Source: Pseudobythopirellula maris
Lineage (GTDB): Bacteria > Planctomycetota > Planctomycetia > Pirellulales > Lacipirellulaceae
Assembly (NCBI RefSeq): GCF_007859945.1
Contig: NZ_SJPQ01000002.1
Coordinates: 660,279 to 724,278 of the forward strand
Direction: 5' to 3'
DNA length: 64,000 nucleotides
Below the pieces are notes generated by a model. That model was not told the DNA's origin and did not search any database. It worked only from the letters and a program-made list of their open reading frames with translations. The position numbers and the translations under genes were made by a program. Below, piece by piece: positions 1-64,000 of the stretch (position 1 is the first letter of the stretch; each line of letters starts with the position of its first letter).

Positions 1-260
1 TAGCTGCCGGCCCTGGCCCGCAGGTTCTTCGCCTTGCCGACGTAGAGGACCCGTCCCTTCTCGTCCTGGAAGAGGTAAACGCCGGGCGTCTTGGGGAACT
101 TGCTGCGGACCTTCTCCCGGGCGCGCTCGAAGAACTCGGCCTGGGTCTTGGGCAAGGGGCGATCGTCGGCGGCCTCATCGCCAACGGCGGCGCCGTCGGG
201 CGTGGTCTCGAGGACGATCGGCTCGGGCGCCTCGGCGTTGTTGGCTTCTTGATCCGGCAT
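1..260 (-). CDS. uvrC: UvrC excinuclease subunit, N-terminal part (runs off window)
   Basis: Amino-terminal part of the UvrC subunit of the UvrABC nucleotide excision repair nuclease. The gene leaves the window at base 1, so only the first 86 codons are seen; the family is usually about 600 residues. Residues 1-45 are a variable acidic leader. From about residue 55 the GIY-YIG nuclease domain begins: PGVYLFQ (GVY takes the place of GIY) and then [12 protein letters not shown] (the YVG element with the conserved basic stretch). The ATG at 260 has no Shine-Dalgarno sequence; instead TAAGCT (267-272) ends six bases upstream, the layout seen at other leaderless candidates in this window. The family call is firm; nothing can be said about the missing UvrB-binding and C-terminal domains. 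Confidence 0.9.
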
Positions 261-307
261 ACAAGAAGCTTAGCGCGGGGGGCCCCGGGAGAGAAGGGCG
301 ATAGTGT

Positions 308-997
308 TCAGCCGTCACCTGGGACGCTGCCGAAGCGGTCGCCACCCTCGGCGATCTTTTGTTCGATATCGGCGACGATCTTGCGGAGCTCCGCGATGTC
401 GGATTCCAGCATGATGCGTGATAGCTTCCGCCAGACACTGTCCGAGACGCCTTTGCGAAGCCTCAGCAAGCCAGTCAAATCACTCTGGTACACATCGATG
501 CGGTCGAAGCGGGCTTGGCGATAGAGCGATGGGATCGCAAAGAGCTTCATCAATAGCATGCCCTCTTCGGATGCACAGTGTACTTCGCGCTCGAAGTAGG
601 GCTTCTTCGTGACGTGCTCCATGGCCACGGTCTTGAACGGTTCGTTGTCGCTGAACAGGGCGTCGACCCGTAGGTCGTCCAGCCAGGTGCGCGCGAACCG
701 CTCGTTGATCTCCTCGACCCGCAGCTCGGGCAACCGGTCGAGGTCTGCACGGGAAAGCACCAAGTCGATGTCCTGCGTGTTGCGGCCCTCGACGTAGGAG
801 AGCATCGCGACGCCGCCGGCGAGCACGTAATCCACGCCGCGTTCATCCAGCAGGTCGAACAGCCGACCGACCGTGGCGTAGAGGCGATTGAGGTCCATGC
901 GGGCGACTCGCTCACCGTTTTTAGGATCGAACGCCACGCCGCAGACAACCGTCTCGGCGATGCTCACAGGGTCACGATTGGCAGGGGGGCTGGCCAT
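308..997 (-). CDS. Nucleotidyltransferase-like protein (AbiEii/DUF6036 type)
   Basis: A 229-residue protein with the core of the nucleotidyltransferase fold: LAGGVAML (residues 59-66) followed by a conserved Arg-Asn-Thr and the metal-binding pair in QDIDLVLS (Asp76, Asp78). This GG...R-T-DID arrangement is known from AbiEii-like and related nucleotidyltransferases, some of them toxins, but no partner antitoxin gene lies next to it, so a toxin role is not supported. The substrate is unknown. The upstream ATG at 997 is preferred over the in-frame ATG at 898 because a consensus TATAAT (1004-1009) ends six bases before it, which suggests a leaderless message. The first 33 residues are not needed for the domain, so the start is less certain than the family. 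Confidence 0.75.
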   Translation of the reverse strand: MASPPANRDPVSIAETVVCGVAFDPKNGERVARMDLNRLYATVGRLFDLLDERGVDYVLAGGVAMLSYVEGRNTQDIDLVLSRADLDRLPELRVEEINERFARTWLDDLRVDALFSDNEPFKTVAMEHVTKKPYFEREVHCASEEGMLLMKLFAIPSLYRQARFDRIDVYQSDLTGLLRLRKGVSDSVWRKLSRIMLESDIAELRKIVADIEQKIAEGGDRFGSVPGDG

Positions 998-1126
998 GTC
1001 TCAATTATAGCCCAGCCGAGACAGTGGCGCGAACGGGAATCGGCCGACCTCCTTGAGGCAGTCGGTCGATTGGCCGCTGCCTTTGGCCCGGTACCTATAC
1101 AAACTAGATAGTGAGTTGCCAAGAAG

Positions 1127-1228
1127 ATCCCCCTCCTCCTTAAAGAGGAGGGGTTAGAGGAGGAGGCGCGCCGGGTACCAGGGTTCTGCCCCCTCCCCTA
1201 GCCCCTCCCCCTTCCGGGGAGGGGAATA
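1127..1228. repeat. Inverted pair of pyrimidine-rich intergenic repeats
   Basis: Two related units face each other between two minus-strand genes. The first (1127-1166) can fold as CCCCTCCTCC-TTAAAG-AGGAGGGG and continues with GTTAGAGGAGG. The second (1188-1227) is CCCTCCCCTAGCCCCTCCCC followed by CTTCC and GGGGAGGGG. In reverse complement the second resembles the first (AGGGG-T/C-TAG-A/G-GGAGG). Short GC-rich units of this kind are commonly dispersed in intergenic DNA. Here the pair lies downstream of the GH51 gene and could also act as a terminator. No coding potential is seen in the gap. Confidence 0.55.
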
Positions 1229-1268
1229 TACCGCATTGCATACGAGCTGCTTCCGATTGGAAGCCGCA

Positions 1269-2828
1269 TCACGGCGCCAGCCGCAGCACCACCACCGAAC
1301 GCGGCGGGATCGTCGCCTTCAGCTCGTCGCCGTCGAGCGAGGCGCCGTCGAACGCCGACGGCTTCACATTCTCCGGCTCGTCGAACGTGTTGTGGGCGTC
1401 GAGCTCCTCGGCGGTGAGGACCCGGCCGGTGACCTTGGCGCCGTCGGCGAGGCCCTCGATCTCGCACTCCAGCTCGACCGCCTCGCGCGGGTGGACATTC
1501 GAGATCGACACGTGCACAACGCCCTCCGAGTCGCGGGAGGCCGATACGCTCAGCGCCGGCATCTCGCGGTCGCCGTGCTCGTACTCGGGCGAATCGAGCT
1601 GAAGCGGCAGCCGCGTGGCGTCGTGGTGCACCTTGTACATCTCGAACAGGTGGTAGCTGGGGGTGAGCAGCATCTTGTCCCCCTCGGTGAGGATCATCGC
1701 CTGCAGCACGTTCACGACCTGGGCGATGTTGGCCATCGTCACGCGCTCGTTGTGCTCGTGGAAGATGTGCAGCGTTTGGGCCGCCAGCAGCGCGTCGCGG
1801 AGCGAGTTCTGCTGGTACAGCGCGTAGCCGGGTGTGCCGGGCTCGCCGGCGTACCACGCGCCCCACTCATCGACGTAGATGTCGATCCGCTTGTTAGGGT
1901 CGACCCGGTCGAACTCCTTCTCGACATTGCCAATGGCCTCCTCCATGCGCAGCGACTCGCTGAGGATGGCGGCCCACTCGTCTTCGCCAAAACCGGTGGC
2001 CGGAGTCTTGTCGCGCCAGCTCGGGTAAACCGTGTAGTAATGGAGCGACATCGCCCGCATGCCGCGACCGACGCGGTCGGCCATCACCTTGCTCCAGTTG
2101 GCGTCGAGGCCGTTGGGTCCGCAGGCGACGAGCGTCATGCGGTTGCCGCTCCAGCTGCGACAGAACGTGGCGTACTGGCGGTAGAGGTCGGCGTAGAACT
2201 CGGGGCGCATGTTGCCGCCGCATCCCCAGTTCTCGTTGCCGACACCGAAAAAGGGGACCTTCCACGGTTTGTCGCGGCCGTTCTTGCGGCGCTCGTTCGC
2301 CAACTCGCTGTCGCCGTCGAAGGTGAGGTACTCGATCCAGTCACGCATCTCCTGGGGCGTGCCGCTGCCAACGTTGCCGGCCAGGTAGGCGTCGGCGCCG
2401 ATCTGCTCGCAAAGGTCCATGAACTCGTGAGTGCCGAAGGCGTTCGTGTCGATCACCTGGCCCCAATGCATGTTGATCCGCTTGGGACGTTCGCCCTTAG
2501 GCCCGATTCCGTCGCGCCAGTGGTAGTCATCGGCGAAACAGCCGCCCGGCCAGCGGAGATTGGGGATGCTCAGGTCCTTGAGCGCCTGGACCACGTCGTT
2601 GCGCATGCCGCGCGTGTTCGGGATCGAAGAGTCCTGGCCTACCCAGATGCCGTCGTAGATGCAGCGGCCGAGGTGCTCGGCGAAGTGGCCGTAGAGATGG
2701 CGGCTGATCCGCCCCTCGTCGCCCGCGGCGTCGACCTTGGCCGAGGCGCTGAGCGACTCGGCGGACGCGAGGTTCGCGGCGATCAGCAGGCATGAGGTTG
2801 CTAAGAGACGGAAAAGAAGGTCACCCAT
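1269..2828 (-). CDS. Secreted alpha-L-arabinofuranosidase, GH51
   Basis: A 519-residue secreted glycoside hydrolase that should release terminal alpha-L-arabinofuranosyl residues from arabinan or arabinosylated pectin. Residues 1-23 are a signal peptide ending ASAE. The (beta/alpha)8 domain begins with RHLYGHFAEHLGRCIYDGIW and has the family marker LRWPGGCFADDYHW (91-104). The acid/base Glu is Glu199 in GVGNENWGCGG, and the nucleophile is Glu321 in IYVDEWGAW. The last 130 residues form the GH51 C-terminal beta-domain ending in a VVVLRL strand. Length and motif order match the family. It is transcribed divergently from the GH106/PL22 genes, which supports a shared pectin (rhamnogalacturonan I) substrate. 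Subfamily specificity cannot be read from the sequence. Confidence 0.92.
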   Translation of the reverse strand: MGDLLFRLLATSCLLIAANLASAESLSASAKVDAAGDEGRISRHLYGHFAEHLGRCIYDGIWVGQDSSIPNTRGMRNDVVQALKDLSIPNLRWPGGCFADDYHWRDGIGPKGERPKRINMHWGQVIDTNAFGTHEFMDLCEQIGADAYLAGNVGSGTPQEMRDWIEYLTFDGDSELANERRKNGRDKPWKVPFFGVGNENWGCGGNMRPEFYADLYRQYATFCRSWSGNRMTLVACGPNGLDANWSKVMADRVGRGMRAMSLHYYTVYPSWRDKTPATGFGEDEWAAILSESLRMEEAIGNVEKEFDRVDPNKRIDIYVDEWGAWYAGEPGTPGYALYQQNSLRDALLAAQTLHIFHEHNERVTMANIAQVVNVLQAMILTEGDKMLLTPSYHLFEMYKVHHDATRLPLQLDSPEYEHGDREMPALSVSASRDSEGVVHVSISNVHPREAVELECEIEGLADGAKVTGRVLTAEELDAHNTFDEPENVKPSAFDGASLDGDELKATIPPRSVVVLRLAP

Positions 2829-3093
2829 CGTTTTGATTGCCCTGCTGTTGAGGAGTCTGAGTGAGAATAGAAGAGTCGGATTCGGAGAAGAGGGGGGCGG
2901 CGGCGATCGCCAGGAGCACCTGCATCGTACTCAGGCTCACAGAGCCGCTCCACAAAGCACGAGAACACCCTGCGTCGCAGGTACCCAGCGCGCTAAGCGT
3001 CAGTTATTATGCATGAAATTCAGCTTTTCGAAACCTGCCCCTGAAATCTCCGTGGCGGGAATTGCTTATCCCACTCAGCTTAGGTTCACCCCT
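2829..3093. promoter_or_regulatory. Divergent intergenic region of the pectin locus
   Basis: This 265-base gap separates the starts of the divergent GH51 and GH106 genes and must hold both promoters. TTATTAT at about 3003-3009 is the most -10-like stretch on the plus strand. No convincing -35 partner or operator palindrome is visible, so no specific regulator can be named. Confidence 0.35.
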
Positions 3094-5763
3094 ATGACAC
3101 GTGCTTTTCTTGCGCTGATCGTCAGCGCGATGCTTGTGGCCGCCGCTCAGGCCGCCGAGCCGACCTGGCCCGAGCCGACCGCCGAGTCGAAGCCGTGGTC
3201 GCGCTGGTGGTGGCACGGCTCGGCCGTGGACGAAGCGAATCTCACGCGACTGCTGGAAGAATACGACGCGTCTGGCCTCGGCGGGGTCGAGATCACATGC
3301 CTCTACGGCGTCAACGGCGAGGACGAGTCGCGCGAGATCGACTACGAATCGGACCGCTGGGTCGAGGTGGTTACGCACGCCTTGGACGAAGCCGAGCGGC
3401 TCGGCATGATCGTCGACCTGCCGCCCGGCTCCGGTTGGCGGATGGGCGGGCCGAGCGTCGCCCGCGAGGACGGCAACGCGGAGGTGTACGTGCTGACCGA
3501 CGAGGTCTCGTCGGGCAAGGCTTTCGAGAAAGACTACTCTCAGGCCACGCCGAAGCGCGGCCTGCCGCCGCAGGCGGTGGTGGCTTACGGCGCCGACGGC
3601 AAGACGATCGACCTGACCGACCGGCTCAGCGACGAGGGAGTCCTCGAGTGGACCGTCCCAGCGGGCGGGTCATGGCGCGTGGCGGCCGTGGGCATGCGGC
3701 TCTCGGGCGAACGGGTCAAGCGCGCCGGCCCCGGCGGCTCGGGGCTCAACATCAATCCTTACTCGCGGCGTTCGGTCGAGAACTTCTTGGCGGCGTTTGG
3801 CGAGAGCGTCGACAAGCTTCCTGAGGGCAAGATCCGCGCGTCGTTCCACGACTCGTACGAGTACAACGGCAGCTGGTCGGACGACTTCTTGCAGGAGTTT
3901 CAAGAGCGGCGCGGCTACCCGCTCGAGCAGCATCTTCTCGAGCTCTCCGGCGAATCGGACGACCTCGACGCGGTGGCGCGCGTGCGGTGCGACTACCGCG
4001 AGACGATGTCGGACCTGGTGCGCGACGCACTGATCAAACCGTGGATCGAGTGGTCGCACAGCAAGGGCCAGTTGGCCCGCAACCAGGCCCATGGGTCGCC
4101 GGGCAACTGGCTCGACCTGTACGCCATGGCTGACATCCCCGAGACCGAGAGCTTCGGCCGGCTCGAAGGGGGCGACGGGCGGCCGGCGTTGTTCCGCTTC
4201 GCCAGTTCGGCCGCCCACCTGGCGGGCAGGCGGCTGGTTTCGAGCGAAACCGCCACGTGGCTCGCCGAGCACTTTACGGTCGATCTCGGGCAGGTCAAAG
4301 AGATCGTCGACCGGCAGCTGATCTCCGGGATCAACCACATCATCTACCACGGCACGGCCTACTCGCCCGAAGACGCGAGTTGGCCCGGCTGGGTGTTCTA
4401 CGCGTCGACGCAGCTCAACCCGCAGAACCCGCTGTGGCGCGACTTCCCGGCGCTGAACAAGTACGTCGGGCGTTGCCAATCGCTGCTGCAGGCGGGCGAG
4501 CCCGACAACGACCTGCTGGTCTACTGGCCGGTGCACGACGCCTGGAGCACCGGGGCCGAAAACGCCCACGCGGGCAACCTGCGGATGCCGCTCACGGTGC
4601 ACAACGCCCACGTTTGGCTGTTCAAGAAGCCGATCGGCAAGGCGTCGGAGTGGCTCGACGCGAACGGCTACGCTTACGATTTTGTCAGCGACGCGCTGCT
4701 TGAAGGCTGCCGCGCCGAAGAGGGCGAAATCGTCGCCGCAGGGGGCTCGTACCAAGCCGTGCTCGTGCCGCACGCCGAGCTGATGCCGACCGCTACTCTC
4801 AACAAGCTCGCCAAGCTCTCGGCCGCCGGCTGCAAGGTGCTGTTCCTCGAAGCCAAGCCGACCTCGCCGCCCGGGTTCATGCCGACCGGTGAGCAGGAGG
4901 TGTTCGACGCGGTGCTGGCCAAGCTGTCAGACGCGCCGACCTCGGCCGACCTCGCCTCGCTGCTCGGCGACGCCGGCGTGCGACGCGAGCCGTTCGTCGC
5001 GGGAAGCGGTTTGCAGTTCGTCCGCCGTGAGCTCGCGGATGGGCCTTGCTACTTCCTCGCCAATCAAGGCGAAGAGGCGTTCGACGGCGCGATCGAGCTC
5101 AGCTCGCCGTGCGAGTCGGCCGTGCTGATGGACCCGGTCACCGGAGAGATCGGCGCGGCTAAAATCGCCTCGGGACAAGTCGCCGTGCAGCTCGAACCGG
5201 GCGAGACGGCGTTCGTCCGCCCCGGCGCCGCGTGCGACGAGGACTGGGTCTACCGCGACGCCGAGCAGGCGCCGGAGCCGATCGACGGCGAGTGGCGTGT
5301 CGAGTTCGCCGCCGGCGGCCCCGCCTTGCCGGACTCGTACACGACCGCGACGCTCGACTCGTGGACGGGGCAGGGGGGCGACGCGGAGCGCTTCGCCGGC
5401 ACGGCGGCCTACACAACCACGTTCGACGCCCCGGCGGGCGAAGAGACGTTCGACCTCGACCTTGGCGAGGTCGCCGACAGCGCCCGCCTGGTGCTCAACG
5501 GCGAGGATCTCGGCGTGCGGTTCGCATCGCCCTTCCGCTGGCGCGTTGCGGGCCTGAAGCCGACCGGCAACGAGCTGCGGGTCGAGGTGACGAACGTCGC
5601 ATCGAACCGGGTGCGCGACCTCGATCGCCGCGGCGTCGAGTGGCGGATATTCAAAGATATCAACTTCGTCACGATCAATTACAAGCCGTTCGACGCCTCG
5701 GACTGGCCCGTACGCGACGCGGGCCTGCTGGGTCCGGTCACGTTGACCCCCATCGGACAGTGA
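3094..5763 (+). CDS. Secreted GH106-like alpha-L-rhamnosidase
   Basis: An 889-residue secreted protein of the GH106 alpha-L-rhamnosidase type, predicted to remove rhamnose from rhamnogalacturonan or other rhamnosides. The signal peptide (about 1-20, ending AQAAEP) fixes the start at 3094, although the frame stays open upstream. The N-terminal region has the family pattern PWSRWWWHGSAVD, then GLGGVEITCLYG and LPPGSGWRMGGPSV. The middle has FHDSYEYNGSWSDDF and INHIIYHGTAYSPEDASWPGW, and a C-terminal beta-sandwich has LVLNGEDLG and ends DAGLLGPVTL, all typical of the family. It is somewhat shorter than well-studied members of about 1000-1100 residues. The next gene starts two bases after its stop, so the two are almost certainly co-transcribed. 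Confidence 0.85.
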   Translation: MTRAFLALIVSAMLVAAAQAAEPTWPEPTAESKPWSRWWWHGSAVDEANLTRLLEEYDASGLGGVEITCLYGVNGEDESREIDYESDRWVEVVTHALDEAERLGMIVDLPPGSGWRMGGPSVAREDGNAEVYVLTDEVSSGKAFEKDYSQATPKRGLPPQAVVAYGADGKTIDLTDRLSDEGVLEWTVPAGGSWRVAAVGMRLSGERVKRAGPGGSGLNINPYSRRSVENFLAAFGESVDKLPEGKIRASFHDSYEYNGSWSDDFLQEFQERRGYPLEQHLLELSGESDDLDAVARVRCDYRETMSDLVRDALIKPWIEWSHSKGQLARNQAHGSPGNWLDLYAMADIPETESFGRLEGGDGRPALFRFASSAAHLAGRRLVSSETATWLAEHFTVDLGQVKEIVDRQLISGINHIIYHGTAYSPEDASWPGWVFYASTQLNPQNPLWRDFPALNKYVGRCQSLLQAGEPDNDLLVYWPVHDAWSTGAENAHAGNLRMPLTVHNAHVWLFKKPIGKASEWLDANGYAYDFVSDALLEGCRAEEGEIVAAGGSYQAVLVPHAELMPTATLNKLAKLSAAGCKVLFLEAKPTSPPGFMPTGEQEVFDAVLAKLSDAPTSADLASLLGDAGVRREPFVAGSGLQFVRRELADGPCYFLANQGEEAFDGAIELSSPCESAVLMDPVTGEIGAAKIASGQVAVQLEPGETAFVRPGAACDEDWVYRDAEQAPEPIDGEWRVEFAAGGPALPDSYTTATLDSWTGQGGDAERFAGTAAYTTTFDAPAGEETFDLDLGEVADSARLVLNGEDLGVRFASPFRWRVAGLKPTGNELRVEVTNVASNRVRDLDRRGVEWRIFKDINFVTINYKPFDASDWPVRDAGLLGPVTLTPIGQ

Positions 5764-5765
5764 AC

Positions 5766-7013
5766 ATGAATCCTACTGCTATGCGTTTTCCCCTCTTGCT
5801 AATCGCCCTGATTGCGGCGGCGCCGCTGGTCTCGCTGACGAGTCTCGCTCGAGCCGCCGACGAGCCGCCGCTCGAGTGGACCGACCCCGACACCGGCTAC
5901 CGGATTCACCGGCTCACGACGCGTGAGGGAGAGAACCGCTCGTTCTACTTCCACAACAACCCGTTCGTGCCGGCGGTGGATGGTGGCGACGACTTGATGG
6001 TCTTCTACGGCGCCGAGCCCGAGGACGGCGATGAAGACGACGGCAACAAAGGAGGTCCTGCAAGGCAGCTGTTCGTGATGAACCTCCGCACTCGCAACGT
6101 GCGTCAGTTGACCGACGAGCCGGGCGGCGTGCGGGGCGAGATCGTCGCGGCCGAGGCCCGCACGGCCTACTGCCAAGCCGGTCGCCGTGTGCTAGCAGTC
6201 AATGTCGACAGCGGCGAGTCGCGCCTCGTGGTCGAGCTGCCCGAGGACCTGCCCGGCAGCATCCGCAGCGTGAACGCCGACAACTCGCTGATCGTGGCCG
6301 TGTACGCCGACGGCATCAAGGAGATCTACGAGAAGCACCCCAAGAAGAGCAGCTACTTCGGCGTGATCTACGAGGCCAAGCTGCCGAACACGATGTTCAC
6401 GATCGACACAACCTCGGGCGAGATCAAGGTGATCCACGAGGACAACGCCTGGCTCAATCACCAACAGTTCTCACCGACCGACCCCAACAAGCTTTCGTTC
6501 TGCCACGAGGGGCATTGGCACATGGTCCAAAGGATCTGGAACATGGACATCTCGACCGGCGAGGTGCAGCCGATCCACGAGCGCACCGTCCACCGCGAGA
6601 TCGCCGGCCACGAGTTCTGGAGCCGCGACGGCAAGACGATCTGGTTCGACCTGCAGATCCCCCGCGGCGAGACCTTCTACCTCACCGGCTACGACCTGGC
6701 GACCGGCAAAGAAACGCGCTACGAGCACGAGCGGCACGAGTGGTCGGTCCACTACAACATCTCGCCCGACCAAACCATCTTTGTCGGCGACGGCGGCTCG
6801 GAGGGGAGCGTCGCCGGCTCGCCCGACGGGCACTGGATCTACCTGTTCGAGCCCGACGGCGACCGCCTCAAGTCGACGCGTTTGGCGAACCTCAAGGATC
6901 ACGACTACGGCCTCGAGCCGAACGCCCACTTCACGCCGGACCAGCAACGGATCATCTTCCGCTCGAACATGCACGGGCCGACGCATGTTTACGCGATCGA
7001 TCTGGAGCGGTGA
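5766..7013 (+). CDS. Oligogalacturonate lyase, PL22
   Basis: A 415-residue beta-propeller lyase of family PL22, which cleaves short (often unsaturated) galacturonide oligomers produced from pectin. The start at 5766 lies two bases after the rhamnosidase stop. Residues 1-30 look like a signal peptide (hydrophobic LLLIALIAAAPLV, then ARAAD), which would place it in the periplasm, whereas many PL22 enzymes are cytoplasmic. Family signatures are present: WTDPDTGYRIHRLT near the start, SFYFHNNPF, WLNHQQFSPTDPNKLSFCHEGHW, and IAGHEFWSRDGKTIWFD, whose His residues include the likely metal ligands. The C-terminus has the last propeller strand, FRSNMHGPTHVY. It completes a three-enzyme pectin set with the two preceding glycosidases. 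Confidence 0.88.
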   Translation: MNPTAMRFPLLLIALIAAAPLVSLTSLARAADEPPLEWTDPDTGYRIHRLTTREGENRSFYFHNNPFVPAVDGGDDLMVFYGAEPEDGDEDDGNKGGPARQLFVMNLRTRNVRQLTDEPGGVRGEIVAAEARTAYCQAGRRVLAVNVDSGESRLVVELPEDLPGSIRSVNADNSLIVAVYADGIKEIYEKHPKKSSYFGVIYEAKLPNTMFTIDTTSGEIKVIHEDNAWLNHQQFSPTDPNKLSFCHEGHWHMVQRIWNMDISTGEVQPIHERTVHREIAGHEFWSRDGKTIWFDLQIPRGETFYLTGYDLATGKETRYEHERHEWSVHYNISPDQTIFVGDGGSEGSVAGSPDGHWIYLFEPDGDRLKSTRLANLKDHDYGLEPNAHFTPDQQRIIFRSNMHGPTHVYAIDLER

Positions 7014-7033
7014 TGAATCGAGCGTGCTGCCGT

Positions 7034-7118
7034 CCGACGACCGTAGGTCGTCGGCTATTGCCCTCATGCTAGATTAGCGGTACGGGCGTGCATGTAGCCG
7101 ACGACCTACGGTCGTCGG
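7034..7118. repeat. REP-like paired hairpins (inward pair)
   Basis: Two 24-base units in inverted orientation, 7034-7057 and 7095-7118, separated by 37 bases. Each unit is itself a hairpin with perfect 9-base arms (CCGACGACC, GTA loop, GGTCGTCGG) followed by CTA. A diverged pair of the same unit in the opposite arrangement lies at 59455-59532. The position between the convergent PL22 and nadA genes suggests it also serves as a bidirectional terminator. The layout resembles REP/BIME elements, but no nearby REP-associated transposase is seen. Confidence 0.75.
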
Positions 7119-7136
7119 GCCGCGTGACAGGAATGA

Positions 7137-8270
7137 TTACCTGACCTCTAGCATCCGCTCCAGCGCCACCAGGCTCCACTTCGCCGTCTCCTCGTCCACC
7201 GCGATCACGTTGAGCGGGTTGCCCGCGGCGTAGTTTTCTAGCGTCCAGCACAAGTGCGCCAGGTCGATGCGGTACATCGTCGCGCACATGCAGACGACGG
7301 GCGACAGGAAGTGGATCTCCTGCTCCGGGTGATCCTGCTTCAGGCGGTTCACCAGGTGCAGCTCGGTGCCGATTGCCCATTTGGTTCCGGCGGGGGCCGA
7401 TTCGACCGCCTGGATGATCGCGCCGGTGCTGCCCGACTCGTCGGCGAGCTCGAACACCTCGCGCGGGCACTCGGGGTGGACCAAGATCTTGATGCCCGGG
7501 TGCTGCTTGCGGAACATCGCCACGTGCTCGGCCTTGAACATCTGGTGGACGCTGCAGTGGCCCTTCCAGAGGATCACCTTCGACGACTGCAGCTGCTCTT
7601 CGGTGCTGCCGCCGAGGTCGGGGGCGTACGGGTCCCAGACCGGCATCTGCTCGTCGCTGATGTCCATGCCGAGCGCGGTGTTGCGACCCAGGTGCTGGTC
7701 GGGGAAGAACATCACCCGGTCGCCCCGCTCGTAGGCCCACTCCATCGCCGCCCGCGCGTTGGAGCTCGTGCAGACGATGCCGCCGTGGCGGCCGACGAAC
7801 GCCTTGAGGCTGGCGGCCGAGTTGATGTACGTGACCGGGATCAGCCGCTCGGTGTCGATCACCTCGGACAGTTGGTCCCAGGCGTCCTCGATCTGGTCGA
7901 TCGCGGCCATGTCGGCCATCGAGCAGCCGGCGGCCATGTCGGGCAGGATCACCCGGACCCGCTCGCCGCCACGCTCGGCGAGTTTCTCGGGGCGGTTGGC
8001 GAGGATGTCGGCCGTTTCGGCCATGAAGTGGACGCCGCAGAAGGCGATCACCCGGCAGTCGTCGCTGCCGGCGGCCAGCTGGCTGAGCTTGTAGCTGTCG
8101 CCCGTCAGGTCGGCGAGCTCGATCACCTCGTCCTGCTGGTAATGGTGGCCGAGGATCAAGAGCCGCTCGCCGAGCGAGTCGCGGACCGCCTGGATGCGGT
8201 CGCGGAGCTCGTCGTTCGAGAGCGACTTGTAGGCTTTGACGTCGGGCGAGGGGGCGGCGGTGGTGGGCAT
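7137..8270 (-). CDS. nadA: Quinolinate synthase NadA
   Basis: A 377-residue [4Fe-4S] enzyme that condenses iminoaspartate with dihydroxyacetone phosphate to quinolinate in NAD biosynthesis; cytoplasmic. It has LILGHHYQQDEVIELAD near the N-terminus, AFCGVHFMAETADIL, LPDMAAGCSMADM (Cys116), WKGHCSVHQMF (Cys239), HPEC (268) and PVVCMCATMYRIDL (Cys327/329). The cysteines at about 116, 239 and 327/329 correspond to the cluster ligands. The in-frame TTG at 8321 would add 17 residues, but the ATG at 8270 is chosen because the family begins about here and because the TATAAT promoter hexamer covers 8321. No nadB or nadC is adjacent, so it appears to be transcribed alone. Confidence 0.95.
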   Translation of the reverse strand: MPTTAAPSPDVKAYKSLSNDELRDRIQAVRDSLGERLLILGHHYQQDEVIELADLTGDSYKLSQLAAGSDDCRVIAFCGVHFMAETADILANRPEKLAERGGERVRVILPDMAAGCSMADMAAIDQIEDAWDQLSEVIDTERLIPVTYINSAASLKAFVGRHGGIVCTSSNARAAMEWAYERGDRVMFFPDQHLGRNTALGMDISDEQMPVWDPYAPDLGGSTEEQLQSSKVILWKGHCSVHQMFKAEHVAMFRKQHPGIKILVHPECPREVFELADESGSTGAIIQAVESAPAGTKWAIGTELHLVNRLKQDHPEQEIHFLSPVVCMCATMYRIDLAHLCWTLENYAAGNPLNVIAVDEETAKWSLVALERMLEVR

Positions 8271-8320
8271 GAAAGCAGGGGTTCGGAGGGCAAGCGTAAG
8301 GCAAAGGAGAGAACCGCACA

Positions 8321-8326
8321 ATTATA
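8321..8326 (-). promoter_or_regulatory. Consensus -10 element upstream of nadA
   Basis: TATAAT on the minus strand, about 50 bases upstream of the nadA ATG. No good -35 hexamer lies 16-18 bases further upstream. The hexamer overlaps the alternative TTG start and argues against that start being used. Confidence 0.5.
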
Positions 8327-8434
8327 CGCGACAGCCCCCGGCGGGGGGATCGTCCGCTAGCAGGCGGTTTAGTGCGGGGGCTAGCAAAGTCCCCCCAGGG
8401 ACCAGGTTCCCTGGAAGCGGTTGCCCCGGGGGCA

Positions 8435-8496
8435 GGCCCCTTAGGGAATGGCCCCTTAGGGAATGGGCCCCTTAGGGAATGGGCCCCTTAGGGACT
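8435..8496. repeat. Four-copy tandem minisatellite, 15-16 bp unit
   Basis: Four consecutive copies of GGCCCCTTAGGGAAT with one or two base differences: 8435-8449, 8450-8464, 8465-8480 and 8481-8496. Each unit contains CCCCTTAGGG, which is nearly self-complementary, so the array can form several alternative hairpins. Just upstream (8393-8415) is another small palindrome, CCAGGGACC-AGG-TTCCCTGG. The array lies between the nadA promoter and the FliN-like gene. The rest of the gap 8271-8605 holds nothing recognisable. Confidence 0.85.
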
Positions 8497-8605
8497 GGGC
8501 AAAGTTTGCCGGTCGGGAAGGCCGATAGGTAGCCAAGGGCGTGCACCATAGCCCACTGCACGCCGCTAGCACTCCTTGAATCCTCGCTCCCCCCAACACC
8601 CCTGT

Positions 8606-9463
8606 ATGTCGGACCTCACCCCCGAACTCGCTCCGGAGATCTTCGCCGCCTGCCAGGCCAACGCCGAGAAAGCGAGCGAAGCGATATCGCGGGCGTTCGA
8701 CGGCGAATTCGTGCTCAAGGCGGCCGAACCGGTCGACCACGACCCGGAGGCGTTGCCTTCGGGGATCGACGGTCCCGGGCTGGCGGTGGTGTTCACCTGC
8801 GGCGAGAGCGGCGCGGCGGTGTTGCTGCCGGCAGCCGAGGGGCTGTTGCCCGACTGGCTCTCGGCGCCCGACCCGGCGGGTGCTAGCAAACTCCAGGCCT
8901 TGGGTGAGGAGCTCGGCGCGTTGCTGAGGCCCGACTCGCTGGCGGCGGATGGGACTCGCTGCGAGTGGGTCGAAGACCTAGCGGCGGCGCTCACCCGCGG
9001 CGCCCCGGTCCGAGGGTCCAAGCTCGTCTCGATAGAGGTCGCGTCGGGCGAAACACTCGGCCAGCTGAGCCTCGTTTGGCCGCTGCAAAAACCCGCCGAT
9101 TTCTGGCCCACGAGCGACAAACCTGCCGCCGACGAGGCGGCTCCCGCCAGCGACGCCCGCCCTGCTGCGCGGCCGCACCCGCGCGACTATCGCGAGTTGC
9201 CGCCGTACAGCGTCAGCATGCTGCAAATCAAAGTGCCGCTGACGGTCACCCTGGCGTCTAAACGGCAGAGCATCGACGACATCTTGTCGCTCACGCCCGG
9301 CGCCATCATTTCGTTCGACAAGCCATGCGATGGGCTGCTGGAGCTGACCGCCGACGACCAGCCGGTCGCGGTCGGCAGCGCGGTGAAAGTGGGCGAGCGT
9401 TTCGGCCTGCGGGTCAGCGACATCGTCATGCCGGACGAGCGCTACCTGAAAGTCACCGGCTGA
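8606..9463 (+). CDS. FliN/FliM-like (SpoA domain) protein
   Basis: A 285-residue protein with a C-terminal SpoA (surface presentation of antigens) domain of about 75 residues: QIKVPLTVTLASKRQSIDDIL, then LTPGAIISFDKP, a middle strand LLELTADDQPVAVG, and GERFGLRVSDIV. This is the fold of FliN and the FliM C-terminus in the flagellar C-ring and of related secretion-system rings. The first 190 residues are acidic and of unknown fold, with an Ala/Pro-rich linker at about 165-185. The ATG at 8606 is preferred to that at 8576 because the protein then starts MSDLTPELAPEIF; neither has a Shine-Dalgarno sequence. No other flagellar gene is nearby. It is most likely a flagellar switch component or a paralogue. 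Confidence 0.8.
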   Translation: MSDLTPELAPEIFAACQANAEKASEAISRAFDGEFVLKAAEPVDHDPEALPSGIDGPGLAVVFTCGESGAAVLLPAAEGLLPDWLSAPDPAGASKLQALGEELGALLRPDSLAADGTRCEWVEDLAAALTRGAPVRGSKLVSIEVASGETLGQLSLVWPLQKPADFWPTSDKPAADEAAPASDARPAARPHPRDYRELPPYSVSMLQIKVPLTVTLASKRQSIDDILSLTPGAIISFDKPCDGLLELTADDQPVAVGSAVKVGERFGLRVSDIVMPDERYLKVTG

Positions 9464-9529
9464 CGCCCACACTAACCGCGTTCGGCTCGGCGTTTCTGCC
9501 GTGCGGCATGTCCGGACAGCGCACAAAAA

Positions 9530-9562
9530 AACCGCCCGGGAACAAGTCGTTCCCGGGCGGTT
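9530..9562. terminator. Bidirectional intrinsic terminator
   Basis: A perfect 14-base stem, AACCGCCCGGGAAC (9530-9543) with GTTCCCGGGCGGTT (9549-9562) and loop AAGTC, flanked by an A-run on the left and TTTTGTTT on the right. It serves the plus-strand FliN-like gene and the convergent minus-strand cysteine-rich gene. Confidence 0.92.
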
Positions 9563-9590
9563 TTGTTTAGCAACTCTCTGTCACACCAGC

Positions 9591-10535
9591 TCAGTTGAAG
9601 AAGCTGGCGCGGACGACGTCACGCTGACGGCCAACGGCCGCGTTCGGATCGGCCATCGGAGCGGGCGGCATCGGGGCCGCTTCCTCCTCGACCTCAACCG
9701 GCGAGGGCGCCGAAACCGGCGAAGACGCCGGGGCCGAACCGCAACCGCAGTTGCCACAGCCACACGAGGGCTCGCAGCCACAGCTGGGGTCAGCACAGCA
9801 GCTCGGCTCGCAGCACGAAGAGCAGCAGCCCTTGTGCTTCAGGCCACCGAACAGCTTGTCGAGCAGGCACGGCTTCTTGCAGCAAGGGTCACAGCAACCC
9901 GTGTCGCAACCGCAGCTCGGGTCGGCACAGCAGCTCGGCTCGCAGCAGCCATCGCCACAGCAGCCGGCGTCGGTCGCACAGCAGCTGGGGTCGGCACAGC
10001 AGCTCGGCTCGCAGCACGAAGAGCAGCAGCCCTTGTGCTTCAGGCCACCGAACAGCTTGTCGAGCAGGCACGGCTTCTTGCAGCAGGGGTCACAGCAACC
10101 CGTGTCGCAACCGCAGCTCGGATCGGCACAGCAGCTCGGCTCGCAGCAGCCATCGCCACAGCAGCCGGCGTCGGTCGCACAGCAGCTGGGGTCGGCACAG
10201 CAGCTCGGCTCGCAGCACGAAGAGCAGCAGCCCTTGTGCTTCAGGCCACCGAACAGCTTGTCGAGCAGGCACGGCTTCTTGCAGCAGGGGTCACAGCAAC
10301 CCGTGTCGCAACCGCAGCTCGGGTCGGCACAGCAGCTCGGCTCGCAGCAACCGTCGCCGCAGCAACCGTCGTCGGCACAGCAGCTAGGATCAGCACAACA
10401 GCTGGGGTCTGCACAGCAGCTGGGCTCACAACAAGAGGAGCATCCGCCGTGCAATCCGTCGAGCAAGCCGCCGCCGAAGCTCTGGCTCGCCAACGAAACG
10501 CTCAGCATCAGCGCTCCAAAGAGGTTCCACTTCAT
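9591..10535 (-). CDS. Secreted cysteine-rich tandem-repeat protein, function unknown
   Basis: A 314-residue secreted protein in which 76 residues (24 percent) are cysteine. Residues 1-20 are a signal peptide (MKWNLFGALMLSVSLASQSF). Residues 32-102, 103-169 and 170-236 are three repeats, the last two identical at protein level; a partial fourth repeat, then a Cys-free Pro/Glu/Ala tail, follows. Each repeat combines CCEPSCCADPSC units with a hydrophobic, basic spacer, CLLDKLFGGLKHKG. The start at 10535 has a good Shine-Dalgarno sequence (AAGGAG, eight bases upstream). No known fold is recognised. Metal binding or disulfide-linked cell-surface structure are both possible; planctomycetes are known for Cys-rich wall proteins, but this is only an analogy. 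A bidirectional terminator follows it. Confidence 0.85.
   Translation of the reverse strand: MKWNLFGALMLSVSLASQSFGGGLLDGLHGGCSSCCEPSCCADPSCCADPSCCADDGCCGDGCCEPSCCADPSCGCDTGCCDPCCKKPCLLDKLFGGLKHKGCCSSCCEPSCCADPSCCATDAGCCGDGCCEPSCCADPSCGCDTGCCDPCCKKPCLLDKLFGGLKHKGCCSSCCEPSCCADPSCCATDAGCCGDGCCEPSCCADPSCGCDTGCCDPCCKKPCLLDKLFGGLKHKGCCSSCCEPSCCADPSCGCEPSCGCGNCGCGSAPASSPVSAPSPVEVEEEAAPMPPAPMADPNAAVGRQRDVVRASFFN
9828..10442. repeat. Three tandem coding repeats of 213, 201 and 201 bp
   Basis: The tandem array inside the cysteine-rich gene: 10230-10442, 10029-10229 and 9828-10028 in coding order. Units two and three differ at only two of 201 bases, both synonymous, which points to recent duplication or gene conversion. 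Unit one carries one extra Ala-Asp-Pro-Ser-Cys-Cys insertion and other changes. Confidence 0.95.
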
Positions 10536-11175
10536 CTGTCCATCTCTCCTTAGGTCACCGTTCCAATTCCGTTCTCGGGCACGCCGCGCAATCGCCCTGA
10601 CTGACTTCCGGCAACGCGCGATGCCGCTCCACGCTAGCCGCGTGGCCGCGGTCCCTCGGTTTGCGACCCGAGAGGCGTTTGCCAACGTAAAGGGCACTTA
10701 AAAGTGCCGGGAGGCAGTCGGAGTTTTCGTTCGGCCCGAGGGGGGGGAATGGGCACGGGGGGGGAGCGTCAACGCCAGTCGAGTCACTCCTTGACTCGAT
10801 TCAATCCGGCCGGCGGGTTGACGCGGTATGTCGCTGCCATCACAGGTCGCGACACCCAACCTATCGGCGAGCTGGAAAAGACCGCTTGAGTGTCGCAAGC
10901 GTTTTCCCACAAATGGTTTACGACGACTGTGGCGCAAAGAATCCGGCCTCGGAAAGGTGGTCCGATTGTAACGGAAGTAACACTCCTGCCTCGGCGCGAT
11001 TGGCCGCACGACCACGACACTGATATCCTTTGAGAGCCGCCACTTGCGGGCATCGAGCCCGCGGTGAGCGCCGGCCCCCCGCAGCGCGGCTACCCTTTTC
11101 GTGGGGTCGTTCGCGGGAGCGAGCGTGCTTGCGGCTTACCCCCCTCCGCATCAACATTTCCCTATCGATCGCTAG
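10536..11175. other. Gene-free divergent spacer
   Basis: A 640-base spacer between the divergent cysteine-rich and PQQ-propeller genes. Two small palindromes are visible: GGGCACTT-AA-AAGTGCC near 10691-10709, and CGAGTCA-CTCCT-TGACTCG at 10780-10798, the latter a possible operator. TGATATCCT near 11022 is a weak -10 candidate for the plus-strand gene. No open frame here has coding character. Confidence 0.5.
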
Positions 11176-13542
11176 ATGACCCACTCGCAACACGGCGTCG
11201 CTTCGACTTTTTGCTCCGCGATCTTGGTAGCCGCAACGGCCCTGGTCGCCCTCCCCTCGCCCGCCCGGGCCGCCGATCCGATGGATTGGCCCCTGTGGCG
11301 CGGTCCGCACGGCAACGGCGTGTCGGACGAGGTCGGGCTCGTGGACGAGTGGGACCCCAAGGGGGGGGAAGGGAGCAACCTGCTCTGGAAGAGCGACGAG
11401 CTCGGCGGGCGATCGACCCCGATCGTGATGAACGGCAAGCTCTACACGCTCACCCGCGACCAGCCCGGCACGGAGCTCGAGGGCGAGAAGGTTGTTTGCG
11501 CAGACGCCGCCACCGGCAAAGTCCTCTGGGAATACCGCTTCAACGTCTACCTCTCCGACGTGCCCGACACGCGCGTCGGCTGGTCGAGCGTGGTGGGCGA
11601 CCCCGCCACGGGCCGCGTATACGCCCAGGGCGTGTGCGGCTACTTCTGTTGCCTCGAGGGCGACTCGGGCGAGGTCGTTTGGGACCGCAGCCTGCACGAG
11701 GAATTTGGCCTGCTCTCGACCTACGGCGGCCGGACCAACTTCCCGCTGATCCACGACGACACGGTCATCATCAGCGCGGTGGTGATCGGCTGGGGCGACA
11801 CGCCGCAATGGGGGCTCATGGCCAAGCCCGCGCATCGGTTCATGGCCTTCGACAAGGCGACGGGCGAGATGCGCTGGCTCAGCGGCACGCGTCTCATCCC
11901 TTACGACACGACCTACAGCTCGCCCACGCCGGCGGTGCTCAATGGCCAGAGGGCGCTGGTCTTCGGTTCGGGCGATGGCGCCGTGTGGGCCATGCAGGCC
12001 GGCACCGGCAAGACGCTCTGGAACTACCCCATCTCGCGACGAGGGCTGAACGTCTCGCCGCTGGTCACGCCCAACGGCATGGTCTACACCGGTCACAGCG
12101 AGGAGAACATCGTTGGCACGACGATGGGCGCCTTCGTCGCGATCGACGGCACGAAGCAGGGCGCCCTGGAGCTCGGCGACGAGGAGTGGATCGTACCGCA
12201 GGCGATGGTCGGCAAGAGCTCGCCGATCGCCGTGGGCGGCCGCATCTACGCCATGGACGACCGCGCCAAGCTGTTTGTCTACGACGCCAAAACGGGCGAG
12301 CGGATCACCCGCAAGGCCTTGGGCCGCGCGATGCGGGGCTCGCCGATCTACGCCGACGGCAAGATCTACACCTGCACGAACGAGGGGATGTTCTACATCC
12401 TCAAGCCCACGGACGATGGGGTCGAGGTCTTGCAGAAGCTCCGCCTCCGTGGCGAAGAGGTGAACGCCTCGCCGATCGTCTCGCACGGCCGCATCTACAT
12501 GACCACGGCCGACAACCTGTACTGCATCGGCGACCCGAGCGTCGAGCCCTCGCTGGACATAAGGCTGGTCAACGGGGTGAGGCCCGTTCCGACCGCCAGC
12601 GGCGAGCCTGCCCAGATGCAGGTTGTGCCTTGGGACACGCTGCTCGCGCCCGGCGAAGAGCAGACCTACACGGTGCGTCTCTACAACGCGACGGGCGAGT
12701 TCCTCCGCGAGGCGTCGAGTGGTGAAGTGTCGTTCAGCGTCGACGGCCCCGGTTCGGTCACGCCCGACGGCCGCTACATCGCCCCCACCAACGCACCGCA
12801 CAAGGCGGCTCTGGTGAACGTTGCAATGGGCGACCTCAAGGGCCAGGGCCGGGTGCGGATCGTGCCGCCGTTGCCGTGGAGTTTCGACTTCAATGACGGC
12901 GAGCTGGCCCCGCTCACCTGGGTCGGCGGACGCATCCGCTACGTGCCTCGCGACGAGAACGGCGAGGGCTACCTCGCTAAGCCGACCGAGCTGCCCACCC
13001 GCCCCGGCGCGCCGACCACGAAACTCGGCACCCGCAGCCAGATGTGGATGGGCCCCTCGGACTTGGCGGACTACACGGTCCAAGCCGACGTGCAGATGCA
13101 AACCGGCGTCGCCGGTGAATCGTCGGCCGCCAGCCCCGACGCCATGCCGGAGTTCGTCGACCCCTCGGCTTCCGACAACCCGATCAAGCTGCCGTCGGCC
13201 GGCCTGATCAACAGCGGCTACACGTTCACTCTGTTCGGCCCCAACAGCGAGGCCCGCCTCTACAGCTGGTGCACGCACCCCGAGCGGGCCCAGGCCTCCG
13301 TGGCGATGGAGTTCGAGCCGCACGTGTGGTACACGATGAAGTGCCGCGTCGAGCCCGCCGACGACGGCGCCAGCGCCAAGGTCTACGGCAAGGTCTGGAA
13401 GCGTGACGAGCAAGAGCCCGCCGAGTGGACGCTCGAGTTCGTCGACGAGGCCCCGAACCTCCAGGGGGCCCCGGGCCTGTTTGGCGACTCGAAAGAGGCC
13501 GAGTTCTACGTCGACAATCTCAAGGTCACGCCGAACGATTGA
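11176..13542 (+). CDS. Secreted PQQ-type beta-propeller protein
   Basis: A 788-residue secreted protein. Residues 1-33 are a signal peptide (long N-region, then VAATALVALPSPARAAD). Residues about 35-460 form a PQQ_2-type beta-propeller: WPLWRGPHGNG at the start, repeated ATGKVLWEY, DSGEVVWDR, ATGEMRWLS and GTGKTLWNY blades. Residues about 470-560 look like an Ig-like or cadherin-like strand-rich domain (AQMQVVPWDTLLAPGEEQTY), and the last 220 residues resemble a concanavalin-like lectin/laminin G-type fold beginning WSFDFNDGE. Such proteins are abundant in planctomycetes; most lack bound PQQ and act as scaffolds or unknown enzymes. It lies 112 bases upstream of a second propeller gene on the same strand, so the two may be an operon. 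Confidence 0.85.
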   Translation: MTHSQHGVASTFCSAILVAATALVALPSPARAADPMDWPLWRGPHGNGVSDEVGLVDEWDPKGGEGSNLLWKSDELGGRSTPIVMNGKLYTLTRDQPGTELEGEKVVCADAATGKVLWEYRFNVYLSDVPDTRVGWSSVVGDPATGRVYAQGVCGYFCCLEGDSGEVVWDRSLHEEFGLLSTYGGRTNFPLIHDDTVIISAVVIGWGDTPQWGLMAKPAHRFMAFDKATGEMRWLSGTRLIPYDTTYSSPTPAVLNGQRALVFGSGDGAVWAMQAGTGKTLWNYPISRRGLNVSPLVTPNGMVYTGHSEENIVGTTMGAFVAIDGTKQGALELGDEEWIVPQAMVGKSSPIAVGGRIYAMDDRAKLFVYDAKTGERITRKALGRAMRGSPIYADGKIYTCTNEGMFYILKPTDDGVEVLQKLRLRGEEVNASPIVSHGRIYMTTADNLYCIGDPSVEPSLDIRLVNGVRPVPTASGEPAQMQVVPWDTLLAPGEEQTYTVRLYNATGEFLREASSGEVSFSVDGPGSVTPDGRYIAPTNAPHKAALVNVAMGDLKGQGRVRIVPPLPWSFDFNDGELAPLTWVGGRIRYVPRDENGEGYLAKPTELPTRPGAPTTKLGTRSQMWMGPSDLADYTVQADVQMQTGVAGESSAASPDAMPEFVDPSASDNPIKLPSAGLINSGYTFTLFGPNSEARLYSWCTHPERAQASVAMEFEPHVWYTMKCRVEPADDGASAKVYGKVWKRDEQEPAEWTLEFVDEAPNLQGAPGLFGDSKEAEFYVDNLKVTPND

Positions 13543-13653
13543 GCCGCCTCTTGCGAACCGAACCACAGCGAGTCGCCGCCACGCGATAACGGCGGGCGGC
13601 GACCGACCTCTCCCATTCATGTGAACACACTCTCACCACCGAGTCCCTTCGCC

Positions 13654-15363
13654 ATGCGATACGTTGCTCTGCTGCTCACGGTCTTCCTGTTACACAGCGC
13701 CGACTCCCCCTCGGCCACGGCCCAATCGGTCACCAAAGAATGGACCCAATGGGGCGGCGACTCGGCCCGCAACAACACGCCTGTGGGCGAGGGCATCGCC
13801 ACCGAGTGGGAGGTTGGCGACTTCGACTTCCGCACCGGCGAGTGGGACCCCAGCTCGGCGGAGAACATCAAGTGGGCCTCGCGCCTCGGCTCGCAGACTT
13901 ACGGCAACGTGGTCGTGGCGGGCGGCAAGGCGTTTGTCGGCACCAACAACTCGGGCGGCTGGTTGCCACGCTACCCGGGCGACGTGGACTTGGGCTGCCT
14001 GCTGGCCTTCGACGCCGATACGGGCGAGTTCCTCTGGCAGCACTCGAGCGAGAAGCTCAAGACCGGCCGCGTTCACGACTGGCCGCTGCAGGGCATCTGC
14101 GCCGCGCCGCTTGTGGAGGGCGACCGGTTGTGGTTCGTCACGAGCCGCGGCGAGGTCCGTTGCCTCGACACCGATGGTTTCAGCGACGGCGAGAACGACG
14201 GCAAGGTCCAGGACGAAGAGGCCGCCATCAAGCAGCAGGCCGCCGGCGCCGGGGCCGACTACGACATGAAGAACGAGGCCGACGTCGTCTGGGTGTTCGA
14301 CATGATGCGTGAGCTCGGCACGTCGCAGCACAACATGTGCAGTTGCAGCGTCACCACGGCGGGCGACATCCTGCTGGTGAACACCAGCAACGGGCTCGAC
14401 GAGTCGCACATCAACCTGCCGGCGCCCGACGCGCCGAGCTTCATCGCCCTCGACAAGAACACCGGCTACGTGCTCTGGACCGACAAGTCGCCCGGCGAGA
14501 ACATCCTGCACGGCCAGTGGTCGAGCCCGGCGTACGGCGTCCTCGGCGGGCAGGAGCAGGCGATCTTCGGCGGCGGCGACGGCTGGGTCTACTCTTTCGA
14601 CCCCAAGGGCAACGGCAAGGGGGGCGCCAAGCTGCTCTGGAAGTTCGACGCCAACCCGAAGCAGAGCGAGTGGATCCTCGGCGGCCGCGGCACGCGCAAC
14701 AACATCATCGCCACCCCGGTGATCCACGACGGCGTGGTCTACGTCGCCGTGGGGCAGGACCCCGAGCACGGCGAGGGGATCGGCCACCTGTGGTGCATCG
14801 ACCCGACGAAGCGCGGCGACGTGAGCCCCGAGCTCGCCTACAACTCGTCCGATCCCAGCAAGCCGATCGCGCACAAACGGATCCAGGCCGTCGAGCCGGA
14901 CGAGGGCGACTTCGCCCGCCCCAACCCGAACTCGGCCGCCATCTGGCAGTACAGCGAGGTCGACCAGAACGACGACGGCGAGATCGACTTCGAGGAGACC
15001 ATGCACCGCAGCTGCGGCACCGTGGCGATCAAGGACGGCGTGCTCTACATCGCCGACTTCAGCGGGCTGTTCCATTGCCTCGACGCCAAGACCGGCAAGG
15101 TCCACTGGACCTACGACATGCTGGCCGCCGCCTGGGGCTCGCCGCTGATCGTTGAAGAGAAGGTCTACATCGGCGACGAGGACGGCGACGTCGCCATCTT
15201 CCGCCACTCGGCCGACCCCGAGGTCGCGATGGACGGCGGCGAGCCGTTCTTCGGCGAGATCAACATGGGCAACAGCGTCTACTCCACGCCGATCATCGCC
15301 GACAACGTGCTCTACATCTCGAACCGCACGCACCTGTTCGCGATCGAGAAGGGCGACGAGTAG
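13654..15363 (+). CDS. Secreted PQQ-type beta-propeller protein with EF-hand loop
   Basis: A 569-residue secreted protein with a signal peptide (MRYVALLLTVFLLHSADSPS then ATAQS), which favours the ATG at 13654 over the GTG at 13621. The body is a PQQ_2-like propeller with blades such as DTGEFLWQH, NTGYVLWTD, GGAKLLWKF and KTGKVHWTY, and with WTQWGGDSARNN at the entry. Residues 437-448 are a canonical EF-hand calcium loop (DQNDDGEIDFEE with Asp, Asn, Asp, Gly, Ile and Glu at positions 1, 3, 5, 6, 8 and 12) inserted between blades. A Cys pair (MCSCS) is also present. Function unknown; it follows another propeller gene and the two probably belong to the same secreted process. Confidence 0.85.
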   Translation: MRYVALLLTVFLLHSADSPSATAQSVTKEWTQWGGDSARNNTPVGEGIATEWEVGDFDFRTGEWDPSSAENIKWASRLGSQTYGNVVVAGGKAFVGTNNSGGWLPRYPGDVDLGCLLAFDADTGEFLWQHSSEKLKTGRVHDWPLQGICAAPLVEGDRLWFVTSRGEVRCLDTDGFSDGENDGKVQDEEAAIKQQAAGAGADYDMKNEADVVWVFDMMRELGTSQHNMCSCSVTTAGDILLVNTSNGLDESHINLPAPDAPSFIALDKNTGYVLWTDKSPGENILHGQWSSPAYGVLGGQEQAIFGGGDGWVYSFDPKGNGKGGAKLLWKFDANPKQSEWILGGRGTRNNIIATPVIHDGVVYVAVGQDPEHGEGIGHLWCIDPTKRGDVSPELAYNSSDPSKPIAHKRIQAVEPDEGDFARPNPNSAAIWQYSEVDQNDDGEIDFEETMHRSCGTVAIKDGVLYIADFSGLFHCLDAKTGKVHWTYDMLAAAWGSPLIVEEKVYIGDEDGDVAIFRHSADPEVAMDGGEPFFGEINMGNSVYSTPIIADNVLYISNRTHLFAIEKGDE

Positions 15364-15586
15364 CGGCGCGACCCGAGCAAGCCGCGAGACGTGACGGGGC
15401 AGGGGGGCGAGAGGCTGTCGCCCCCCGCCTCACGCGGCGTGCGACGCGTCAGGCGCCTCGCCTCGCCGTGCCGTCTGCCGCGTTGGGAGCCGGCCGACGC
15501 CAGCACTCCAGGGCGCCGCTTGCTAGCAAACATGGCCGCCAGCCTACACGGCGCCGGGGCAGCAGGACTTTCTCGAGAAAGACTGG

Positions 15587-15614
15587 TTGATATATCGCTA
15601 GATGACGATATATT
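15587..15614 (+). promoter_or_regulatory. arsR promoter with overlapping operator palindrome
   Basis: TTGATA (15587-15592) and TATATT (15609-15614) are separated by 16 bases and form a good sigma-70-type promoter. The inverted repeat ATATATCG (15590-15597) / CGATATAT (15606-15613) with an 8-base spacer overlaps both hexamers, so a bound dimer would block RNA polymerase. A start near 15621 would leave a short leader carrying GGAGGAG in front of the arsR ATG. The part ATATCGCTAG recurs upstream of the rhodanese gene. Confidence 0.75.
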
Positions 15615-15631
15615 GGTAATGGAGGAGCCCA

Positions 15632-15979
15632 ATGGCGACAAAGACCAACAAAACCAAAAAGAACGCCGGTCGACCGCTCAAGCGGGCCGACATGGAAACG
15701 CTCGGCCAAGCCGCCGAATGCCTGCGGATCCTCGCCCACCCGGTCCGGATCCGGATGGTGCAACTCTTGCTGCACGACCGCTACACCGTTGGAGAACTGG
15801 CCGAAGACTGCGGCGTGCTTGAGAATGTCGCCTCGGAGCACCTGCGGCTGATGCAGCGGTGCGGATTCTTCACCAGCGAGAAAGAAGGCCGCCGCGTTTA
15901 CTACCGGGTCGCCGAACCGCACCTGGAGAATATCCTCGATTGCATCGAAGGCCGCTTCCAAGCGGGTGCGTCAAAGTGA
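15632..15979 (+). CDS. ArsR-family transcriptional regulator of the sulfur cluster
   Basis: A 115-residue winged-helix repressor of the ArsR family. After a basic N-terminal tail, LRILAHPVRIRMVQLLL (31-47) and YTVGELAEDCGVLENVASEHLRLM (51-74) are the helix-turn-helix region, and GRRVYYRVA (87-94) is the wing. Cysteines are at 30, 60, 77 and 104. Its position ahead of sulfide genes suggests a thiol-based persulfide sensor like SqrR or BigR, but the Cys of BigR in the RLMLVC segment is replaced here (Gln44), so the sensing pair would have to differ. Strong Shine-Dalgarno (GGAGGAG). It probably represses itself through the palindrome over its promoter and ends in a terminator, so it is a single-gene unit. 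Confidence 0.88.
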   Translation: MATKTNKTKKNAGRPLKRADMETLGQAAECLRILAHPVRIRMVQLLLHDRYTVGELAEDCGVLENVASEHLRLMQRCGFFTSEKEGRRVYYRVAEPHLENILDCIEGRFQAGASK

Positions 15980-15992
15980 CGCGTGTTTTTTT
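15968..15992 (+). terminator. Terminator at the arsR stop codon
   Basis: GCGTCA-AAG-TGACGC (15968-15982) followed closely by seven T residues (15986-15992). The arsR stop codon is part of the stem. The short 6-bp stem may let some transcription pass. Confidence 0.65.
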
Positions 15993-16000
15993 CTCCCGAC

Positions 16001-16025
16001 ATATCGTAATATCGCTAGGTATACA
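16001..16025 (+). promoter_or_regulatory. Probable ArsR operator and promoter of the sulfide operon
   Basis: ATATCG occurs twice (16001-16006 and 16009-16014); the second copy extends to ATATCGCTAG, identical to the sequence in the arsR operator. TATACA (16020-16025) is a plausible -10 element 21 bases upstream of the rhodanese ATG. The -35 region is weak, as expected for an activated or repressed promoter. Confidence 0.55.
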
Positions 16026-16046
16026 CACTACCACAGGAGGGTTGTC

Positions 16047-16598
16047 ATGAGCCAAGTCACCACCATCACCGCCAAGCGTCTCGCCGAGCTTGCCGAGGGG
16101 GGCGGCGTCGAAGTGATCGACGTCCGCACCCCGGTCGAGTTCCGCGAGATCCACGCCCCGCTCGCACGGAACACGCCGCTCGACTCGCTCGACCCCGACA
16201 CCCTGATGAAGCAGCGCAACGGGTCGGCCGGCGAGCCGCTCTACGTGCTATGCCGATCCGGGGCGCGGGCGATGAAGGCCTGTGAGAAGTTTGTCGAGGC
16301 GGGGCACGAGAACGTGGTTCACGTCGAAGGGGGCACGCTCGCATGGCAAGAGGCCGGCCTGCCGGTCAACCGCGGCAAGAAGGCGATCTCGCTCGAACGC
16401 CAAGTCCGCATAGCGGCGGGGCTGCTGGTGCTCATCGGCGCCGGCCTCGGCTACTTCGTCCACCCTTACTTCATCGGGTTGTCGGCCTTCGTGGGCGCCG
16501 GACTCACCTTCGCCGGCGCCACCGACACTTGCGGCATGGGGATGATGCTCGCCCGGATGCCTTGGAACCAATGCGGAGGCGGATCGTGCTCGGCTTAG
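16047..16598 (+). CDS. Membrane rhodanese (rhodanese + DUF2892)
   Basis: A 183-residue sulfurtransferase anchored in the membrane. Residues 5-110 are a rhodanese domain with VEVIDVRTPVEFREIHA and the active-site loop VLCRSGARA (Cys69). Residues about 115-183 are a DUF2892 module: two membrane segments (IAAGLLVLIGAGLGYFV and LSAFVGAGLTFAG) and the typical DTCGMGMMLARMPWN end. It would move persulfide sulfur between carriers at the membrane, next to SQR. The ATG at 16047 has AGGAGG seven bases upstream, so it is preferred over further upstream in-frame starts. It overlaps the following exporter gene by 28 bases, showing translational coupling. Confidence 0.9.
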   Translation: MSQVTTITAKRLAELAEGGGVEVIDVRTPVEFREIHAPLARNTPLDSLDPDTLMKQRNGSAGEPLYVLCRSGARAMKACEKFVEAGHENVVHVEGGTLAWQEAGLPVNRGKKAISLERQVRIAAGLLVLIGAGLGYFVHPYFIGLSAFVGAGLTFAGATDTCGMGMMLARMPWNQCGGGSCSA

Positions 16599-17383
16599 CC
16601 ATCGTCGGCGGCGTCGCGATCGGATTCGCGTTGGGCCTCACCGGGGGCGGTGGGGGCATCTTCGCGGTGCCTCTATTGGTCTACGGCATGTCGCTCCCGC
16701 CGCGGGAGGCGGTTGGCGTTTCGTTGGCGGCGGTCGGGGCGATCGCGCTCATGGGCGCCGCCACACGGTTGCGAAGCGGAGAGACCGACGTCCGCACCGG
16801 GCTGCTGTTCGCCCTGGCGGGGATGTTCGGGGCGCCGCTCGGCGCGAGGCTCTCGAAGATGCTCCCCGAGGCGACGCTCCTGCTGCTGTTCAGCGGGCTG
16901 ATGCTGGTCATCGCGGTGCGGATGTGGCTCAAGTCGATCGCCACCGAACTACCCGACGGCGACGCCCAGCGGTTCGTTTGCCAACGGGACGCCTGCGGAC
17001 GACCGACGCTCGGCCCGCGCTGCGTGGCGTTGCTCGCGGCCCTCGGCGTGTTCACCGGCGTGCTCTCGGGGATGTTCGGCGTGGGCGGGGGCTTTGTGAT
17101 CGTGCCCGCGTTGGTGCTGTTCGGCGGCATGCGGATCCACACCGCCGTGGCGACGTCGCTGATGGTGATCTTCCTGATCAGCGTGTCGGGAGTCACTTCC
17201 TACACGCTTGACGGCGGGACGCTGTCGTGGCGGTTGACCGCCCTGTTCGCCCTGGGCGGCGTGCTGGGGATGCAACTCGGCACGCGGCTATCGGCCAAGC
17301 TCTCCGGGCCCACGCTGCAGAGAACTTTCGCCCTCGCGATGGTCGCGGTGGCTGGATTTGTCGTCCTGAAGTCAATCGCCTGA
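16571..17383 (+). CDS. TauE/SafE-family sulfite exporter
   Basis: A 270-residue integral membrane protein of the TauE/SafE family with about eight predicted membrane segments in two related halves. The half-signatures GFALGLTGGGGGIFAVPLL (residues 16-34) and GVLSGMFGVGGGFVIVPAL (near 160-180) are characteristic. The start at 16571 overlaps the end of the rhodanese gene by 28 bases; it is the first start that gives the N-terminal helix. In this context export of sulfite or another small sulfur oxyanion formed by the persulfide dioxygenase is the likely job; the family also has other substrates. Confidence 0.88.
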   Translation: MRRRIVLGLAIVGGVAIGFALGLTGGGGGIFAVPLLVYGMSLPPREAVGVSLAAVGAIALMGAATRLRSGETDVRTGLLFALAGMFGAPLGARLSKMLPEATLLLLFSGLMLVIAVRMWLKSIATELPDGDAQRFVCQRDACGRPTLGPRCVALLAALGVFTGVLSGMFGVGGGFVIVPALVLFGGMRIHTAVATSLMVIFLISVSGVTSYTLDGGTLSWRLTALFALGGVLGMQLGTRLSAKLSGPTLQRTFALAMVAVAGFVVLKSIA

Positions 17384-17517
17384 GGCGAGGAAAACTCATA
17401 AGCACACCAACCAATCAAGCGGCGGGTTGCTTGGCCGAATCTGGCCAGCGACCGCCCGAAATCCAACAACAGCCCAGTACCCAGCCCAGCACACAGAAAG
17501 ATGAGAGGAGCACGATC

Positions 17518-18216
17518 GTGGACAATGCGACAAGCACCGGCGGAATGCCAAGGTTGAACGAACCGGCGCCCGAGTTCGAGGCGCGGACCACCCACGGCCC
17601 GAGGAAGCTGGCCGATTACCGCGGGCGTTGGCTCATCCTGTTCTCTCACCCGTCCGACTTCACCCCGGTCTGCACAACCGAGTTTATCGGCTTCGCCAAG
17701 GCGTACGACCGTTTCCGAGAGCTCAACTGCGACCTGATCGGGCTTTCGATCGACAGCGTCTTCTCGCACCTCGCCTGGGTCGACAGCATCCAACAGAACT
17801 TCGGGGTCGAGATCCCCTTCCCGATCATCGACGACCTGTCGATGCGGGTCGCCCACGCCTACGGGATGATCCAGCCCGGCGCCAGCGACACGGCCGCCGT
17901 GCGCACAACCTTCGTCATCGACCCCGAGGGCAGGCTGCGGGCGATGGCCTACTACCCGATGAGCAACGGACGCAGCGTCGAAGAGTTCCTCCGCTTGCTC
18001 GAGGCGCTGCAGACCAGCGACCGCCACAAGGTGGCGACCCCCGAGGCGTGGCGCCCTGGCGAGGACGTTATTGTGCCGCCGCCGGCGACGGCAGCAGCCG
18101 CTCACGAGCGGCTCGCCGACGACAGCTGCGCCTGCACGGACTGGTACTACTGCACAAAGCCGCTCGAAGAGAAGCCAGCGGTCGTCGAAACCGAAACCGT
18201 AGCGGCGCTTGCCTAA
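17518..18216 (+). CDS. Peroxiredoxin, Prx6/1-Cys type
   Basis: A 232-residue thioredoxin-fold peroxidase that reduces hydrogen peroxide and organic or persulfide peroxides. The peroxidatic site is HPSDFTPVCTTE (Cys52). The Prx6-type long C-terminal domain is present (HKVATPEAWRPGEDVIVPP), and the end has CACTDWYYCTKPL, whose cysteines could resolve the sulfenic acid as in archaeal Prx6 proteins. The start is taken as the GTG at 17518 because GAGAGGAG lies eight bases upstream. A 134-base gap separates it from the exporter gene. Here it may protect against oxidants formed when SQR feeds electrons into the chain. The C-terminal 12 residues are a low-complexity acidic tail. Confidence 0.92.
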   Translation: MDNATSTGGMPRLNEPAPEFEARTTHGPRKLADYRGRWLILFSHPSDFTPVCTTEFIGFAKAYDRFRELNCDLIGLSIDSVFSHLAWVDSIQQNFGVEIPFPIIDDLSMRVAHAYGMIQPGASDTAAVRTTFVIDPEGRLRAMAYYPMSNGRSVEEFLRLLEALQTSDRHKVATPEAWRPGEDVIVPPPATAAAAHERLADDSCACTDWYYCTKPLEEKPAVVETETVAALA

Positions 18217-18264
18217 CCCAGTGAGACCCGCGCGTGCGCCTCATATCATCCCACGCAATGAGGA

Positions 18265-19713
18265 ATGAAGACCATGTTGCTCCGATATTTCTACGACCGT
18301 TCACTCGCCCACGCCTCGTACCTCGTTGGTTGCCAGAGGGCTAAGCAGGCCGTGATCGTCGACCCGGGCCGCGACATCGAGCCGTATCTCGATGCGGCGG
18401 AGCGTGAGGGGCTCGACATCGTGGCGGTCGCCGAGACGCACATCCACGCCGACTACGTGTCGGGCGCCCGCGAGTTGGCCGACCGCATCGGCGCGAAGCT
18501 CTACGTCTCCGACGAGGGCCCGCAGGACTGGAAGTACCAGTACGCCTCGCAGTACGAGCACTGCCTCTGCAAGGACGGCGACCGCTTCGGCGTCGGTCAG
18601 ATCGAGTTCGAGGTGATGCACACCCCCGGGCACACGCCCGAGAGCGTCTCGTTCGTGCTGACCGACCGCGGCGGCGGGGCCGACAAACCGATGGGCGTGT
18701 TCACCGGCGACTTTGTCTTCGTCGGATCGATCGGCCGCCCCGACCTGCTCGAAGAAGCGGCCGGCATGGTCGGGACGGCGGAGGTCGGCGCTCATCAGCT
18801 GTTCCACTCGGTAGAACGCTTTCGCACGCTCGCCGATCACCTCCAGGTCTGGCCCGCCCACGGGGCGGGGAGCGCATGCGGCAAGGGCCTCGGCGCGATC
18901 CCCTCGTCGACGGTCGGATACGAGAAGCTCTTCAACCCGGCATTGCAACACCACGACGAGGAAGAGTTTGTCCGCTACATCCTCGCGGATCAGCCCGAAG
19001 CGCCGAAGTACTTCGCGGTGATGAAACGGGTGAACAAGGAGGGCCCCCAGATCCTTGGGCCCTACTCGCCGCCGCCGCAGACGCCAGCGAGCCGACTCGA
19101 GAGCGCGATCGAAGAAGGCGCCGTCGTCGATCTGTCCGCACCGTCGAGCTACTCCGCGGGTTTCGCAAAGGGGACACTCAACATCCCGGCGAGCATGCTT
19201 GCGGGCTGGGCCGGTTGGCTCCTCGATTACGACGAGCCGGTCTACCTAATCGCCGCAGGGGATCAGATCAAAGAAGCGGTGCGCGTCCTCAACAAGATCG
19301 GCGTCGACGAGGTGAAGGGGGTCTTCTCCGTCGACGAGCTCCGAAAAGCGGGGCGGTTGGACCACGCCTACCCGAACGAAGAGCCCGCGAACCTAGCCGA
19401 GCGCATCGCCGCGGGTCAGGTTCAGGTGATCGACGTTCGCGCTCAAGGCGAGTGGAACGACGGCCACATCGCGCAGGCCGACCACCGGTTCCTCGGCAAG
19501 CTGCCAGGCAACCTCCAGGGCCTCGATCGATCCACGCCGGTTGTCACGCAATGCCAAAGCGGCATGCGTTCGGCGATCGCGGTGAGCATTCTGATCGACG
19601 CGGGCTACGACGTCATCAACCTGGCGGGCGGCTTCGGCGCCTGGAGCCACGCAGGGCTGCCCGTGGAAACGGGCGACACGGCTTGCGAATCGCAACCCTG
19701 TACAACGGCCTGA
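18265..19713 (+). CDS. Persulfide dioxygenase fused to two rhodanese domains
   Basis: A 482-residue fusion. Residues 1-250 are an ETHE1-like metallo-beta-lactamase fold dioxygenase that oxidises glutathione persulfide to sulfite: ETHIHADYVSG (His59, His61, Asp63), TPGHTPES (His123), FTGDFVFVGSIGRPDL (Asp149) and WPAHGAGS (His199). Residues about 275-365 are a degenerate rhodanese domain without a catalytic Cys. Residues about 375-470 are an active rhodanese domain with VIDVRAQGEW and VVTQCQSGMRS (Cys430). The tail carries two more cysteines. The in-frame ATG at 18274 (MLLRYFYD) matches homologues equally well and may be the true start. The gene lies between the peroxiredoxin and DUF1641 genes. 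Confidence 0.92.
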   Translation: MKTMLLRYFYDRSLAHASYLVGCQRAKQAVIVDPGRDIEPYLDAAEREGLDIVAVAETHIHADYVSGARELADRIGAKLYVSDEGPQDWKYQYASQYEHCLCKDGDRFGVGQIEFEVMHTPGHTPESVSFVLTDRGGGADKPMGVFTGDFVFVGSIGRPDLLEEAAGMVGTAEVGAHQLFHSVERFRTLADHLQVWPAHGAGSACGKGLGAIPSSTVGYEKLFNPALQHHDEEEFVRYILADQPEAPKYFAVMKRVNKEGPQILGPYSPPPQTPASRLESAIEEGAVVDLSAPSSYSAGFAKGTLNIPASMLAGWAGWLLDYDEPVYLIAAGDQIKEAVRVLNKIGVDEVKGVFSVDELRKAGRLDHAYPNEEPANLAERIAAGQVQVIDVRAQGEWNDGHIAQADHRFLGKLPGNLQGLDRSTPVVTQCQSGMRSAIAVSILIDAGYDVINLAGGFGAWSHAGLPVETGDTACESQPCTTA

Positions 19714-19756
19714 TCCCAATTGCTTACAAAAACCGCTCTAGGCAAAGGCAGCCAAG

Positions 19757-20512
19757 ATGACCGACGACCCCGCAATCCTGAACAGCTCACGCCACGACCC
19801 CGCCGCGGAGGAGGTCTCCCGGCGGCTCGTAGCTCAGCTTGAAGAGTTGAACGGGCGGCTCGCCAAACTCGATCGGCTCCAGGAGTCGTTCGAGACCTTC
19901 GGGGCGGTCGCCTGCGACGTGCTCGACGAGCGGGCGCAGGGCCTTGGCGAGACCGGTTCCGGCGCCGACGAGCGGCTGGCCGGTTTGACCCAGTTGGCGG
20001 AGCGGCTTACGCGGCGGGATACGCTCTCGGCGCTCGTCGCCCTCGCGGACCGGGCTCCCGAGTTGGAGCGGCTTGCCGCTCTGGTGGATTCCGCACCCGA
20101 CCTCGTGGCGACGCTGATCGACGTGATCGACGAGTGGGCGCGCCGCTGCGGCGAAGAGGGCCTCGATGTCGCCGAGGCCCTACGCAGCGGGTTGCGGACG
20201 GCGCTATGGCTCGGGCAACGGATCAGCGAGGTCGAGCTCGAACGGCTTGGGTTCTTGCTCCGTTCTGATGTGCTTGACCCCAGCGCTCTTCAGGTCGTCG
20301 GTAACGCCGCGACAGCGCTGGTTCAGTGCCAGCGAGACGCCTGCGAAGCTCCGTCGCCACGACGGGCCGGCGCCTTCGCTTCACTGCGGTCTCTGAGCGA
20401 CCCGAAGACGCAGCAATCGATCGCCTTCGCGCTTCAATTCTCACGTGCATTTGGCGAACTGGTTGGCCAACCTTGCAGCAACTCCTCCCCAACACCGAAG
20501 GATTCCGAATGA
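19757..20512 (+). CDS. DUF1641 protein coupled to SQR
   Basis: A 251-residue alpha-helical, leucine- and glutamate-rich protein resembling DUF1641 proteins, which are commonly found next to sulfide:quinone oxidoreductase or similar flavoproteins. No catalytic motif is seen. Residues 20-45 may form a coiled coil (VSRRLVAQLEELNGRLAKLD). The helices at 75-130 (TLSALVALADRAPELERLA, DLVATLIDVIDEW) carry the family pattern. Its stop overlaps the sqr start in an ATGA junction, so the two are translated together and probably act together, perhaps in membrane docking or quinone access of SQR. That role is an inference; the family has no established function. Confidence 0.8.
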   Translation: MTDDPAILNSSRHDPAAEEVSRRLVAQLEELNGRLAKLDRLQESFETFGAVACDVLDERAQGLGETGSGADERLAGLTQLAERLTRRDTLSALVALADRAPELERLAALVDSAPDLVATLIDVIDEWARRCGEEGLDVAEALRSGLRTALWLGQRISEVELERLGFLLRSDVLDPSALQVVGNAATALVQCQRDACEAPSPRRAGAFASLRSLSDPKTQQSIAFALQFSRAFGELVGQPCSNSSPTPKDSE

Positions 20513-21696
20513 GCGTGCATCATCATGTGGTCGTCGTCGGTGGCGGGGCCGCCGGGCTAACGGTTACCGCTCGCCTCTTGCGAGCGCTCCCAGGACTCGA
20601 CATCGCCGTCATCGACCCCGCGAGCGAGCACTACTACCAACCAATGTGGACCCTCGTGGGGGGCGGCGTCTTCCCTCGTCAAGAGTCACGCCGCAAGGAA
20701 GCCGATGTCATCCCAAGCGGCGCCGAGTGGATCCAGGACGGGGTTGAGTCTTTCGACCCGGTGGCAAATCTTTTATGGACCCGCGACGGGCTAGAAGTCT
20801 CTTACGACTACTTGGTCGTGTCACCCGGCTTGCAGATCAACTGGGACGGCGTGGTTGGGCTACGCGAGTCGCTCGGCAAGAACGGCGTCTGCAGCAACTA
20901 CTCCTACGAGACGGTGGAGTCGACCTGGGAGAACGTCCGCAACTTCCGCGGCGGGACGGCGCTCTTCACCCACCCCACCGGCGCCGTGAAGTGTGGCGGG
21001 GCGCCGCAGAAGATCTGCTACCTGGCCGAAGACCACTTCCGCCGCTCGGGGATCCGTGACCGCTGCGAGGTGGTCTTCGCTTCGGCGAAAGACGCCATCT
21101 TCGATGTCGCCCGCTACGCCCGCACCCTCGAGAAGGCGGTTGCTCGAAAAGGGATCGACACCCGATTCGGGCTCGAACTCAAAGAGATCCGGGGCGACCA
21201 GAAGCAGGCGGTCTTCCAACGCATCGCCGGCGGCGAATCCGTGACGATCGACTACGACATGGTGCACGTCACGCCGCCGATGGGCCCACCCAGCTTCGTC
21301 GCGGCCAGCCCGCTCGCCAACGAGGCGGGTTGGGTCGATGTCGACAAGCACACCCTCCGGCACACCCGGTACGGGAACGTCTTCGGCGTCGGCGACGCCT
21401 CAAGCCTCCCCACGTCGAAGACGGCCGCCGCGATCCGCAAGCAGGCCCCGGTCCTCGTCGAGAACCTGCTGGCGATCATCGACGGCGAGCCACCCCTCGC
21501 AAGCTACGACGGCTACACCTCTTGCCCGGTGGTCACGGGGTACGACAGCCTCGTGTTGGCCGAGTTCGACTACGACAAAAACCCAGAGGAGACCTTTCCC
21601 TTCGATCAGTCGCAGGAGCGCTTCAGCATGATGATGATGAAAGAATTCGCACTGCCAGCGTTGTATTGGCATGGCATGCTGAAAGGTCGGGCCTGA
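20509..21696 (+). CDS. sqr: Sulfide:quinone oxidoreductase, SQOR-like
   Basis: A 395-residue FAD enzyme that oxidises sulfide to a persulfide and reduces membrane quinone. The N-terminal dinucleotide fold is VVVVGGGAAGLTVTARLL (7-24). The redox cysteines are Cys162 (AVKCGGAPQKIC) and Cys339 (YTSCPVVTGYD), matching the pair of human SQOR-type enzymes; Cys128 and Cys170 are additional. VFGVGDASSLPTSKT (291-304) is the second FAD-binding motif, and the C-terminal MMMMKEFALPALYWHGML amphipathic segment should contact the membrane. The start overlaps the DUF1641 stop (ATGA), and the next gene begins one base after the stop. Confidence 0.93.
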   Translation: MSVHHHVVVVGGGAAGLTVTARLLRALPGLDIAVIDPASEHYYQPMWTLVGGGVFPRQESRRKEADVIPSGAEWIQDGVESFDPVANLLWTRDGLEVSYDYLVVSPGLQINWDGVVGLRESLGKNGVCSNYSYETVESTWENVRNFRGGTALFTHPTGAVKCGGAPQKICYLAEDHFRRSGIRDRCEVVFASAKDAIFDVARYARTLEKAVARKGIDTRFGLELKEIRGDQKQAVFQRIAGGESVTIDYDMVHVTPPMGPPSFVAASPLANEAGWVDVDKHTLRHTRYGNVFGVGDASSLPTSKTAAAIRKQAPVLVENLLAIIDGEPPLASYDGYTSCPVVTGYDSLVLAEFDYDKNPEETFPFDQSQERFSMMMMKEFALPALYWHGMLKGRA

Positions 21697-21697
21697 G

Positions 21698-23026
21698 ATG
21701 CTAGTCTCTTCGAGTCAACGTGGTCTCACGCCCGTGTTGGTTGTGCTGGCGGCCCTCGCTTTCCCGACGGTCATTCTCGCCCAGGGACCCGGGCGCGGTG
21801 GGCCCCTGGGGCGCGGGATGGGCCGCGGCGTGGGTCACGACGCCTCGATGGCCGTCGATCGAGCCGGATTTCATTTCCTGCTCCGTAACAACGGATCGAT
21901 CGAGCGCAGCGTCACCGAGTTGCCCAACGGCGTGAGAACACGCACCACCTCGCAAGACGCCGAGGTCGCGGCCCAGATCCGAGCCCACGTGGCCGCCATG
22001 TACGGGCGGATGAAGGAGGGCCGGCCGGTCCGACGTTGGGATCCGCTCTTCGCGGCGCTGTTTGAAAAATCAGACCAAGTCGCCCTCGCAATCACGGAGG
22101 TTCCCGGCGGAGTGGAGGTAGTAGAAACCTCGACCGAGCCCGAGGCCATCGCTCTGATCCAGGCGCACGCCAAAGTTGTCTCGGGTTTCGTCGAGAGAGG
22201 CTTTGCCGAGGCGCGATTGGCCCATCCGGTTCCAGGTGCAATACCAGCCAAATCCGCGAAGCAACACCCCACAACAACGGACCAATCGCTGCAGCGATTA
22301 CGACAGCTTTCCGCAGAATTCGACCGCGTCTATATCCCCGCATTGGCCCTGACGAACCAAGGCCGCAGATCGCCAAGCTTGGAGGCTCTGAGGCGGTTGA
22401 ACGAGCGATTGGTCGCGATGCGGCGACAAGCGCGTGACACCAAGTCCGACGATCAGGAATTGCTCTTCAAGGGGACGGCGGATGTCGTCGCTGAGGCTGC
22501 CCGGCTGGCTCAGTCCGGCGATTTCCTCGAAGCTCACGAGACGCTCGAACCGCTGCGGGACCAACTCGCCTCGCGTAGAAGGTCGCTGGGCGTCGACTAC
22601 CGGCTCGACGTGCTCAGCGACTATCACGCCGTGATGGAGGCGATCGTCAAACCAGCCAACGGTGCGGACCCGAACCTTCTCGACGCCGCCGCGCTCGATC
22701 GGCTCCGCCAGCAAGCGGCTTCCGCGGCGGCCATCTGGGCGCGCGTTGAGCAGACCAAATTCGACACCAGCTACGCGCCCCTCTCCGACGCACAGAAGCA
22801 GAATGTCGAGCCGCTGGTCCAAGCCAACCGAGAAGCGATTTCCCGGCTCAACCGGGCGCTGCGGGAAGGAGATGCGACAGAGGTCCTCGGCGCCGCCGTC
22901 GCGATTAAGCCGCCGTTCGCCAAGCTCTACATGAGCTTCGGTGATTTTAGCGGGCTAGCGGAGAACGCTTCAAGTACACCCGCCACACAAAAGAATTACC
23001 CACCTATCTCAACTGAGGAAGAATGA
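21698..23026 (+). CDS. Secreted protein of unknown function in the sulfide operon
   Basis: A 442-residue protein with a signal peptide (1-28, VLVVLAALAFPTVILAQ) and then a Gly/Arg-rich stretch. Residues 50-170 look like a compact conserved domain: FHFLLRNNGSIERSV, EVAAQIRAHVAAMYGRMKEGRPVR, WDPLFAALF, GGVEVVETS and IALIQAHAKVVSGF. Two Ala-His pairs (His97, His157) and nearby Met residues could bind a metal such as copper. From about residue 195 to the end it is helical and charged, perhaps a four-helix bundle, without a CXXCH heme motif. It begins one base after sqr and ends in an ATGA overlap with the ferritin-like gene, so it belongs to the operon. I recognise no named family. Confidence 0.75.
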   Translation: MLVSSSQRGLTPVLVVLAALAFPTVILAQGPGRGGPLGRGMGRGVGHDASMAVDRAGFHFLLRNNGSIERSVTELPNGVRTRTTSQDAEVAAQIRAHVAAMYGRMKEGRPVRRWDPLFAALFEKSDQVALAITEVPGGVEVVETSTEPEAIALIQAHAKVVSGFVERGFAEARLAHPVPGAIPAKSAKQHPTTTDQSLQRLRQLSAEFDRVYIPALALTNQGRRSPSLEALRRLNERLVAMRRQARDTKSDDQELLFKGTADVVAEAARLAQSGDFLEAHETLEPLRDQLASRRRSLGVDYRLDVLSDYHAVMEAIVKPANGADPNLLDAAALDRLRQQAASAAAIWARVEQTKFDTSYAPLSDAQKQNVEPLVQANREAISRLNRALREGDATEVLGAAVAIKPPFAKLYMSFGDFSGLAENASSTPATQKNYPPISTEEE

Positions 23027-23505
23027 TGTCGAAAGAACGCACGCTCGAGAATCTGCAAACCGCTCTCGAGATGGAGTTAACCGCGACCCACCAGTACCAG
23101 CTGCACGCCGGCGTGCTCGATGATTGGGGACTGAGCCTTTTGGCGACGCAGATGCGTGTCGAGTTGCAGGAAGAGCTCACTCACTCCGAGGCATTCATGG
23201 TTCGCATCTTGTTCTTCGGTGGCGATCCCCAGCTCAAGCTGGCGAAGACTCCAGTAAAAGCCAAGTCGCTCAAAGAGATGTTCGAGACGGACCTCGTCGA
23301 TGAGAAGGACGCCATCGAGTTCTACACGAAGGCCTCCTTCGAGGCCGCGGCCGACGGCGACATCGGCACGCGTCAGCTGTTTGAACGGATCGCCATCGAA
23401 GAAGAGGACCACATGAGCTGGCTCGAATTGCAGATCGACTTGCTCGCACGCATGGGCGAACCCGCCTACATCGCCAAGCACATGCCCGCGCCGGGAGCGA
23501 GATAA
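23023..23505 (+). CDS. Bacterioferritin-like protein lacking the heme ligand
   Basis: A 160-residue four-helix ferritin-like protein most similar to bacterioferritin. The di-iron ligands are present: Glu18 (EMELTATHQY), Glu51 and His54 (EELTHSEAF), a Glu in EKDAIEFY, and Glu and His in IEEEDHMSWLE. In bacterioferritin Met52 binds the inter-subunit heme; here the equivalent residue is Leu52, so heme binding as in Bfr is unlikely. It could store iron or act as a DPS-like peroxide scavenger. Its start overlaps the stop of the preceding gene (ATGA). It is the last gene of the sulfide operon. Confidence 0.88.
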   Translation: MMSKERTLENLQTALEMELTATHQYQLHAGVLDDWGLSLLATQMRVELQEELTHSEAFMVRILFFGGDPQLKLAKTPVKAKSLKEMFETDLVDEKDAIEFYTKASFEAAADGDIGTRQLFERIAIEEEDHMSWLELQIDLLARMGEPAYIAKHMPAPGAR

Positions 23506-23750
23506 AGAATACCCGAGACGTTGGCGTAGGCCTTACAGGCCGCTGCCAGGCGACGGTGAAGGCGGAGAGACGAGTGAGAGGCAATTCGGACAGACGGGCC
23601 GCGAATTTCGACCACGTGGCGGACCTCATGGCCAAGCCAACACGCCTATCGAGGGGGTTACGAAGAGCCCCTTATCGACCGGCTGGCGACTCCCGCGATA
23701 ATCGCGGGGGTTTGGCCTAAGGTCCTGCGTCTCTAGCACTCAAGAAGAAG

Positions 23751-23824
<74 letters not shown>

Positions 23825-24253
23825 TCGTGGAGTCGGCTCGCTCGGGCGGCGGGGCGTGCTAGCACGCTCGTCGCGGGGGCGAAACGGGTCTCCTAGCCGG
23901 CTATCGGCAGGGGCGGGGCCCCGGCCGCAGTGGCAGCCCCCTAATATAGCGTGGTTTAGCCGCTCGGCTAGGCCCGCGTTTCCGCCGGCTTGGGTCGTAG
24001 CGATTGGGCGGCCCGGTTTCGGGGGTCCGCCGCCGGGCTGCGGTTTCGCAAAACGTTCGGAGGAACGGGCTTGCGGCGTTTCCCAACTAGCGGTGTAATG
24101 CGCAGACCTTGGGGAACAATCGGGTTCTGCCGCCCCGGCTGGGCGGTGGGCTTTCCTCGACGGGCTGCGGAACACGGGGCTCCGCCGTTTCGTGCGTGAC
24201 GGAGGGATCGTCGCGGCGGGCGGGGCTGACGACAGGTGGGACCACGACGGATC
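23825..24253. other. Gene-free GC-rich spacer
   Basis: No convincing coding region, repeat or structured RNA is visible between the tRNA gene and the small membrane gene. The sequence is strongly GC-skewed with many CGG/CCG runs. The 245 bases before the tRNA (23506-23750) are likewise without a recognisable gene. Confidence 0.5.
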
Positions 24254-24421
24254 ATGCGACTCAAATCAATCTCTTGGCACGGCGCCGTTTACTACGGCGA
24301 GGTGTTCGGCTTCTTGCTCGCCTGGGTGGCGGGCATCGCGATCGCCCTGAGCGGCGACCAGCCCGCCGCTTCGCGCCCCAACGCCGACCAACTCGCCTCG
24401 GCGGAAGTCACTGCGCGCTGA
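24254..24421 (+). CDS. Small single-pass membrane protein, unknown
   Basis: A 55-residue predicted protein. Residues 1-13 are basic and aromatic (MRLKSISWHGAVY), residues 14-34 form one hydrophobic segment (YGEVFGFLLAWVAGIAIALSG) and the rest is a polar tail. The reading frame keeps the high third-position GC of real genes here, and the composition is unlike the noise frames, but there is no Shine-Dalgarno sequence and no family is recognised. It could equally be a chance open frame. Confidence 0.4.
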   Translation: MRLKSISWHGAVYYGEVFGFLLAWVAGIAIALSGDQPAASRPNADQLASAEVTAR

Positions 24422-24517
24422 AAAGCGTCTGCACTCGCCTTCGCAGCCTCTTGGGCTGCGTCTGCCGGCAAGAATCCGCCGCTTTTCGCGATTACCGCCC
24501 GCGTCTTTCGCCTGTGG

Positions 24518-24523
24518 TATAGT
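24518..24523 (+). promoter_or_regulatory. -10 element of the toxin-antitoxin pair (leaderless)
   Basis: TATAGT ends six bases before the antitoxin ATG, which would put the transcription start on the A of the ATG. No -35 consensus is seen. Confidence 0.55.
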
Positions 24524-24529
24524 GTCACT

Positions 24530-24784
24530 ATGGCCACTGTTGAACAAATCGACGAACAGATCGAAGAGTTCTCTCGCTTCGTGAAGCAGGTCCCTGAGCG
24601 GGAGCGGGCATGCCTTTCGCTTGACGAGCTTTACCAGCGGTGGCGTGAAGAATCGATCGCACGCGAAGACTTGGCGGCCATCCAGCAGGCCGTCACCGAT
24701 TTCGAGAACGGGGATCGTGGCCAGCCCGCTGACCAGGCCATGGCTAAACTCCGCAGCGATCTTGCGGCCAAGTTTGGCGGATGA
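24530..24784 (+). CDS. Antitoxin of a ParE/RelE-type module
   Basis: An 84-residue acidic helical protein (EQIDEQIEEFSRFVKQVPE, then LDELYQRWREESIAREDLAAI) typical in size and charge of antitoxins paired with RelE/ParE-fold toxins. No clear ribbon-helix-helix or HTH motif is seen at either end, so DNA binding is not proved. It overlaps the toxin start in an ATGA junction, which is the main reason for the assignment. Transcription is probably leaderless from the TATAGT just upstream. Because the toxin downstream is frameshifted, this antitoxin may now be unpaired. Confidence 0.65.
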   Translation: MATVEQIDEQIEEFSRFVKQVPERERACLSLDELYQRWREESIAREDLAAIQQAVTDFENGDRGQPADQAMAKLRSDLAAKFGG

Positions 24785-25111
24785 GGCACTCGCTCCGCAT
24801 TCTTGGACGGGCGCAAGCGGACGCTAGAGAGATCGCTAGCTACCTTGGCAAGCGCTCCGTCGACGGCATGTACCGGTGGCTCGACGCTTACGAGCAAGCG
24901 CAAGATCGCATCCGCGCCGAGCCCTTGTCCTGTGGGCTTGCCCCCGAAAACGATCGCTTCCAATACGAGTTGCGGCAAGCGTTGTTCAAGACCAAGAACG
25001 GCCGTACTTACCGGGCCGTATTCATGGGTCGAGGGCGATACGGCCATGATCCTGCGAGTCCGAGGCTCCGCCCAAAAGCCGCTCGGCAAGAGAGACCTAT
25101 CGCTTGAGTAG
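24781..25111 (+). pseudogene. RelE/ParE-type toxin with a one-base frameshift
   Basis: The first 80 codons encode a RelE/ParE fold toxin (LRILGRAQADAREIASYLGKR, then YELRQALFKTKNGRTYRAVF). At the GGG run 25026-25028 the original frame turns to unrelated sequence and stops at 25107, while the +1 frame continues with VEGDTAMILRVRGSAQKPL, exactly the expected C-terminal strand of the family, and stops at 25111. Removing one G restores FMVEGDTAMILRVRG. The natural explanation is a single-base insertion in a G run; a sequencing error or programmed slippage are alternatives. The truncated product ends in a basic tail and would lack the last beta strand, so it is probably inactive. Confidence 0.7.
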
Positions 25112-25201
25112 CCCTCACCGAGATGGCTGTTCGTGACATTGGAGGGCGATGCACCGGTTCGATCGCCAACGCAAGCCGGCTGCGTGATCGGCGCGCCGCC
25201 G

Positions 25202-26608
25202 TCACTCCGCCGGCAGCGCGTCTTCCGTGCCGTGCGATTCGGAGCCGGCCAGCGCGGCGTCGATCTCGTTGCGGGTGTCGGTCTTCTCGCGCTTGCGCAG
25301 GTAGAGCTTGATCGGCACCTCGCCGAAATCAAACTCGTCGCGGAAGCGGCTCAGCAGGTAGCGGCGGTAGGGCTGCGTGAACGCGGCCGGCTGGTTGCAG
25401 AACAGCACGATCGTCGGCGGCTGCACCGCCACCTGCGTGGCGTAGTACACCTTCGGACGGCGGTTCTGGTGGAGTGGCGGCGGGTTGTCGGCGATCGAGT
25501 CGCGCACCATGCGGTTCAGCCGGCCGGTGCTCACCCGTGCGCGTGACTGCTTGAAAAGCATCGAAGCGTGGTTGAGCAGCGCCTTCATGTTCTTGCCAGA
25601 CTGGCCGGTGATGAAGGCGATCGGCGCGTAACGCATCGTGCGGAAGTTGTCTTGCAAGTACGTGACCCACTTGCTGGTGGGCATCGTGTCGGCCAGCTGG
25701 TCCCACTTGTTCACGACAAAGATGCACGGCTTGTACTCGTTCGCCACGTAGTCGGCGAGCTGCTTGTCGACGCGGCTGATCTTCTCAGTGCAGTCGAGGA
25801 ACAGCAGCACCACGTCGGACCGGCGGATGCTGCGCTGGGCGCGGTGGGCGCCGTAGAAGTCCATGTCGTGCTTCTGCTGCGCCTGGCGGCGACGCAACCC
25901 GGGGGTGTCGATCGCCACGAACGCGCGGTCGTCGAGCTCGAACCGAACGTCGACACTGTCGCGCGTCGTGCCGGGAACCTCGCTGACGATCATCCGCGGC
26001 GCCTTCACGAGCGTGTTGACGAACGTGCTCTTGCCGGTGTTGCGGCGGCCGACGATCGCCACGTGCATGTCGGGCTCGTCCGGCTCGTCGTCGCCGAGGT
26101 CGTCGATCGGCGGCGGCAGAAGCTCGGCGATGCGGTTGAGCAGCACCGCCCGGTTGCGGTTCTGAGTGGTGCTCACCTTGAGCGGGGCGCCGTGGCCGAG
26201 CCGGTGGAAGTCGGCGGCGTGGGGGTCCACGCCCTCGTGGTCGGCCTTGTTGGCGACACAGAGGACCGGCTTGTCGAGGTAGCGCAGCTCCTTGGCCACC
26301 TCCTGGTCCATGGTCGTGATCCCCTCCAATGCGTCGGCGACAAACACCACCACGTCGGCCGAATCGATCGCGAAGCGGATCTGCTCCTCGATGTCGTCGG
26401 TCAGTCGGTCGGCGTCCATGTGGCCCATGCCGCCGGTGTCGACCAGGTCGAAATAGCGGCTGTTGTGCTCGGCGAGGTAGAACACGCGGTCGCGCGTGAC
26501 GCCCGGCTTGTCGTCGACAATGGCCACACGCTTGCCCGCCAGCCAGTTGAGCAGGCTGCTCTTGCCGACGTTGGGACGGCCTACGATGGCGACTTGCGGG
26601 ATCCCCAT
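25202..26608 (-). CDS. der: Ribosome-assembly GTPase Der (EngA)
   Basis: A 468-residue protein with two tandem GTPase domains and a C-terminal KH-like domain, the defining layout of Der, which helps mature the 50S subunit. Domain one: GRPNVGKSS (P-loop), DTGGMG, NKAD. Domain two: [21 protein letters not shown]. The final 110 residues include [14 protein letters not shown] and KVYYATQ, typical of the KH domain. The start at 26608 gives the family start [18 protein letters not shown]; the open frame continues upstream without domain support. The size is close to the usual 440-490 residues. It lies head to head with the uracil-DNA glycosylase gene. Confidence 0.95.
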
Positions 26609-26815
26609 GGCGTGCCTAGGTGGTCGGGGGGTGAGGCGGGCAGAGAGTACGAGCGTTGGCGCTCGATGATTAACCTGCCCATCATACTTGGCCGCGGGCG
26701 GCGAGAGTAGCGGCTCGAGGGCATCGGGAGTCCGTTTGCGGGGCGCCGTTCGCTGGAAACTCTGGTAAGGTTGACGGCGCGGCCCCGAAAAAAGTTTTGA
26801 CAAACCCGACGCACG

Positions 26816-27640
26816 ATGTCCGAAAACGACTCCCTGTCCACCGAAAACGGCCCGCGGGTCGACCCGCGACGCGCCCTGATCCAGCGGCTCGAGGGCCTGC
26901 AAGGCGCCGGAGTGACCCACCTGCCGCGGCCCTCGGAGACGCCCGCCGCGCTTCCATCCGCCGCAGAAGCCCCCACGGCGCCGCCGCCGGCCCCCTCCCC
27001 TGCCCCGACCTCGCCACGAGAAGAAATGCCCAAACGCGCACCCGCGGCCCCCGCTATCAAGCCGGTCGAGATCTCTAAGGCGCGGACCCTGAAGGTCCTC
27101 AGCCAAGAGGTGGCCGACTGCACCGCGTGCACCGAATTGGCCGCCACCCGCACCCAAACGGTGTTCGGCGTGGGCGACCCGAAGGCGCGGCTCTGCTTTA
27201 TGGGCGAGGCGCCCGGCGCCGATGAGGACCGCCTCGGCGAGCCGTTCGTCGGCCGCTCGGGGCAGCTGCTCACCAAGATCATCGAGGCCTGCACACTCTC
27301 GCGCGACGAGGTTTACATCCTCAACGTGCTGAAGTGCCGCCCGCCCGGCAACCGCAACCCGGCGCCGGAGGAATCGGCCGCCTGCCGACGGTTCTTGATC
27401 CGCCAGCTCGAGCTGATCAAGCCGGAGTACCTCTGCCTGCTCGGCGCCGTGGCGGCCCACAACCTGCTGGAGACGAACACGCCGATCGGCAAGCTCCGCG
27501 GCAAGACGCACGACTTCCGCGGCATCAAGGTGGTTTGCACGTACCACCCGGCCTACCTGCTGCGCAACCCGCCGGCCAAGAAGGACGCTTGGGAAGACAT
27601 GAAGCGGCTGATGGACCTGATGGGCATCGAGCTCCCCTAG
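26816..27640 (+). CDS. Uracil-DNA glycosylase, family 4 (Fe-S)
   Basis: A 274-residue DNA repair enzyme that removes uracil from DNA. After an 85-residue Ala/Pro-rich leader, unusual for the family, the catalytic domain begins with the cluster ligands DCTACTEL, continues with motif [21 protein letters not shown] (motif A), [11 protein letters not shown] and SAACRRFL (the other two cluster cysteines), and ends with motif [11 protein letters not shown]. These place it in the iron-sulfur family 4/5 group rather than Ung. It lies 207 bases from the divergent der gene and is followed by a GC-rich hairpin at 27704-27723. Confidence 0.93.
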
Positions 27641-28024
27641 GCGAGCCCGGGGGGGTGTCGGCCGCTGGTGTTGCTAAATCGCCGCGGCGGCATCCGTGCA
27701 CCTCCGGCGGCTGACGCCGCCGGCTCGCCATTTTGTCGGTGCGCCGGAACGATGGCTTGAGGCATGCCGGCAAAAATCGATGAATTCTTCGGCGACATCC
27801 GCCCCCGCGAGCTACGCCTGTAACGATTGCGCAAAGATTGCGGGCTGACCTTGCGTGTCGTGCGGGTCGCGAGTTTGGTCGTTTGGGGAAGTCGCCGTGC
27901 GACCCTGGCCAAACGCTTTTGCGCTCGGCGGGTCGTTGTTACAGTCGAAGAAGGTCGTGCGACGACCTCGCCGCACGACTTGATTCACCGACCGCTGACG
28001 AAGCCGCCCGAGCCCCTCGACGCC
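27641..28024. other. Gene-free spacer with GC hairpin
   Basis: The spacer downstream of the glycosylase gene holds the hairpin CCGGCGGC-TGAC-GCCGCCGG (27704-27723), followed by CTCGCCATTTTGTC, which may act as a terminator and resembles dispersed GC palindromes. No clear promoter for the following gene is visible. Confidence 0.45.
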
Positions 28025-28609
28025 ATGTTCGCGCCCAAACCGCACCAACCCGAATCTCATGGCGCCGATCAGGTCGATCACCTGATGCGTAACGCCGAAC
28101 TCCGCAACGAGCTCGAGCCGCTCTACGACGAGTCGATCGCGTCGGTCAATGTCGACCGGATGACGACGCTCGGCGAGAACGACTTCCTCGAATCGATGCT
28201 CGCCTGGGAGCGGGCCCCGATGGCGCCGATCGCCGAATGGTTCGATCCGCCCATGCGGCTGCCGCACCCCGACTCGCTCAACCCCCAGCAGCTCAACAAG
28301 CTGCTCGGCGAGACGATCGAGCGGTTCTACGCCAAGCGGATCATCCTCGACTTTACCGACCACCTGTCGGACCGCGAGCTCTACACGCTCATCGGCCGCT
28401 CGATCTTGCCGGCCTACGAGAAGAAATTCGACCGCGGCGAGAACTTCCTCCACTGGGACTGCGCCGACACGAGCGGCGAGCCGGAGACCTGGCTCCGCTA
28501 CTACGCCAGCGACGAGGAGCGAGCGATCTGGTCGGCCGAGACCGACCTCGACCCGCCGCCACGCGAGGCGCCGCCGCACCGCCGCGAGCTGCCCCAGGCG
28601 CCGCTTTAG
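28025..28609 (+). CDS. Conserved hypothetical protein, acidic
   Basis: A 194-residue soluble protein rich in Asp, Glu and Arg, without signal peptide or membrane segment. It has segments LMRNAELRNELEPLYDESI, TLGENDFLESMLAWERAP and IILDFTDHLSDRELYTLIGRSILPAYEKKF, and a Pro/Arg-rich tail. No known domain or catalytic motif is recognised. The frame is open upstream to 27827, but that part reads as noise; the ATG at 28025 begins the conserved-looking region. It has typical codon use for this genome, so it is a real gene of unknown function. Confidence 0.75.
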   Translation: MFAPKPHQPESHGADQVDHLMRNAELRNELEPLYDESIASVNVDRMTTLGENDFLESMLAWERAPMAPIAEWFDPPMRLPHPDSLNPQQLNKLLGETIERFYAKRIILDFTDHLSDRELYTLIGRSILPAYEKKFDRGENFLHWDCADTSGEPETWLRYYASDEERAIWSAETDLDPPPREAPPHRRELPQAPL

Positions 28610-28614
28610 AATTC

Positions 28615-28807
28615 ACCACAGAGAGCACAGAGGACACCGAGAAGAGAAGAATGGGACGCGGATGAACGCGGATCTAAAGGATCGACGCGGATCAAAACAC
28701 TTTTTTTGATCCGCGTGAATCCCCTTAATCCGCGTTCATCCGCGTCCCATTCTTCTTTTTCGTTTCATCTAATTTGGTCTCTCCGTGACCTCTGTGCTCT
28801 CTGTGGT
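28615..28807. repeat. Nested palindromic element (three hairpins)
   Basis: Three concentric inverted repeats. Outer: ACCACAGAGAGCACAGAGG (28615-28633) with its exact complement at 28789-28807 (19 bases). Middle: 29-base perfect arms 28645-28673 and 28728-28756, built around GGGACGCGGATGAACGCGGA. Inner: ACGCGGATCAAAA (28685-28697) / TTTTGATCCGCGT (28704-28716) with loop CACTTT. The whole element lies between the convergent 3 prime ends of two genes and contains T and A runs, so it should also terminate transcription in both directions. Confidence 0.9.
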
Positions 28808-28821
28808 AAATCCCTCGAGCG

Positions 28822-29955
28822 TCAGAGCAGTTCGGGCCACAGCGCGTCGCTCACCAGCAGCCCCTCGCGCGTGAGCCGCACGCGGCTCGCTTCTCGCTCG
28901 AGCAGGCCGTGGACCACGAAGCGGGCGATCGCCGCGCCGGCGAGTTCTTCGAGGTCGCGGCCGGTTTCTGCTGAGAGCTCGGCGAGGTCGACCCCCTCGA
29001 TCCGGCGCAGGCCGAACACCAGCCGCTCCCTGGCGCGTTCGTCGGGGGTGAGCTCCTCGCTCTCGGCGACGGGCGACTCGCCCGCCAGCACACGCTTGAG
29101 ATAAGTCGTCGTGCTGCGGTGGTTCGTGCGGCGCACGCCGCCGACGAAGCTCGCCGCGCCGGGGCCAAAGGCCCACCACTCGCGGCCGGTCCAGTAGGTC
29201 TCGTTGTGCCGGCTGCGTCGGCCGGGCCGTGCGAAGTTCGACACCTCGTAGTGCTCTAGTCCGGCGGCCGCCAGGCGGTCGATCGCCGTGAGGTACATCG
29301 AGCGCTCCAGCTCCTCGTCGGCTTGGCTCAAATCGCCGCGCCGCAAGCGGCTCCAGAAGCTTGTGCCCTGCTCGTAGGTCAGGCCGTAGCTCGAGACGTG
29401 GTCCGGGGCGAGCGCGGTGGCGGCGTCCAAGTCGGCGACCCAACCGTCGAGCGTCTCGCCGGGGGCGGCGAAGATCAGGTCGATCGACACCTGCATGCCG
29501 GCGCCCTGGGCCGCCACGACGCAGCGGGCGATGTCTTCGGGCCGGTGGTCGCGTTCCAGCCGCTGGAGCTTGGCGGCGTCGAATGACTGGGCGCCGAGGC
29601 TCAGCCGCGTGACGCCGCGCTCGGCCAGCAGCGCGAGCACGCCCTCCTCGAGGTCGGCCGGGTTGGCCTCGACGGTCCACTCGCCGCCCTCGGCGAGCGG
29701 CAACCGCTCGGCCACGGCGTCGCACAACCGGGCGAGGCCATCGGGCGAGAGCCGCGTCGGCGTGCCGCCGCCGAAGTAGAGCGTGGCGACCTGTTCAGCC
29801 TGACGAAGCGAACCGAGCTCTAGCTCGACCGCGCGCAGGTAGTCGCCCTCCAGGTCGTCACGACCGGCGACGACCGAGAAATTGCAGTAGCCGCAGCGGT
29901 GGCGGCAGAATGGCACATGAACGTAGGCCGAGCGGAGCGGTGTGGCGTGGGGCAT
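28822..29955 (-). CDS. hemW: HemW-like radical SAM heme chaperone
   Basis: A 377-residue radical SAM protein of the HemW/HemN-like group. The [4Fe-4S] site is PFCRHRCGYCNF (Cys17, Cys21, Cys24). It continues with TLYFGGGTPT, EANPADL, RLSLGAQSFD and IDLIFAAPGET, the conserved strands of the family barrel. The C-terminal HemN_C domain has LTPDERARERLVFGLR and GLLEREASRVRLTREGLLVSD. Like HemW it lacks the N-terminal extension of true coproporphyrinogen III dehydrogenases, so a heme chaperone role is more likely than HemN activity. AAGGGG precedes the ATG by a few bases. Confidence 0.9.
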   Translation of the reverse strand: MPHATPLRSAYVHVPFCRHRCGYCNFSVVAGRDDLEGDYLRAVELELGSLRQAEQVATLYFGGGTPTRLSPDGLARLCDAVAERLPLAEGGEWTVEANPADLEEGVLALLAERGVTRLSLGAQSFDAAKLQRLERDHRPEDIARCVVAAQGAGMQVSIDLIFAAPGETLDGWVADLDAATALAPDHVSSYGLTYEQGTSFWSRLRRGDLSQADEELERSMYLTAIDRLAAAGLEHYEVSNFARPGRRSRHNETYWTGREWWAFGPGAASFVGGVRRTNHRSTTTYLKRVLAGESPVAESEELTPDERARERLVFGLRRIEGVDLAELSAETGRDLEELAGAAIARFVVHGLLEREASRVRLTREGLLVSDALWPELL

Positions 29956-29987
29956 AGACCCCTTAGCTTAGCCGGTTGGAGCCCGGC

Positions 29988-30176
29988 TTACTTGGCCTTC
30001 TTCTTCGCGCCCGAAGCGATGCCCTTGGCGATCACGTTGGTGGCGTCGGCCGATTTCATCTTGCTCAGCAGGATGAACGCCTCGCTCAAGACGCGGCGGG
30101 TCTCGGCGGCGTTGATCTGAGTCTTGCCCGTGTCGGCCTTGCGGGCCACTTCGTTCATGAATTCGCTGAGTGTCAT
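29988..30176 (-). CDS. Small basic HU-like protein (truncated fold)
   Basis: A 62-residue basic protein. Residues 1-40 (TLSEFMNEVARKADTGKTQI, then AETRRVLSEAFILLSKM) resemble the two N-terminal dimerisation helices of the HU/IHF family, but the beta-ribbon DNA-binding arm is absent and is replaced by a short helix and the tail IASGAKKKAK. It could be a mini nucleoid protein or simply an unrelated helical hairpin. A Shine-Dalgarno sequence (AAGGAAG) lies six bases before the ATG at 30176, which fixes the start even though the frame is open further upstream. Located downstream of the divergent secreted gene and just upstream of hemW, it may share the hemW message. Confidence 0.7.
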   Translation of the reverse strand: MTLSEFMNEVARKADTGKTQINAAETRRVLSEAFILLSKMKSADATNVIAKGIASGAKKKAK

Positions 30177-30378
30177 GGTCGGCTTCCTTGCAGTGGGAGA
30201 CGTGATGAGGAGTTCCGCAGGCGGGGGGCGGGGCCCTCGTCTGCAAGCTGTGACCACTCTACCCGTTGCGTGAAAGCGTGAAAACCTTAACGCGGAAGCA
30301 ACTGGCCCCGCCCCACGGGGTTGGCTAGCCTGAAGACGGCTCACGATCGATTCCCCCGCCGCCAAGAGGCCCGCCGCC

Positions 30379-31218
30379 ATGTGTTTTCTCCGCTACCTCG
30401 CTCCGTGCCTGATGGCCAGCCTGCTCACGCCGGCCTGCGCGCTCTCCGCCGAGGTCGATCCGGGCGGCCAAGCGGTCGAGAGCCACACGCTGCGGATCGG
30501 CGACGCCGTGGTCGTGGCCCGCGTCACCCACCGGCCCGGCGCGGTGCGAACCTACATGAATCTGCACGAGAACGAGAGCACGTCGGTCGAGGCGGCGTTG
30601 GCGGTTCTCGGCGGCGAGGGGGGGACACTTTTCCAGCTGCAGCACACGGGCGAGCGACGGATCTCGTTCCGTGTCGAGGGAGGGAGCTTCTCGGTCGATC
30701 CGAACCGCATCTTCACCCCCCGGGGCGCCCGGCTGACGGTCGAGAGCGATCCGCCCGCCTCGCAGGAGGCGACCGCGGCGGCCGCCAAGGAGACCGTGCG
30801 GTTTGGCCGACGGGTGCTTGAGCTGGCGGGCGTCGACAAGGCCGACCTTGTGATCGCCCTGCACAACAACACCGAAGCGAGCTACGGCATGCCGAGCTAC
30901 CTGCCGGGGGGCGACGAGGAGTCGGCGGCGGCCGAGGTGCGGCGCCAGCGCACGGAGGACCCGGACGATTTCTTCTTCATCACCGCCGCCCCGCTCTTCG
31001 AGGCGCTGAGCGATTCGCCTTACAACGCGGTGCTGCAAGACAACAGCGAAGCGGCCGACGACGGGTCGCTGTCGGTCTATTGCGGCCGGCAGGGGATCGC
31101 TTACGTGAACGTCGAGGCCCAGCATGGGCACTTCGCCAAGCAGGTGGCCATGCTGCGGGCCCTGAGCGAAGCGATCGACGCGTGCCGGTTAAAGACCCCG
31201 AATGAAACCGGTCTGTAG
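30379..31218 (+). CDS. Secreted protein, hydrolase-like, unknown
   Basis: A 279-residue protein with an N-terminal signal sequence (CFLRYLAPCLMASLLTPACALSA). A first half of beta-strand character (HTLRIGDAVVVARVTHRP, AVRTYMNLHENE) is followed by a second half with conserved-looking polar motifs: VIALHNNTEASYGM, DPDDFFFITAAPLFEAL, YNAVLQD, DGSLSVYCGRQGIAYVNVEAQHGH. The LHNN and NVEAQHGH elements suggest a metal-dependent amidase or deformylase-like site, but I cannot assign a family with certainty. The gene ends inside a palindromic repeat that supplies part of its stop region. Confidence 0.7.
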   Translation: MCFLRYLAPCLMASLLTPACALSAEVDPGGQAVESHTLRIGDAVVVARVTHRPGAVRTYMNLHENESTSVEAALAVLGGEGGTLFQLQHTGERRISFRVEGGSFSVDPNRIFTPRGARLTVESDPPASQEATAAAAKETVRFGRRVLELAGVDKADLVIALHNNTEASYGMPSYLPGGDEESAAAEVRRQRTEDPDDFFFITAAPLFEALSDSPYNAVLQDNSEAADDGSLSVYCGRQGIAYVNVEAQHGHFAKQVAMLRALSEAIDACRLKTPNETGL

Positions 31219-31299
31219 GGACCGCCCTCTGCGGCGGTCCCAGCCCCGGCGGGTGAGCGTGTACCCACATCAGGGAACGCCGCGGAGGGCGTTCCCTAC
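31215..31299. repeat. Inverted pair of 27-bp repeats
   Basis: Arm 31215-31241 begins GTAGGGACCGCCCTCTGCGG and arm 31273-31299, read on the other strand, begins GTAGGGAACGCCCTCCGCGG; they match at 23 of 27 bases. The first arm contains the TAG stop codon of the secreted gene. Each arm can also fold on itself (GGGAACGCC...GGCGTTCCC). Dispersed-repeat layout, probably also a terminator. Confidence 0.7.
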
Positions 31300-31349
31300 A
31301 GGGAGCCGGCCATGGAGAGGCCGGGTCGGCCCTGGGGAAAGAAAAAAAG

Positions 31350-31422
<73 letters not shown>

Positions 31423-31480
31423 AAAGTGCCTGAGATTCTAGGTTTACCGGCTTTCGCTGTCCAGCCGGCGAGAAACGGTC

Positions 31481-31588
31481 GAATGCGGAATTCGGAGTGC
31501 GGACTTCGGAATGACGCGCTGCCGCGTTGTTTCAGCGGTTCGGTTCGGCCCCTCAACTATTCCGCATTCCGCCTTCCGCAATCCGGAT
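31481..31588. repeat. Imperfect inverted GGAATGCGG-type repeats
   Basis: GAATGCGGAATTCGGAGTGCGGA (31481-31503) faces TCCGCATTCCGCCTTCCGCA (31561-31580). The arms share GGAATGCGGAA-type units but do not match perfectly. Located between tRNA-Ala and the 3 prime end of nrdR; similar short units are often dispersed in intergenic DNA. Confidence 0.45.
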
Positions 31589-31593
31589 TCGTA

Positions 31594-32067
31594 TCACCTT
31601 GGCGGCTTGCGGCTCAGGCCGTCGAGCATCGGCCGCATTTCCTCGAAGAAGTCCTGCACGTCGTTGAATTGGCGGTAAACGCTCGCAAAGCGGACGAAGG
31701 CCACCTGGTCGAGGTCCCTGAGGTGCTCCATGACGAGGATCCCCAGCTCGCGGCTCTCGATCTCGGACTCGAAGCTCTGAAAAACGTCGTTCTCGATGGC
31801 CGTGACGGTCTGCTCGAGTTGGCGGCTGCTGACGGGCCGCTTCCAGCAGGCGCGTTCCAAGCCGCGCTGGATCTTCTCGCGGGAGAAGGGCGCTCGCGAG
31901 CCGTCCTTCTTGATCACCTTGATGGTGGCCTCTTCGGGCCGCTCGTAGGTGGTGTAGCGGCGCTGGCAAGAAAGGCACTCACGCCGGCGCCGGATAGCCG
32001 AGCCGTCTTGGCTCGCCCGGGAATCGATCACGCGGTCGTTGTCGACCCGGCAGAAGGGGCACCTCAT
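31594..32067 (-). CDS. nrdR: Transcriptional repressor NrdR
   Basis: A 157-residue repressor of ribonucleotide reductase genes. The N-terminal zinc ribbon has Cys3, Cys6, Cys31 and Cys34 (MRCPFCRVDN, CLSCQRRYTTYE), followed by the ATP-cone domain (VIKKDGSRAPFSREKIQRGL, VRFASVYRQFNDVQDF). Both are diagnostic. The start at 32067 gives the family start MRCPFC; the open frame upstream is noise. No Shine-Dalgarno sequence is present; TATATT (32075-32080) ends seven bases before the ATG, so the message is probably leaderless. No ribonucleotide reductase gene is in the window. Confidence 0.96.
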   Translation of the reverse strand: MRCPFCRVDNDRVIDSRASQDGSAIRRRRECLSCQRRYTTYERPEEATIKVIKKDGSRAPFSREKIQRGLERACWKRPVSSRQLEQTVTAIENDVFQSFESEIESRELGILVMEHLRDLDQVAFVRFASVYRQFNDVQDFFEEMRPMLDGLSRKPPR

Positions 32068-32257
32068 AGGGAGAAATATAGCGTGCCGGGCCAATACGTA
32101 CAGGCGTCGGGCGAAGAGCCTCCCGCTGGTCCGCGTTTCGAGCACGGCTGCTAGCGGTGCGCGCACGCGACCAAGTGGCGTTACAATGCCGGCGGCCGGT
32201 TGAGCGGGCTCGCCGGCGCTCCCATGAGAGACGAGAGAAGCAAGGACCACACCGCTC

Positions 32258-32926
32258 ATGCTCAGCTGCCCCCAGTGCAACGCCACGGCGCCCGACGGCG
32301 CCCTATTCTGCCCGCAGTGCGGCGCCTCGTTCGATGCGCAAGGCGACACGCCGGGCAACCCGCCCGACGCCGCCTTGGGCGACGCCACGCCGCGCGAGCG
32401 TTTCCAGCAAGCGGCCGCCTCGCGACAGTCGGACGAGGACGAGATTGAAGAAACGCTCTGGTCGGGCAGCTACTCGCCGAAGGCGATGACTAGCAAGTTG
32501 ATCCTCGTGATGATTATGTGCTTGGCGGCCGTCATTCTAGGTTTATTGCTGCATCTCAGCAGCTCAGGCTGGTACTGCATTGCCATTGCGATTATGGCTC
32601 TATGGCTTATGACCGGCATCTGGTTTGTTTACCAACGCCTGAGCACACGCTACGAACTGACGAATCTTCGCTTTTTCCACAAGAAGGGATTCTTGTGGCG
32701 TACCACCGATCGACTCGAACTCATTGACATTGATGACGTGATCTATCACCAGAATCCGATCGATCGACTCCGGAACACTGGACAAATTTTGCTACTTAGT
32801 AGCGACGAGTCGACTAACGAGCTTCTTCTACGCGGAATCCGGGATGTCCGACAGGTGGCCGACATGATCGACAAGGCCCGCCGCGCCGAACGCCGCCGCC
32901 GCGGCCTGCACATCGAATCGGTATGA
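32258..32926 (+). CDS. Zinc-ribbon membrane protein with PH-like (bPH2/DUF304) domain
   Basis: A 222-residue membrane protein. Residues 3-22 are a zinc ribbon (Cys4, Cys7, Cys18, Cys21: LSCPQCNATAPDG and FCPQCGASF), residues 30-75 an acidic linker, and residues about 80-127 two membrane segments (LILVMIMCLAAVILGLLLHL and YCIAIAIMALWLMTGIWFVY). Residues 130-205 form a bacterial PH-like domain (YELTNLRFFHKKGFLWRTTD, LELIDIDDVIYHQNPIDRL, GQILLLSSD). The pairing of such domains is common in YdbS-like proteins whose function is not established. The membrane and PH part (32460-32830) is visibly poorer in G+C than its surroundings. Confidence 0.82.
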   Translation: MLSCPQCNATAPDGALFCPQCGASFDAQGDTPGNPPDAALGDATPRERFQQAAASRQSDEDEIEETLWSGSYSPKAMTSKLILVMIMCLAAVILGLLLHLSSSGWYCIAIAIMALWLMTGIWFVYQRLSTRYELTNLRFFHKKGFLWRTTDRLELIDIDDVIYHQNPIDRLRNTGQILLLSSDESTNELLLRGIRDVRQVADMIDKARRAERRRRGLHIESV

Positions 32927-32939
32927 AGCGGGCCGTTGG

Positions 32940-33758
32940 CTATTGGCTGTTGGCTTTTAGCGGACGACCCCCGGTAGTCGCGACCTGAGGCGTTGCAGTC
33001 GTATCGGCCACGCGCATCTTCTTCTTCGCCGGCGGCGCCTCGTGCCGCGGCTCCCACTTCGGCTCGGTGATCTCGTCGATCAGCCCCGCGCGGAGCGATT
33101 GCTCGGCGTCGAGGTAATACTGTCGGTCCGCCGACGTGTTAAACCATTCCTCCGGCAGCTCGGCGTGCTCGCGGTAAACGCGTTCGAAGCGGGCGTACTC
33201 TTGCGCGTCGAGCGGGTCTCGCATGTCGTACGGATTCACGTGGACCGAGACCACGGCGTTGGGCGTGGCGCGGCGTTCGCCCGTGCCGGCGGCCAGCACC
33301 ACGCTGCCCGCCGAGTAGCAACCACCGATCGCGGTGACGTTCACCGGCGCGTCGATCGCGCGCATCGTGTCGACGATCGCGAACGCCGCGTCGAGCCAGC
33401 CTCCGCTGGTCGAGAGACGCAACTCGATCGGCGCCTTCGGGTCTTGCTGATTGAGGAACAGCAGCCGCTCGGTGACGTGCCGCGCCACACGCTCGTTCAT
33501 CGCCTCGGTGACGAGGATCGTCCGCGCGAGGAGCAGGGGCTCGTCGGGATCGAGCTCCGAGCGGTCGAAGCCGCTCTCCGTGACGATGTCGACCAGCGAA
33601 TGGATCGCCGTGTCGCCCAGGTTCTCCACGCCGCCGGCGTACTCGGCCGCCTGGTACACCAGCAGGGCGACCAACGCGAACATCGCTAGGCAAGCCGTGG
33701 CGGCCATGCCGACGATGAAGAGCACGAACGTGAGCACCAGCTGGGTGAAAGGCTTCAT
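32940..33758 (-). CDS. Membrane-anchored ClpP-like serine protease
   Basis: A 272-residue protein with an N-terminal membrane anchor (residues 7-36, LVLTFVLFIVGMAATACLAM) and a ClpP/crotonase-fold protease domain. RLSTSGGWLDAAFAIVDTM matches the ClpP oxyanion region, GGCYSAGSVVLAAGTG carries the likely nucleophile Ser149, and VVSVHVNPYD holds the catalytic His173. The C-terminal part has YYLDAEQSLRAGLIDEI, as in ClpP. It is a membrane-bound homologue, perhaps for membrane protein quality control. The last residues (LKANSQ) are read from a TTGGCTATTGGCTG-type intergenic repeat. The gene is divergent from folC, and its TATACT -10 lies in a palindrome between them. Confidence 0.8.
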   Translation of the reverse strand: MKPFTQLVLTFVLFIVGMAATACLAMFALVALLVYQAAEYAGGVENLGDTAIHSLVDIVTESGFDRSELDPDEPLLLARTILVTEAMNERVARHVTERLLFLNQQDPKAPIELRLSTSGGWLDAAFAIVDTMRAIDAPVNVTAIGGCYSAGSVVLAAGTGERRATPNAVVSVHVNPYDMRDPLDAQEYARFERVYREHAELPEEWFNTSADRQYYLDAEQSLRAGLIDEITEPKWEPRHEAPPAKKKMRVADTTATPQVATTGGRPLKANSQ

Positions 33759-33805
33759 CGCGAGCGAGGGGCAGGGGAGGGCGGGTCGTGCGGGGGCGGG
33801 GGAGT

Positions 33806-33827
33806 GGGCGAGTATAGCAACTCGCCC
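33806..33827. promoter_or_regulatory. Palindrome with divergent promoters (ClpP-like / folC)
   Basis: GGGCGAGT-ATAGCA-ACTCGCCC, perfect 8-base arms. The minus strand of this palindrome contains TATACT, the probable -10 of the ClpP-like gene. On the other side, TACACT (33845-33850) ends seven bases before the GTG start of folC. A regulator bound here could affect both genes. Confidence 0.5.
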
Positions 33828-33857
33828 GATGGCCCGGCGAGCGATACACTCTCTCGG

Positions 33858-35330
33858 GTGTCTGACCCCGCCCCCCTCACCACCGACGCCCGCCGCGACG
33901 CCGCCCTCGCTTGGCTGTACGGCCGGATCAACTACGAGCACTCGGCGCCCATCCCATACAGCGAGCAAGGGATGAAGCTCGACCGCATGCGCGAGTTGCT
34001 CCGCCGTCTCGGCGACCCGCACAAGCGGCTGCGCACTGTCCACATCGCGGGGACGAAGGGCAAAGGCTCGACGGCGGCGATGGTCGCCTCGGCGATACGC
34101 GAGGCGGGGCTCAAGGTGGGCGTTTACAGCTCGCCCCACCTCGAGCGGTTCGAAGAGCGGATCGCCGTCGACGGCGAGCCGTGCCCGCCCGGCGCCTTCG
34201 CCGATTTGGTCGACCGCGTCCGCCCGGTAGCCGAGGCGATGGACCGTGAGAAGGAAGGAGGGGGGCCGACCTACTTCGACCTCGCCACCGCGATGGCGAT
34301 GCTCCGCCTGGCCGACGAGCGGGTCGACGCGGCCGTGCTCGAGGTCGGCCTCGGCGGTCGGCTCGATTCGACCAACGTCTGCCTGCCGGCTGTCTGCGTC
34401 GTGACCAGCATCAGCCTCGATCACACGGAGCAGCTCGGCACGAGCCTCGAGGGAATCGCCCGCGAGAAGGGGGGGATCATCAAGCCCGGGGCGCCGGCCG
34501 TGAGCGGCGTGATGGCGCCGGGGCCACGCGAGGCGATCGCCGCGATCGCCGCTGAGCAAGGATGCCGGCTGTGGCAACGGGGCCGCGACTACGCTTTAGA
34601 AGCCAGCACGGATGGCTTGCGGTTCACGCGCACTCTCGCCGGCGGGGGCGTGGAAACGATCGATGGCGTCACGATCGGTTTGCTTGGTGAGCACCAACAG
34701 AGCAACGCCGCCGTGGCGCTCGCCGCCCTCACCGTGCTGCGCGACGTTTGGGCCGCGAGCGAGCCCGAACTCGCCGCCGCCCTGACGCACGACGCCCTGC
34801 GGAGGGGGCTCCAGCGGGCGCGGCTGGCGGGGCGGGTCGAGTGGCTCGCGCCCGTCGATCCGGCCCTTCCGCGCGTTGTGATCGACTGCGCCCACAACGC
34901 CGCCTCGGCGGCGGCGCTCGGCGACGCCCTCGCAACGCTCGAGCAAGAGGGCCGCTTCGCCGCCGATCGCCGCGTGCTGGTGCTCGCGGTGAGCGGCGAC
35001 AAGGACGCCGGGGCGATCGCCCGTGAGCTGGCGCCCCGCTTCGACCATGTGGTCGTCACCCGATTCGTGGAGAACCCGCGAGCGATCGCCCCCGCCGAAC
35101 TGGCGAGGGTCGTGCACGCCGTGGCGGCGAGCGGGGCAAAAGTCCACACGGTTGACGAGCCGGGCGAAGCCTGGCGGCGGGCGAACGAGCTGGCGGCCCA
35201 GGACCACGACGCCCCGGAGGCGGGAGCGGGCGTCGTCGTCATCGCGGGCTCGTTCTTCCTCGCCGCCGAGCTGCGGCCCCTCGTGTTGCGTGAAACCTCG
35301 CCAGTTCAGGGCGATGCGCCCGATGCGTGA
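33858..35330 (+). CDS. folC: Folylpolyglutamate/dihydrofolate synthase FolC
   Basis: A 490-residue ATP-dependent ligase of the Mur family that makes dihydrofolate and adds glutamates to folates. Motifs: HIAGTKGKGSTAAM (P-loop), YSSPHLERFEERI, VLEVGLGGRLDSTN, TSISLDHTEQLG, IAREKGGIIKPG, and in the C-terminal domain LPRVVIDCAHNAASAAAL. The GTG at 33858 is preferred because the -10-like TACACT lies seven bases before it and homologues begin near ALAWLYGRINYE; an upstream GTG at 33804 stays possible. It is a little longer than the usual 420-440 residues because of an acidic insertion near the C-terminus (about residues 425-460). Confidence 0.94.
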   Translation: MSDPAPLTTDARRDAALAWLYGRINYEHSAPIPYSEQGMKLDRMRELLRRLGDPHKRLRTVHIAGTKGKGSTAAMVASAIREAGLKVGVYSSPHLERFEERIAVDGEPCPPGAFADLVDRVRPVAEAMDREKEGGGPTYFDLATAMAMLRLADERVDAAVLEVGLGGRLDSTNVCLPAVCVVTSISLDHTEQLGTSLEGIAREKGGIIKPGAPAVSGVMAPGPREAIAAIAAEQGCRLWQRGRDYALEASTDGLRFTRTLAGGGVETIDGVTIGLLGEHQQSNAAVALAALTVLRDVWAASEPELAAALTHDALRRGLQRARLAGRVEWLAPVDPALPRVVIDCAHNAASAAALGDALATLEQEGRFAADRRVLVLAVSGDKDAGAIARELAPRFDHVVVTRFVENPRAIAPAELARVVHAVAASGAKVHTVDEPGEAWRRANELAAQDHDAPEAGAGVVVIAGSFFLAAELRPLVLRETSPVQGDAPDA

Positions 35331-35394
35331 CGGCGGTGTTTGACGCTAAGCAGTATCGATGCGATCCGTTGCGGGTCGGTTCATCCGGCTCGGT

Positions 35395-35727
35395 TCAGAT
35401 GCCCCAGCCGTAGGCGTCGTTCGCTCCGGTGAGCATCAGCTCTTTCTTCTGCGTGGCGGTCTGCTGCGAGCTGCCCGCCGCGAGATCAAAGCGGCGTTGA
35501 GCGCGGGCCGCCTTGGCTTCGGCGGCGTGTTCCTCGCGGACCTCGTCTTGCAGCTTCGAGACCAGGCCGCGGATGTACGGGTCGGCCCACGGCAGCAGGT
35601 CGCTCGGACGGACCCGGGTGGCGGTTTCGACTTGGCCCGAGGCGCCGGCGTGGGCGACAACTTCGGCCGAGCCATCGGCGACGGGGAGAGTAACAACGAG
35701 GCACTTCACTTTGCGAGCGGCGACCAT
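35395..35727 (-). CDS. Small conserved hypothetical protein
   Basis: A 110-residue soluble protein. The first half is strand-rich (KVKCLVVTLPVADGSAEVVA), the second half is a charged helix (LVSKLQDEVREEHAAEAKAARAQRRFD) and the end is polar. No family is recognised. AAGGA five bases ahead of the ATG at 35727 and a codon pattern like the neighbours show that it is real. It lies between convergent folC and the protease gene. Confidence 0.65.
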   Translation of the reverse strand: MVAARKVKCLVVTLPVADGSAEVVAHAGASGQVETATRVRPSDLLPWADPYIRGLVSKLQDEVREEHAAEAKAARAQRRFDLAAGSSQQTATQKKELMLTGANDAYGWGI

Positions 35728-36154
35728 GGCGATCCTTCACTTTCTTGAAACAGTTTGAACAGATGCTTGATGAGTAACGTGCGGTGTCTCGGACGAAGCG
35801 AGACAGCGGCTCCGGTCGCTCAAGCCGTGCTGGGGGTGGCCTTGTGCGTCGCCGGGCGCCGCCGCCGCTCGATGAGAGGGCGGCAAAACGTCCGCGGCGA
35901 GTCGTTCGGCATCACATCCCTGCCGACTCGCCGGCTCGGAACAACAGGTCCCGAACGAGAGAACACTATTGCAGCCGGCGTGCCAAAGCCGCGCATCCGG
36001 GCCATTGAAAAAACCGCCCGGAGGTGGCCGCGAGGCCTTAAACCCCTTGGCGGCAAGGCTTTGGCCACGCCGACGAGCGTGCGAAGCGAGCCCGTAGAAA
36101 CCTCGCCTTCCCCGGCGGCCTTGTAGCCCTTGCAAAAACGAGAGTAACCGGATG
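35728..36154. other. Gene-free spacer, possible unrecognised structure
   Basis: A 427-base gap upstream of the small hypothetical gene and downstream of the protease gene. Reading frames here look random. CCGCCCGGAGGTGG...GCC near 36014-36040 with a preceding A-run could be part of a hairpin on the minus strand, but no clear stem with matching arms is found by eye. No other signal is visible. Confidence 0.4.
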
Positions 36155-37576
36155 TCACTCTGCGGGAGATGGCGAAGAATTGTCGGCGCCGGGCGCCAGC
36201 AACAGCTCGACTGCACGAGCGAGCGCCGGGTCGCGCGCCAGGGACGCCGGGCTTTCGGTTTGGTCTGAGGCCTGCTCCTGCGGCGTCTCCTCGTCCTCCT
36301 CCAGTGCGGCCTCCTGGGTGGCCTCCTGGGTGGCTTGCTCCGCCGGCTCGGCTTCGGCGATCAGGTCGCGACGCTGGCGCCACTCGAACCAGGCGATCAT
36401 CTCTTCGGGCGTTTGCTCGATGGCGCCCTCGGCGTCGGGCTTCACGCCCCACGGCTCGTCTTCGCCTTGGCCCACGGCCCGGTGGATGTTCACGCCGCTC
36501 GGGCGCCAGTAGCTGGCCGAGGTGAGCTTCAGCAGGCTGCGGCCCGACTCGAGCGACAGCAGCCGCTGCACCGTCCCCTTGCCGTAAGAGCGCTCGCCCA
36601 CGACCCGCGCCCGGCCGTTGTCTTGCAAGCTAGCGGCGACAATCTCGCTGGCGCTCGCCGTGTTGCGATCGATGAGCACGACGATCGGCAAGTCGGTGAA
36701 CGGCCCGTCGCCCCGGGCGGCGTAGGCGTCTTCGACCTGGCGGTCGCGTCCGCGTGTCGTGACGATCGGCGCGCCGTTCTCGAGTAGCAACTCGCACACC
36801 CCCACGGCCGCGTCGATCGCGCCGCCGGCGTTGTGCCGCAGGTCGAGCACCACGCCCGAGATCTCGGGTTCGCCGTCGCTGCGCTTCGTGAGATCGCTGA
36901 GCACCGTGCGGAGTTCGGCTACCGTTTTGGCGCCAAACGAAACGATCCTCACCAAGGCGATGGAGGGCTCCCCCTCGAGGCGGTAGACCCATTCTCCGCT
37001 CGGCAACCGCTGGTCGCCGGCCACGCTGGGAAGCTCGATCACCTCGCGCACCAGCTTCACAGCGATCAGTTCGTCCACGTCGTCACGCTCGATCGTCAGC
37101 ACGACCGGCTCGCCCGGCACGCCGCGCATCCGGTCGAGCACGTCGATCATCGACATGCCGAGGGTCGGGGCGCCGTCGATCGCGACGATGCGGTCGCCCC
37201 GGCGGACCAGCGAGCGGTAGGCGGGAGAGCCGGGCACGGGGGACTCGACCACCGTGAGCCGCTGCGGGTCGCCGTGAAGCTTGATCCGCACCCCCACGCC
37301 GCCGAACTCCTGCGCCATCTCGGCCAGCAGCGGCTCGGCGATCTCCGGCTCGACGAAGGCCGAGTGCTCGTCGCCGCGTCGACGCAGCACGTCGACCATG
37401 CCCGCCACGGCGCCCGCCATCAGTTCGTGGTCGCGCGGCTCGTCGAGCCCCCACTCGTCGATCATCGTGAACCCTTCGCTCACGTAGCGAGCGTACGGGT
37501 TGCGTTCGACCCGCGAGCCGCACAGCAACGCGGCGACGATGGCGAGGAACAAGACGGTGAGGTTGCGACGCGACAT
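36155..37576 (-). CDS. C-terminal processing peptidase (S41, Ctp)
   Basis: A 473-residue periplasmic serine protease of the S41 family. Residues 6-22 are a signal or anchor segment (LTVLFLAIVAALLCG). A PDZ domain spans about 90-165 (EFGGVGVRIKLHG, GDRIVAIDGAP, SMIDVLDRMRGVPGEPV), followed by the peptidase domain with GVVLDLRHNAGGAIDAAV, the nucleophile in NTASASEIVA (Ser308) and the general base in ERSYGKGTVQ (Lys333), 25 residues apart as in the family. The last 90 residues are Gln/Glu-rich. The start at 37576 gives the membrane segment; the frame is open further upstream. It is separated by 120 bases from the DUF1080 gene on the same strand. Confidence 0.92.
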   Translation of the reverse strand: MSRRNLTVLFLAIVAALLCGSRVERNPYARYVSEGFTMIDEWGLDEPRDHELMAGAVAGMVDVLRRRGDEHSAFVEPEIAEPLLAEMAQEFGGVGVRIKLHGDPQRLTVVESPVPGSPAYRSLVRRGDRIVAIDGAPTLGMSMIDVLDRMRGVPGEPVVLTIERDDVDELIAVKLVREVIELPSVAGDQRLPSGEWVYRLEGEPSIALVRIVSFGAKTVAELRTVLSDLTKRSDGEPEISGVVLDLRHNAGGAIDAAVGVCELLLENGAPIVTTRGRDRQVEDAYAARGDGPFTDLPIVVLIDRNTASASEIVAASLQDNGRARVVGERSYGKGTVQRLLSLESGRSLLKLTSASYWRPSGVNIHRAVGQGEDEPWGVKPDAEGAIEQTPEEMIAWFEWRQRRDLIAEAEPAEQATQEATQEAALEEDEETPQEQASDQTESPASLARDPALARAVELLLAPGADNSSPSPAE

Positions 37577-37696
37577 GCGGTGGGACGACGGGGTAGGAAA
37601 CGGTACAGAGGCGGAGGCCTCTAGTATCGGCTGCCCGGGCCCGGACGGCAAACGTGCCCCCCCAGCCGCCACGGCGCTGAGGGCCCGTTCGCACGG

Positions 37697-38377
37697 TCAG
37701 TCGAGCGGCCGCACCAGCAAGTTCTTGAAGTAAACCTTGCTCGCCGGGTCGTGGCCTTGCAGGGCGAACGTGCCGTGCGAGATCAAGCGGCCCGGCTTGC
37801 CCTCGGGGGGAGTGTGGTCCTCGGGCTCGGTGAAGTCGGTCGTCACCTCGCCGTTGACCCGCACGACGATCCGCTTGCCACGCACCACAACGTGCTGCGT
37901 GAACCACTCGCCGTCTTCGTGCGGGGCGTCGTCCATCACGTCCTCGATGGCGTACAAGCCGCCCGTCTTGCGGGCGTCGCCGTGCGTGGCGTTGACCTGG
38001 ACCTCGTAGCCCTTCACGGGCCAGCCCTCTTCTTGGTACTCGGTGTGGAAGTACATGCCCGAGTTCGAGCCGGGAGTGGTCTTCACGTCGCACTTCCACT
38101 CGAAGTCCTTAAAGTCGGCGCCGCCGACCGGGCCCTCGTAGAACAGGTGGCTGCGCGGCCCGTGGACCACGATCACGCCATCCTCGACCCGGAAGGTCCC
38201 CTCGTTCTCCGAGGCCCGCCAGCCGGCGAGGTCTTCGCCGTTGAACAGAGAAACCCAGCCCCCCTCGCTCTCGGCGTGGTCGGCCGCCGGTTCGGCGGCA
38301 AGGCAATCGTGCGGCGCCAGCGCAATGTGCAGCACGAGCGTGAACAGGGAATAAGGCAGCACAAGTCGACGTGGCAT
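37697..38377 (-). CDS. Secreted DUF1080 protein (3-keto-disaccharide hydrolase-like)
   Basis: A 226-residue secreted protein with a signal peptide (VLPYSLFTLVLHIALAPHDCLAAE) and one DUF1080 domain, a concanavalin-like fold found in great numbers in planctomycetes and shown in some members to cleave 3-keto-glycosides. Markers: GWVSLFNGEDLAGWRA, FRVEDGVIVVHGP, SNSGMYFHTEYQ, KGYEVQVN and QGHDPASKVYFKNLLVRPL. The start at 38377 is the first that gives a signal peptide. It may be co-transcribed with the protease gene that follows. Confidence 0.9.
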   Translation of the reverse strand: MPRRLVLPYSLFTLVLHIALAPHDCLAAEPAADHAESEGGWVSLFNGEDLAGWRASENEGTFRVEDGVIVVHGPRSHLFYEGPVGGADFKDFEWKCDVKTTPGSNSGMYFHTEYQEEGWPVKGYEVQVNATHGDARKTGGLYAIEDVMDDAPHEDGEWFTQHVVVRGKRIVVRVNGEVTTDFTEPEDHTPPEGKPGRLISHGTFALQGHDPASKVYFKNLLVRPLD

Positions 38378-38503
38378 GGGCGGCAACCCGAGAGTTTGGT
38401 GGAAACAGCGGTGGGAGAAGCATGGCCGCAGGCGGAGCGCCCGGCCCGCTGCATCGTAACCTCGCGGCGCCCGCAAGTGAATCTTGCCGAGAGCCGCGGC
38501 CGC

Positions 38504-39280
38504 TCAGCGGATCACGCGCAGCCGCAGGATAAAGCAGACCCCGATCATCGAGCCGCCCACCACGCCGTAGAACGCCCGGGCAGGCAAGCCGGCCAGCGCC
38601 ATCAGCACGACCGACGCGCCAACCACCAGCAGCATCGTGACGAGCGACTTGGTCTTCACGCCCCGCCGCACCGCCCGATAAAGCCGCCAGTCGCGCAACA
38701 GGCCGCCGAACGTGCGGCTCCTGAGGAGTGTCTCGTGAAGCTCGCGCGACGAACGCAGCAGGCAGTAACTGGTGAGCAACAGGAACGGGGTCGTCGGCAA
38801 GCCCGGCATCACCACGCCGATCATGGCGAGCACGAACGTGACGGCGGCGCCCGCCAAATAGAGCCACCTGCGCCAGCCGACCGCCATCTCCGGCGCTCGG
38901 AAATACTGCTCCATGCCGGTCTTCGGATCGGTCCAGCAAAGGACCTCCGGCGGGTCCTCAGACGGCGCCGGTATCAGCCTGTCGGCGTCGAAGGCGACCG
39001 ACCGGCTGGGCTCGCTGTGACTGCGGACCCGCACGCCGCCGCTGCGAGTGTCGATTTCCACGCTGCGCAGCTGCTCGTCCGAGAGCATCCACTGCACATA
39101 TTCCAGCCTTTGCTGGGGGTTCGACTCGGCGCCCAACGGAGCGGGCGCGGCGGGTGGCGGCTGCGTGAAACGCTTGGCAGAGAGGGTGGCGTTGGTCGAT
39201 TTGGTCGAGATCGCCGTCATCCGCTCGGGGCTCGGGTTGCTGGCCGAAGCCTGCGGGGGTGTCGAGGGGTGGGGGTCCAT
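38504..39280 (-). CDS. DUF454 (YbaN-like) inner-membrane protein
   Basis: A 258-residue protein whose C-terminal 120 residues match DUF454/YbaN: WLYLAGAAVTFVLAMIGVVMPGLPTTPFLLLTSYC (two membrane segments with the GLPTTPF motif) followed by SRTFGGLLRDW and KTKSLVTMLLVVGASVV. The first 125 residues form an extra polar domain (RLEYVQWMLSDEQLRSVEID, DRLIPAPSEDPPEVLC), not part of the usual 120-residue family. The start is not well fixed: ATGs at 39280 and 39220 and one further upstream are in frame, none with a Shine-Dalgarno sequence. Confidence 0.8.
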   Translation of the reverse strand: MDPHPSTPPQASASNPSPERMTAISTKSTNATLSAKRFTQPPPAAPAPLGAESNPQQRLEYVQWMLSDEQLRSVEIDTRSGGVRVRSHSEPSRSVAFDADRLIPAPSEDPPEVLCWTDPKTGMEQYFRAPEMAVGWRRWLYLAGAAVTFVLAMIGVVMPGLPTTPFLLLTSYCLLRSSRELHETLLRSRTFGGLLRDWRLYRAVRRGVKTKSLVTMLLVVGASVVLMALAGLPARAFYGVVGGSMIGVCFILRLRVIR

Positions 39281-39448
39281 TACCACGCTAGGCCCCGTGG
39301 AGGGCTCCTCTAGGGATCGGCGTGGGTGGTCGCTAAACGATCGAGCAGTTCCCACACTCGGCGTCCTTTGGCCAACTTAACGTCCTGCGGCAGCGCAGTC
39401 TCCCGCCTAGCGGGAACAACTGATGTAATCGGCTCAAAAGGCCGATAA

Positions 39449-39477
39449 TTGACAAAGTTGACAAACATAGTTAACAT
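39449..39477 (+). promoter_or_regulatory. Consensus sigma-70-type promoter of cysH
   Basis: TTGACA (39449-39454), 17 bases, TAACAT (39472-39477). This is the best -35/-10 pair in the window. A second TTGACA overlaps at 39458-39463, making a TTGACAAAG-TTGACAAAC direct repeat that may be a regulator site. The transcript would have a leader of about 80 bases. Confidence 0.75.
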
Positions 39478-39564
39478 TCGGTCCGTAGAGGGCGTATTCC
39501 CCGGGCCTTTAAGGCCATCCTTTCGTTAGCAGCCACCCCGACGACCTGAGTCAGCCCAAATCCG

Positions 39565-40365
39565 ATGAGCACCGCCCTCAACCACCGAACGCTCCACAAC
39601 GCGGCCCATGGCGATTCAGCCCCCCCGGCCGTCACGGACCGGGCGGCGCCGCCGTCGCAAGAATTCTTGGACGAGTTGGCCGCCGCCAGCGCGAGCCTCG
39701 AGGGCTCGACGCCTGAGGAGATCATGCGCTGGGCCCACGAGACTTACGCCCCGCAGCTCGCGATGGGCACCGCCTTCGGCCCGGAGGGCTGCTTGCTGCT
39801 GTCGATGCTCCCGCAGCAGGCGCCCGACACCTACGTGTTCAATCTCGAGACCGGCTACCAGTTCCAACAGACCTTGGACCTCAGGGACCGGTTCGCTGAG
39901 AAGTACGGCGTCGAGGTCGACCTGCTCAAGCCAGAGCTGTCGGTCCCCGAGTACGAGGCGCTGCACGACGGGCCGCTCTACAAGACGAATCCCACCCAGT
40001 GCTGCTTCGACCGCAAGATCCGCGTGTTGCAAAAAGCCGCCGAGGGGCGGCGGGCTTGGATCGTTGGCTTGCGCCGTGACCAGGGGCCCACTCGCGCCAA
40101 TACGCCGATCGTCGGCTGGGACAAGAAGTTCGGCCTGGTGAAGATCGCCCCGCTGGCGGCCTCGACCAAGAACAAGGTGTGGTCGCGGATCATCAAAGAA
40201 GATGTCCCCTACAACCCGCTGCACGACCAAGGCTACCCGAGCATCGGCTGCTGGCCCTGCACGCAGAAGGCGGGCGCCGATGGCGACGAGCGCGACGGCC
40301 GCTGGGCCGGCACGGGCAAGACCGAGTGCGGCCTGCACACCGAGCAAGACGGCAGCGGGATTTAG
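39565..40365 (+). CDS. cysH: Adenylyl-sulfate (APS) reductase, CysH family
   Basis: A 266-residue assimilatory reductase that turns APS into sulfite. The PP-loop region is AMGTAFGPEGCLLLSML, the substrate region has VFNLETGYQF, and the Fe-S ligands are the pair Cys146-Cys147 (TQCCFDRK) and Cys229/Cys232 (IGCWPCTQ). That CC...CXXC pattern marks APS rather than PAPS reductases. Cys255 in GKTECGLH is the catalytic nucleophile. The N-terminal 25 residues are a variable leader. It is followed by an Rrf2 gene on the same strand, and the strong promoter upstream suggests induction by sulfur limitation. Confidence 0.93.
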   Translation: MSTALNHRTLHNAAHGDSAPPAVTDRAAPPSQEFLDELAAASASLEGSTPEEIMRWAHETYAPQLAMGTAFGPEGCLLLSMLPQQAPDTYVFNLETGYQFQQTLDLRDRFAEKYGVEVDLLKPELSVPEYEALHDGPLYKTNPTQCCFDRKIRVLQKAAEGRRAWIVGLRRDQGPTRANTPIVGWDKKFGLVKIAPLAASTKNKVWSRIIKEDVPYNPLHDQGYPSIGCWPCTQKAGADGDERDGRWAGTGKTECGLHTEQDGSGI

Positions 40366-40436
40366 AGCAGGCGTGGGGAGAAAGGCGAGCAGGAGATTCC
40401 GGCTCCCCCTACCCTGCCGGCTCACCAGCTTGCTCC

Positions 40437-40464
40437 CCTTTCTCCTTTCTCCTTTCTCCTTTCT
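40437..40464. repeat. Four 7-bp CCTTTCT tandem repeats
   Basis: Four exact copies of CCTTTCT between cysH and the Rrf2 gene. A pyrimidine-only tract this regular can slip during replication and would alter the spacing in front of the Rrf2 start. Confidence 0.85.
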
Positions 40465-40484
40465 ACCACCTATCTACTCTCCCC

Positions 40485-40907
40485 ATGCTTTCCGCCAAGA
40501 CCGAGTACGCCTGTCTCGCGCTGCTGCAGCTTGCGGCCGAGCACGGCAGCGCGCGGCCGGCGCCGCTGCGGCGGCTCGCGGAGGAGGGCAGGATCCCCGA
40601 AGGGTTCCTCGTTCAGATCTTGCAGGAGCTCAAGCGGCTGGGGTTCGTCGTCAGCACCCGCGGGGCGTCGGGCGGCTACCGGTTGGCGCGTGACCCGGCG
40701 GAGATTACCGTCGGCGACGTTTACGAGGCGTTGCAAGACCAGGGCGACGCCCGCAGCAACCTGCCCGAGCCGACGCCGCTGGCCGAGCAACTCGGCTCGC
40801 TCTGCGCCGAGGCCCAGCGGGCCCAACGCGCCTGCCTCCGCGGCGTTACTCTGGCCGAGCTGGCCGAGCGCTGCGGCTCGCAAGCCGAGGCAATGTGGTA
40901 CATCTAA
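40485..40907 (+). CDS. Rrf2-family transcriptional regulator (CymR-like)
   Basis: A 140-residue Rrf2 family regulator. Winged helix: LSAKTEYACLALLQLA, PLRRLAEEGRIPEGFLVQIL, LKRLGFVVSTRGASGGYRLA. Its cysteines are at 10, 107, 117 and 130 and do not form the C-X5-C-X5-C triplet of IscR, so a Fe-S cluster is not indicated; a CymR-type role in sulfur/cysteine metabolism fits the neighbouring cysH. The frame is open far upstream, but the ATG at 40485 begins the domain. No Shine-Dalgarno sequence is visible in the pyrimidine-rich leader. Confidence 0.88.
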   Translation: MLSAKTEYACLALLQLAAEHGSARPAPLRRLAEEGRIPEGFLVQILQELKRLGFVVSTRGASGGYRLARDPAEITVGDVYEALQDQGDARSNLPEPTPLAEQLGSLCAEAQRAQRACLRGVTLAELAERCGSQAEAMWYI

Positions 40908-41075
40908 CGGAGCCGCGTTTAACGGAGCCGCGACACCGCACGCGATAAGCCGCTGCACGCGACTACGCGTCCCCGGCCTCGCGTTTGAAACGGTCTCGAA
41001 TCGGGGGAAGCCGCTTTGCCGGTCTGGTATGCTGGGGGTCTCGTCACTTCCGATCACCCCAGGGGCTCCCGGGCG

Positions 41076-41948
41076 ATGCGACTCTTTCTTGCGGCTCTGC
41101 TTTACTCCGTCGGTTTCACGGCTGTAGCCCACACGGCTTCCTGCTGCTTGGCGGCCGACGCCGAACCAACCGCGCGGGTGCTGTTCGTCACGCAGAGCAC
41201 GGGCTTTGTTCACAGCACGGTCAATCGTGGGCCGAACCCTCTCTCCCACGCCGAGCGTGTGATGAAAGAGATCGGTGTCCGCAGCGGCCTGTTCCGGGTC
41301 GATTGCACACAAGACGTGGCCACCGACTTCAAGCCCGAGTTGCTCGAGAACTACGACGTGGTCGCTTTCTACACCACCGGCGAGCTGCCGATCCCGGTCG
41401 AAACCCGCGAGTGGTTCCTCAACGAGTGGCTCGCCGAGCAGGGACACGGGTTCCTGGGCATCCACTGCGCGGCCGACACCTACGGCGAGTACGAGCCGTA
41501 CTGGGACATGATCGGCGGCACGTTCGACGGCCACCCCTGGACCTCCGAGGCGACGGTCTCAATACGCGTTCACGAGGATCACCCCGCCACGGCGCCGTGG
41601 GCCGCGGCGGGCAAGTCGTTCGTCATCACCGACGAGATCTACCAGTTCAAGAACTGGCAGCCCGAGAAGGTGCGGGTGCTGATGAGCCTCGACATGGCGG
41701 CGACCGAGCTGAAACGCCCACGCCACGTGCCGGTCTTGTGGGTCAAGAACTACGGCGAGGGCCGGGTGATGCACATGAGCCTCGGCCACCGCGAAGACGT
41801 GCTGTCGAACCCCACGTACCAAGACTCGCTCATCGGCGGCGTCGAGTGGCTGCTGGGCCGTGTCGACGCGGACGCCACGCCCAACCCGGAGCTCTCGGCC
41901 CGCGAACAAGAAAAAGCCGAGACCGCCGCGGCGGGCGCTGGCGGCTGA
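41076..41948 (+). CDS. Secreted ThuA-like protein
   Basis: A 290-residue protein with a signal peptide (LFLAALLYSVGFTAVAHTA, then CCLAAD) and a ThuA-like glutamine amidotransferase-type fold: VLFVTQSTGFVHSTV, ENYDVVAFYTTGELP, GHGFLGIHCAADTY, GGTFDGHPW, VLWVKNYGEGRVMHMSLGH and a C-terminal LIGGVEWLLGR helix. ThuA proteins are implicated in trehalose or other disaccharide use; the secreted planctomycete forms have unknown substrates. The last 30 residues are a charged Ala/Glu tail. The start was chosen to give the signal peptide. Confidence 0.88.
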   Translation: MRLFLAALLYSVGFTAVAHTASCCLAADAEPTARVLFVTQSTGFVHSTVNRGPNPLSHAERVMKEIGVRSGLFRVDCTQDVATDFKPELLENYDVVAFYTTGELPIPVETREWFLNEWLAEQGHGFLGIHCAADTYGEYEPYWDMIGGTFDGHPWTSEATVSIRVHEDHPATAPWAAAGKSFVITDEIYQFKNWQPEKVRVLMSLDMAATELKRPRHVPVLWVKNYGEGRVMHMSLGHREDVLSNPTYQDSLIGGVEWLLGRVDADATPNPELSAREQEKAETAAAGAGG

Positions 41949-42106
41949 ATCAAGCTGTGGGAGGCGTCTCCGACGCCGATAGCGGGTTTTCAGCCGAGTC
42001 GGCTCGCGGCGCGTGATCGCGTTCGGAGCCCCCTGCCACATCGTTACGCCCGCTATTCTTATCTCACGGCTGGCTTGCACCGTTGCCATGCGGCTAGAAT
42101 CGCTGC

Positions 42107-42481
42107 ATGACGCCCGAACCTTGGCCCGACGCCGTCGACTCGACCGCGATACTGTACCTGGCGGCAGTGCTGATCGGCCTGCCGGCGGCCGGCTACGTGT
42201 TCGCCGTGCTCGACTACCGGGCGTACCTCCGTTCGCTCAAGCACGCATTGGTCGTCGTGAGCGGCTACATGGGCGCGACCCCTTACTGGGCCCTGCGGGA
42301 CCGGCCCGAGTGTCTCCGGGAATTCGGCCTCACCGAGCCCGTAACGCGTGAAGAGGTGTACGCCGCCTACCGACAACGCGTCAAACACGCCCACCCCGAT
42401 CGCGGCGGCGACCGCCGCGAGTTCGACCGCCTGCAGCAGCACCTGCAAGACGCGCTGCGGCTGGCAAGCGACGCGGTGTGA
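42107..42481 (+). CDS. Membrane J-domain (DnaJ-like) protein
   Basis: A 124-residue protein with an N-terminal membrane segment (ILYLAAVLIGLPAAGYVFAVL) and a C-terminal J domain: VTREEVYAAYRQRVKHAHPDRGG with the HPD tripeptide that stimulates Hsp70 ATPase, then EFDRLQQHLQDAL. A likely partner is DnaK at the membrane. TAGAAT (42095-42100) ends six bases before the ATG, so transcription may be leaderless. A small frame follows eight bases after the stop. Confidence 0.85.
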   Translation: MTPEPWPDAVDSTAILYLAAVLIGLPAAGYVFAVLDYRAYLRSLKHALVVVSGYMGATPYWALRDRPECLREFGLTEPVTREEVYAAYRQRVKHAHPDRGGDRREFDRLQQHLQDALRLASDAV

Positions 42482-42488
42482 ATCTTTT

Positions 42489-42620
42489 TTGAACGAAAAA
42501 CCCAAGAGGGGCTCGCGCGGCCAAGACGAGTTGTCCACCCGCTACGAGGCGATCCTCGACAAATGGGAGCAACAGGCCGATCGCTTCGACCGGGTCCTCG
42601 AACGCTGGGAGGCCGAGTGA
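42489..42620 (+). CDS. Possible 43-residue charged helical protein (TTG start)
   Basis: Starts with TTG at 42489, seven bases after the J-domain gene stop: NEKPKRGSRGQDELSTRYEA then ILDKWEQQADRFDRVLERWEAE. The heptad-like spacing of W and L and the many charged residues suggest a small coiled coil. It may be co-transcribed with the J-domain gene. Without an ATG or a Shine-Dalgarno sequence, the call is weak. Confidence 0.35.
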   Translation: MNEKPKRGSRGQDELSTRYEAILDKWEQQADRFDRVLERWEAE

Positions 42621-42763
42621 CGCCGCGGGCTGCGGTCTCTTTGATTGCCTCCGAGACGCACGACAGCGCCCGCCGCGGGATTGTTTGCTACCGCCGTCGC
42701 CGGGCGGCATAATGGCGTTTCCGGCCTCAGGCCGTTGCTCTCTTCTTCAGCCGTGAGTTCTCT

Positions 42764-43885
42764 TTGTTGCTCCGCCGACTCTTGCTGTGCGCCACGTTTG
42801 CACTCCCTGTTGTGAATGCGGTGGCGTGGGCCGGTGCGGCCGATCACGTCATCCAGATCAGCGTCGACGGCCTGCGACCCGACCTGCTCCAGACGCTGAT
42901 CGACCGAGGCGACGCCCCCAACTTCCAGCGGTTCCAGTCGGAAGGGGCTTGGACCAACAACGCCCGCACCGACGCCACCGACGCCACCACGCTGCCGAAT
43001 CACACCACCATGCTCACCGGCAGACCGGTGTCGCGTCCGCCCGGCATGCCGAGCCAGACCGAACACGGCTGGGACGTGAACGCCGGCCCGCCGCCGCCGA
43101 CCCTCACGCTGCACAACCACACCACACCAGAGTATTACAAGGCGAGCACGTTCGACATGGCCCACGACGCGGGGCTCTCGACCGCCCTCTTCGTGTCGAA
43201 GCACAAGTTTGTCATCTACGACCAGAGCTACGACGAAACCAACGGCGCCGACCACGCCAACGGTCGAGACAAGATCGACACCTACGGCGGCCACAACAAC
43301 ATCTTGACGATGCAACGCCAGCTTCTGGACGAACTGGGAGACAACCGTTTCAACTACACCTTCGTGCATTACGACTACCCCGACCACGCCGGGCACCAGT
43401 ACGGGTGGGGGTCCGATGGCTGGAACGAGTCGGTCGTCTGGGTGGATGGCTACCTCGGCGAGTTGTTCGACCTGATCGAGAACGACCCCGTGCTGAACGG
43501 CGTGACCACGATCGTGCTCAGCGCCGACCACGGCGGCACGGGCAATAGCCACAGCGACTTAACCAAGGTGACCAACTACCGGACGCCGTTCTACGCCTGG
43601 GGCGCGGGGGTCGGCCGCGGCGACCTGTACGCCATGAACGACCTCACGCGCGTCGACCCCCTAGAAGCCCACCCCGGCTACGACGCGATCGGACAACCGA
43701 TCCGCAACGGCGACGGCGCCAACCTGGCGCTCTCGCTGCTCGGCCTCGGCCCGATTCCCGGATCACTGATCAACGCGTCCCAAGAGCTCCGCCTCGCCAT
43801 CCCCGAGCCGGCCTCGATCGGCCTGCTGATCGTCGCCGCGGGGCTCGGCGCGACGCGCCGGCCCCCCACGCGACGCCGTCAGTAA
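42764..43885 (+). CDS. Alkaline phosphatase-superfamily protein with PEP-CTERM signal
   Basis: A 373-residue secreted phosphodiesterase/phosphatase-like enzyme. After a signal peptide (LLRRLLLCATFALPVVNAVAW), the metal site elements are ISVDGLRPDLL (Asp), TTLPNHTTMLTG with the likely Thr nucleophile, HYDYPDHAGHQYG and LSADHGGTG, the pattern of the type I phosphodiesterase/nucleotide pyrophosphatase group. The C-terminus is a PEP-CTERM sorting signal: IPEPASIGLLIVAAGLG followed by a basic tail, so the protein should be processed by an exosortase (none in the window). The start is a TTG at 42764; no ATG lies in the signal region. Confidence 0.88.
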   Translation: MLLRRLLLCATFALPVVNAVAWAGAADHVIQISVDGLRPDLLQTLIDRGDAPNFQRFQSEGAWTNNARTDATDATTLPNHTTMLTGRPVSRPPGMPSQTEHGWDVNAGPPPPTLTLHNHTTPEYYKASTFDMAHDAGLSTALFVSKHKFVIYDQSYDETNGADHANGRDKIDTYGGHNNILTMQRQLLDELGDNRFNYTFVHYDYPDHAGHQYGWGSDGWNESVVWVDGYLGELFDLIENDPVLNGVTTIVLSADHGGTGNSHSDLTKVTNYRTPFYAWGAGVGRGDLYAMNDLTRVDPLEAHPGYDAIGQPIRNGDGANLALSLLGLGPIPGSLINASQELRLAIPEPASIGLLIVAAGLGATRRPPTRRRQ

Positions 43886-44065
43886 GTCCGGCCGATCAGC
43901 CAACCGGCTGAGACCGACACTCCAAGCCGACCCGCTGCGTTATCGGACGACCTTCTTGAGAAAACGGGCGCAACTTATTTCGAGAGTCGCGCCGCGAACG
44001 CTCTTAAAAAAAAATTTGGCCGCGCGGGCGGCGTTGCTAGTCGGCGGAGTTGCTAGTTAGCCGTC

Positions 44066-44117
44066 GCTAGGCGCTAGTTGGGGCTTCGGCGCCGACAGCT
44101 ATTGCCTAGCGCCTAGC
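44066..44117 (-). terminator. Hairpin at the thrS 3 prime end
   Basis: GCTAGGCGCTAG (44066-44077) pairs with CTAGCGCCTAGC (44106-44117), beginning three bases beyond the thrS stop codon. There is no T-run right after it; the loop holds another small palindrome, GGCTTCGGCGCC. The preceding 43886-44065 holds no gene, only an A9 run (44007-44015). Confidence 0.55.
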
Positions 44118-44120
44118 AAC

Positions 44121-46310
44121 TCAGTACTCGTTCGCCTCGGCCTTGCCGCCCAGGTCGACCGTAGCGCCCTCGGCCACCTGGCGGACCGTCTTGTCGGCGA
44201 TCTCCGCTTGGAGCTTGGCGATCGCCTCGTCCAAGGGGCTCGCGCCGAGGTCGCCCTCGATGCGGTCGCGCACCGTGACGGTGCCCTCGTCGCGGTCCTT
44301 CTCGCCGACCACGAGCATGTAGGGGATCAGTTCGAGCTGGCCCTCGCGGATCTTGGCGCCGAGCTTCGAGCCCTTGAAGTCGCCCTCCGCCCGCAGGCCC
44401 TCGGCCTTGAGGCGAGCGAGCACCTCGCGGCCGTACTCTTCGGACTTCTCGCTGACGGTGAGCACACGCACCTGCTCCGGCGCCAGCCACAGCGGGAAGG
44501 CCGCGGCGAAGTGCTCGATCAGCACGCCGATAAAACGCTCCATCGAGCCGAGCGGCGCCCGGTGGATCATCACCGGCCGGTGCGGCTGGTTGTCGCGGCC
44601 GGTGTATTCCAGCGCGAAGCGTGATTCACTGGGCAGGTTGTAGTCGAGCTGCACCGTGCCGAGCTGCCACTCGCGGCCGATGCAGTCCGTGACAACGAAG
44701 TCGGCCTTCGGCCCGTAGAACGCCGCCTCGCCCGGCTCGATCGACACGTCGGGCAGGTCCATCGAGTCGCACACCGCTTTGAGCTCGGCCTCGGCCTTGT
44801 CCCACACCTCGGCGCCGCCGACGTACTTTGTGCCGTCCGGGTCGCGGAAGCCGAGCCGCACGCGGTAGTTGTCCATGCCGAGCGACTGGAGCACGCCCTG
44901 GGTCATCTCGAGGCAAGCGCGGAACTCGTCGGCCACCTGGTCGGGGGTGCAGAAGATGTGGGCGTCGTCCTGGCAGAAGCCGCGCACGCGGGTCATGCCG
45001 CTCAGCTCGCCCGACTGCTCGTAGCGGTAGACGGTGCCGAACTCGGCCAGCCGGACCGGCAGCTCGCGGTAGCTGCGCGGCTTCGACTGGTAGATCATGA
45101 TGTGGTGCGGGCAGTTCATCGGCTTGAGCAGGTAGCGCTCGTGCTGATGGGCCCAATGGTCGAGCGCCGCGGCGCGCTCTTCGGCGCTGGCCGCGGGGTC
45201 GTAGTCGCCGTCGAAGCCGAGCGTCTTGGCGGCGGCGATGAGCTGCGCCTCTTCCTGGTCGGTGAGCGACGCCTCTCCCCCCTCGCGCAGGCGATCGACC
45301 AACGCGTCGATGAGCTGCCCCGCCTCGTGCTCGCAAAGCACCGGGAACTGCGACTCGCGGTAGTAGGGGAAGTGGCCCGAGGTCTCGTACAACTCCACGC
45401 GGCCAACGTTGGGCGTGTAAACCGCCTCGTAGCCGCGGCGGCGGAGTTCGACCTTCAGGTAGTCCTCCAAGGTCTGCCGGATCACGGCGCCCTTGGGCAG
45501 CCACAGGATCAGCCCCGAGCCGACCTTCTGGTCGATGGCGAACAGCTCGTGTTGGCGGCCGAGCGTGCGGTGGTCGCGCTTCTTGGCCTCTTCGATCTGG
45601 GCGAGGTGCGCCTTGAGCTCCTTCTTGTCGAAGAACGCCGTGGCGTAGAGCCGCTGCAGCTGCTCGCGCTTCGCGTCGCCCTTCCAGTAGGCGCCGGCGA
45701 TCGAGAGCAGCTTGAAACCTTTGCCGATCGAAGCGGTGGTCGGTACATGCACGCCGCGGCAGAGGTCGATGAACTCGCCCTGGCGGTAGAAAGAGACCTC
45801 TTCCTCGTCGCCGAGGCCCGTGCCGAGGTGCTCCACCTTGAACTGCTGCTCGAGCTCCTCGCAGAGGGCGATCGCGTCGGCCTTGGGCTTCTCGAGCCGC
45901 TCGAAGGCGAGGTTCTCTTTGACGATGCGGGCCATCTCGGCCTCGATCTTGGGGAAGTCGTCTTCGGAGATCGGCTCCTTCAGCCGCATGTCGTAATAAA
46001 ACCCGGCGCCGGTGGTCGGGCCGAACGCCAGCTGAACGCCGGGGTGCAGCCGCATCACGGCCTGGGCCATCACGTGGGCGCAGCTGTGGCGCATGATCGC
46101 GAGCGCCTCGTCGTCACGCTTTGTCAGGAAGCGGACCGCCGCCTCGCCCTCGGCGGCGAGCTGGTGGCTCAAGTCGCGGGCCACGCCGTCGACTTCGGCC
46201 GCGATGGCCGCCTTGGCCAGCCCGGGGCCGATCGCCTCGGCGATCTCCAGGCAGGTGACGGGCTGGTCGAATGTTTTCTGATTCCCATCAGGGAGCTTCA
46301 CCGTGAGCAT
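44121..46310 (-). CDS. thrS: Threonyl-tRNA synthetase with catalytic-domain insertion
   Basis: A 729-residue class II synthetase that charges tRNA-Thr. TGS domain 1-60 ([13 protein letters not shown]); editing domain with [11 protein letters not shown] (His75, His79) and the CRGVHVP element (184-190); catalytic domain with zinc ligands Cys400 (MNCPHH) and His451 (QDDAHIFC); anticodon-binding domain from about 610 ([19 protein letters not shown]). Usual length is about 640; residues about 327-390 are an extra acidic Ala-rich helical insertion between the [13 protein letters not shown] and LKPMNCP motifs. The ATG at 46310 gives the standard start; an upstream in-frame start at 46343 is possible. 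Confidence 0.96.
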
Positions 46311-46837
46311 CGGGCGGGTCGTTTCGGTCGGTCTTCGCGGCAAGGAAATAAGCAGGATGCAGGCAGCCCGCAGCCAGAATCGAGGGCCAATCCGAAGGAC
46401 ATGGCCCCGCCGAGCAGGCTCAGCAGCCAGACAAGCCAGGAGTATAAGGGGTTCCCTGCGGGGCGCGAACGCCGCAACCCGCGGGCAAGTACCGGCTTAG
46501 GGCTAAGAGCGCCTCAACACCGGCCCGAAATATGCGGCTTGCCGCCCCGGCCAACACAGCAGCCTGCTTCGGTCGCCACCCTGAAATGTCGACCATGGCA
46601 AGATAGGAAGAGATTGGCGACTGGGAGGAAAGTCTCAATTCGAGGATTTTCTCTGGAAAAAGTCTTGTACGGCTCGTAGCGCCGCTGCATCATATACCCA
46701 CAAGGGCACATCAGCTGCGCAAAGCGAATGTGGTGGAAAGCAGTCCGCCAGAAACGCGCCGCCCGTGCTCGAACAGCTGCTAGAAATGCTCCCGGACATA
46801 TTTGCATCAAGCACACGCTTTTCTTAAGGGCAGTCTA
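46311..46837. other. Gene-free spacer (thrS and PEP-CTERM upstream regions)
   Basis: A 527-base divergent spacer. TTGTAC (46665-46670) with CATCAT 17 bases later is a weak promoter candidate for the plus-strand gene. I looked for a T-box leader in front of thrS and saw no matching specifier loop or antiterminator. The region from 46500 on is lower in G+C than the rest of the window. Confidence 0.4.
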
Positions 46838-47497
46838 ATGAAGCTGAACACCCTGATTGGCTCCTTCGCTCTTGCGATGGCCATTTTTTGTGCGCCCACA
46901 CTAGCTGGGACCATCGAGATCCAGTTCACTGGCCTCAATCTCACCTACGATGGCTCTTCCATCGTTGATTCGGCAGTTGGCGCCGATCCGCTCACGACCG
47001 TTAGTCTGAAAGAAGACAGCGTCGATTTTGGCGGCTCTCCCCTCCAAACGCCCGCCGACGCAATCAGCCTCGAGCTGGCGATCCCCGGAGTGACGAACAT
47101 CCCCGTCGGCGGCGGCACGGTTAACAGCGCCGTGGGCGGCTCTCTCATGCTCAACCTGCCGAGCGGCGATCACGTCTCGCTCGACCTCGACTCGGTCGCC
47201 GTGACCTATGTCGACCTCTCTGGCACGATCCGCTTCGCGTTCGGCGGCTCGATCGCCACGATTGACTCGCAACAGCTCCCCAGTGGCGCCATGCTTGGCG
47301 ATCCGGTTGCGGTCTCGTTCTCGACCCGTCTCGACGCCGGCTCGCTGACCGACGACGGCACGTACATCACCGGCTTCACTTCGCGTGGGACCGGCGAGAT
47401 CGAGGGCGAGCTCGTCCCCGAGCCGACCACCGCCGCGCTGGGCGCCTTGGCCGCCCTGTTCGCCGGCGCCGCCGCCATGCGGTTCCGCCTCGGCTGA
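46838..47497 (+). CDS. Secreted PEP-CTERM protein, unknown
   Basis: A 219-residue secreted protein: signal peptide (LIGSFALAMAIFCAPTLAG), a beta-strand-rich middle (TIEIQFTGLNLTYDG, ISLELAIPG) and a C-terminal PEP-CTERM sorting signal (VPEPTTAALGALAALFAG, then a basic MRFRLG end). Low in charge, rich in Ser, Thr, Gly and Asp, as expected for an extracellular matrix-type protein. TAAGGG lies seven bases before the ATG. It has its own terminator. Confidence 0.88.
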   Translation: MKLNTLIGSFALAMAIFCAPTLAGTIEIQFTGLNLTYDGSSIVDSAVGADPLTTVSLKEDSVDFGGSPLQTPADAISLELAIPGVTNIPVGGGTVNSAVGGSLMLNLPSGDHVSLDLDSVAVTYVDLSGTIRFAFGGSIATIDSQQLPSGAMLGDPVAVSFSTRLDAGSLTDDGTYITGFTSRGTGEIEGELVPEPTTAALGALAALFAGAAAMRFRLG

Positions 47498-47524
47498 GCC
47501 CGATCGCTTCTGACTGCTCCCAAA

Positions 47525-47558
47525 AGAGCGGCGCCCATGCGGGCGCCGCTCTTTTTTT
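47525..47558 (+). terminator. Intrinsic terminator after the PEP-CTERM gene
   Basis: AGAGCGGCGCCC (47525-47536), loop ATGC, GGGCGCCGCTCT (47541-47552) followed by a T-run to 47558. A perfect 12-base stem. Confidence 0.95.
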
Positions 47559-47780
47559 GCGCCTGCGGTTTTAGCTGGGTGGCCACGCGTGAGAACCGAT
47601 TCACCGACAACGGGGCCTGCTGGCGGATGGCGTTCGAGCGTGAGAGGGCGAATAGGAGCAGGTCGTCCAAGCGGGAGCTGTGCGTCGTTTCACCGCGACC
47701 GACGGCGAAGCGCGCTACAATGGCGTGGATGCGAGACGAGCCAATTCGATCGATCGCGCACGCAGGAGTCGCGGCCGCCA

Positions 47781-48059
47781 GTGTCTGAGGGCCCTGCCGA
47801 TGGTTCGGCCGCAGGGAGAACTCCCTCACGCATCGGGCGCTCGGCAGCCCTGGCCTTCGGCTGGGGGGCGTGCCTGCTGGGCACGTTGTTGATTGGCCGC
47901 TACGGCTCGTGGGGCCACGGCATCTGCGGCGCCTGGGGCTGTGGGCCCCCGATCGAAGCGTTGGTTTCGGTCCACGCCTTTTGGCTGGTTCTGCTGACGC
48001 CGATGGCATGCCTGGCGGCGACGTTTGTCCCGGCTAGTGCGAATCGCACGGATGCGTAG
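47781..48059 (+). CDS. Small membrane protein, unknown (GTG start)
   Basis: A 92-residue protein from a GTG: a polar leader, then two hydrophobic segments (LAFGWGACLLGTLLIGRYG and ALVSVHAFWLVLLTPMACLAA) separated by a Cys/Gly-rich loop (HGICGAWGCGPP). TACAAT near 47717 is a possible -10. Thirty bases later a second small membrane gene starts; the pair may be one unit. No family is recognised. Confidence 0.55.
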   Translation: MSEGPADGSAAGRTPSRIGRSAALAFGWGACLLGTLLIGRYGSWGHGICGAWGCGPPIEALVSVHAFWLVLLTPMACLAATFVPASANRTDA

Positions 48060-48088
48060 CGTGTGTGGCGGTTTGATTCGACGTCGAT

Positions 48089-48367
48089 ATGGCGAAAAAA
48101 ACGCTACGGCTAGCGGTAGTGCGATCTAGCGTGGCGTGGCGGGTCGGGCTCGGCTTCGCGTGCCTGGGCGTGCTGGCTACGGTCGCTCTCGGGGTGGGCG
48201 ACGCACTGCAATGGATGACGACAGCGGGCGATCCACCGACCGACCTGGTCGTGCGACGCGGCCTGTTCGCGATCGCCACCGCGGTGGATCGGCCGCTTCT
48301 GCAATTCGCCGCAGCCGGCGCCGCAGCGGCGCTCTTCGCAAGGTTCCGCCAGCAATCGCTCAGCTGA
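48089..48367 (+). CDS. Small membrane protein, unknown
   Basis: A 92-residue protein with two hydrophobic segments (VGLGFACLGVLATVALGVG and LLQFAAAGAAAALFA) and a basic start (MAKKTLRLAVVRSS). It overlaps the 3 prime end of the convergent CBS gene by eight bases. It has the same size and general plan as its upstream neighbour, but the sequences are not obviously related. Confidence 0.6.
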   Translation: MAKKTLRLAVVRSSVAWRVGLGFACLGVLATVALGVGDALQWMTTAGDPPTDLVVRRGLFAIATAVDRPLLQFAAAGAAAALFARFRQQSLS

Positions 48368-48830
48368 TGGGCGAGTTGTTGCGTTCGATCAATGCGCTGA
48401 GGTACAGCAGCGAAGGGGTGCGGACCGGCTGGCTCTTGATGCCCTTCATCGCGGCGGCGAGCACGTCGCGGCGGCTGACCTGGCCGAGGAGCTGACCCTG
48501 CTCGTCGACCACCGGCAGACGCCGCCGGTTGGTGAGCAGAAAGACCTGAGCCACCGAGAGCAGCTGCGTGTCAGGCTTGATGGTCTCGGCGTCGGCGTCC
48601 ATGAACGAGCCGACATTGGTCGCCGGCAGCTGCTCGTACGCCGCGTCCAAGAGCACGTGCATGCTGCAGTGCTCGGAGAAGATGCCGAGGTACTGGCCGC
48701 GATCGCCACACACCGGGGCGCCGGAGATGCGGTTCTTCAGGAGCAGATCAATCGCTTGGAAGACATCCATCTCGGGACGAAGGGTCACGAGCTTCTTGAC
48801 CATGAAATCGCGCGCTGTGATCGACTGCAT
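48360..48830 (-). CDS. CBS-domain pair protein
   Basis: A 156-residue protein made of two CBS domains: TARDFMVKKLVTLRPEMDVFQAI with NRISGAPVCGDRGQYLGIFSE, then VGSFMDADAETIKPDTQLLSVA with RRRLPVVDEQGQLLGQVSRRDVL. CBS pairs bind adenosine nucleotides and usually regulate a partner protein; the partner is not identified here. GGAGG lies nine bases before the ATG at 48830. Confidence 0.9.
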   Translation of the reverse strand: MQSITARDFMVKKLVTLRPEMDVFQAIDLLLKNRISGAPVCGDRGQYLGIFSEHCSMHVLLDAAYEQLPATNVGSFMDADAETIKPDTQLLSVAQVFLLTNRRRLPVVDEQGQLLGQVSRRDVLAAAMKGIKSQPVRTPSLLYLSALIERNNSPIS

Positions 48831-49226
48831 CACCGGGAACCTCCGCGTTTGCTTTTTGAGAAAAGACCCGCACGCCTAAGAAGACGAGGGGGGAACAAAC
48901 CCGAGGCTACCGCCGATCGCCCGCGGCTTGAACGTATTCAAGTGTAACGCGAGTAACGCGGAGGCGCGCCTGCGAACTTGCCGCAGCGCGTCAGAAAGTC
49001 AAAGGCTCGTGCCATCTTTCACAAAGCAAACTCGACGCATGCTATCGCCATTTAAGACTCGGTTTCTCGGGTAATTTGCGCGGGCCGCCTCTAGCTTAAA
49101 GCGCATCGCGACTGAGTTCGTGACGCTTGGCACAGACTATCTTGCGCGCCACGTTCGAAACTCGGTAAGCGTTGGCGGCTCTTCGGCTCCGTGAAGCAAC
49201 CGCTCTGGGCGCATCGCCGAGGGGGA
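48831..49226. other. Gene-free spacer
   Basis: No coding region, repeat or convincing promoter is visible in these 396 bases between two minus-strand genes, apart from the CBS gene leader. AT-richer patches occur at 49010-49080. Confidence 0.45.
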
Positions 49227-50336
49227 TCAAAGCCCTTCGTTCAGGCCTTGCAAGTCGTCCGGCAAGAAGCGGCCGTCCTTGCGGATGAGTTCGCCATCGA
49301 ACCACATCTCGCCGCCGCCGTAATCCTCGCGCTGGATCAGCACGAGGTCCCAATGGATGCGGCTGCGGTTGCCGTTGTCGGCCTCCTCGTACGCTTGGCC
49401 GGGCGTGAGGTGGAAGCTGCCGCCGATCTTCTCGTCGAACAGCGTGTCGAGCATCGGGTGACGCACACGGTTGTTGACGCCCACGGCCCACTCGCCGCAG
49501 TACCGAGCGCCCTCGTCCGAGTCCAAGATCGCGTTGAGGCGCGGCGTGTCGTTCGAGGTCGCCTCGACGATCTTGCCGTCCTTGAACGTGAAGCGAATGT
49601 CGCTGAAGACGGCGCCCTGGTAGCGGCTGGAGGTGTTGTACTGGATCACGCCGTTGATGCTGTCACGCACCGGGGCGGTGAAGACCTCGCCGTCGGGGAT
49701 GTTGCGTTCGCCGCTGCACGGGATCACGGGGATGTCTTTGATCGAGAACTCCAGGTCGGTACCCGGGGCGACGAGCCGCACCCGATCGGTCGCCTCCATG
49801 CGGGCCACGAGCGGCTTCTGCGCCTCGCGCATCGCGGCGTAGTCGGCCGTGCAGACGTCGAAGTAAAAATCCTCGAACGCCTCGGTGCTCATCGACGCCG
49901 CCTGGGCGAACGCGTCGTTCGGCCAACGCAGCACGACCCATTTGGTCTTCGGCACGCGGTGGTCGTTCACCTTGCGCAGCCAGTGCTCTTGGTACAGGTC
50001 CATGCGGTCGTGGGGCACGTCGGCCAGCTCGCTGCTGTTGGCGGCGCCGCGCACGCCGATGTAGGCCTGCATCTGCTGCATGCGTGCCAGCTCGATGTCG
50101 CCGCAGAGCTTCATGCTCGCCTCGGTGGCGGAGCGGAATACGGAGCGCTGCACGCGCATCGACTTGAGCTCAGCCACCGGCAGGGCGCCCCGCTCGGCGG
50201 CGCCCTCGACCAGGGCGCAGATGAGGCTCGGGTCGTCGAGGTCGAAGCCCTCGATCAGCACGTGCTCGCCGGCCTTCAGTTCGCAACTGTGGTCGAGAAG
50301 CACCTCGGCGAGGCGTTGGATGCGGGGGTCGGTCAT
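49227..50336 (-). CDS. M29 aminopeptidase (PepS/AmpS type)
   Basis: A 369-residue cobalt/zinc aminopeptidase of family M29 that removes N-terminal residues from peptides in the cytoplasm. It has LADVPHDRMDLY, WVVLRWPND, the metal-site motif CSGERNIPDGEVFTAPV (with two catalytic/metal Glu residues), YCGEWAVGVNN, and GNRSRIHWDLVL near the end with the conserved His. Length 360-410 is usual. The start at 50336 gives MTDPRIQRLAEVLLDHS, the family start. Confidence 0.93.
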   Translation of the reverse strand: MTDPRIQRLAEVLLDHSCELKAGEHVLIEGFDLDDPSLICALVEGAAERGALPVAELKSMRVQRSVFRSATEASMKLCGDIELARMQQMQAYIGVRGAANSSELADVPHDRMDLYQEHWLRKVNDHRVPKTKWVVLRWPNDAFAQAASMSTEAFEDFYFDVCTADYAAMREAQKPLVARMEATDRVRLVAPGTDLEFSIKDIPVIPCSGERNIPDGEVFTAPVRDSINGVIQYNTSSRYQGAVFSDIRFTFKDGKIVEATSNDTPRLNAILDSDEGARYCGEWAVGVNNRVRHPMLDTLFDEKIGGSFHLTPGQAYEEADNGNRSRIHWDLVLIQREDYGGGEMWFDGELIRKDGRFLPDDLQGLNEGL

Positions 50337-50386
50337 GGAGTGGGGCCTGGGTGAAGGAAAGCAATCGCGTGGGTGTTCCACTCAGG

Positions 50387-51853
50387 CTACTCGCTGGGGG
50401 GATTTTCGAGCAAGCGCTCGATTTTCTCTGCCAGCACCTCGACGAGGTTATCGTGATTTCCTGAGACCAGCGCGGCGACCCTTCCCGATTGATCGAGCAG
50501 CAGAAACATGGGAAAAGAGTGGATCTTGAACTCGGCCGAAATCGTTTGGCCCTCGCCGTCGGTCCGGTTATTGCGCAGCGTAGGATAAGGGATCTTCTGC
50601 GAATCGATCACAAACCGGGCGTCCTCGTCGTGGACGTCTTGGTTGACGCCCAAAACGACGACACCGCGGTCCGCATATCGGCGGTGGAGCTCTTCGATTT
50701 TCGGCATCGCCAGAATACAGTGGCTGCAACCGCGGTTCCAGAAATCGAGCAGCACGACGCGGCCGGCGTAGTCCGACCGGCTGTGTGCAGCGCCCTGAAA
50801 GTCGGTGGTCTCCCAATTGGCGGGAGGCAACGCGAGGATCGCTTGGCGTTCTTCGACGTCGTCGATCAAGAATTCTTTCTCCCGTTTCCAGAGCGCCAAG
50901 CGGGCCGTGGTCAGCTCACGCATCTCGGGGGTATCCGCGTCACGCAAGAGGGCTTCGAGCGGTTCGGTCACGGAGCGGCTGAGTCCCTCGAATTCTTCGC
51001 GCGAGTCGATCCGGTTGACTTGGGTAATCGCGTCCCAAAACAAACGATCGGCTTCGAAGTAACGATCCGCCTCTTGGCTGAACTCCTTCAGCCACTCCGG
51101 CGAGCGGCGTTCCACGCAGACCAACTCGTACCGCCATTGGGTGTGCGAGGCATAACGATTCTGGCGCCCCACGGCGTCGGAGGCGATCTCGACCGCCAGC
51201 CCCCGCTCGGCGTCGAACACAACTTGATGGGTGCGCTCGGTCTCGTAGTTGGCGTCGAGCGGATACTCGACGGGACCTGTCATCGCGACCCGGTCGCCGT
51301 CGATACCGGTGACGCGCCCGCTGTAACGGTGGCCCTCGATCGCCAACTCGACCGCCCAGCCGTTGGCGAACCGCTCACGAGTCTTCGGCAAGGGCGGGAA
51401 GATCACGTCGGGACGTGTTCTGTACGCAGTATTCCCCCCCAGGGTATGGTTCAGCGCGAACGAGCCGTCGGACCGCATGTCGCAGTAGCCGAGGAAGTCG
51501 TTCTCAAACCGAACCCGCGGCGGCTCGCCCTCCTCGTCGGCCGGGGATCGGAACCGAATAATCTGACGGATCAGCAACCGGCTGCTCCCGTCCGCGTTTT
51601 GAGAGGCCACGTAGACGCGGTTCTCAGACGTATTGAGGCTCGGTTCGACGCCCTCGAGCAGGCTGATGATGGGGCTCTTCACGTAGACCAGCTCGTCGCC
51701 CACCTCGAAACGGTATCGCGGCAGCGGCGTGTCGGGGGGCGGAGCAATGGCGGCCGCCGCGGGGTCGAATAGCCTCGTCTGGGGCTCCTGGCCGATCGCG
51801 GGATCGAGGGGCGTTAGCACCGTCGCCATCGTTAGAAAGATCAGATACCGCAT
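50387..51853 (-). CDS. Secreted thioredoxin-like (TlpA/AhpC-TSA) protein
   Basis: A 488-residue secreted protein. A signal peptide (1-21, IFLTMATVLTPLDPAIG) is followed by a 330-residue beta-rich domain of unknown function, and the last 150 residues form a TlpA-like thioredoxin domain: VVLLDFWNRGCSHCILAMPKI with the redox pair Cys376-Ser-His-Cys379, VLGVNQDVHDEDARFV, and cis-Pro448 in FPMFLLLDQSG. CSHC instead of CGPC suggests an altered redox potential. Fifty bases separate it from the aminopeptidase gene, so an operon is possible. No Shine-Dalgarno sequence is clear. Confidence 0.87.
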   Translation of the reverse strand: MRYLIFLTMATVLTPLDPAIGQEPQTRLFDPAAAAIAPPPDTPLPRYRFEVGDELVYVKSPIISLLEGVEPSLNTSENRVYVASQNADGSSRLLIRQIIRFRSPADEEGEPPRVRFENDFLGYCDMRSDGSFALNHTLGGNTAYRTRPDVIFPPLPKTRERFANGWAVELAIEGHRYSGRVTGIDGDRVAMTGPVEYPLDANYETERTHQVVFDAERGLAVEIASDAVGRQNRYASHTQWRYELVCVERRSPEWLKEFSQEADRYFEADRLFWDAITQVNRIDSREEFEGLSRSVTEPLEALLRDADTPEMRELTTARLALWKREKEFLIDDVEERQAILALPPANWETTDFQGAAHSRSDYAGRVVLLDFWNRGCSHCILAMPKIEELHRRYADRGVVVLGVNQDVHDEDARFVIDSQKIPYPTLRNNRTDGEGQTISAEFKIHSFPMFLLLDQSGRVAALVSGNHDNLVEVLAEKIERLLENPPSE

Positions 51854-51966
51854 GCCTTCACCATCCTAAATGGCAGTGAGAGAAGAGCCGATTGGATGTT
51901 TCATCCGTATAGATGATAGAGCCCCCTTGGCGCCCGTTCAATCAAGCCGCCCGCCCCCGAAAGGCC

Positions 51967-51972
51967 TATAAT
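51967..51972 (+). promoter_or_regulatory. Consensus -10 element upstream of acyl-CoA dehydrogenase
   Basis: TATAAT about 60 bases upstream of the ATG at 52033; no recognisable -35. The leader carries the strong Shine-Dalgarno AAGGAGA. Confidence 0.5.
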
Positions 51973-52032
51973 TGAATTGCGTCGTTCCGCCGGGCGGCGC
52001 ATCGATTCAAGGGTGAAATCTAAGGAGACCGG

Positions 52033-53976
52033 ATGTCGACCGATTCAGCACACGACCCAGACGCCGCCTCTCCCGCTGACGAGGGCGTTTCGTTCGCCGA
52101 GACGGCGCTCAAGCTCGGCGGCAAGAGCGACGACGAGGCGCGTCGCACCGGGGTGATCGACACGGCCGACGACCAGGTCGAGGCGCTCTTCGCGCCGCAG
52201 TACCAGACCGTGCGCAGCCCGGCGCACCGGGCGGTGTGGGACCGCGGCGTGCCGGTCGACGAGTTCCGCACGCCCAAGACCGAGACGCCCCCCGAGGTGC
52301 GCAAGGTGATGGACGCCTCGCTGGCGATCGTGCGCCGCCACAAGGCGGCCGGCACGCTGTTCGACGGCGAGGGCAAGGTCTCGGACGAGGTATTTGGCGA
52401 ACTCGGCGTGGCGGGCTACTGGGGCTTGCTTGTGGATCGCGAGTACGGCGGCGCCGGGGCGCCCTTCTCCAGCTTTGCCGCCTTCCTGGGCGAGATGGCC
52501 ACGATCGACGGCACGGTGGCGGGGCTCGCCTCGATCCACGGCTGCATCGGCGCGGTCGATCCGGTGAACGCCTTCGGCGACACGGCCCAAAAACAGAAGT
52601 TCTTGCCCGGGCTGGCGAGCGGCGAGCGCTTGAGCGCCTTCGCGCTCACCGAGCCGTGCGCGGGAAGCGACCTCACCGCGCTGCGCACCACCGCGGTGCT
52701 CGACGGCGACGACTATGTGGTGAATGGCGAGAAGCTGTTCATCTCGAACATCACGCCTGGGCGCACGATCGGGCTGGTCTGCTTGGTCGAGGGCAAGCCG
52801 TCGGTCTTGATCGCCGAGCTGCCGGCCGAGGAGAACGAGCACTTCCAACTCAAAAAGTACGGCCTGTACGCGCTGTCGCACCTGCACAACCGCGGCATCG
52901 TCTTCAACAACTTCCGCGTCCCGAAGGAAAGCCTGCTGCGGCCGGCGCGCGGCGACGGGCTGACGATCGCCTACCACGGCCTGAATCTTGGCCGCGTGTC
53001 GCTGTGCGCCAACGCCGCCGGCACGATGCGTCAGCTGCTCGCCGGCATGCTGCCGTGGGGCGAGTTCCGGGTGACCTACAGCGAGCCGATCGCCCACCGC
53101 GAGCTGGTGCAGCGCCGCATCGGTGAGATGGCGGGGCTGATCGTTGGGGCCGACGCCTTGGTCGGCTGGTGCGCTGGGCTGCTCGACCGTGGCTACCGCG
53201 GCGAGATGGAGTGCATCATCGCCAAGATCTACGGCTCCGAGGCGCTCAAGCACGCGTCGATCGAGCTGTACATGAAAACGCACGGCGGGCGGTCGTTCTT
53301 GCACGGCCACACGTTCGGCGACAACGTGCACGATTACCTGGCCCCCTGTATCTATGAGGGCGAGGGGGAGATGCTCGGCATGGCGTTCTTCAAGTCGCTG
53401 GTCAAAGACCACGGCAAGACGTACTTCGAGCCGATCGGCAAGGCGCTCGCCGCGGCGGGGATCAAGAAGCCGAACCCGATGAACCCGGCGCACGCCATGG
53501 TGCTCTCGCGTGTGGCGGCGCCTTACCTGAAGTGGCAGATCGCCCGGCGGCTGGTTTGGAACGCGGCGCCGGAGCTCCCCAAGATGCCCGACGCCCTCAG
53601 GCGCCACGCCAACTACGCCTGCGACCACCTGCAAGACATGGCGCTGGAGATCAGCGGCGTGATGCAGAAGTTCCAGCTGTCGCTGGCCGACCGTCAGTGC
53701 AAGATGTCGGAGCTGAGCACGCGCTGCCAGGACTTGATCACGATGCTCGCGGTCACGACCCACGCCGCCGCGCAGCCGGACGAGCGGGTCCGCACGGCGG
53801 CCGAGGTGCTCTGCTCTGGGCTCAAGCGGCGGCTCACAGGCAAGCGGCCCTCGAACCGTTACTTCAAGCAGGTGACGGCCCTGGGGGCCGAGATCGCCGA
53901 GGCCGCCGCCGCAGGCGAGGCGCCCTTCCCGGGCTTGGAGCAGATCGACCCGGCGCCGATCTTGATGAAGTATTAG
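52033..53976 (+). CDS. Acyl-CoA dehydrogenase, long form
   Basis: A 647-residue flavoenzyme of the acyl-CoA dehydrogenase family, much longer than the usual 380-400. The core has AFALTEPCAGSDLTALRTTA with VNGEKLFISN (FAD/substrate site) and GEMECIIAKIYGSEALK; CIYEGEGEMLGMAFFK holds the likely catalytic Glu. There is an 80-residue leader and a 150-residue C-terminal helical extension (MALEISGVMQKFQLSLADRQ). Beta-oxidation of fatty acids is likely, but the substrate chain length is unknown. The strong Shine-Dalgarno (AAGGAG) fixes the start. Its TAG stop codon is formed by the first bases of the MITE that follows. Confidence 0.9.
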   Translation: MSTDSAHDPDAASPADEGVSFAETALKLGGKSDDEARRTGVIDTADDQVEALFAPQYQTVRSPAHRAVWDRGVPVDEFRTPKTETPPEVRKVMDASLAIVRRHKAAGTLFDGEGKVSDEVFGELGVAGYWGLLVDREYGGAGAPFSSFAAFLGEMATIDGTVAGLASIHGCIGAVDPVNAFGDTAQKQKFLPGLASGERLSAFALTEPCAGSDLTALRTTAVLDGDDYVVNGEKLFISNITPGRTIGLVCLVEGKPSVLIAELPAEENEHFQLKKYGLYALSHLHNRGIVFNNFRVPKESLLRPARGDGLTIAYHGLNLGRVSLCANAAGTMRQLLAGMLPWGEFRVTYSEPIAHRELVQRRIGEMAGLIVGADALVGWCAGLLDRGYRGEMECIIAKIYGSEALKHASIELYMKTHGGRSFLHGHTFGDNVHDYLAPCIYEGEGEMLGMAFFKSLVKDHGKTYFEPIGKALAAAGIKKPNPMNPAHAMVLSRVAAPYLKWQIARRLVWNAAPELPKMPDALRRHANYACDHLQDMALEISGVMQKFQLSLADRQCKMSELSTRCQDLITMLAVTTHAAAQPDERVRTAAEVLCSGLKRRLTGKRPSNRYFKQVTALGAEIAEAAAAGEAPFPGLEQIDPAPILMKY

Positions 53977-54129
53977 AGCGGTTTGCTCATTGGTGTAGAC
54001 GCTCGGCTCGCGATCGGCGTCATGGCTTCGTCAGCCTGCATCGACAATGCACCGCATTGCCTGCTTCGGCTTCCTCGCCACGCCGCCAATCGCTTCCCCC
54101 CTCGTCCACACCAATTCGAAACCGCTCTA
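53974..54129. mobile_element. MITE-like element, copy 1
   Basis: A 156-base element bounded by TA. Terminal inverted repeats of about 27 bases: left begins TAGAGCGGTTTGCTCATTGG, right (reverse complement) begins TAGAGCGGTTTCGAATTGG, then GTG-GACG. Copy 2 at 57066-57222 is about 97 percent identical (three substitutions, one indel). TA at both ends matches a TA target duplication as made by IS630/Tc1-mariner transposases. No transposase is encoded. The left TA plus G forms the stop codon of the acyl-CoA dehydrogenase gene. Confidence 0.85.
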
Positions 54130-54224
54130 AAATTAACCGCACGCGACGGTCGGCAGGCTGAAACGGCTTGGCGGCGCGGTTAAGATGCCCCCGGTAACAG
54201 GTTTCTAACCAAGGGGCGTCGGAC

Positions 54225-55916
54225 ATGGCTTGGTCACACTGGTGGGGCGCGTCTCTCTCTCTGGCATGCGCCCTGCTGGCGCCGGCTTCCGCCGCTTCCG
54301 AGACGCGGGACCCGGAGTCGCTGCTCATCACCGGCGGCCGGGTCTGGACCGCCGACCCCGACCGGCCCTGGGCCGAAGCGCTGCTGACGGTCGGCGACAA
54401 GATCGCCTTCGTCGGCGACCTTGATGAGGCGCAGCCGCGGGCGCCTGCTGGGGCGCGCGTTGTCGACGCCACTGGCGGGCTGGTGACGCCGGGGTGGTTC
54501 GACTCGCACATCCACCTCCTCTCCGGCGGGATGAGCCTGTCGCAAGTGCAGCTGCGCGACGCCGCGACCAAAGAAGAGTTCGTCCGCCGGCTGCGCAACG
54601 TCGCCGCTGGTAGAACTCCGGGGCAGTGGATCCAAGGCGGCGATTGGGACCACACCTTGTGGGGCGGCGACCTCCCCACGCGTGACTGGATCGACGCCGT
54701 CACGCCCGACAACCCGGTATGGATCGGCCGGCTCGACGGGCACATGGCGTTGGCCAATACGGCGGCGTTCAAGGCGGCCGGCTTCGACGAGTCGGCCGTC
54801 GCGCCCCCGGGGGGCGCGATCGAACGCGACGAGCGCGGCCGCCCGACAGGCTTGCTGCGCGACAACGCGATGGCGCTCGTCGGCCACGCGGCGCCGCCCG
54901 CTTCGGACACCGAGCGTCTCGAAGCGCTCGACGCCGCAACCGACTACCTGTTCGCCCGGGGCGTCACATCCGTTTACCACGTCGGTTCGCTGAACGACCT
55001 CCGGTTATTGCGCGCGGCGCACACGGCCGGCCGGCTGCGGCTGCGTGTGCACGCCGCCACCCAGCTCTCGCAGTGGCGTCGGCTGGCGGAGGAGATCGAG
55101 CGTCACGGGGCCGGCGACGAGTGGCTTCGGGCCGGGGCGCTGAAGGGCTTCGTCGACGGGTCGCTCGGCTCGCACACGGCGGCTTTCCTCGAGCCTTACG
55201 ACGACAAGCCGACCGACCGAGGCCTGCTGGTCAATTCGCCGCAGGACCTCGACGCCTGGACCCGTGGCGCCGATGCGGCGGGGCTGCAGGTGGCGGTCCA
55301 CGCGATCGGCGACCGGGCGATCCGCTTGCAACTCGACGTTTTCGAGCGCGTGGCGAGGGCGAACGGTCCCCGCGACCGCCGCTTCCGCATCGAGCACGCC
55401 CAGCATATCGCCGCGGAGGACTTGCCGCGATTCGCCGAACTGGGCGTCATCGCCAGCATGCAGCCCTACCACTGCATCGACGACGGCCGCTGGGCCCTGC
55501 CGCTGATCGGCGCGACGCGTTGCGAAACCACGTACGCGTTCCGCGGTTTGATCGACGCTGGCGCGCGAGTGGCGCTCGGGAGCGACTGGCCCGTCGCGCC
55601 GCCCACGCCGCTCGAGGGGGTTTATGCCGCCGTCACCCGCCGGACGCTCGACGACAAGAACCCCGGCGGCTGGTTCCCCGCGCAGAAGATCTCTGTCGGC
55701 GAGGCGCTGCGAGGCTACACCACCGAAGCGGCGTACGCCGAGTTCGCCGAGCAGGAGAAAGGCGCCCTGAAGCCGGGGCTGCTGGCCGACGTGGTGATCG
55801 TCGACCGCGACCTGTTCACGGCCCCACAAGAAACCATCGCCGACGCACGGGTCCGCTGCACGGTGGTTGGCGGCCGTGTGGTTTATGAATCGCCGGCGGC
55901 CGCGTCAGGGCCCTGA
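54225..55916 (+). CDS. Secreted YtcJ-like amidohydrolase
   Basis: A 563-residue metal-dependent amidohydrolase of the YtcJ group. A signal peptide (HWWGASLSLACALLAPASAAS) suggests the periplasm. Metal and catalytic elements: GWFDSHIHLLSGG (His-X-His), GGDWDHTLWGG, KGFVDGSLGSHTAA (bridging Lys), VAVHAIGDRA, RIEHAQHIA, and LGSDWPVAPPTPL (Asp). The composite-domain strands at both ends are present (LLITGGRVWTADP and ADVVIVDRDLF). The substrate is unknown; relatives act on N-acyl or cyclic amides. TAAGAT at 54183 is a weak -10 candidate. A terminator follows. Confidence 0.9.
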   Translation: MAWSHWWGASLSLACALLAPASAASETRDPESLLITGGRVWTADPDRPWAEALLTVGDKIAFVGDLDEAQPRAPAGARVVDATGGLVTPGWFDSHIHLLSGGMSLSQVQLRDAATKEEFVRRLRNVAAGRTPGQWIQGGDWDHTLWGGDLPTRDWIDAVTPDNPVWIGRLDGHMALANTAAFKAAGFDESAVAPPGGAIERDERGRPTGLLRDNAMALVGHAAPPASDTERLEALDAATDYLFARGVTSVYHVGSLNDLRLLRAAHTAGRLRLRVHAATQLSQWRRLAEEIERHGAGDEWLRAGALKGFVDGSLGSHTAAFLEPYDDKPTDRGLLVNSPQDLDAWTRGADAAGLQVAVHAIGDRAIRLQLDVFERVARANGPRDRRFRIEHAQHIAAEDLPRFAELGVIASMQPYHCIDDGRWALPLIGATRCETTYAFRGLIDAGARVALGSDWPVAPPTPLEGVYAAVTRRTLDDKNPGGWFPAQKISVGEALRGYTTEAAYAEFAEQEKGALKPGLLADVVIVDRDLFTAPQETIADARVRCTVVGGRVVYESPAAASGP

Positions 55917-55947
55917 CTCCCGGGGCGGGTGCTTTGCCTTCATAAAA

Positions 55948-55976
55948 GCAGCCCCGACCAGCAGGGTCGGGGCTGC
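55948..55976. terminator. Intrinsic terminator for amidohydrolase and usp genes
   Basis: GCAGCCCCGACC (55948-55959), loop AGCAG, GGTCGGGGCTGC (55965-55976). Read on the minus strand the stem is followed by TTTTATG, so it fits the end of the usp gene best and sits between convergent genes. Confidence 0.85.
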
Positions 55977-56002
55977 GAACTCTCTATCACTCACGGCACG
56001 CC

Positions 56003-56845
56003 TCACTGCCCCAGGAACAGCGGCAGCGGCGATCGCTGCACCGTGTCGAGCATCGTGTCGCCCAGCACGCGACGCACCAGCAGGTTGCGGGCGCTGTTGC
56101 CCATGACGATCAGGTCGGCGCCCCAGTCGTCCGCCGCCTCGAGCAACCCACCCTTGGCCGGTCCGTCGTGGTGGTGCGTCTCCGGCTCCAAGCCGTTCGC
56201 GCGGCAGTACTCGGCCGCGTGCTGCAGGTGGCTCCGGCGCCGCTCGGCGTCGTGGCCAAAGGCGACGATCCGCACCCGCATGTCGCCCCACGGGCGCATC
56301 TGCACGAACCGCTTCATCGTCTTGGCCGAAGCGACCGACCCGCTGTAGGCGATCATCGCCCGGTGGTAGTCGCGGACCTCGGGGCCCACGGCTAGCAAGG
56401 GACGCACGCCCCCGGTGATGAGCTTCATCAGCACCACGCTCGGGTCGTAATGAGGCTCGCCCGGCATGCCGAGCTCGAACGCCCCGTGCAGTCCCAGCAC
56501 CACGAGGTCGTGGTAGCGCGACTGCGAGACGAGGTAGTTGAACGCCTCGTCACGCTCTTCACGCAGCACCGAGAAGCGGACCTTCGCCTCCTGGCACGCA
56601 TCGGCAAACTGCTCGACACCCTCCTCGGCCCGCTCGCGGGCCTCCTGCAAGCGGTGCTCGCGCAGGTCGGCGGCAAATCCGCCGGCGCCGATCGGAACGG
56701 GGCCGACATTCATCAACTGCTTCACGCCCAACAAGGTGACGCCGGTAAGCTCGGCGTCGTGGCGGCGGGCGAGGTCAACCGCCGTGTGAATCGAGGACTC
56801 GGCGCAATCGGTCCCGCCGATCCCCAATAAGATGCGACCGATCAT
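56003..56845 (-). CDS. Tandem universal stress protein (Usp)
   Basis: A 280-residue protein made of two UspA domains. The first begins ILLGIGGTDCAESSIHTAVDLA and ends LVVLGLHGAFELG; the second begins RAMIAYSGSVASAKTMKRFV and ends ADLIVMGNSARNLLVRRVLGDT, which matches the ATP-binding G-2X-G-9X-G(S/T) loop. The first domain has a less regular loop, so only the second may bind ATP. AAAGGAGG six bases before the start is the strongest Shine-Dalgarno in the window. A long leader with a -10-like TATAAT at 56968-56973 lies upstream. Confidence 0.9.
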   Translation of the reverse strand: MIGRILLGIGGTDCAESSIHTAVDLARRHDAELTGVTLLGVKQLMNVGPVPIGAGGFAADLREHRLQEARERAEEGVEQFADACQEAKVRFSVLREERDEAFNYLVSQSRYHDLVVLGLHGAFELGMPGEPHYDPSVVLMKLITGGVRPLLAVGPEVRDYHRAMIAYSGSVASAKTMKRFVQMRPWGDMRVRIVAFGHDAERRRSHLQHAAEYCRANGLEPETHHHDGPAKGGLLEAADDWGADLIVMGNSARNLLVRRVLGDTMLDTVQRSPLPLFLGQ

Positions 56846-56967
56846 CTCGGGCCTCCTTTCGAAGGCGTCGCAGAGGAGAAGAAAATGACAAACGCCGCCC
56901 GTGCCGCCTGAAGGAGCGCTGCGACGCCGCTTATCGCGACGAGCATCGGACGCCTGTCTCTACATCA

Positions 56968-56973
56968 ATTATA
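56968..56973 (-). promoter_or_regulatory. Consensus -10 element of the usp gene
   Basis: TATAAT on the minus strand, giving a leader of about 115 bases. The -35 region (GGTCTT with a 17-base spacer) is poor. The gap 56846-57421 otherwise holds only the second MITE copy and an unremarkable stretch in front of the matrixin gene. Confidence 0.5.
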
Positions 56974-57065
56974 CGGCGGCGGGGGCCCCAAAGACCACTT
57001 AAAACAGCCGCTGCGACAACACGCCGCAGCGGCGATTTAAGGGTATCGCCTAGGGGCAAGGACGC

Positions 57066-57222
57066 TAGAGCGGTTTGCTCATTGGTGTAGACGCTCGGCT
57101 CGCGATCGGCGTCATGGCTACGTCAGCCTGCATCGACAATGCACCGCATTGCCTGCTTCGGCTTCCTCGCCACGCCGCCAATCGCTTCCCCGCTCGTCCA
57201 CACCAACTCGAAAACCGCTCTA
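57066..57222. mobile_element. MITE-like element, copy 2
   Basis: A 157-base second copy, same orientation as copy 1, with TAGAGCGGTTT ends and flanking TA. It sits alone in an intergenic region, so it shows the exact boundaries of the element without coding constraints. Confidence 0.88.
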
Positions 57223-57421
57223 GAGTGAGCAAGTTTATCTTCGCTTGGCGCCGCGAGGAAAAGACGCTTCTGGAGAACATCCCCATTCGGTGGCCACGCC
57301 AACCGCAATAACCTTTCGGCGAATTGACGCCGGGCAGTTTGACCCTCGCTCGGGGGATGGTTACTGTGGCTAACCTCTGAGCGCACACGCAAGTCGCTCA
57401 TTCAATCAGGAGCCTACGACT

Positions 57422-58363
57422 ATGCGTTTCCCCTTCCTCCTATTGGCCGGCGTGGCGCTATCAATCGGGGCTTTGACATGGGGCGTGCGTCACTCCGCGC
57501 CAGAGTGTTGCCCAACTAACTGCGCGCAGCGCGAGGCGCCGATAGCGTGCTCCGAGGCGGCGCACGGCGCGTGCGTTGCGAGGCTCGATGGCGGGGGCTA
57601 CTCCTGCACGATGTACGCCCCCGGCTACGTCCCGCCCCGCAGCCACAACAACACCTTCGTTGTGCAGAACCCCGAATGGAAATGGCCGCAAGTCGCGCCC
57701 GGGACGCCGATCACGCTCACCTACAGCTACAGCAACTTGCTCGACGGTGAGTTCTCCGACTCGATGTCCGAATCGCAGATCCGCGCGGCGGTCGAGGAGG
57801 CCTTGGGGCTGTGGGCCGAGCAAACGGTGGTGACTTTCCAAGAAGTCGACGACCGAGGGCCGCCCGTGCGGCAATTCGACCGGTCGTACTTCGCCTGGAG
57901 GCGGCCGAACCTGAGGTTTGGGCACCACCCGATCGACACGCCCGGCGCCACGCTAGCCCACGCCTACTTCCCCTACTCAGCACGCGACGGCCTGGCGGGC
58001 GACCTGCACTTCGACTCGGCCGACAGCTGGGTGCTCGGCGACGACCCCAGCGGTTTCGACTTTCTCGAGGTCTGCGTGCACGAGATCGGCCACGCGCTCG
58101 GCCTGGGGCACGAGCCCTCGCCCCCCGGCGGCGTCCAGGCGGTGATGAACCCCTTCTACGCGGGCCGCTACAACGGGCTCGGCAGCGCGTTCCTGCTGCC
58201 AGACGACGTCGACGGCATCCGCACAATCTACGGCGAAGACATCCTGCTGCAAGCGATCTTCGGCGCCCCGGCCGACGACGTGCTGGCGGCAGCCGAGGTG
58301 TTCGGCTACCGGCCGAGCCCCCGCGCGTTGCGGCCGCTCAGCGGCGTGGTGCGTGGGCGCTGA
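57422..58363 (+). CDS. Secreted matrixin-like zinc metalloprotease
   Basis: A 313-residue protein with a signal sequence (FPFLLLAGVALSIGALTWG) and a matrix-metalloprotease-type catalytic domain: a Cys-rich pro-region (eight cysteines in residues 29-62), then ITLTYSYSNLLDGEFS, HFDSADSWVLGDDPSG and the zinc site VCVHEIGHALGLGHEP (His220, His224, His230, catalytic Glu221) followed by the Met-turn VMNPFY. No classical cysteine switch (PRCGVPD) is seen. Such small bacterial matrixins occur in many phyla; the substrate is unknown. A Shine-Dalgarno-like AGGAG lies ten bases upstream. Confidence 0.9.
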   Translation: MRFPFLLLAGVALSIGALTWGVRHSAPECCPTNCAQREAPIACSEAAHGACVARLDGGGYSCTMYAPGYVPPRSHNNTFVVQNPEWKWPQVAPGTPITLTYSYSNLLDGEFSDSMSESQIRAAVEEALGLWAEQTVVTFQEVDDRGPPVRQFDRSYFAWRRPNLRFGHHPIDTPGATLAHAYFPYSARDGLAGDLHFDSADSWVLGDDPSGFDFLEVCVHEIGHALGLGHEPSPPGGVQAVMNPFYAGRYNGLGSAFLLPDDVDGIRTIYGEDILLQAIFGAPADDVLAAAEVFGYRPSPRALRPLSGVVRGR

Positions 58364-58368
58364 TCGCT

Positions 58369-59364
58369 CTAGCTGATCGCCTCGAGTTCCTCGTGCGGCG
58401 CCACGACCTTCTCCTCCATCCCCTCGAGCAAGCGGAAGCCGTGCTCCGTACTGGGGTCGACGACGAACGTCTTGGGGTAGGCAAACCGCTCCTTCGCGAC
58501 GCCGGTCTTGCTGCGATAAAACCGCACCCCGCGCGCCAGCAGTTCCTTCGCGCGGGCCGCGGGGCCCGCAGCGCTGGCGATGCTCCAGTCCTGCGCGGGG
58601 TTAAGGCCGCAGTTGCGGCGCAGCCAGTGGTTGGCCTCCAGCACGTTGAGCCGGCGCTTCGCCTGGGGGTTCTTGTGCTCGGTCGACAGGCTCACGTTGA
58701 GCCCCTCGAGGTTGCTCACCCGGTGCGGCGTGAGCTGCGGCCAGGTGATCAGCTGGCCCGGCTCGGCGTCGTAGGTGAGGGCGTATTGGTCGAACGACGG
58801 GTCGTACGGCGCCTCCTCGGAGAACTCGCCCACGGCGATCCGCTCCATGACGATCGGCGAGGCGAAACGCGTGTCGAACGGCGGGTAGACCCAAACGCGC
58901 TTCTTGCCGCGGATGTGCCACAGCATGTTGACCGGCAGGTCCAAGTGGAACGGCACCCAGGCCGTGGGCGACGAGAGCAGCAGGTTCGCCGAGCGGTCGC
59001 GGGCCGTGAAGCCGGGCGAACCGATCTCCAGCTCGTCGTAGAGCGTGTTGATCAGCGTGGCGTACTCGGGCTGGTTGTCGAGCAGGCCGCGGATGTTGAC
59101 CCACAGGTGGCCGCGACGCACGAGATCAACGAGCACCTCGCCCGAGACGTCGCCGCGCGAGCCCTCGCGCCAGTCGAAGTGCTCCGGGTCGAAGCCCATC
59201 GTGTTGACGCTCAGCCGGTCGGCCGGGTGCGAGTCGATCAGCCGTGCGAGCGCCTCGTCGGTAAACAGGCCGGTCTCGGCCAGCCGGTGGCGGGCGACGA
59301 GCACCCCACGTTCCAAGGCGCCGAAGTCTTGCGAGGTCCAGTTGTCGAGCAGTTGAGCGGTCAC
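58369..59364 (-). CDS. JmjC/cupin-like 2-oxoglutarate oxygenase-type protein
   Basis: A 331-residue protein with a double-stranded beta-helix of the JmjC/cupin_8 type. WVPFHLDLPVNMLWHIRGKKRVWVYPP carries the His-X-Asp metal pair and the following strand, and ITWPQLTPHRVSNLEGLNVSLS carries the distal His; together they form the Fe(II)/2-oxoglutarate facial triad. The N-terminal 130 residues are a helical lead domain. A hydroxylase acting on a protein or small molecule is likely, but the substrate is unknown. The GTG at 59364 is chosen as start because upstream sequence is noise; there is no good Shine-Dalgarno. Confidence 0.82.
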   Translation of the reverse strand: MTAQLLDNWTSQDFGALERGVLVARHRLAETGLFTDEALARLIDSHPADRLSVNTMGFDPEHFDWREGSRGDVSGEVLVDLVRRGHLWVNIRGLLDNQPEYATLINTLYDELEIGSPGFTARDRSANLLLSSPTAWVPFHLDLPVNMLWHIRGKKRVWVYPPFDTRFASPIVMERIAVGEFSEEAPYDPSFDQYALTYDAEPGQLITWPQLTPHRVSNLEGLNVSLSTEHKNPQAKRRLNVLEANHWLRRNCGLNPAQDWSIASAAGPAARAKELLARGVRFYRSKTGVAKERFAYPKTFVVDPSTEHGFRLLEGMEEKVVAPHEELEAIS

Positions 59365-59454
59365 GTGAGGGGGCCTTCGAGTGGGGCGTGCAATGGATTC
59401 CCGTGCTACGGAAAACTCTAGCCCACGACCCGGCTGAACGAAGCGAGCGACCCC

Positions 59455-59532
59455 AGCCGACGACCCACGGTCGCCGGAATGCGCGACGGAAATCGCAATC
59501 GCAGCGGTCCGACGACCGTGAGTCATCGGCTA
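59455..59532. repeat. REP-like paired hairpins (outward pair)
   Basis: Two diverged units of the family seen at 7034-7118: AGCCGACGACCCACGGTCGC (from 59455, reverse orientation) and CCGACGACCGTGAGTCATCGG (from 59509, forward). Here the units are arranged in the opposite way to the first locus, with 31 bases between. It lies just downstream of feoB and upstream of the JmjC gene start. Confidence 0.7.
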
Positions 59533-59584
59533 AGGGGACAACGTCGGCGCAGTCGCGCGTGCTGTAGCGATTGTGCGGGCGCTG

Positions 59585-61645
59585 TCACGCGCCGAAGAGC
59601 GACACGGTTTGGTACGTCACGAGAGCCGCCACGTACGCCAGCACGGTCATGTAGCCGAGCTGCAGCAGGGCCCATCCCCACGAACCGGTCTCGCGCTTCG
59701 TGACGGCCTGGGTCGGCAGACACTGCATCGCCAGCACAAAGAAAACCAGCAGGCTCAGGCAGGTGGCGGTGGTGAAGACGGGCTCGCCATCATCATCGCG
59801 CGACGCCTGCAGAGCGCCGACGAGCGAACCCTCCTCCGATTCTTCGCCCAGGCCATAGAGAATCGAGAGCGTCGAGACCACCACCTCGCGGGCGGCGAAC
59901 GACGTCATCACGCCCACCGAGATCTTCCAGTCGTAGCCCAACGGGGCGAACACCGGCTGCACCGTCTGGCCGATGCGGCCGACGAACGAATGCTCCAGCT
60001 GCGCCTGCTGCAGCAGGGCATCAGCCCCCTGCTGGTCGCCTGCGGCCTCGAACGCAGCGATCCGCTGCTGGGTCGCCCCGGGCAAATCGGCACGGTCGGT
60101 CCGGGGGAACGTGGCCAGCGCCCACAGCACGAGCGAGATCACCAAGATCACTGTGCCGGCGTTCTTGACGAACACCCAAGCGCGGTCGAGCGTCAAGATC
60201 GCAGCGTTCACCAGCGACGGCGTGCGGTAGTTCGGCAGCTCGATGAGCAGCGGCTTCGATTCGCCCGGCAGGATCGTGCGTTTAAAAAGGAACGCCATCA
60301 CCAGCGCGGCGGTGATGCCGAGCAGGTAGGCGCCGGCGAACAGCAGGGCGGCCTTCAGCGGGTCGTCGGGGAACAGCATCGCCACGACCATCACGTAGAC
60401 CGGCAACCGCGCCGAGCAGCTCATCAGCGGGGCGATCAGGATGGTGACCAAACGGTCGCGTCGGTCCTCGATGACGCGCGTCGCCATGATGGCCGGTATC
60501 GCGCAGGCGTGGGCCGAGAGCATCGGCACGAACGCCTTGCCCGGCAAGCCGACCTTCTGCATCCAACGGTCGGTCACAAACGCCGCACGCGCCAGGTAGC
60601 CCGATTGCTCGAGCAGCGCGATCGTGAAGAACAAGAGGCAGATCTGCGGCAGGAAGATCAGCACGCCCCCCACACCGGCGATCACGCCGTCGACCACCAA
60701 GCTGCGCAGCAACCCCTCGGGGAGCAGCGGGCCCACCGTGTCGCCGGCCCAACCGAACAGGCCGTCGATCAGGTCCATCGGGGTCGAGGCGAACGAGAAG
60801 ATCAGCATGAACGTGGCGAGCATCACCAGCGCGAACACGCCGACGCCCCACACCGGGTGGGCGAGCACGCGGTCCAACCGGTCGGTCCATTCGTGCGACG
60901 CAACGCGGGCGTTCTCCACCGCCGCCTGGCGGACCGTGCTGGCCCACTCGAACCGCGGCGAGAGCCGCTCGGCCGAGCCGACCGGGCACGCGCTGCACGA
61001 CGAGCAGGCCGCCAACGCCGGGTCGATCCGCGGCGGTTCGCGGTGCTCCACCAGCGCCGCGAGCGCTGCCCGCAGCTCGCCCAGCCCGCGGCCGGTGCGG
61101 GCCGAGACCGGCGCCACGGGGCAGCCGAGTCGCTCGCTCAACTCGGTGAGATTAAGTCGCAGGCCAAGGCCCTCGGCCAGGTCGCTCATGTTGAGCGCCA
61201 CGATCGTTGGCCGGCCGAGCTCGATCGTCTCGCCGGCGATCACGAGGTTGCGCTCGAGGTTCGTGGCGTCGACCACGACGACCACCACCTCGGGCGCCGG
61301 CTCGCCAGGAAGCTCACCCAGCAGCATCGCCCGGGCGGCCTGCTCGTCGGGCGTGACGGCGTCGAGGCTGTAGAGCCCCGGCAGGTCGATCAGCTCGATC
61401 GAGCGCGGGGCGACGGCGTCGCCCACCATCGCCACGCCGCGGCGGTGCTCGACCGTGGTCCCGGGGAAGTTGGCCGTGTGCGCCCGGATGCCGGTGAGCC
61501 GGTTGAACAGCGAGGTCTTGCCCGCGTTCGGGTTGCCCACCAGCGCCACCGAAGGCATCGGCTGGGCGCCGGTTGGCGGGCCGGGCTGGAGGATCGGGAG
61601 CCCGCTAGGCCCATTGGGCTCGGCGTCGGTCTCGGCGCGACTCAC
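59585..61645 (-). CDS. feoB: Ferrous iron transporter FeoB
   Basis: A 686-residue inner-membrane Fe(II) transporter. GTPase domain: GNPNAGKTSLFNRLTG (G1), FPGTTVEHRRG (G2), DLPGLYSL (G3), NMSD (G4), SARTG (G5). A cysteine cluster, CSSCSACPVG, lies between the GTPase and membrane parts, followed by about ten membrane segments with the Gate motifs MLSAHACAIPAIMATRVI and SFAAREVVVSTLS. The GTG at 61645 is preferred over the TTG at 61666 because GGAAAG lies upstream. It is 32 bases downstream of feoA on the same strand, so the two form the feoAB operon. Confidence 0.94.
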   Translation of the reverse strand: MSRAETDAEPNGPSGLPILQPGPPTGAQPMPSVALVGNPNAGKTSLFNRLTGIRAHTANFPGTTVEHRRGVAMVGDAVAPRSIELIDLPGLYSLDAVTPDEQAARAMLLGELPGEPAPEVVVVVVDATNLERNLVIAGETIELGRPTIVALNMSDLAEGLGLRLNLTELSERLGCPVAPVSARTGRGLGELRAALAALVEHREPPRIDPALAACSSCSACPVGSAERLSPRFEWASTVRQAAVENARVASHEWTDRLDRVLAHPVWGVGVFALVMLATFMLIFSFASTPMDLIDGLFGWAGDTVGPLLPEGLLRSLVVDGVIAGVGGVLIFLPQICLLFFTIALLEQSGYLARAAFVTDRWMQKVGLPGKAFVPMLSAHACAIPAIMATRVIEDRRDRLVTILIAPLMSCSARLPVYVMVVAMLFPDDPLKAALLFAGAYLLGITAALVMAFLFKRTILPGESKPLLIELPNYRTPSLVNAAILTLDRAWVFVKNAGTVILVISLVLWALATFPRTDRADLPGATQQRIAAFEAAGDQQGADALLQQAQLEHSFVGRIGQTVQPVFAPLGYDWKISVGVMTSFAAREVVVSTLSILYGLGEESEEGSLVGALQASRDDDGEPVFTTATCLSLLVFFVLAMQCLPTQAVTKRETGSWGWALLQLGYMTVLAYVAALVTYQTVSLFGA

Positions 61646-61677
61646 GCTGACGCTTCTTTCCGGCAAGGGTCAGGACG

Positions 61678-61968
61678 TCACGAAGCGACGCGGACCGAGG
61701 CGGCCAGCTGCTGCGACAGGCCCACCCGCGTGCCGAGAACGCCAACGATGAGCGGGTTGCCGGCCCTCACCACCCGCAACTCGCGTCCTTCGCAGATGCC
61801 GAGCGAACGCAGCCGGGTCGATTCGTAGGCGTCGCCAGAAACACACTCCACGCGGCAGACCGAGCCGGCGGCCATGTGGGCCACGGAGCAGTCGCCGGGG
61901 GTCGCCGATCGGGGCGAATTCGTCCCACGGCCGGTATGAAACAGGCGGATGAAGGCGTTGAGCAACAT
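61678..61968 (-). CDS. feoA: FeoA-domain protein
   Basis: A 96-residue SH3-like protein. The FeoA core is LRSLGICEGRELRVVRAGNP and IVGVLGTRVGLSQQLAASVRV. Residues 1-30 are an extra N-terminal stretch. FeoA supports FeoB function in iron uptake. A Fur-box-like palindrome lies 41 bases upstream of the ATG. Confidence 0.85.
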   Translation of the reverse strand: MLLNAFIRLFHTGRGTNSPRSATPGDCSVAHMAAGSVCRVECVSGDAYESTRLRSLGICEGRELRVVRAGNPLIVGVLGTRVGLSQQLAASVRVAS

Positions 61969-62008
61969 GGGGCGGCGGGGGACTGCGTTGCAAGTCGCGT
62001 CTAGAAAC

Positions 62009-62023
62009 TGAGAACCAATCTCA
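62009..62023 (-). promoter_or_regulatory. Fur-box-like palindrome upstream of feoAB
   Basis: TGAGA-ACCAA-TCTCA (62009-62023). Compared with the 7-1-7 Fur core TGAGAAT-N-ATTCTCA it differs at two positions. It is 41 bases from the feoA ATG, a normal operator distance. Iron-dependent repression by Fur is the likely meaning; no fur gene is in the window. Confidence 0.55.
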
Positions 62024-62146
62024 ATCCAGGAATCTTAGCTACGCAGATTACTTTCGGCAAGTGGGGGAGCGGAAATCCATCGAAGCCCCCCTCGAAAGCA
62101 CCTGCCGGGAGCTTTCGTGGGTCGCCCGGCAAGCAGGCGCCGCGGG

Positions 62147-63238
62147 TCAAACGTTGAACAAGAAGTGGCAAACGTCGCCGTCGTGCATGGTGTACGACTT
62201 GCCCTCGACCCGCATTTTGCCCGCGTCGCGGATCGCCTTCTCGCTCTTGAGCTCGGTCAGGTCGTCCACCGAGTAGACCTCGGCCCGGATAAAGCCACGC
62301 TCGAAGTCGGTGTGGATCACGCCGGCCGCCTGCGGGGCCGTGGCGCCGATCGGAACGGTCCAGGCCCGCACTTCCTTTTCGCCAGCCGTGAAGTAGCTCT
62401 GCAGGCCGAGCACCCGATAGGCCGCCCGCGCCAGCAACGCCAACGCCGGCTCCTCGAGGCCAACCGACTCGAGCAGCTCGGCCCGGTCGTCCGCGTCGAG
62501 CTCGCTCAGCTCGGCCTCGAGCCGGGCGCAAACGGGAACGACCTCGCTCCCCTCGGCCTCGGCGTGCTTGCGAACACGCTGGACCAGCTCGCCCTCGCCC
62601 TTCAGATCGTCCTCCTCGACATTGGCCACGTAGAGCACGCGTTTGGCGGTGAGCAGCTGGAAACTGGCCATTTCCTTCTGATCGGCCGGGTCTTCCAGCT
62701 GAATACCCCGCACCGCTTTGCCGTCGGCCAGCAGGGCGTGGCATTGCTCGAGCAGCCCGACGCGACGCTTCGCGTCTTTGTCGCCCGTGCGGGCGGTGCG
62801 CTTCGCCTTGTCGAGCATCGACTCGACCGACTGCAGGTCGGCCAGCATCAGCTCGGTGTCGATCGTCTCGATGTCGCGGAGCGGGTCGACCGAGCCGTCG
62901 ACGTGGGTGATGTCGCCGTCCTCGAAGCAGCGCACGGCGTGCAGGATGGCGTCGACGTTGCGGATGTGCGTGAGGAACTTGTTGCCCAGGCCCTCCCCCT
63001 CGCTGGCGCCGCGGACAATGCCCGCGATGTCGACCAGCTGCAGGATCGCGGGGATCACCTTCTGGGTCTTGATGTAGCCCTGGATCACGTCCAGCCGTGA
63101 ATCGGGCACCGGCACGGCGCCGACATTGGGCTCGATCGTGCAGAACGGGTAGTTCTCGCTGGCGATGCCGGCCGACGTGAGCGCGTTGAACAGGGTGCTT
63201 TTGCCGACATTCGGCAGACCGACGATGCCGGCTTCCAT
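62147..63238 (-). CDS. ychF: Ribosome-binding ATPase YchF
   Basis: A 363-residue Obg-family P-loop NTPase (YchF/OLA1) that binds ATP and the ribosome. [16 protein letters not shown] (P-loop), [12 protein letters not shown] (switch I), [20 protein letters not shown] (G3 region) and ANVEED (the NxxE that gives ATP specificity) are seen. The C-terminal TGS-like domain ends with [18 protein letters not shown]. The start at 63238 gives the family start [14 protein letters not shown]. It is transcribed toward feoA, divergent from the gene at 63561. Confidence 0.96.
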
Positions 63239-63560
63239 GGCGTGGGGGCGGGTTCGGGTAATGAATCGGTGGGGAAGGGGGGCGCGTCCCCCCAGCCGTG
63301 GGGCAGGGGGGGCGGCAAACCCTCTGGGGAGCGACGATTCTAGGCCCGTCGCCGCAACGAGAACAGCCGCCGCCCGGGCGGCGTACGGAACCATGCGCTT
63401 TGCTGCCACGTCGCACACTCTGCGCAGACGCCGCAAACCAACATGGCCTTCGGCCGAGTCTACCGCAATAATGCCCCCTAGAGCCGACGCCGGGCCTATG
63501 CAGCTCGGCCGAACGGCCCCGGACGGAATCGCTACGCCAGCCGACAGAAAGAGTCACCCG
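63239..63560. other. Gene-free divergent spacer
   Basis: A 322-base spacer upstream of ychF and of the partial secreted gene. TATGCA near 63496 is a weak -10 candidate for the plus-strand gene. No repeats or RNA structures are recognised. Confidence 0.4.
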
Positions 63561-64000
63561 ATGCGCCGCCACGTCTTGTCGCTCCCGATCGCCCTGCTTC
63601 TCGCCGCGGGCCTCGCCCTGCCCTGGTCCGCCCTGCCCGCCGTTGGGCAAGAGCCCGCCGAACAGACAACCTCGGAACAGGCAACCTCGGAATCGGCGGC
63701 CCCAGCCGAGGAACCCGCCGACGAGCCGGAGGAAGCCCTCGAGAGCGAAGCCGCCTCAGAACCCGAAGCACGCGAAGAGGCCGACCCCGAGCCCAACGCC
63801 AATCCCGGCCAGGCCGACCTCGATCGCGCTTTGGAGATGAAGTTCGAAGCAACCGGCATCGGCGACCTGAACAAGGTGGTCGACCTGATTGATCTGGCTT
63901 TGGAGAAGGGACTCGACGCGGAAAACACCGACTTCGCCGAGCAGGTGCTCACAGCCACGATCTTCCAGCGCGCCGCCGCCCTGTCGGCCGCGGTGCTCAA
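63561..64000 (+). CDS. Secreted protein, N-terminal part (runs off window)
   Basis: The first 146 codons of a secreted protein. Residues 1-29 are a signal peptide (MRRHVLSLPIALLLAAGLAL then SALPAVGQE), followed by a Glu/Ala/Pro-rich acidic linker (30-80) and the start of a helical, possibly TPR-like domain (DLDRALEMKFEATGIGDLNK, VVDLIDLALEKGLDAENTDF). The right window edge cuts the gene. No function can be given. Confidence 0.75.
   Translation, partial: MRRHVLSLPIALLLAAGLALPWSALPAVGQEPAEQTTSEQATSESAAPAEEPADEPEEALESEAASEPEAREEADPEPNANPGQADLDRALEMKFEATGIGDLNKVVDLIDLALEKGLDAENTDFAEQVLTATIFQRAAALSAAVL

Follow-up and report, generated by a model that had tools for sequence, protein, structure and literature searches.

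A TA-bounded hairpin repeat of Pseudobythopirellula maris is very probably an IS630-type MITE and has relatives with a near-constant tip across its phylum

The usual view of bacterial MITEs is that each arises as a by-product of a single insertion sequence, in a single genus, and does not last long. RUP of Streptococcus pneumoniae is described as an intergenic MITE of about 100 bp, with about 100 copies per genome, TA ends and IS630-like terminal repeats, for which mobilization by IS630-Spn1 has been proposed (PMC2229807). ERIC (also called IRU), reported from several genera, is an imperfect palindrome that forms a long stem–loop and has TA termini with target duplication, and the same account gives no transposase identified for it (PMC2229807). 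Repeats are also known to supply stop codons: of 58 coding sequences that BOX overlaps, 36 are reported to take their stop codon from it without evident truncation (PMC3049150), and GTAG REPs are said often to give TAG to flanking open reading frames (PMC3733652). In ISY100, a member of the IS630/Tc1-mariner group, insertion occurs at TA with duplication of the TA, and two helix-turn-helix motifs bind the ends (PMC2170065).

Here we analyse a planctomycete repeat of 156–158 bp, two copies of which lie in a 64,000-nucleotide stretch of the P. maris genome (the window; C2:660279-724278 of a 5.07-Mb assembly in 6 contigs, 96.5% complete). Likened by description, it shares with RUP a short, intergenic, multicopy form, TA ends and IS630-type terminal repeats; RUP, however, is described from S. 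pneumoniae, where its IS630 partner is also found, whereas our element has no partner in its genome and its constant-tip relatives span a phylum. With ERIC it has in common a palindromic stem–loop, duplicated TA termini and the lack of an identified transposase, but ERIC is 127 bp long and enterobacterial. We know of no compensating arm changes across phyla for ERIC. A sequence relation to ERIC was rejected on the result that the element has no match in 20,395 Escherichia coli records (blastn sensitivity, E 1e-5, words of 11). BOX and GTAG REPs resemble it in supplying stop codons to genes; neither is a TA-inserting IS630 MITE with YTAR targets, and REPs go with Y1 transposases. ISY100 is alike, again by description, in its TA duplication and in the two-box ends that we see in the family, but is autonomous where our element is not. 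RUP and ERIC are the close analogues, and a constant tip across a phylum is unusual.

The features of the two window copies are as follows.

53974..54129, minus strand (the strand on which the conserved tip reads CCGAAGCAGGC...GTCGATGCAGG): MITE copy 1, 156 bp, TA to TA; covariance model R1, 121.8 bits
57066..57222, minus strand (same orientation as copy 1): MITE copy 2, 157 bp, TA to TA; R1, 122.3 bits
53974..54001, plus strand: left terminal inverted repeat of copy 1, TAGAGCGGTTTGCTCATTGGTGTAGACG
54103..54129, minus strand: right terminal inverted repeat of copy 1
57066..57093, plus strand: left terminal inverted repeat of copy 2
57195..57222, minus strand: right terminal inverted repeat of copy 2
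54035..54069, minus strand: conserved bulged hairpin tip of copy 1, CCGAAGCAGGC AATGC GGT GCATT GTCGATGCAGG
57127..57161, minus strand: conserved hairpin tip of copy 2
52033..53976, plus strand: acyl-CoA dehydrogenase gene (Pfam), 647 aa; its stop codon TAG, 53974-53976, is the first three bases of copy 1
56003-56845, minus strand: universal stress protein gene beside copy 2
from 57422, plus strand: matrixin-type peptidase gene beside copy 2

An earlier note on this DNA had described two TA-bounded copies about 97% identical, and both are present where it placed them, with 97.45% identity and one A near the right end missing from copy 1. Each starts with TAGAGCGGTTT and ends with the inverted repeat of TAGAGCGGTTT, with TA on both sides. 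The terminal repeats of about 27 bases that the note recognized are there too, but the inverted repeat spans the whole element as one hairpin: the minus strand of copy 1 folds end to end into a single hairpin of -96.8 kcal/mol (z -12.3 against shuffles), and the plus strand gives -70.6 kcal/mol (z -7.8). Copy 2 lies between divergent genes, in a CTAG target.

A genome-wide search, which the note had suggested, found the element in at least 83 places (coordinates listed by several searches, merged). Each of the 40 candidates scored, out of 160 in a blastn-type search, was 97–100% identical, and the pattern of the ends matched 84 times on one strand and 83 times on the other, against 0 and 0 for a reversed control. 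Near-full-length copies occupy 81 of the 83 places; aligned, they have a mean pairwise identity of 97.3% (minimum 93.6%) and a mean of 2.6 differences from their consensus, which points to a recent burst. The length between the outer TAs is 156–158 bp (78 loci), with no attributable open reading frame. The neighbourhood classification took in 82 loci, with neighbours uncalled for one; convergent genes flank 31 of 81 copies and divergent genes 11.

Targets were readable at 78 of the 83 fetched loci, L194 and L164 being truncated and L159, L215 and L235 having no readable terminal TA. They are TTAG (27), CTAG (25), CTAA (14), TTAA (9) and ATAG (3); YTAR thus covers 75 of 78. Three insertions (L207, L192 and L199) have a similar insertion-free sequence that aligns without a gap across the junction if one TA is kept, which identifies the TA as a target-site duplication. 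L207 is nested in a repeat of a second kind, about 100 bp long, that is uninterrupted at five other places; the counterpart of L192 is a paralogous stretch duplicated within its own locus; and L199 lies in a hairpin repeat whose insertion-free counterpart, L190, is only 79% identical. The junction search returned 18 rows from five loci, of which L213 (a self match) and L181 (a palindromic self match) were set aside. The second repeat starts with CTAGTGCGAATCGCAC, ends near GCGATCTAG and is probably another TA-ended MITE. Its five uninterrupted places are:

window 48024-48131
L180:1907-2009
L239:6644-6745
L224:1911-2008
L231:1832-1934

A further insertion, in L185 at about 2002, splits a near-perfect palindrome (ACGAAAAGGCAC TA GTGCCTTTTCGT) at its centre; this palindrome may be a terminator.

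A profile search found the transposase domain DDE_3 (PF13358) in 30 of 43 genomes of the family and gave no match in the P. maris assembly, which is 96.5% complete. We surveyed IS630 ends at one locus per genome (30 loci). In five of these (L244, L247, L248, L249 and L250), the transposase is enclosed by TAGAGC and GCTCTA at a spacing of 1,024–1,042 bp; the other 25 show no such pair. In all four whose flanks are both readable, Y precedes and R follows the ends; L247 stops at a contig end. The reading frame consists of two overlapping open reading frames in the four loci examined; OrfB of L248 and L250 scores above the NCBIfam IS630 cut-off, and OrfA has helix-turn-helix matches. The end of L250, which comes from another genus of the family, is identical to the MITE end at all of the first 15 bases, at 16 of the first 17 and at 20 of 28 overall. 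We found a stricter, two-box end, TAGAGC-N16-TAGCG, at 6 of the 30 IS630 loci and in half of the MITEs (13 of 26); the background is none in the window and one in 345 kb of the genome's own loci. The second box, TAGCG, is absent from the ends of the P. maris MITE itself, and ends not beginning with TAGAGC are found in 7 of the 26 elements of the phylum-wide alignment. Apart from the MITE pattern, a search of the P. maris genome for further identical end pairs found TAGAGCGGTNT at two places only, and thus shows no full-size element with these ends. A lone TAGAGCGGTTTTTGTAAGCA end lies on the minus strand at window 19721-19740 (L049), after a rhodanese-like frame and with no partner seen nearby; it is possibly a relic.

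Taken as a whole, the explanation that fits best, and in which we have high confidence, is that the element is a non-autonomous transposable element (MITE) of the IS630/Tc1-mariner kind: it has no gene, TAGAGC...GCTCTA ends, a TA duplication, YTAR targets, at least 83 copies and sister-genome IS630 elements with the same ends. The class proposed in the earlier note is supported by the TA duplication, the targets and the sister-genome ends, but not by a DDE_3 gene in the genome itself. Of the three outcomes that the note named as refuting, a lack of further copies and flanks in common are both contradicted by the data; as to the third, an IS630 element with the same ends was found in sister genomes only. 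An IS630 transposase acting in trans would have excised the element by cleaving its ends and inserted it at TA; the source of that transposase would since have been lost from the assembled genome, or be missing in it.

A DNA search of the 43 family genomes gave matches in seven, mostly to the tip only, and the elements there are hairpins of 158–164 bp with other arms. The covariance model R1, built from 10 elements of family genomes and applied to the best candidates (7 per genome phylum-wide, 68 in the family), matches 10 of the 43 family genomes. Across the phylum it matches 35 of 393 sampled genomes (27 of 272 genera, 18 family labels), counts that come from a search within the phylum and carry no outside negative control. 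The tip pattern alone, searched in GTDB contigs, found 79 stretches in 16 assemblies, against about 0.3 expected at uniform composition; nearly all are in Planctomycetota, and R1 also matches 77 of the 79. Omnitrophica UBA2337 (L131) has a full-length relative (77 bits), the matches in Verrucomicrobia SZAS-8 (L079 and L134) cover the tip only and are uncertain, and those in Janibacter (L103) and in Verrucomicrobiaceae (L126) have the look of chance matches. Viral contigs had no match to the tip pattern, and plasmids none to the element. No Rfam 15 family scored above its gathering score, with sub-threshold matches only at the element, and on this result a known RNA family was rejected. The element is a member of an old lineage, spread over the phylum, in which the full length is maintained as a single hairpin with a near-constant bulged tip; the element is ordinary in kind, and what is unusual is the age and constancy of the tip. 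In the literature on planctomycete MITEs and palindromes we found no title or abstract that describes it; subscription journals were thinly covered, and an earlier description is possible.

Three Phycisphaerae BS750m-G58 loci (L082, L110 and L119) have an extra inner palindrome in one arm and ends reading GAGGGTGTTT, an apparent extension of the hairpin family; as a first idea from reading the sequences, these ends would go with a 3-bp TNA duplication. R1 also matches weakly, by its stem, a strong GC-rich hairpin followed by a T run at window 47523-47554 (AAAAGAGCGGCGCCC...GGGCGCCGCTCTTTTTTT), which is likely to be an intrinsic terminator.

Twenty-six elements, hand-picked and not random, mostly one per genome, were aligned by sequence alone (alignment A4). 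Both partners have changed in 35 of the 42 predicted pairs, and the 210 both-side-change cells compare with 64 in shuffles (0 of 500 reach 210) and 40–66 when the pairing is slid; a ten-element set has both-side changes in 35 of 54 pairs. Such changes are present in all seven helices, so recognition of the ends alone is insufficient as an explanation. The most constant part of the family is the tip, CCGAAGCAGG...GTCGATGCAGG, in which a G-U pair is kept in 22 of 26 elements.

These observations raise the possibility, which we regard as doubtful, that the hairpin is a structured RNA (or single-stranded DNA) first and mobile second, with tip and arms selected as one strand folds and is protein-bound or processed, much as has been proposed for ERIC and NEMIS transcripts. 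The kept G-U pair at the tip favours it, as do compensating changes within the reach of the terminal repeats (helices 3–7 of A4) and the greater stability of the tip-bearing strand, which holds for 25 of 26 elements and, once a neutral loop is put in place of the tip, for 21 of 26. Among pairs predicted on both strands, G-U outnumbers A-C by 33 to 19, although the terminal part shows no excess (8 to 6); a count from the structure of the core strand, 74 to 24, favours that strand by construction, and 33 to 19 is the fairer figure. The elements are homologous, however, so the covariation counts are not independent and shared ancestry limits the statistics, and matched arms can also be produced by template-switch repair of imperfect palindromes. 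The lack of any matching known RNA family likewise counts against this account, as does the orientation relative to neighbouring genes, which shows no preference (22 sense, 17 antisense, p 0.52). Orientation relative to local GC skew showed nothing, but this skew is too weak to inform.

The near-constant tip presumably has a conserved function, as a recognition feature at the protein or RNA level. For the phylum-wide family, with its at least one clear Omnitrophica relative, we tentatively suggest that the tip, as RNA or single-stranded DNA read from one strand, is recognized by a host or transposition factor, and that arms and ends track changing IS630 transposases by compensating changes. 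If true, this would be a MITE lineage with a conserved functional part of its own, passed between transposase partners, and not a set of independent deletion products. One hairpin lineage over many families, together with candidate IS630 partners, makes the survival of an element despite transposase turnover testable.

For the IS630-type MITE itself, we modelled the joined site (element and one TA removed) for 78 insertions: 18 hit a stop codon (TAA or TAG), 58 lie between genes and 2 inside called genes, and at L165 and L186 one insertion lies in the stops of both convergent genes. Background YTAR sites in the same loci (n=835) number 46 in stops, 481 intergenic and 308 in genes. With a home-made gene caller and background sites of this related kind, stops are enriched over intergenic sites (odds ratio 3.2, Fisher p 4e-4) and genes are avoided (p 3e-12); part of the stop enrichment could reflect a general tolerance of 3′ ends, given the 31 of 81 copies between convergent genes. 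In other genomes, under other training of the caller, 19 of 66 elements are at stops, two of them at both stops, and 5 are in called genes; these 66 come from 134 model rows, the remainder being opposite-strand duplicates, contig-end cuts and short or weak matches. YTAR holds TAG or TAA on either strand and the first base of the element after TA is G, such that insertion into a TAG or TAA stop yields TAG in the same frame and leaves the protein unchanged, as copy 1 did at the dehydrogenase. That the target and this G rewrite the stop would explain why stop codons are over-represented among surviving insertions, and gives a simple rule for why insertions in stops survive. The supply of stops by repeats is known in general; this explanation, through YTAR and TA-G, is specific to this element. 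For annotators, a TAG common to gene and repeat need not mean a truncated protein.

That copy 1 begins at the TAG stop of the dehydrogenase was correctly seen in the earlier note, but a native gene end replaced by the insertion, as it further proposed, or a truncation is very unlikely. The joined site reads TAT TAA AAT, with target TTAA and a stop TAA in place, so the stop was kept where it was (TAA to TAG) and the end of the dehydrogenase is unchanged. The comparison drew on 30 loci from the 40 matching genomes. Of 29 relatives, 4 have their stop at this very residue, 20 extend 1–5 residues beyond it, 2 extend seven, 2 extend twenty and 1 could not be placed. The number of residues after the aligned tyrosine does differ in 25 of the 29, as a replaced end would predict, but mostly by 1–5 more, and most relatives end within 5 residues of the P. 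maris protein. On the joined site and the relatives' ends, we reject a replaced C terminus.

The element might instead be REPIN-like and moved by a Y1 (RAYT) transposase that recognizes hairpins, since Y1 enzymes bind structures much like an element that folds along its whole length and has a bulged tip, and Y1_Tnp is found in 42 of 43 family genomes, with four in P. maris. We consider this highly improbable: TA is duplicated and the ends are IS630-like (TAGAGC), the nearest copy to the P. maris Y1 gene at L239:5259-5798 is about 2.1 kb downstream (7907), the four other Y1 regions fetched contain a copy only in L243, about 9 kb from the Y1 gene, and the genome has a separate GTAG-type palindrome (window 7029-7123). 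In these five regions, which include one of the four P. maris genes, no Y1 gene is flanked by the element, whose ends are not of the GTAG type, and mobilization by RAYT was dropped on the combination of TA duplication, IS630-like ends and the lack of a flanked Y1 gene. Segmental duplication of one stretch without transposition, named in the earlier note as one of the outcomes that would overturn its reading and suggested by two similar copies just 3 kb apart, has virtually no probability left, because sequence comparison finds the flanks of the two copies unrelated, at least 83 places are dispersed over the genome and TA is duplicated.

The Y1/RAYT-type transposase gene of L239 sits downstream of a dnaK gene. 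The palindrome at window 7029-7123 is long, of the GTAG/REPIN type (CCGACGACCGTAGGTCGTCGGCTAC and its inverse) and unlike the MITE, and it is probably served by Y1 (RAYT).
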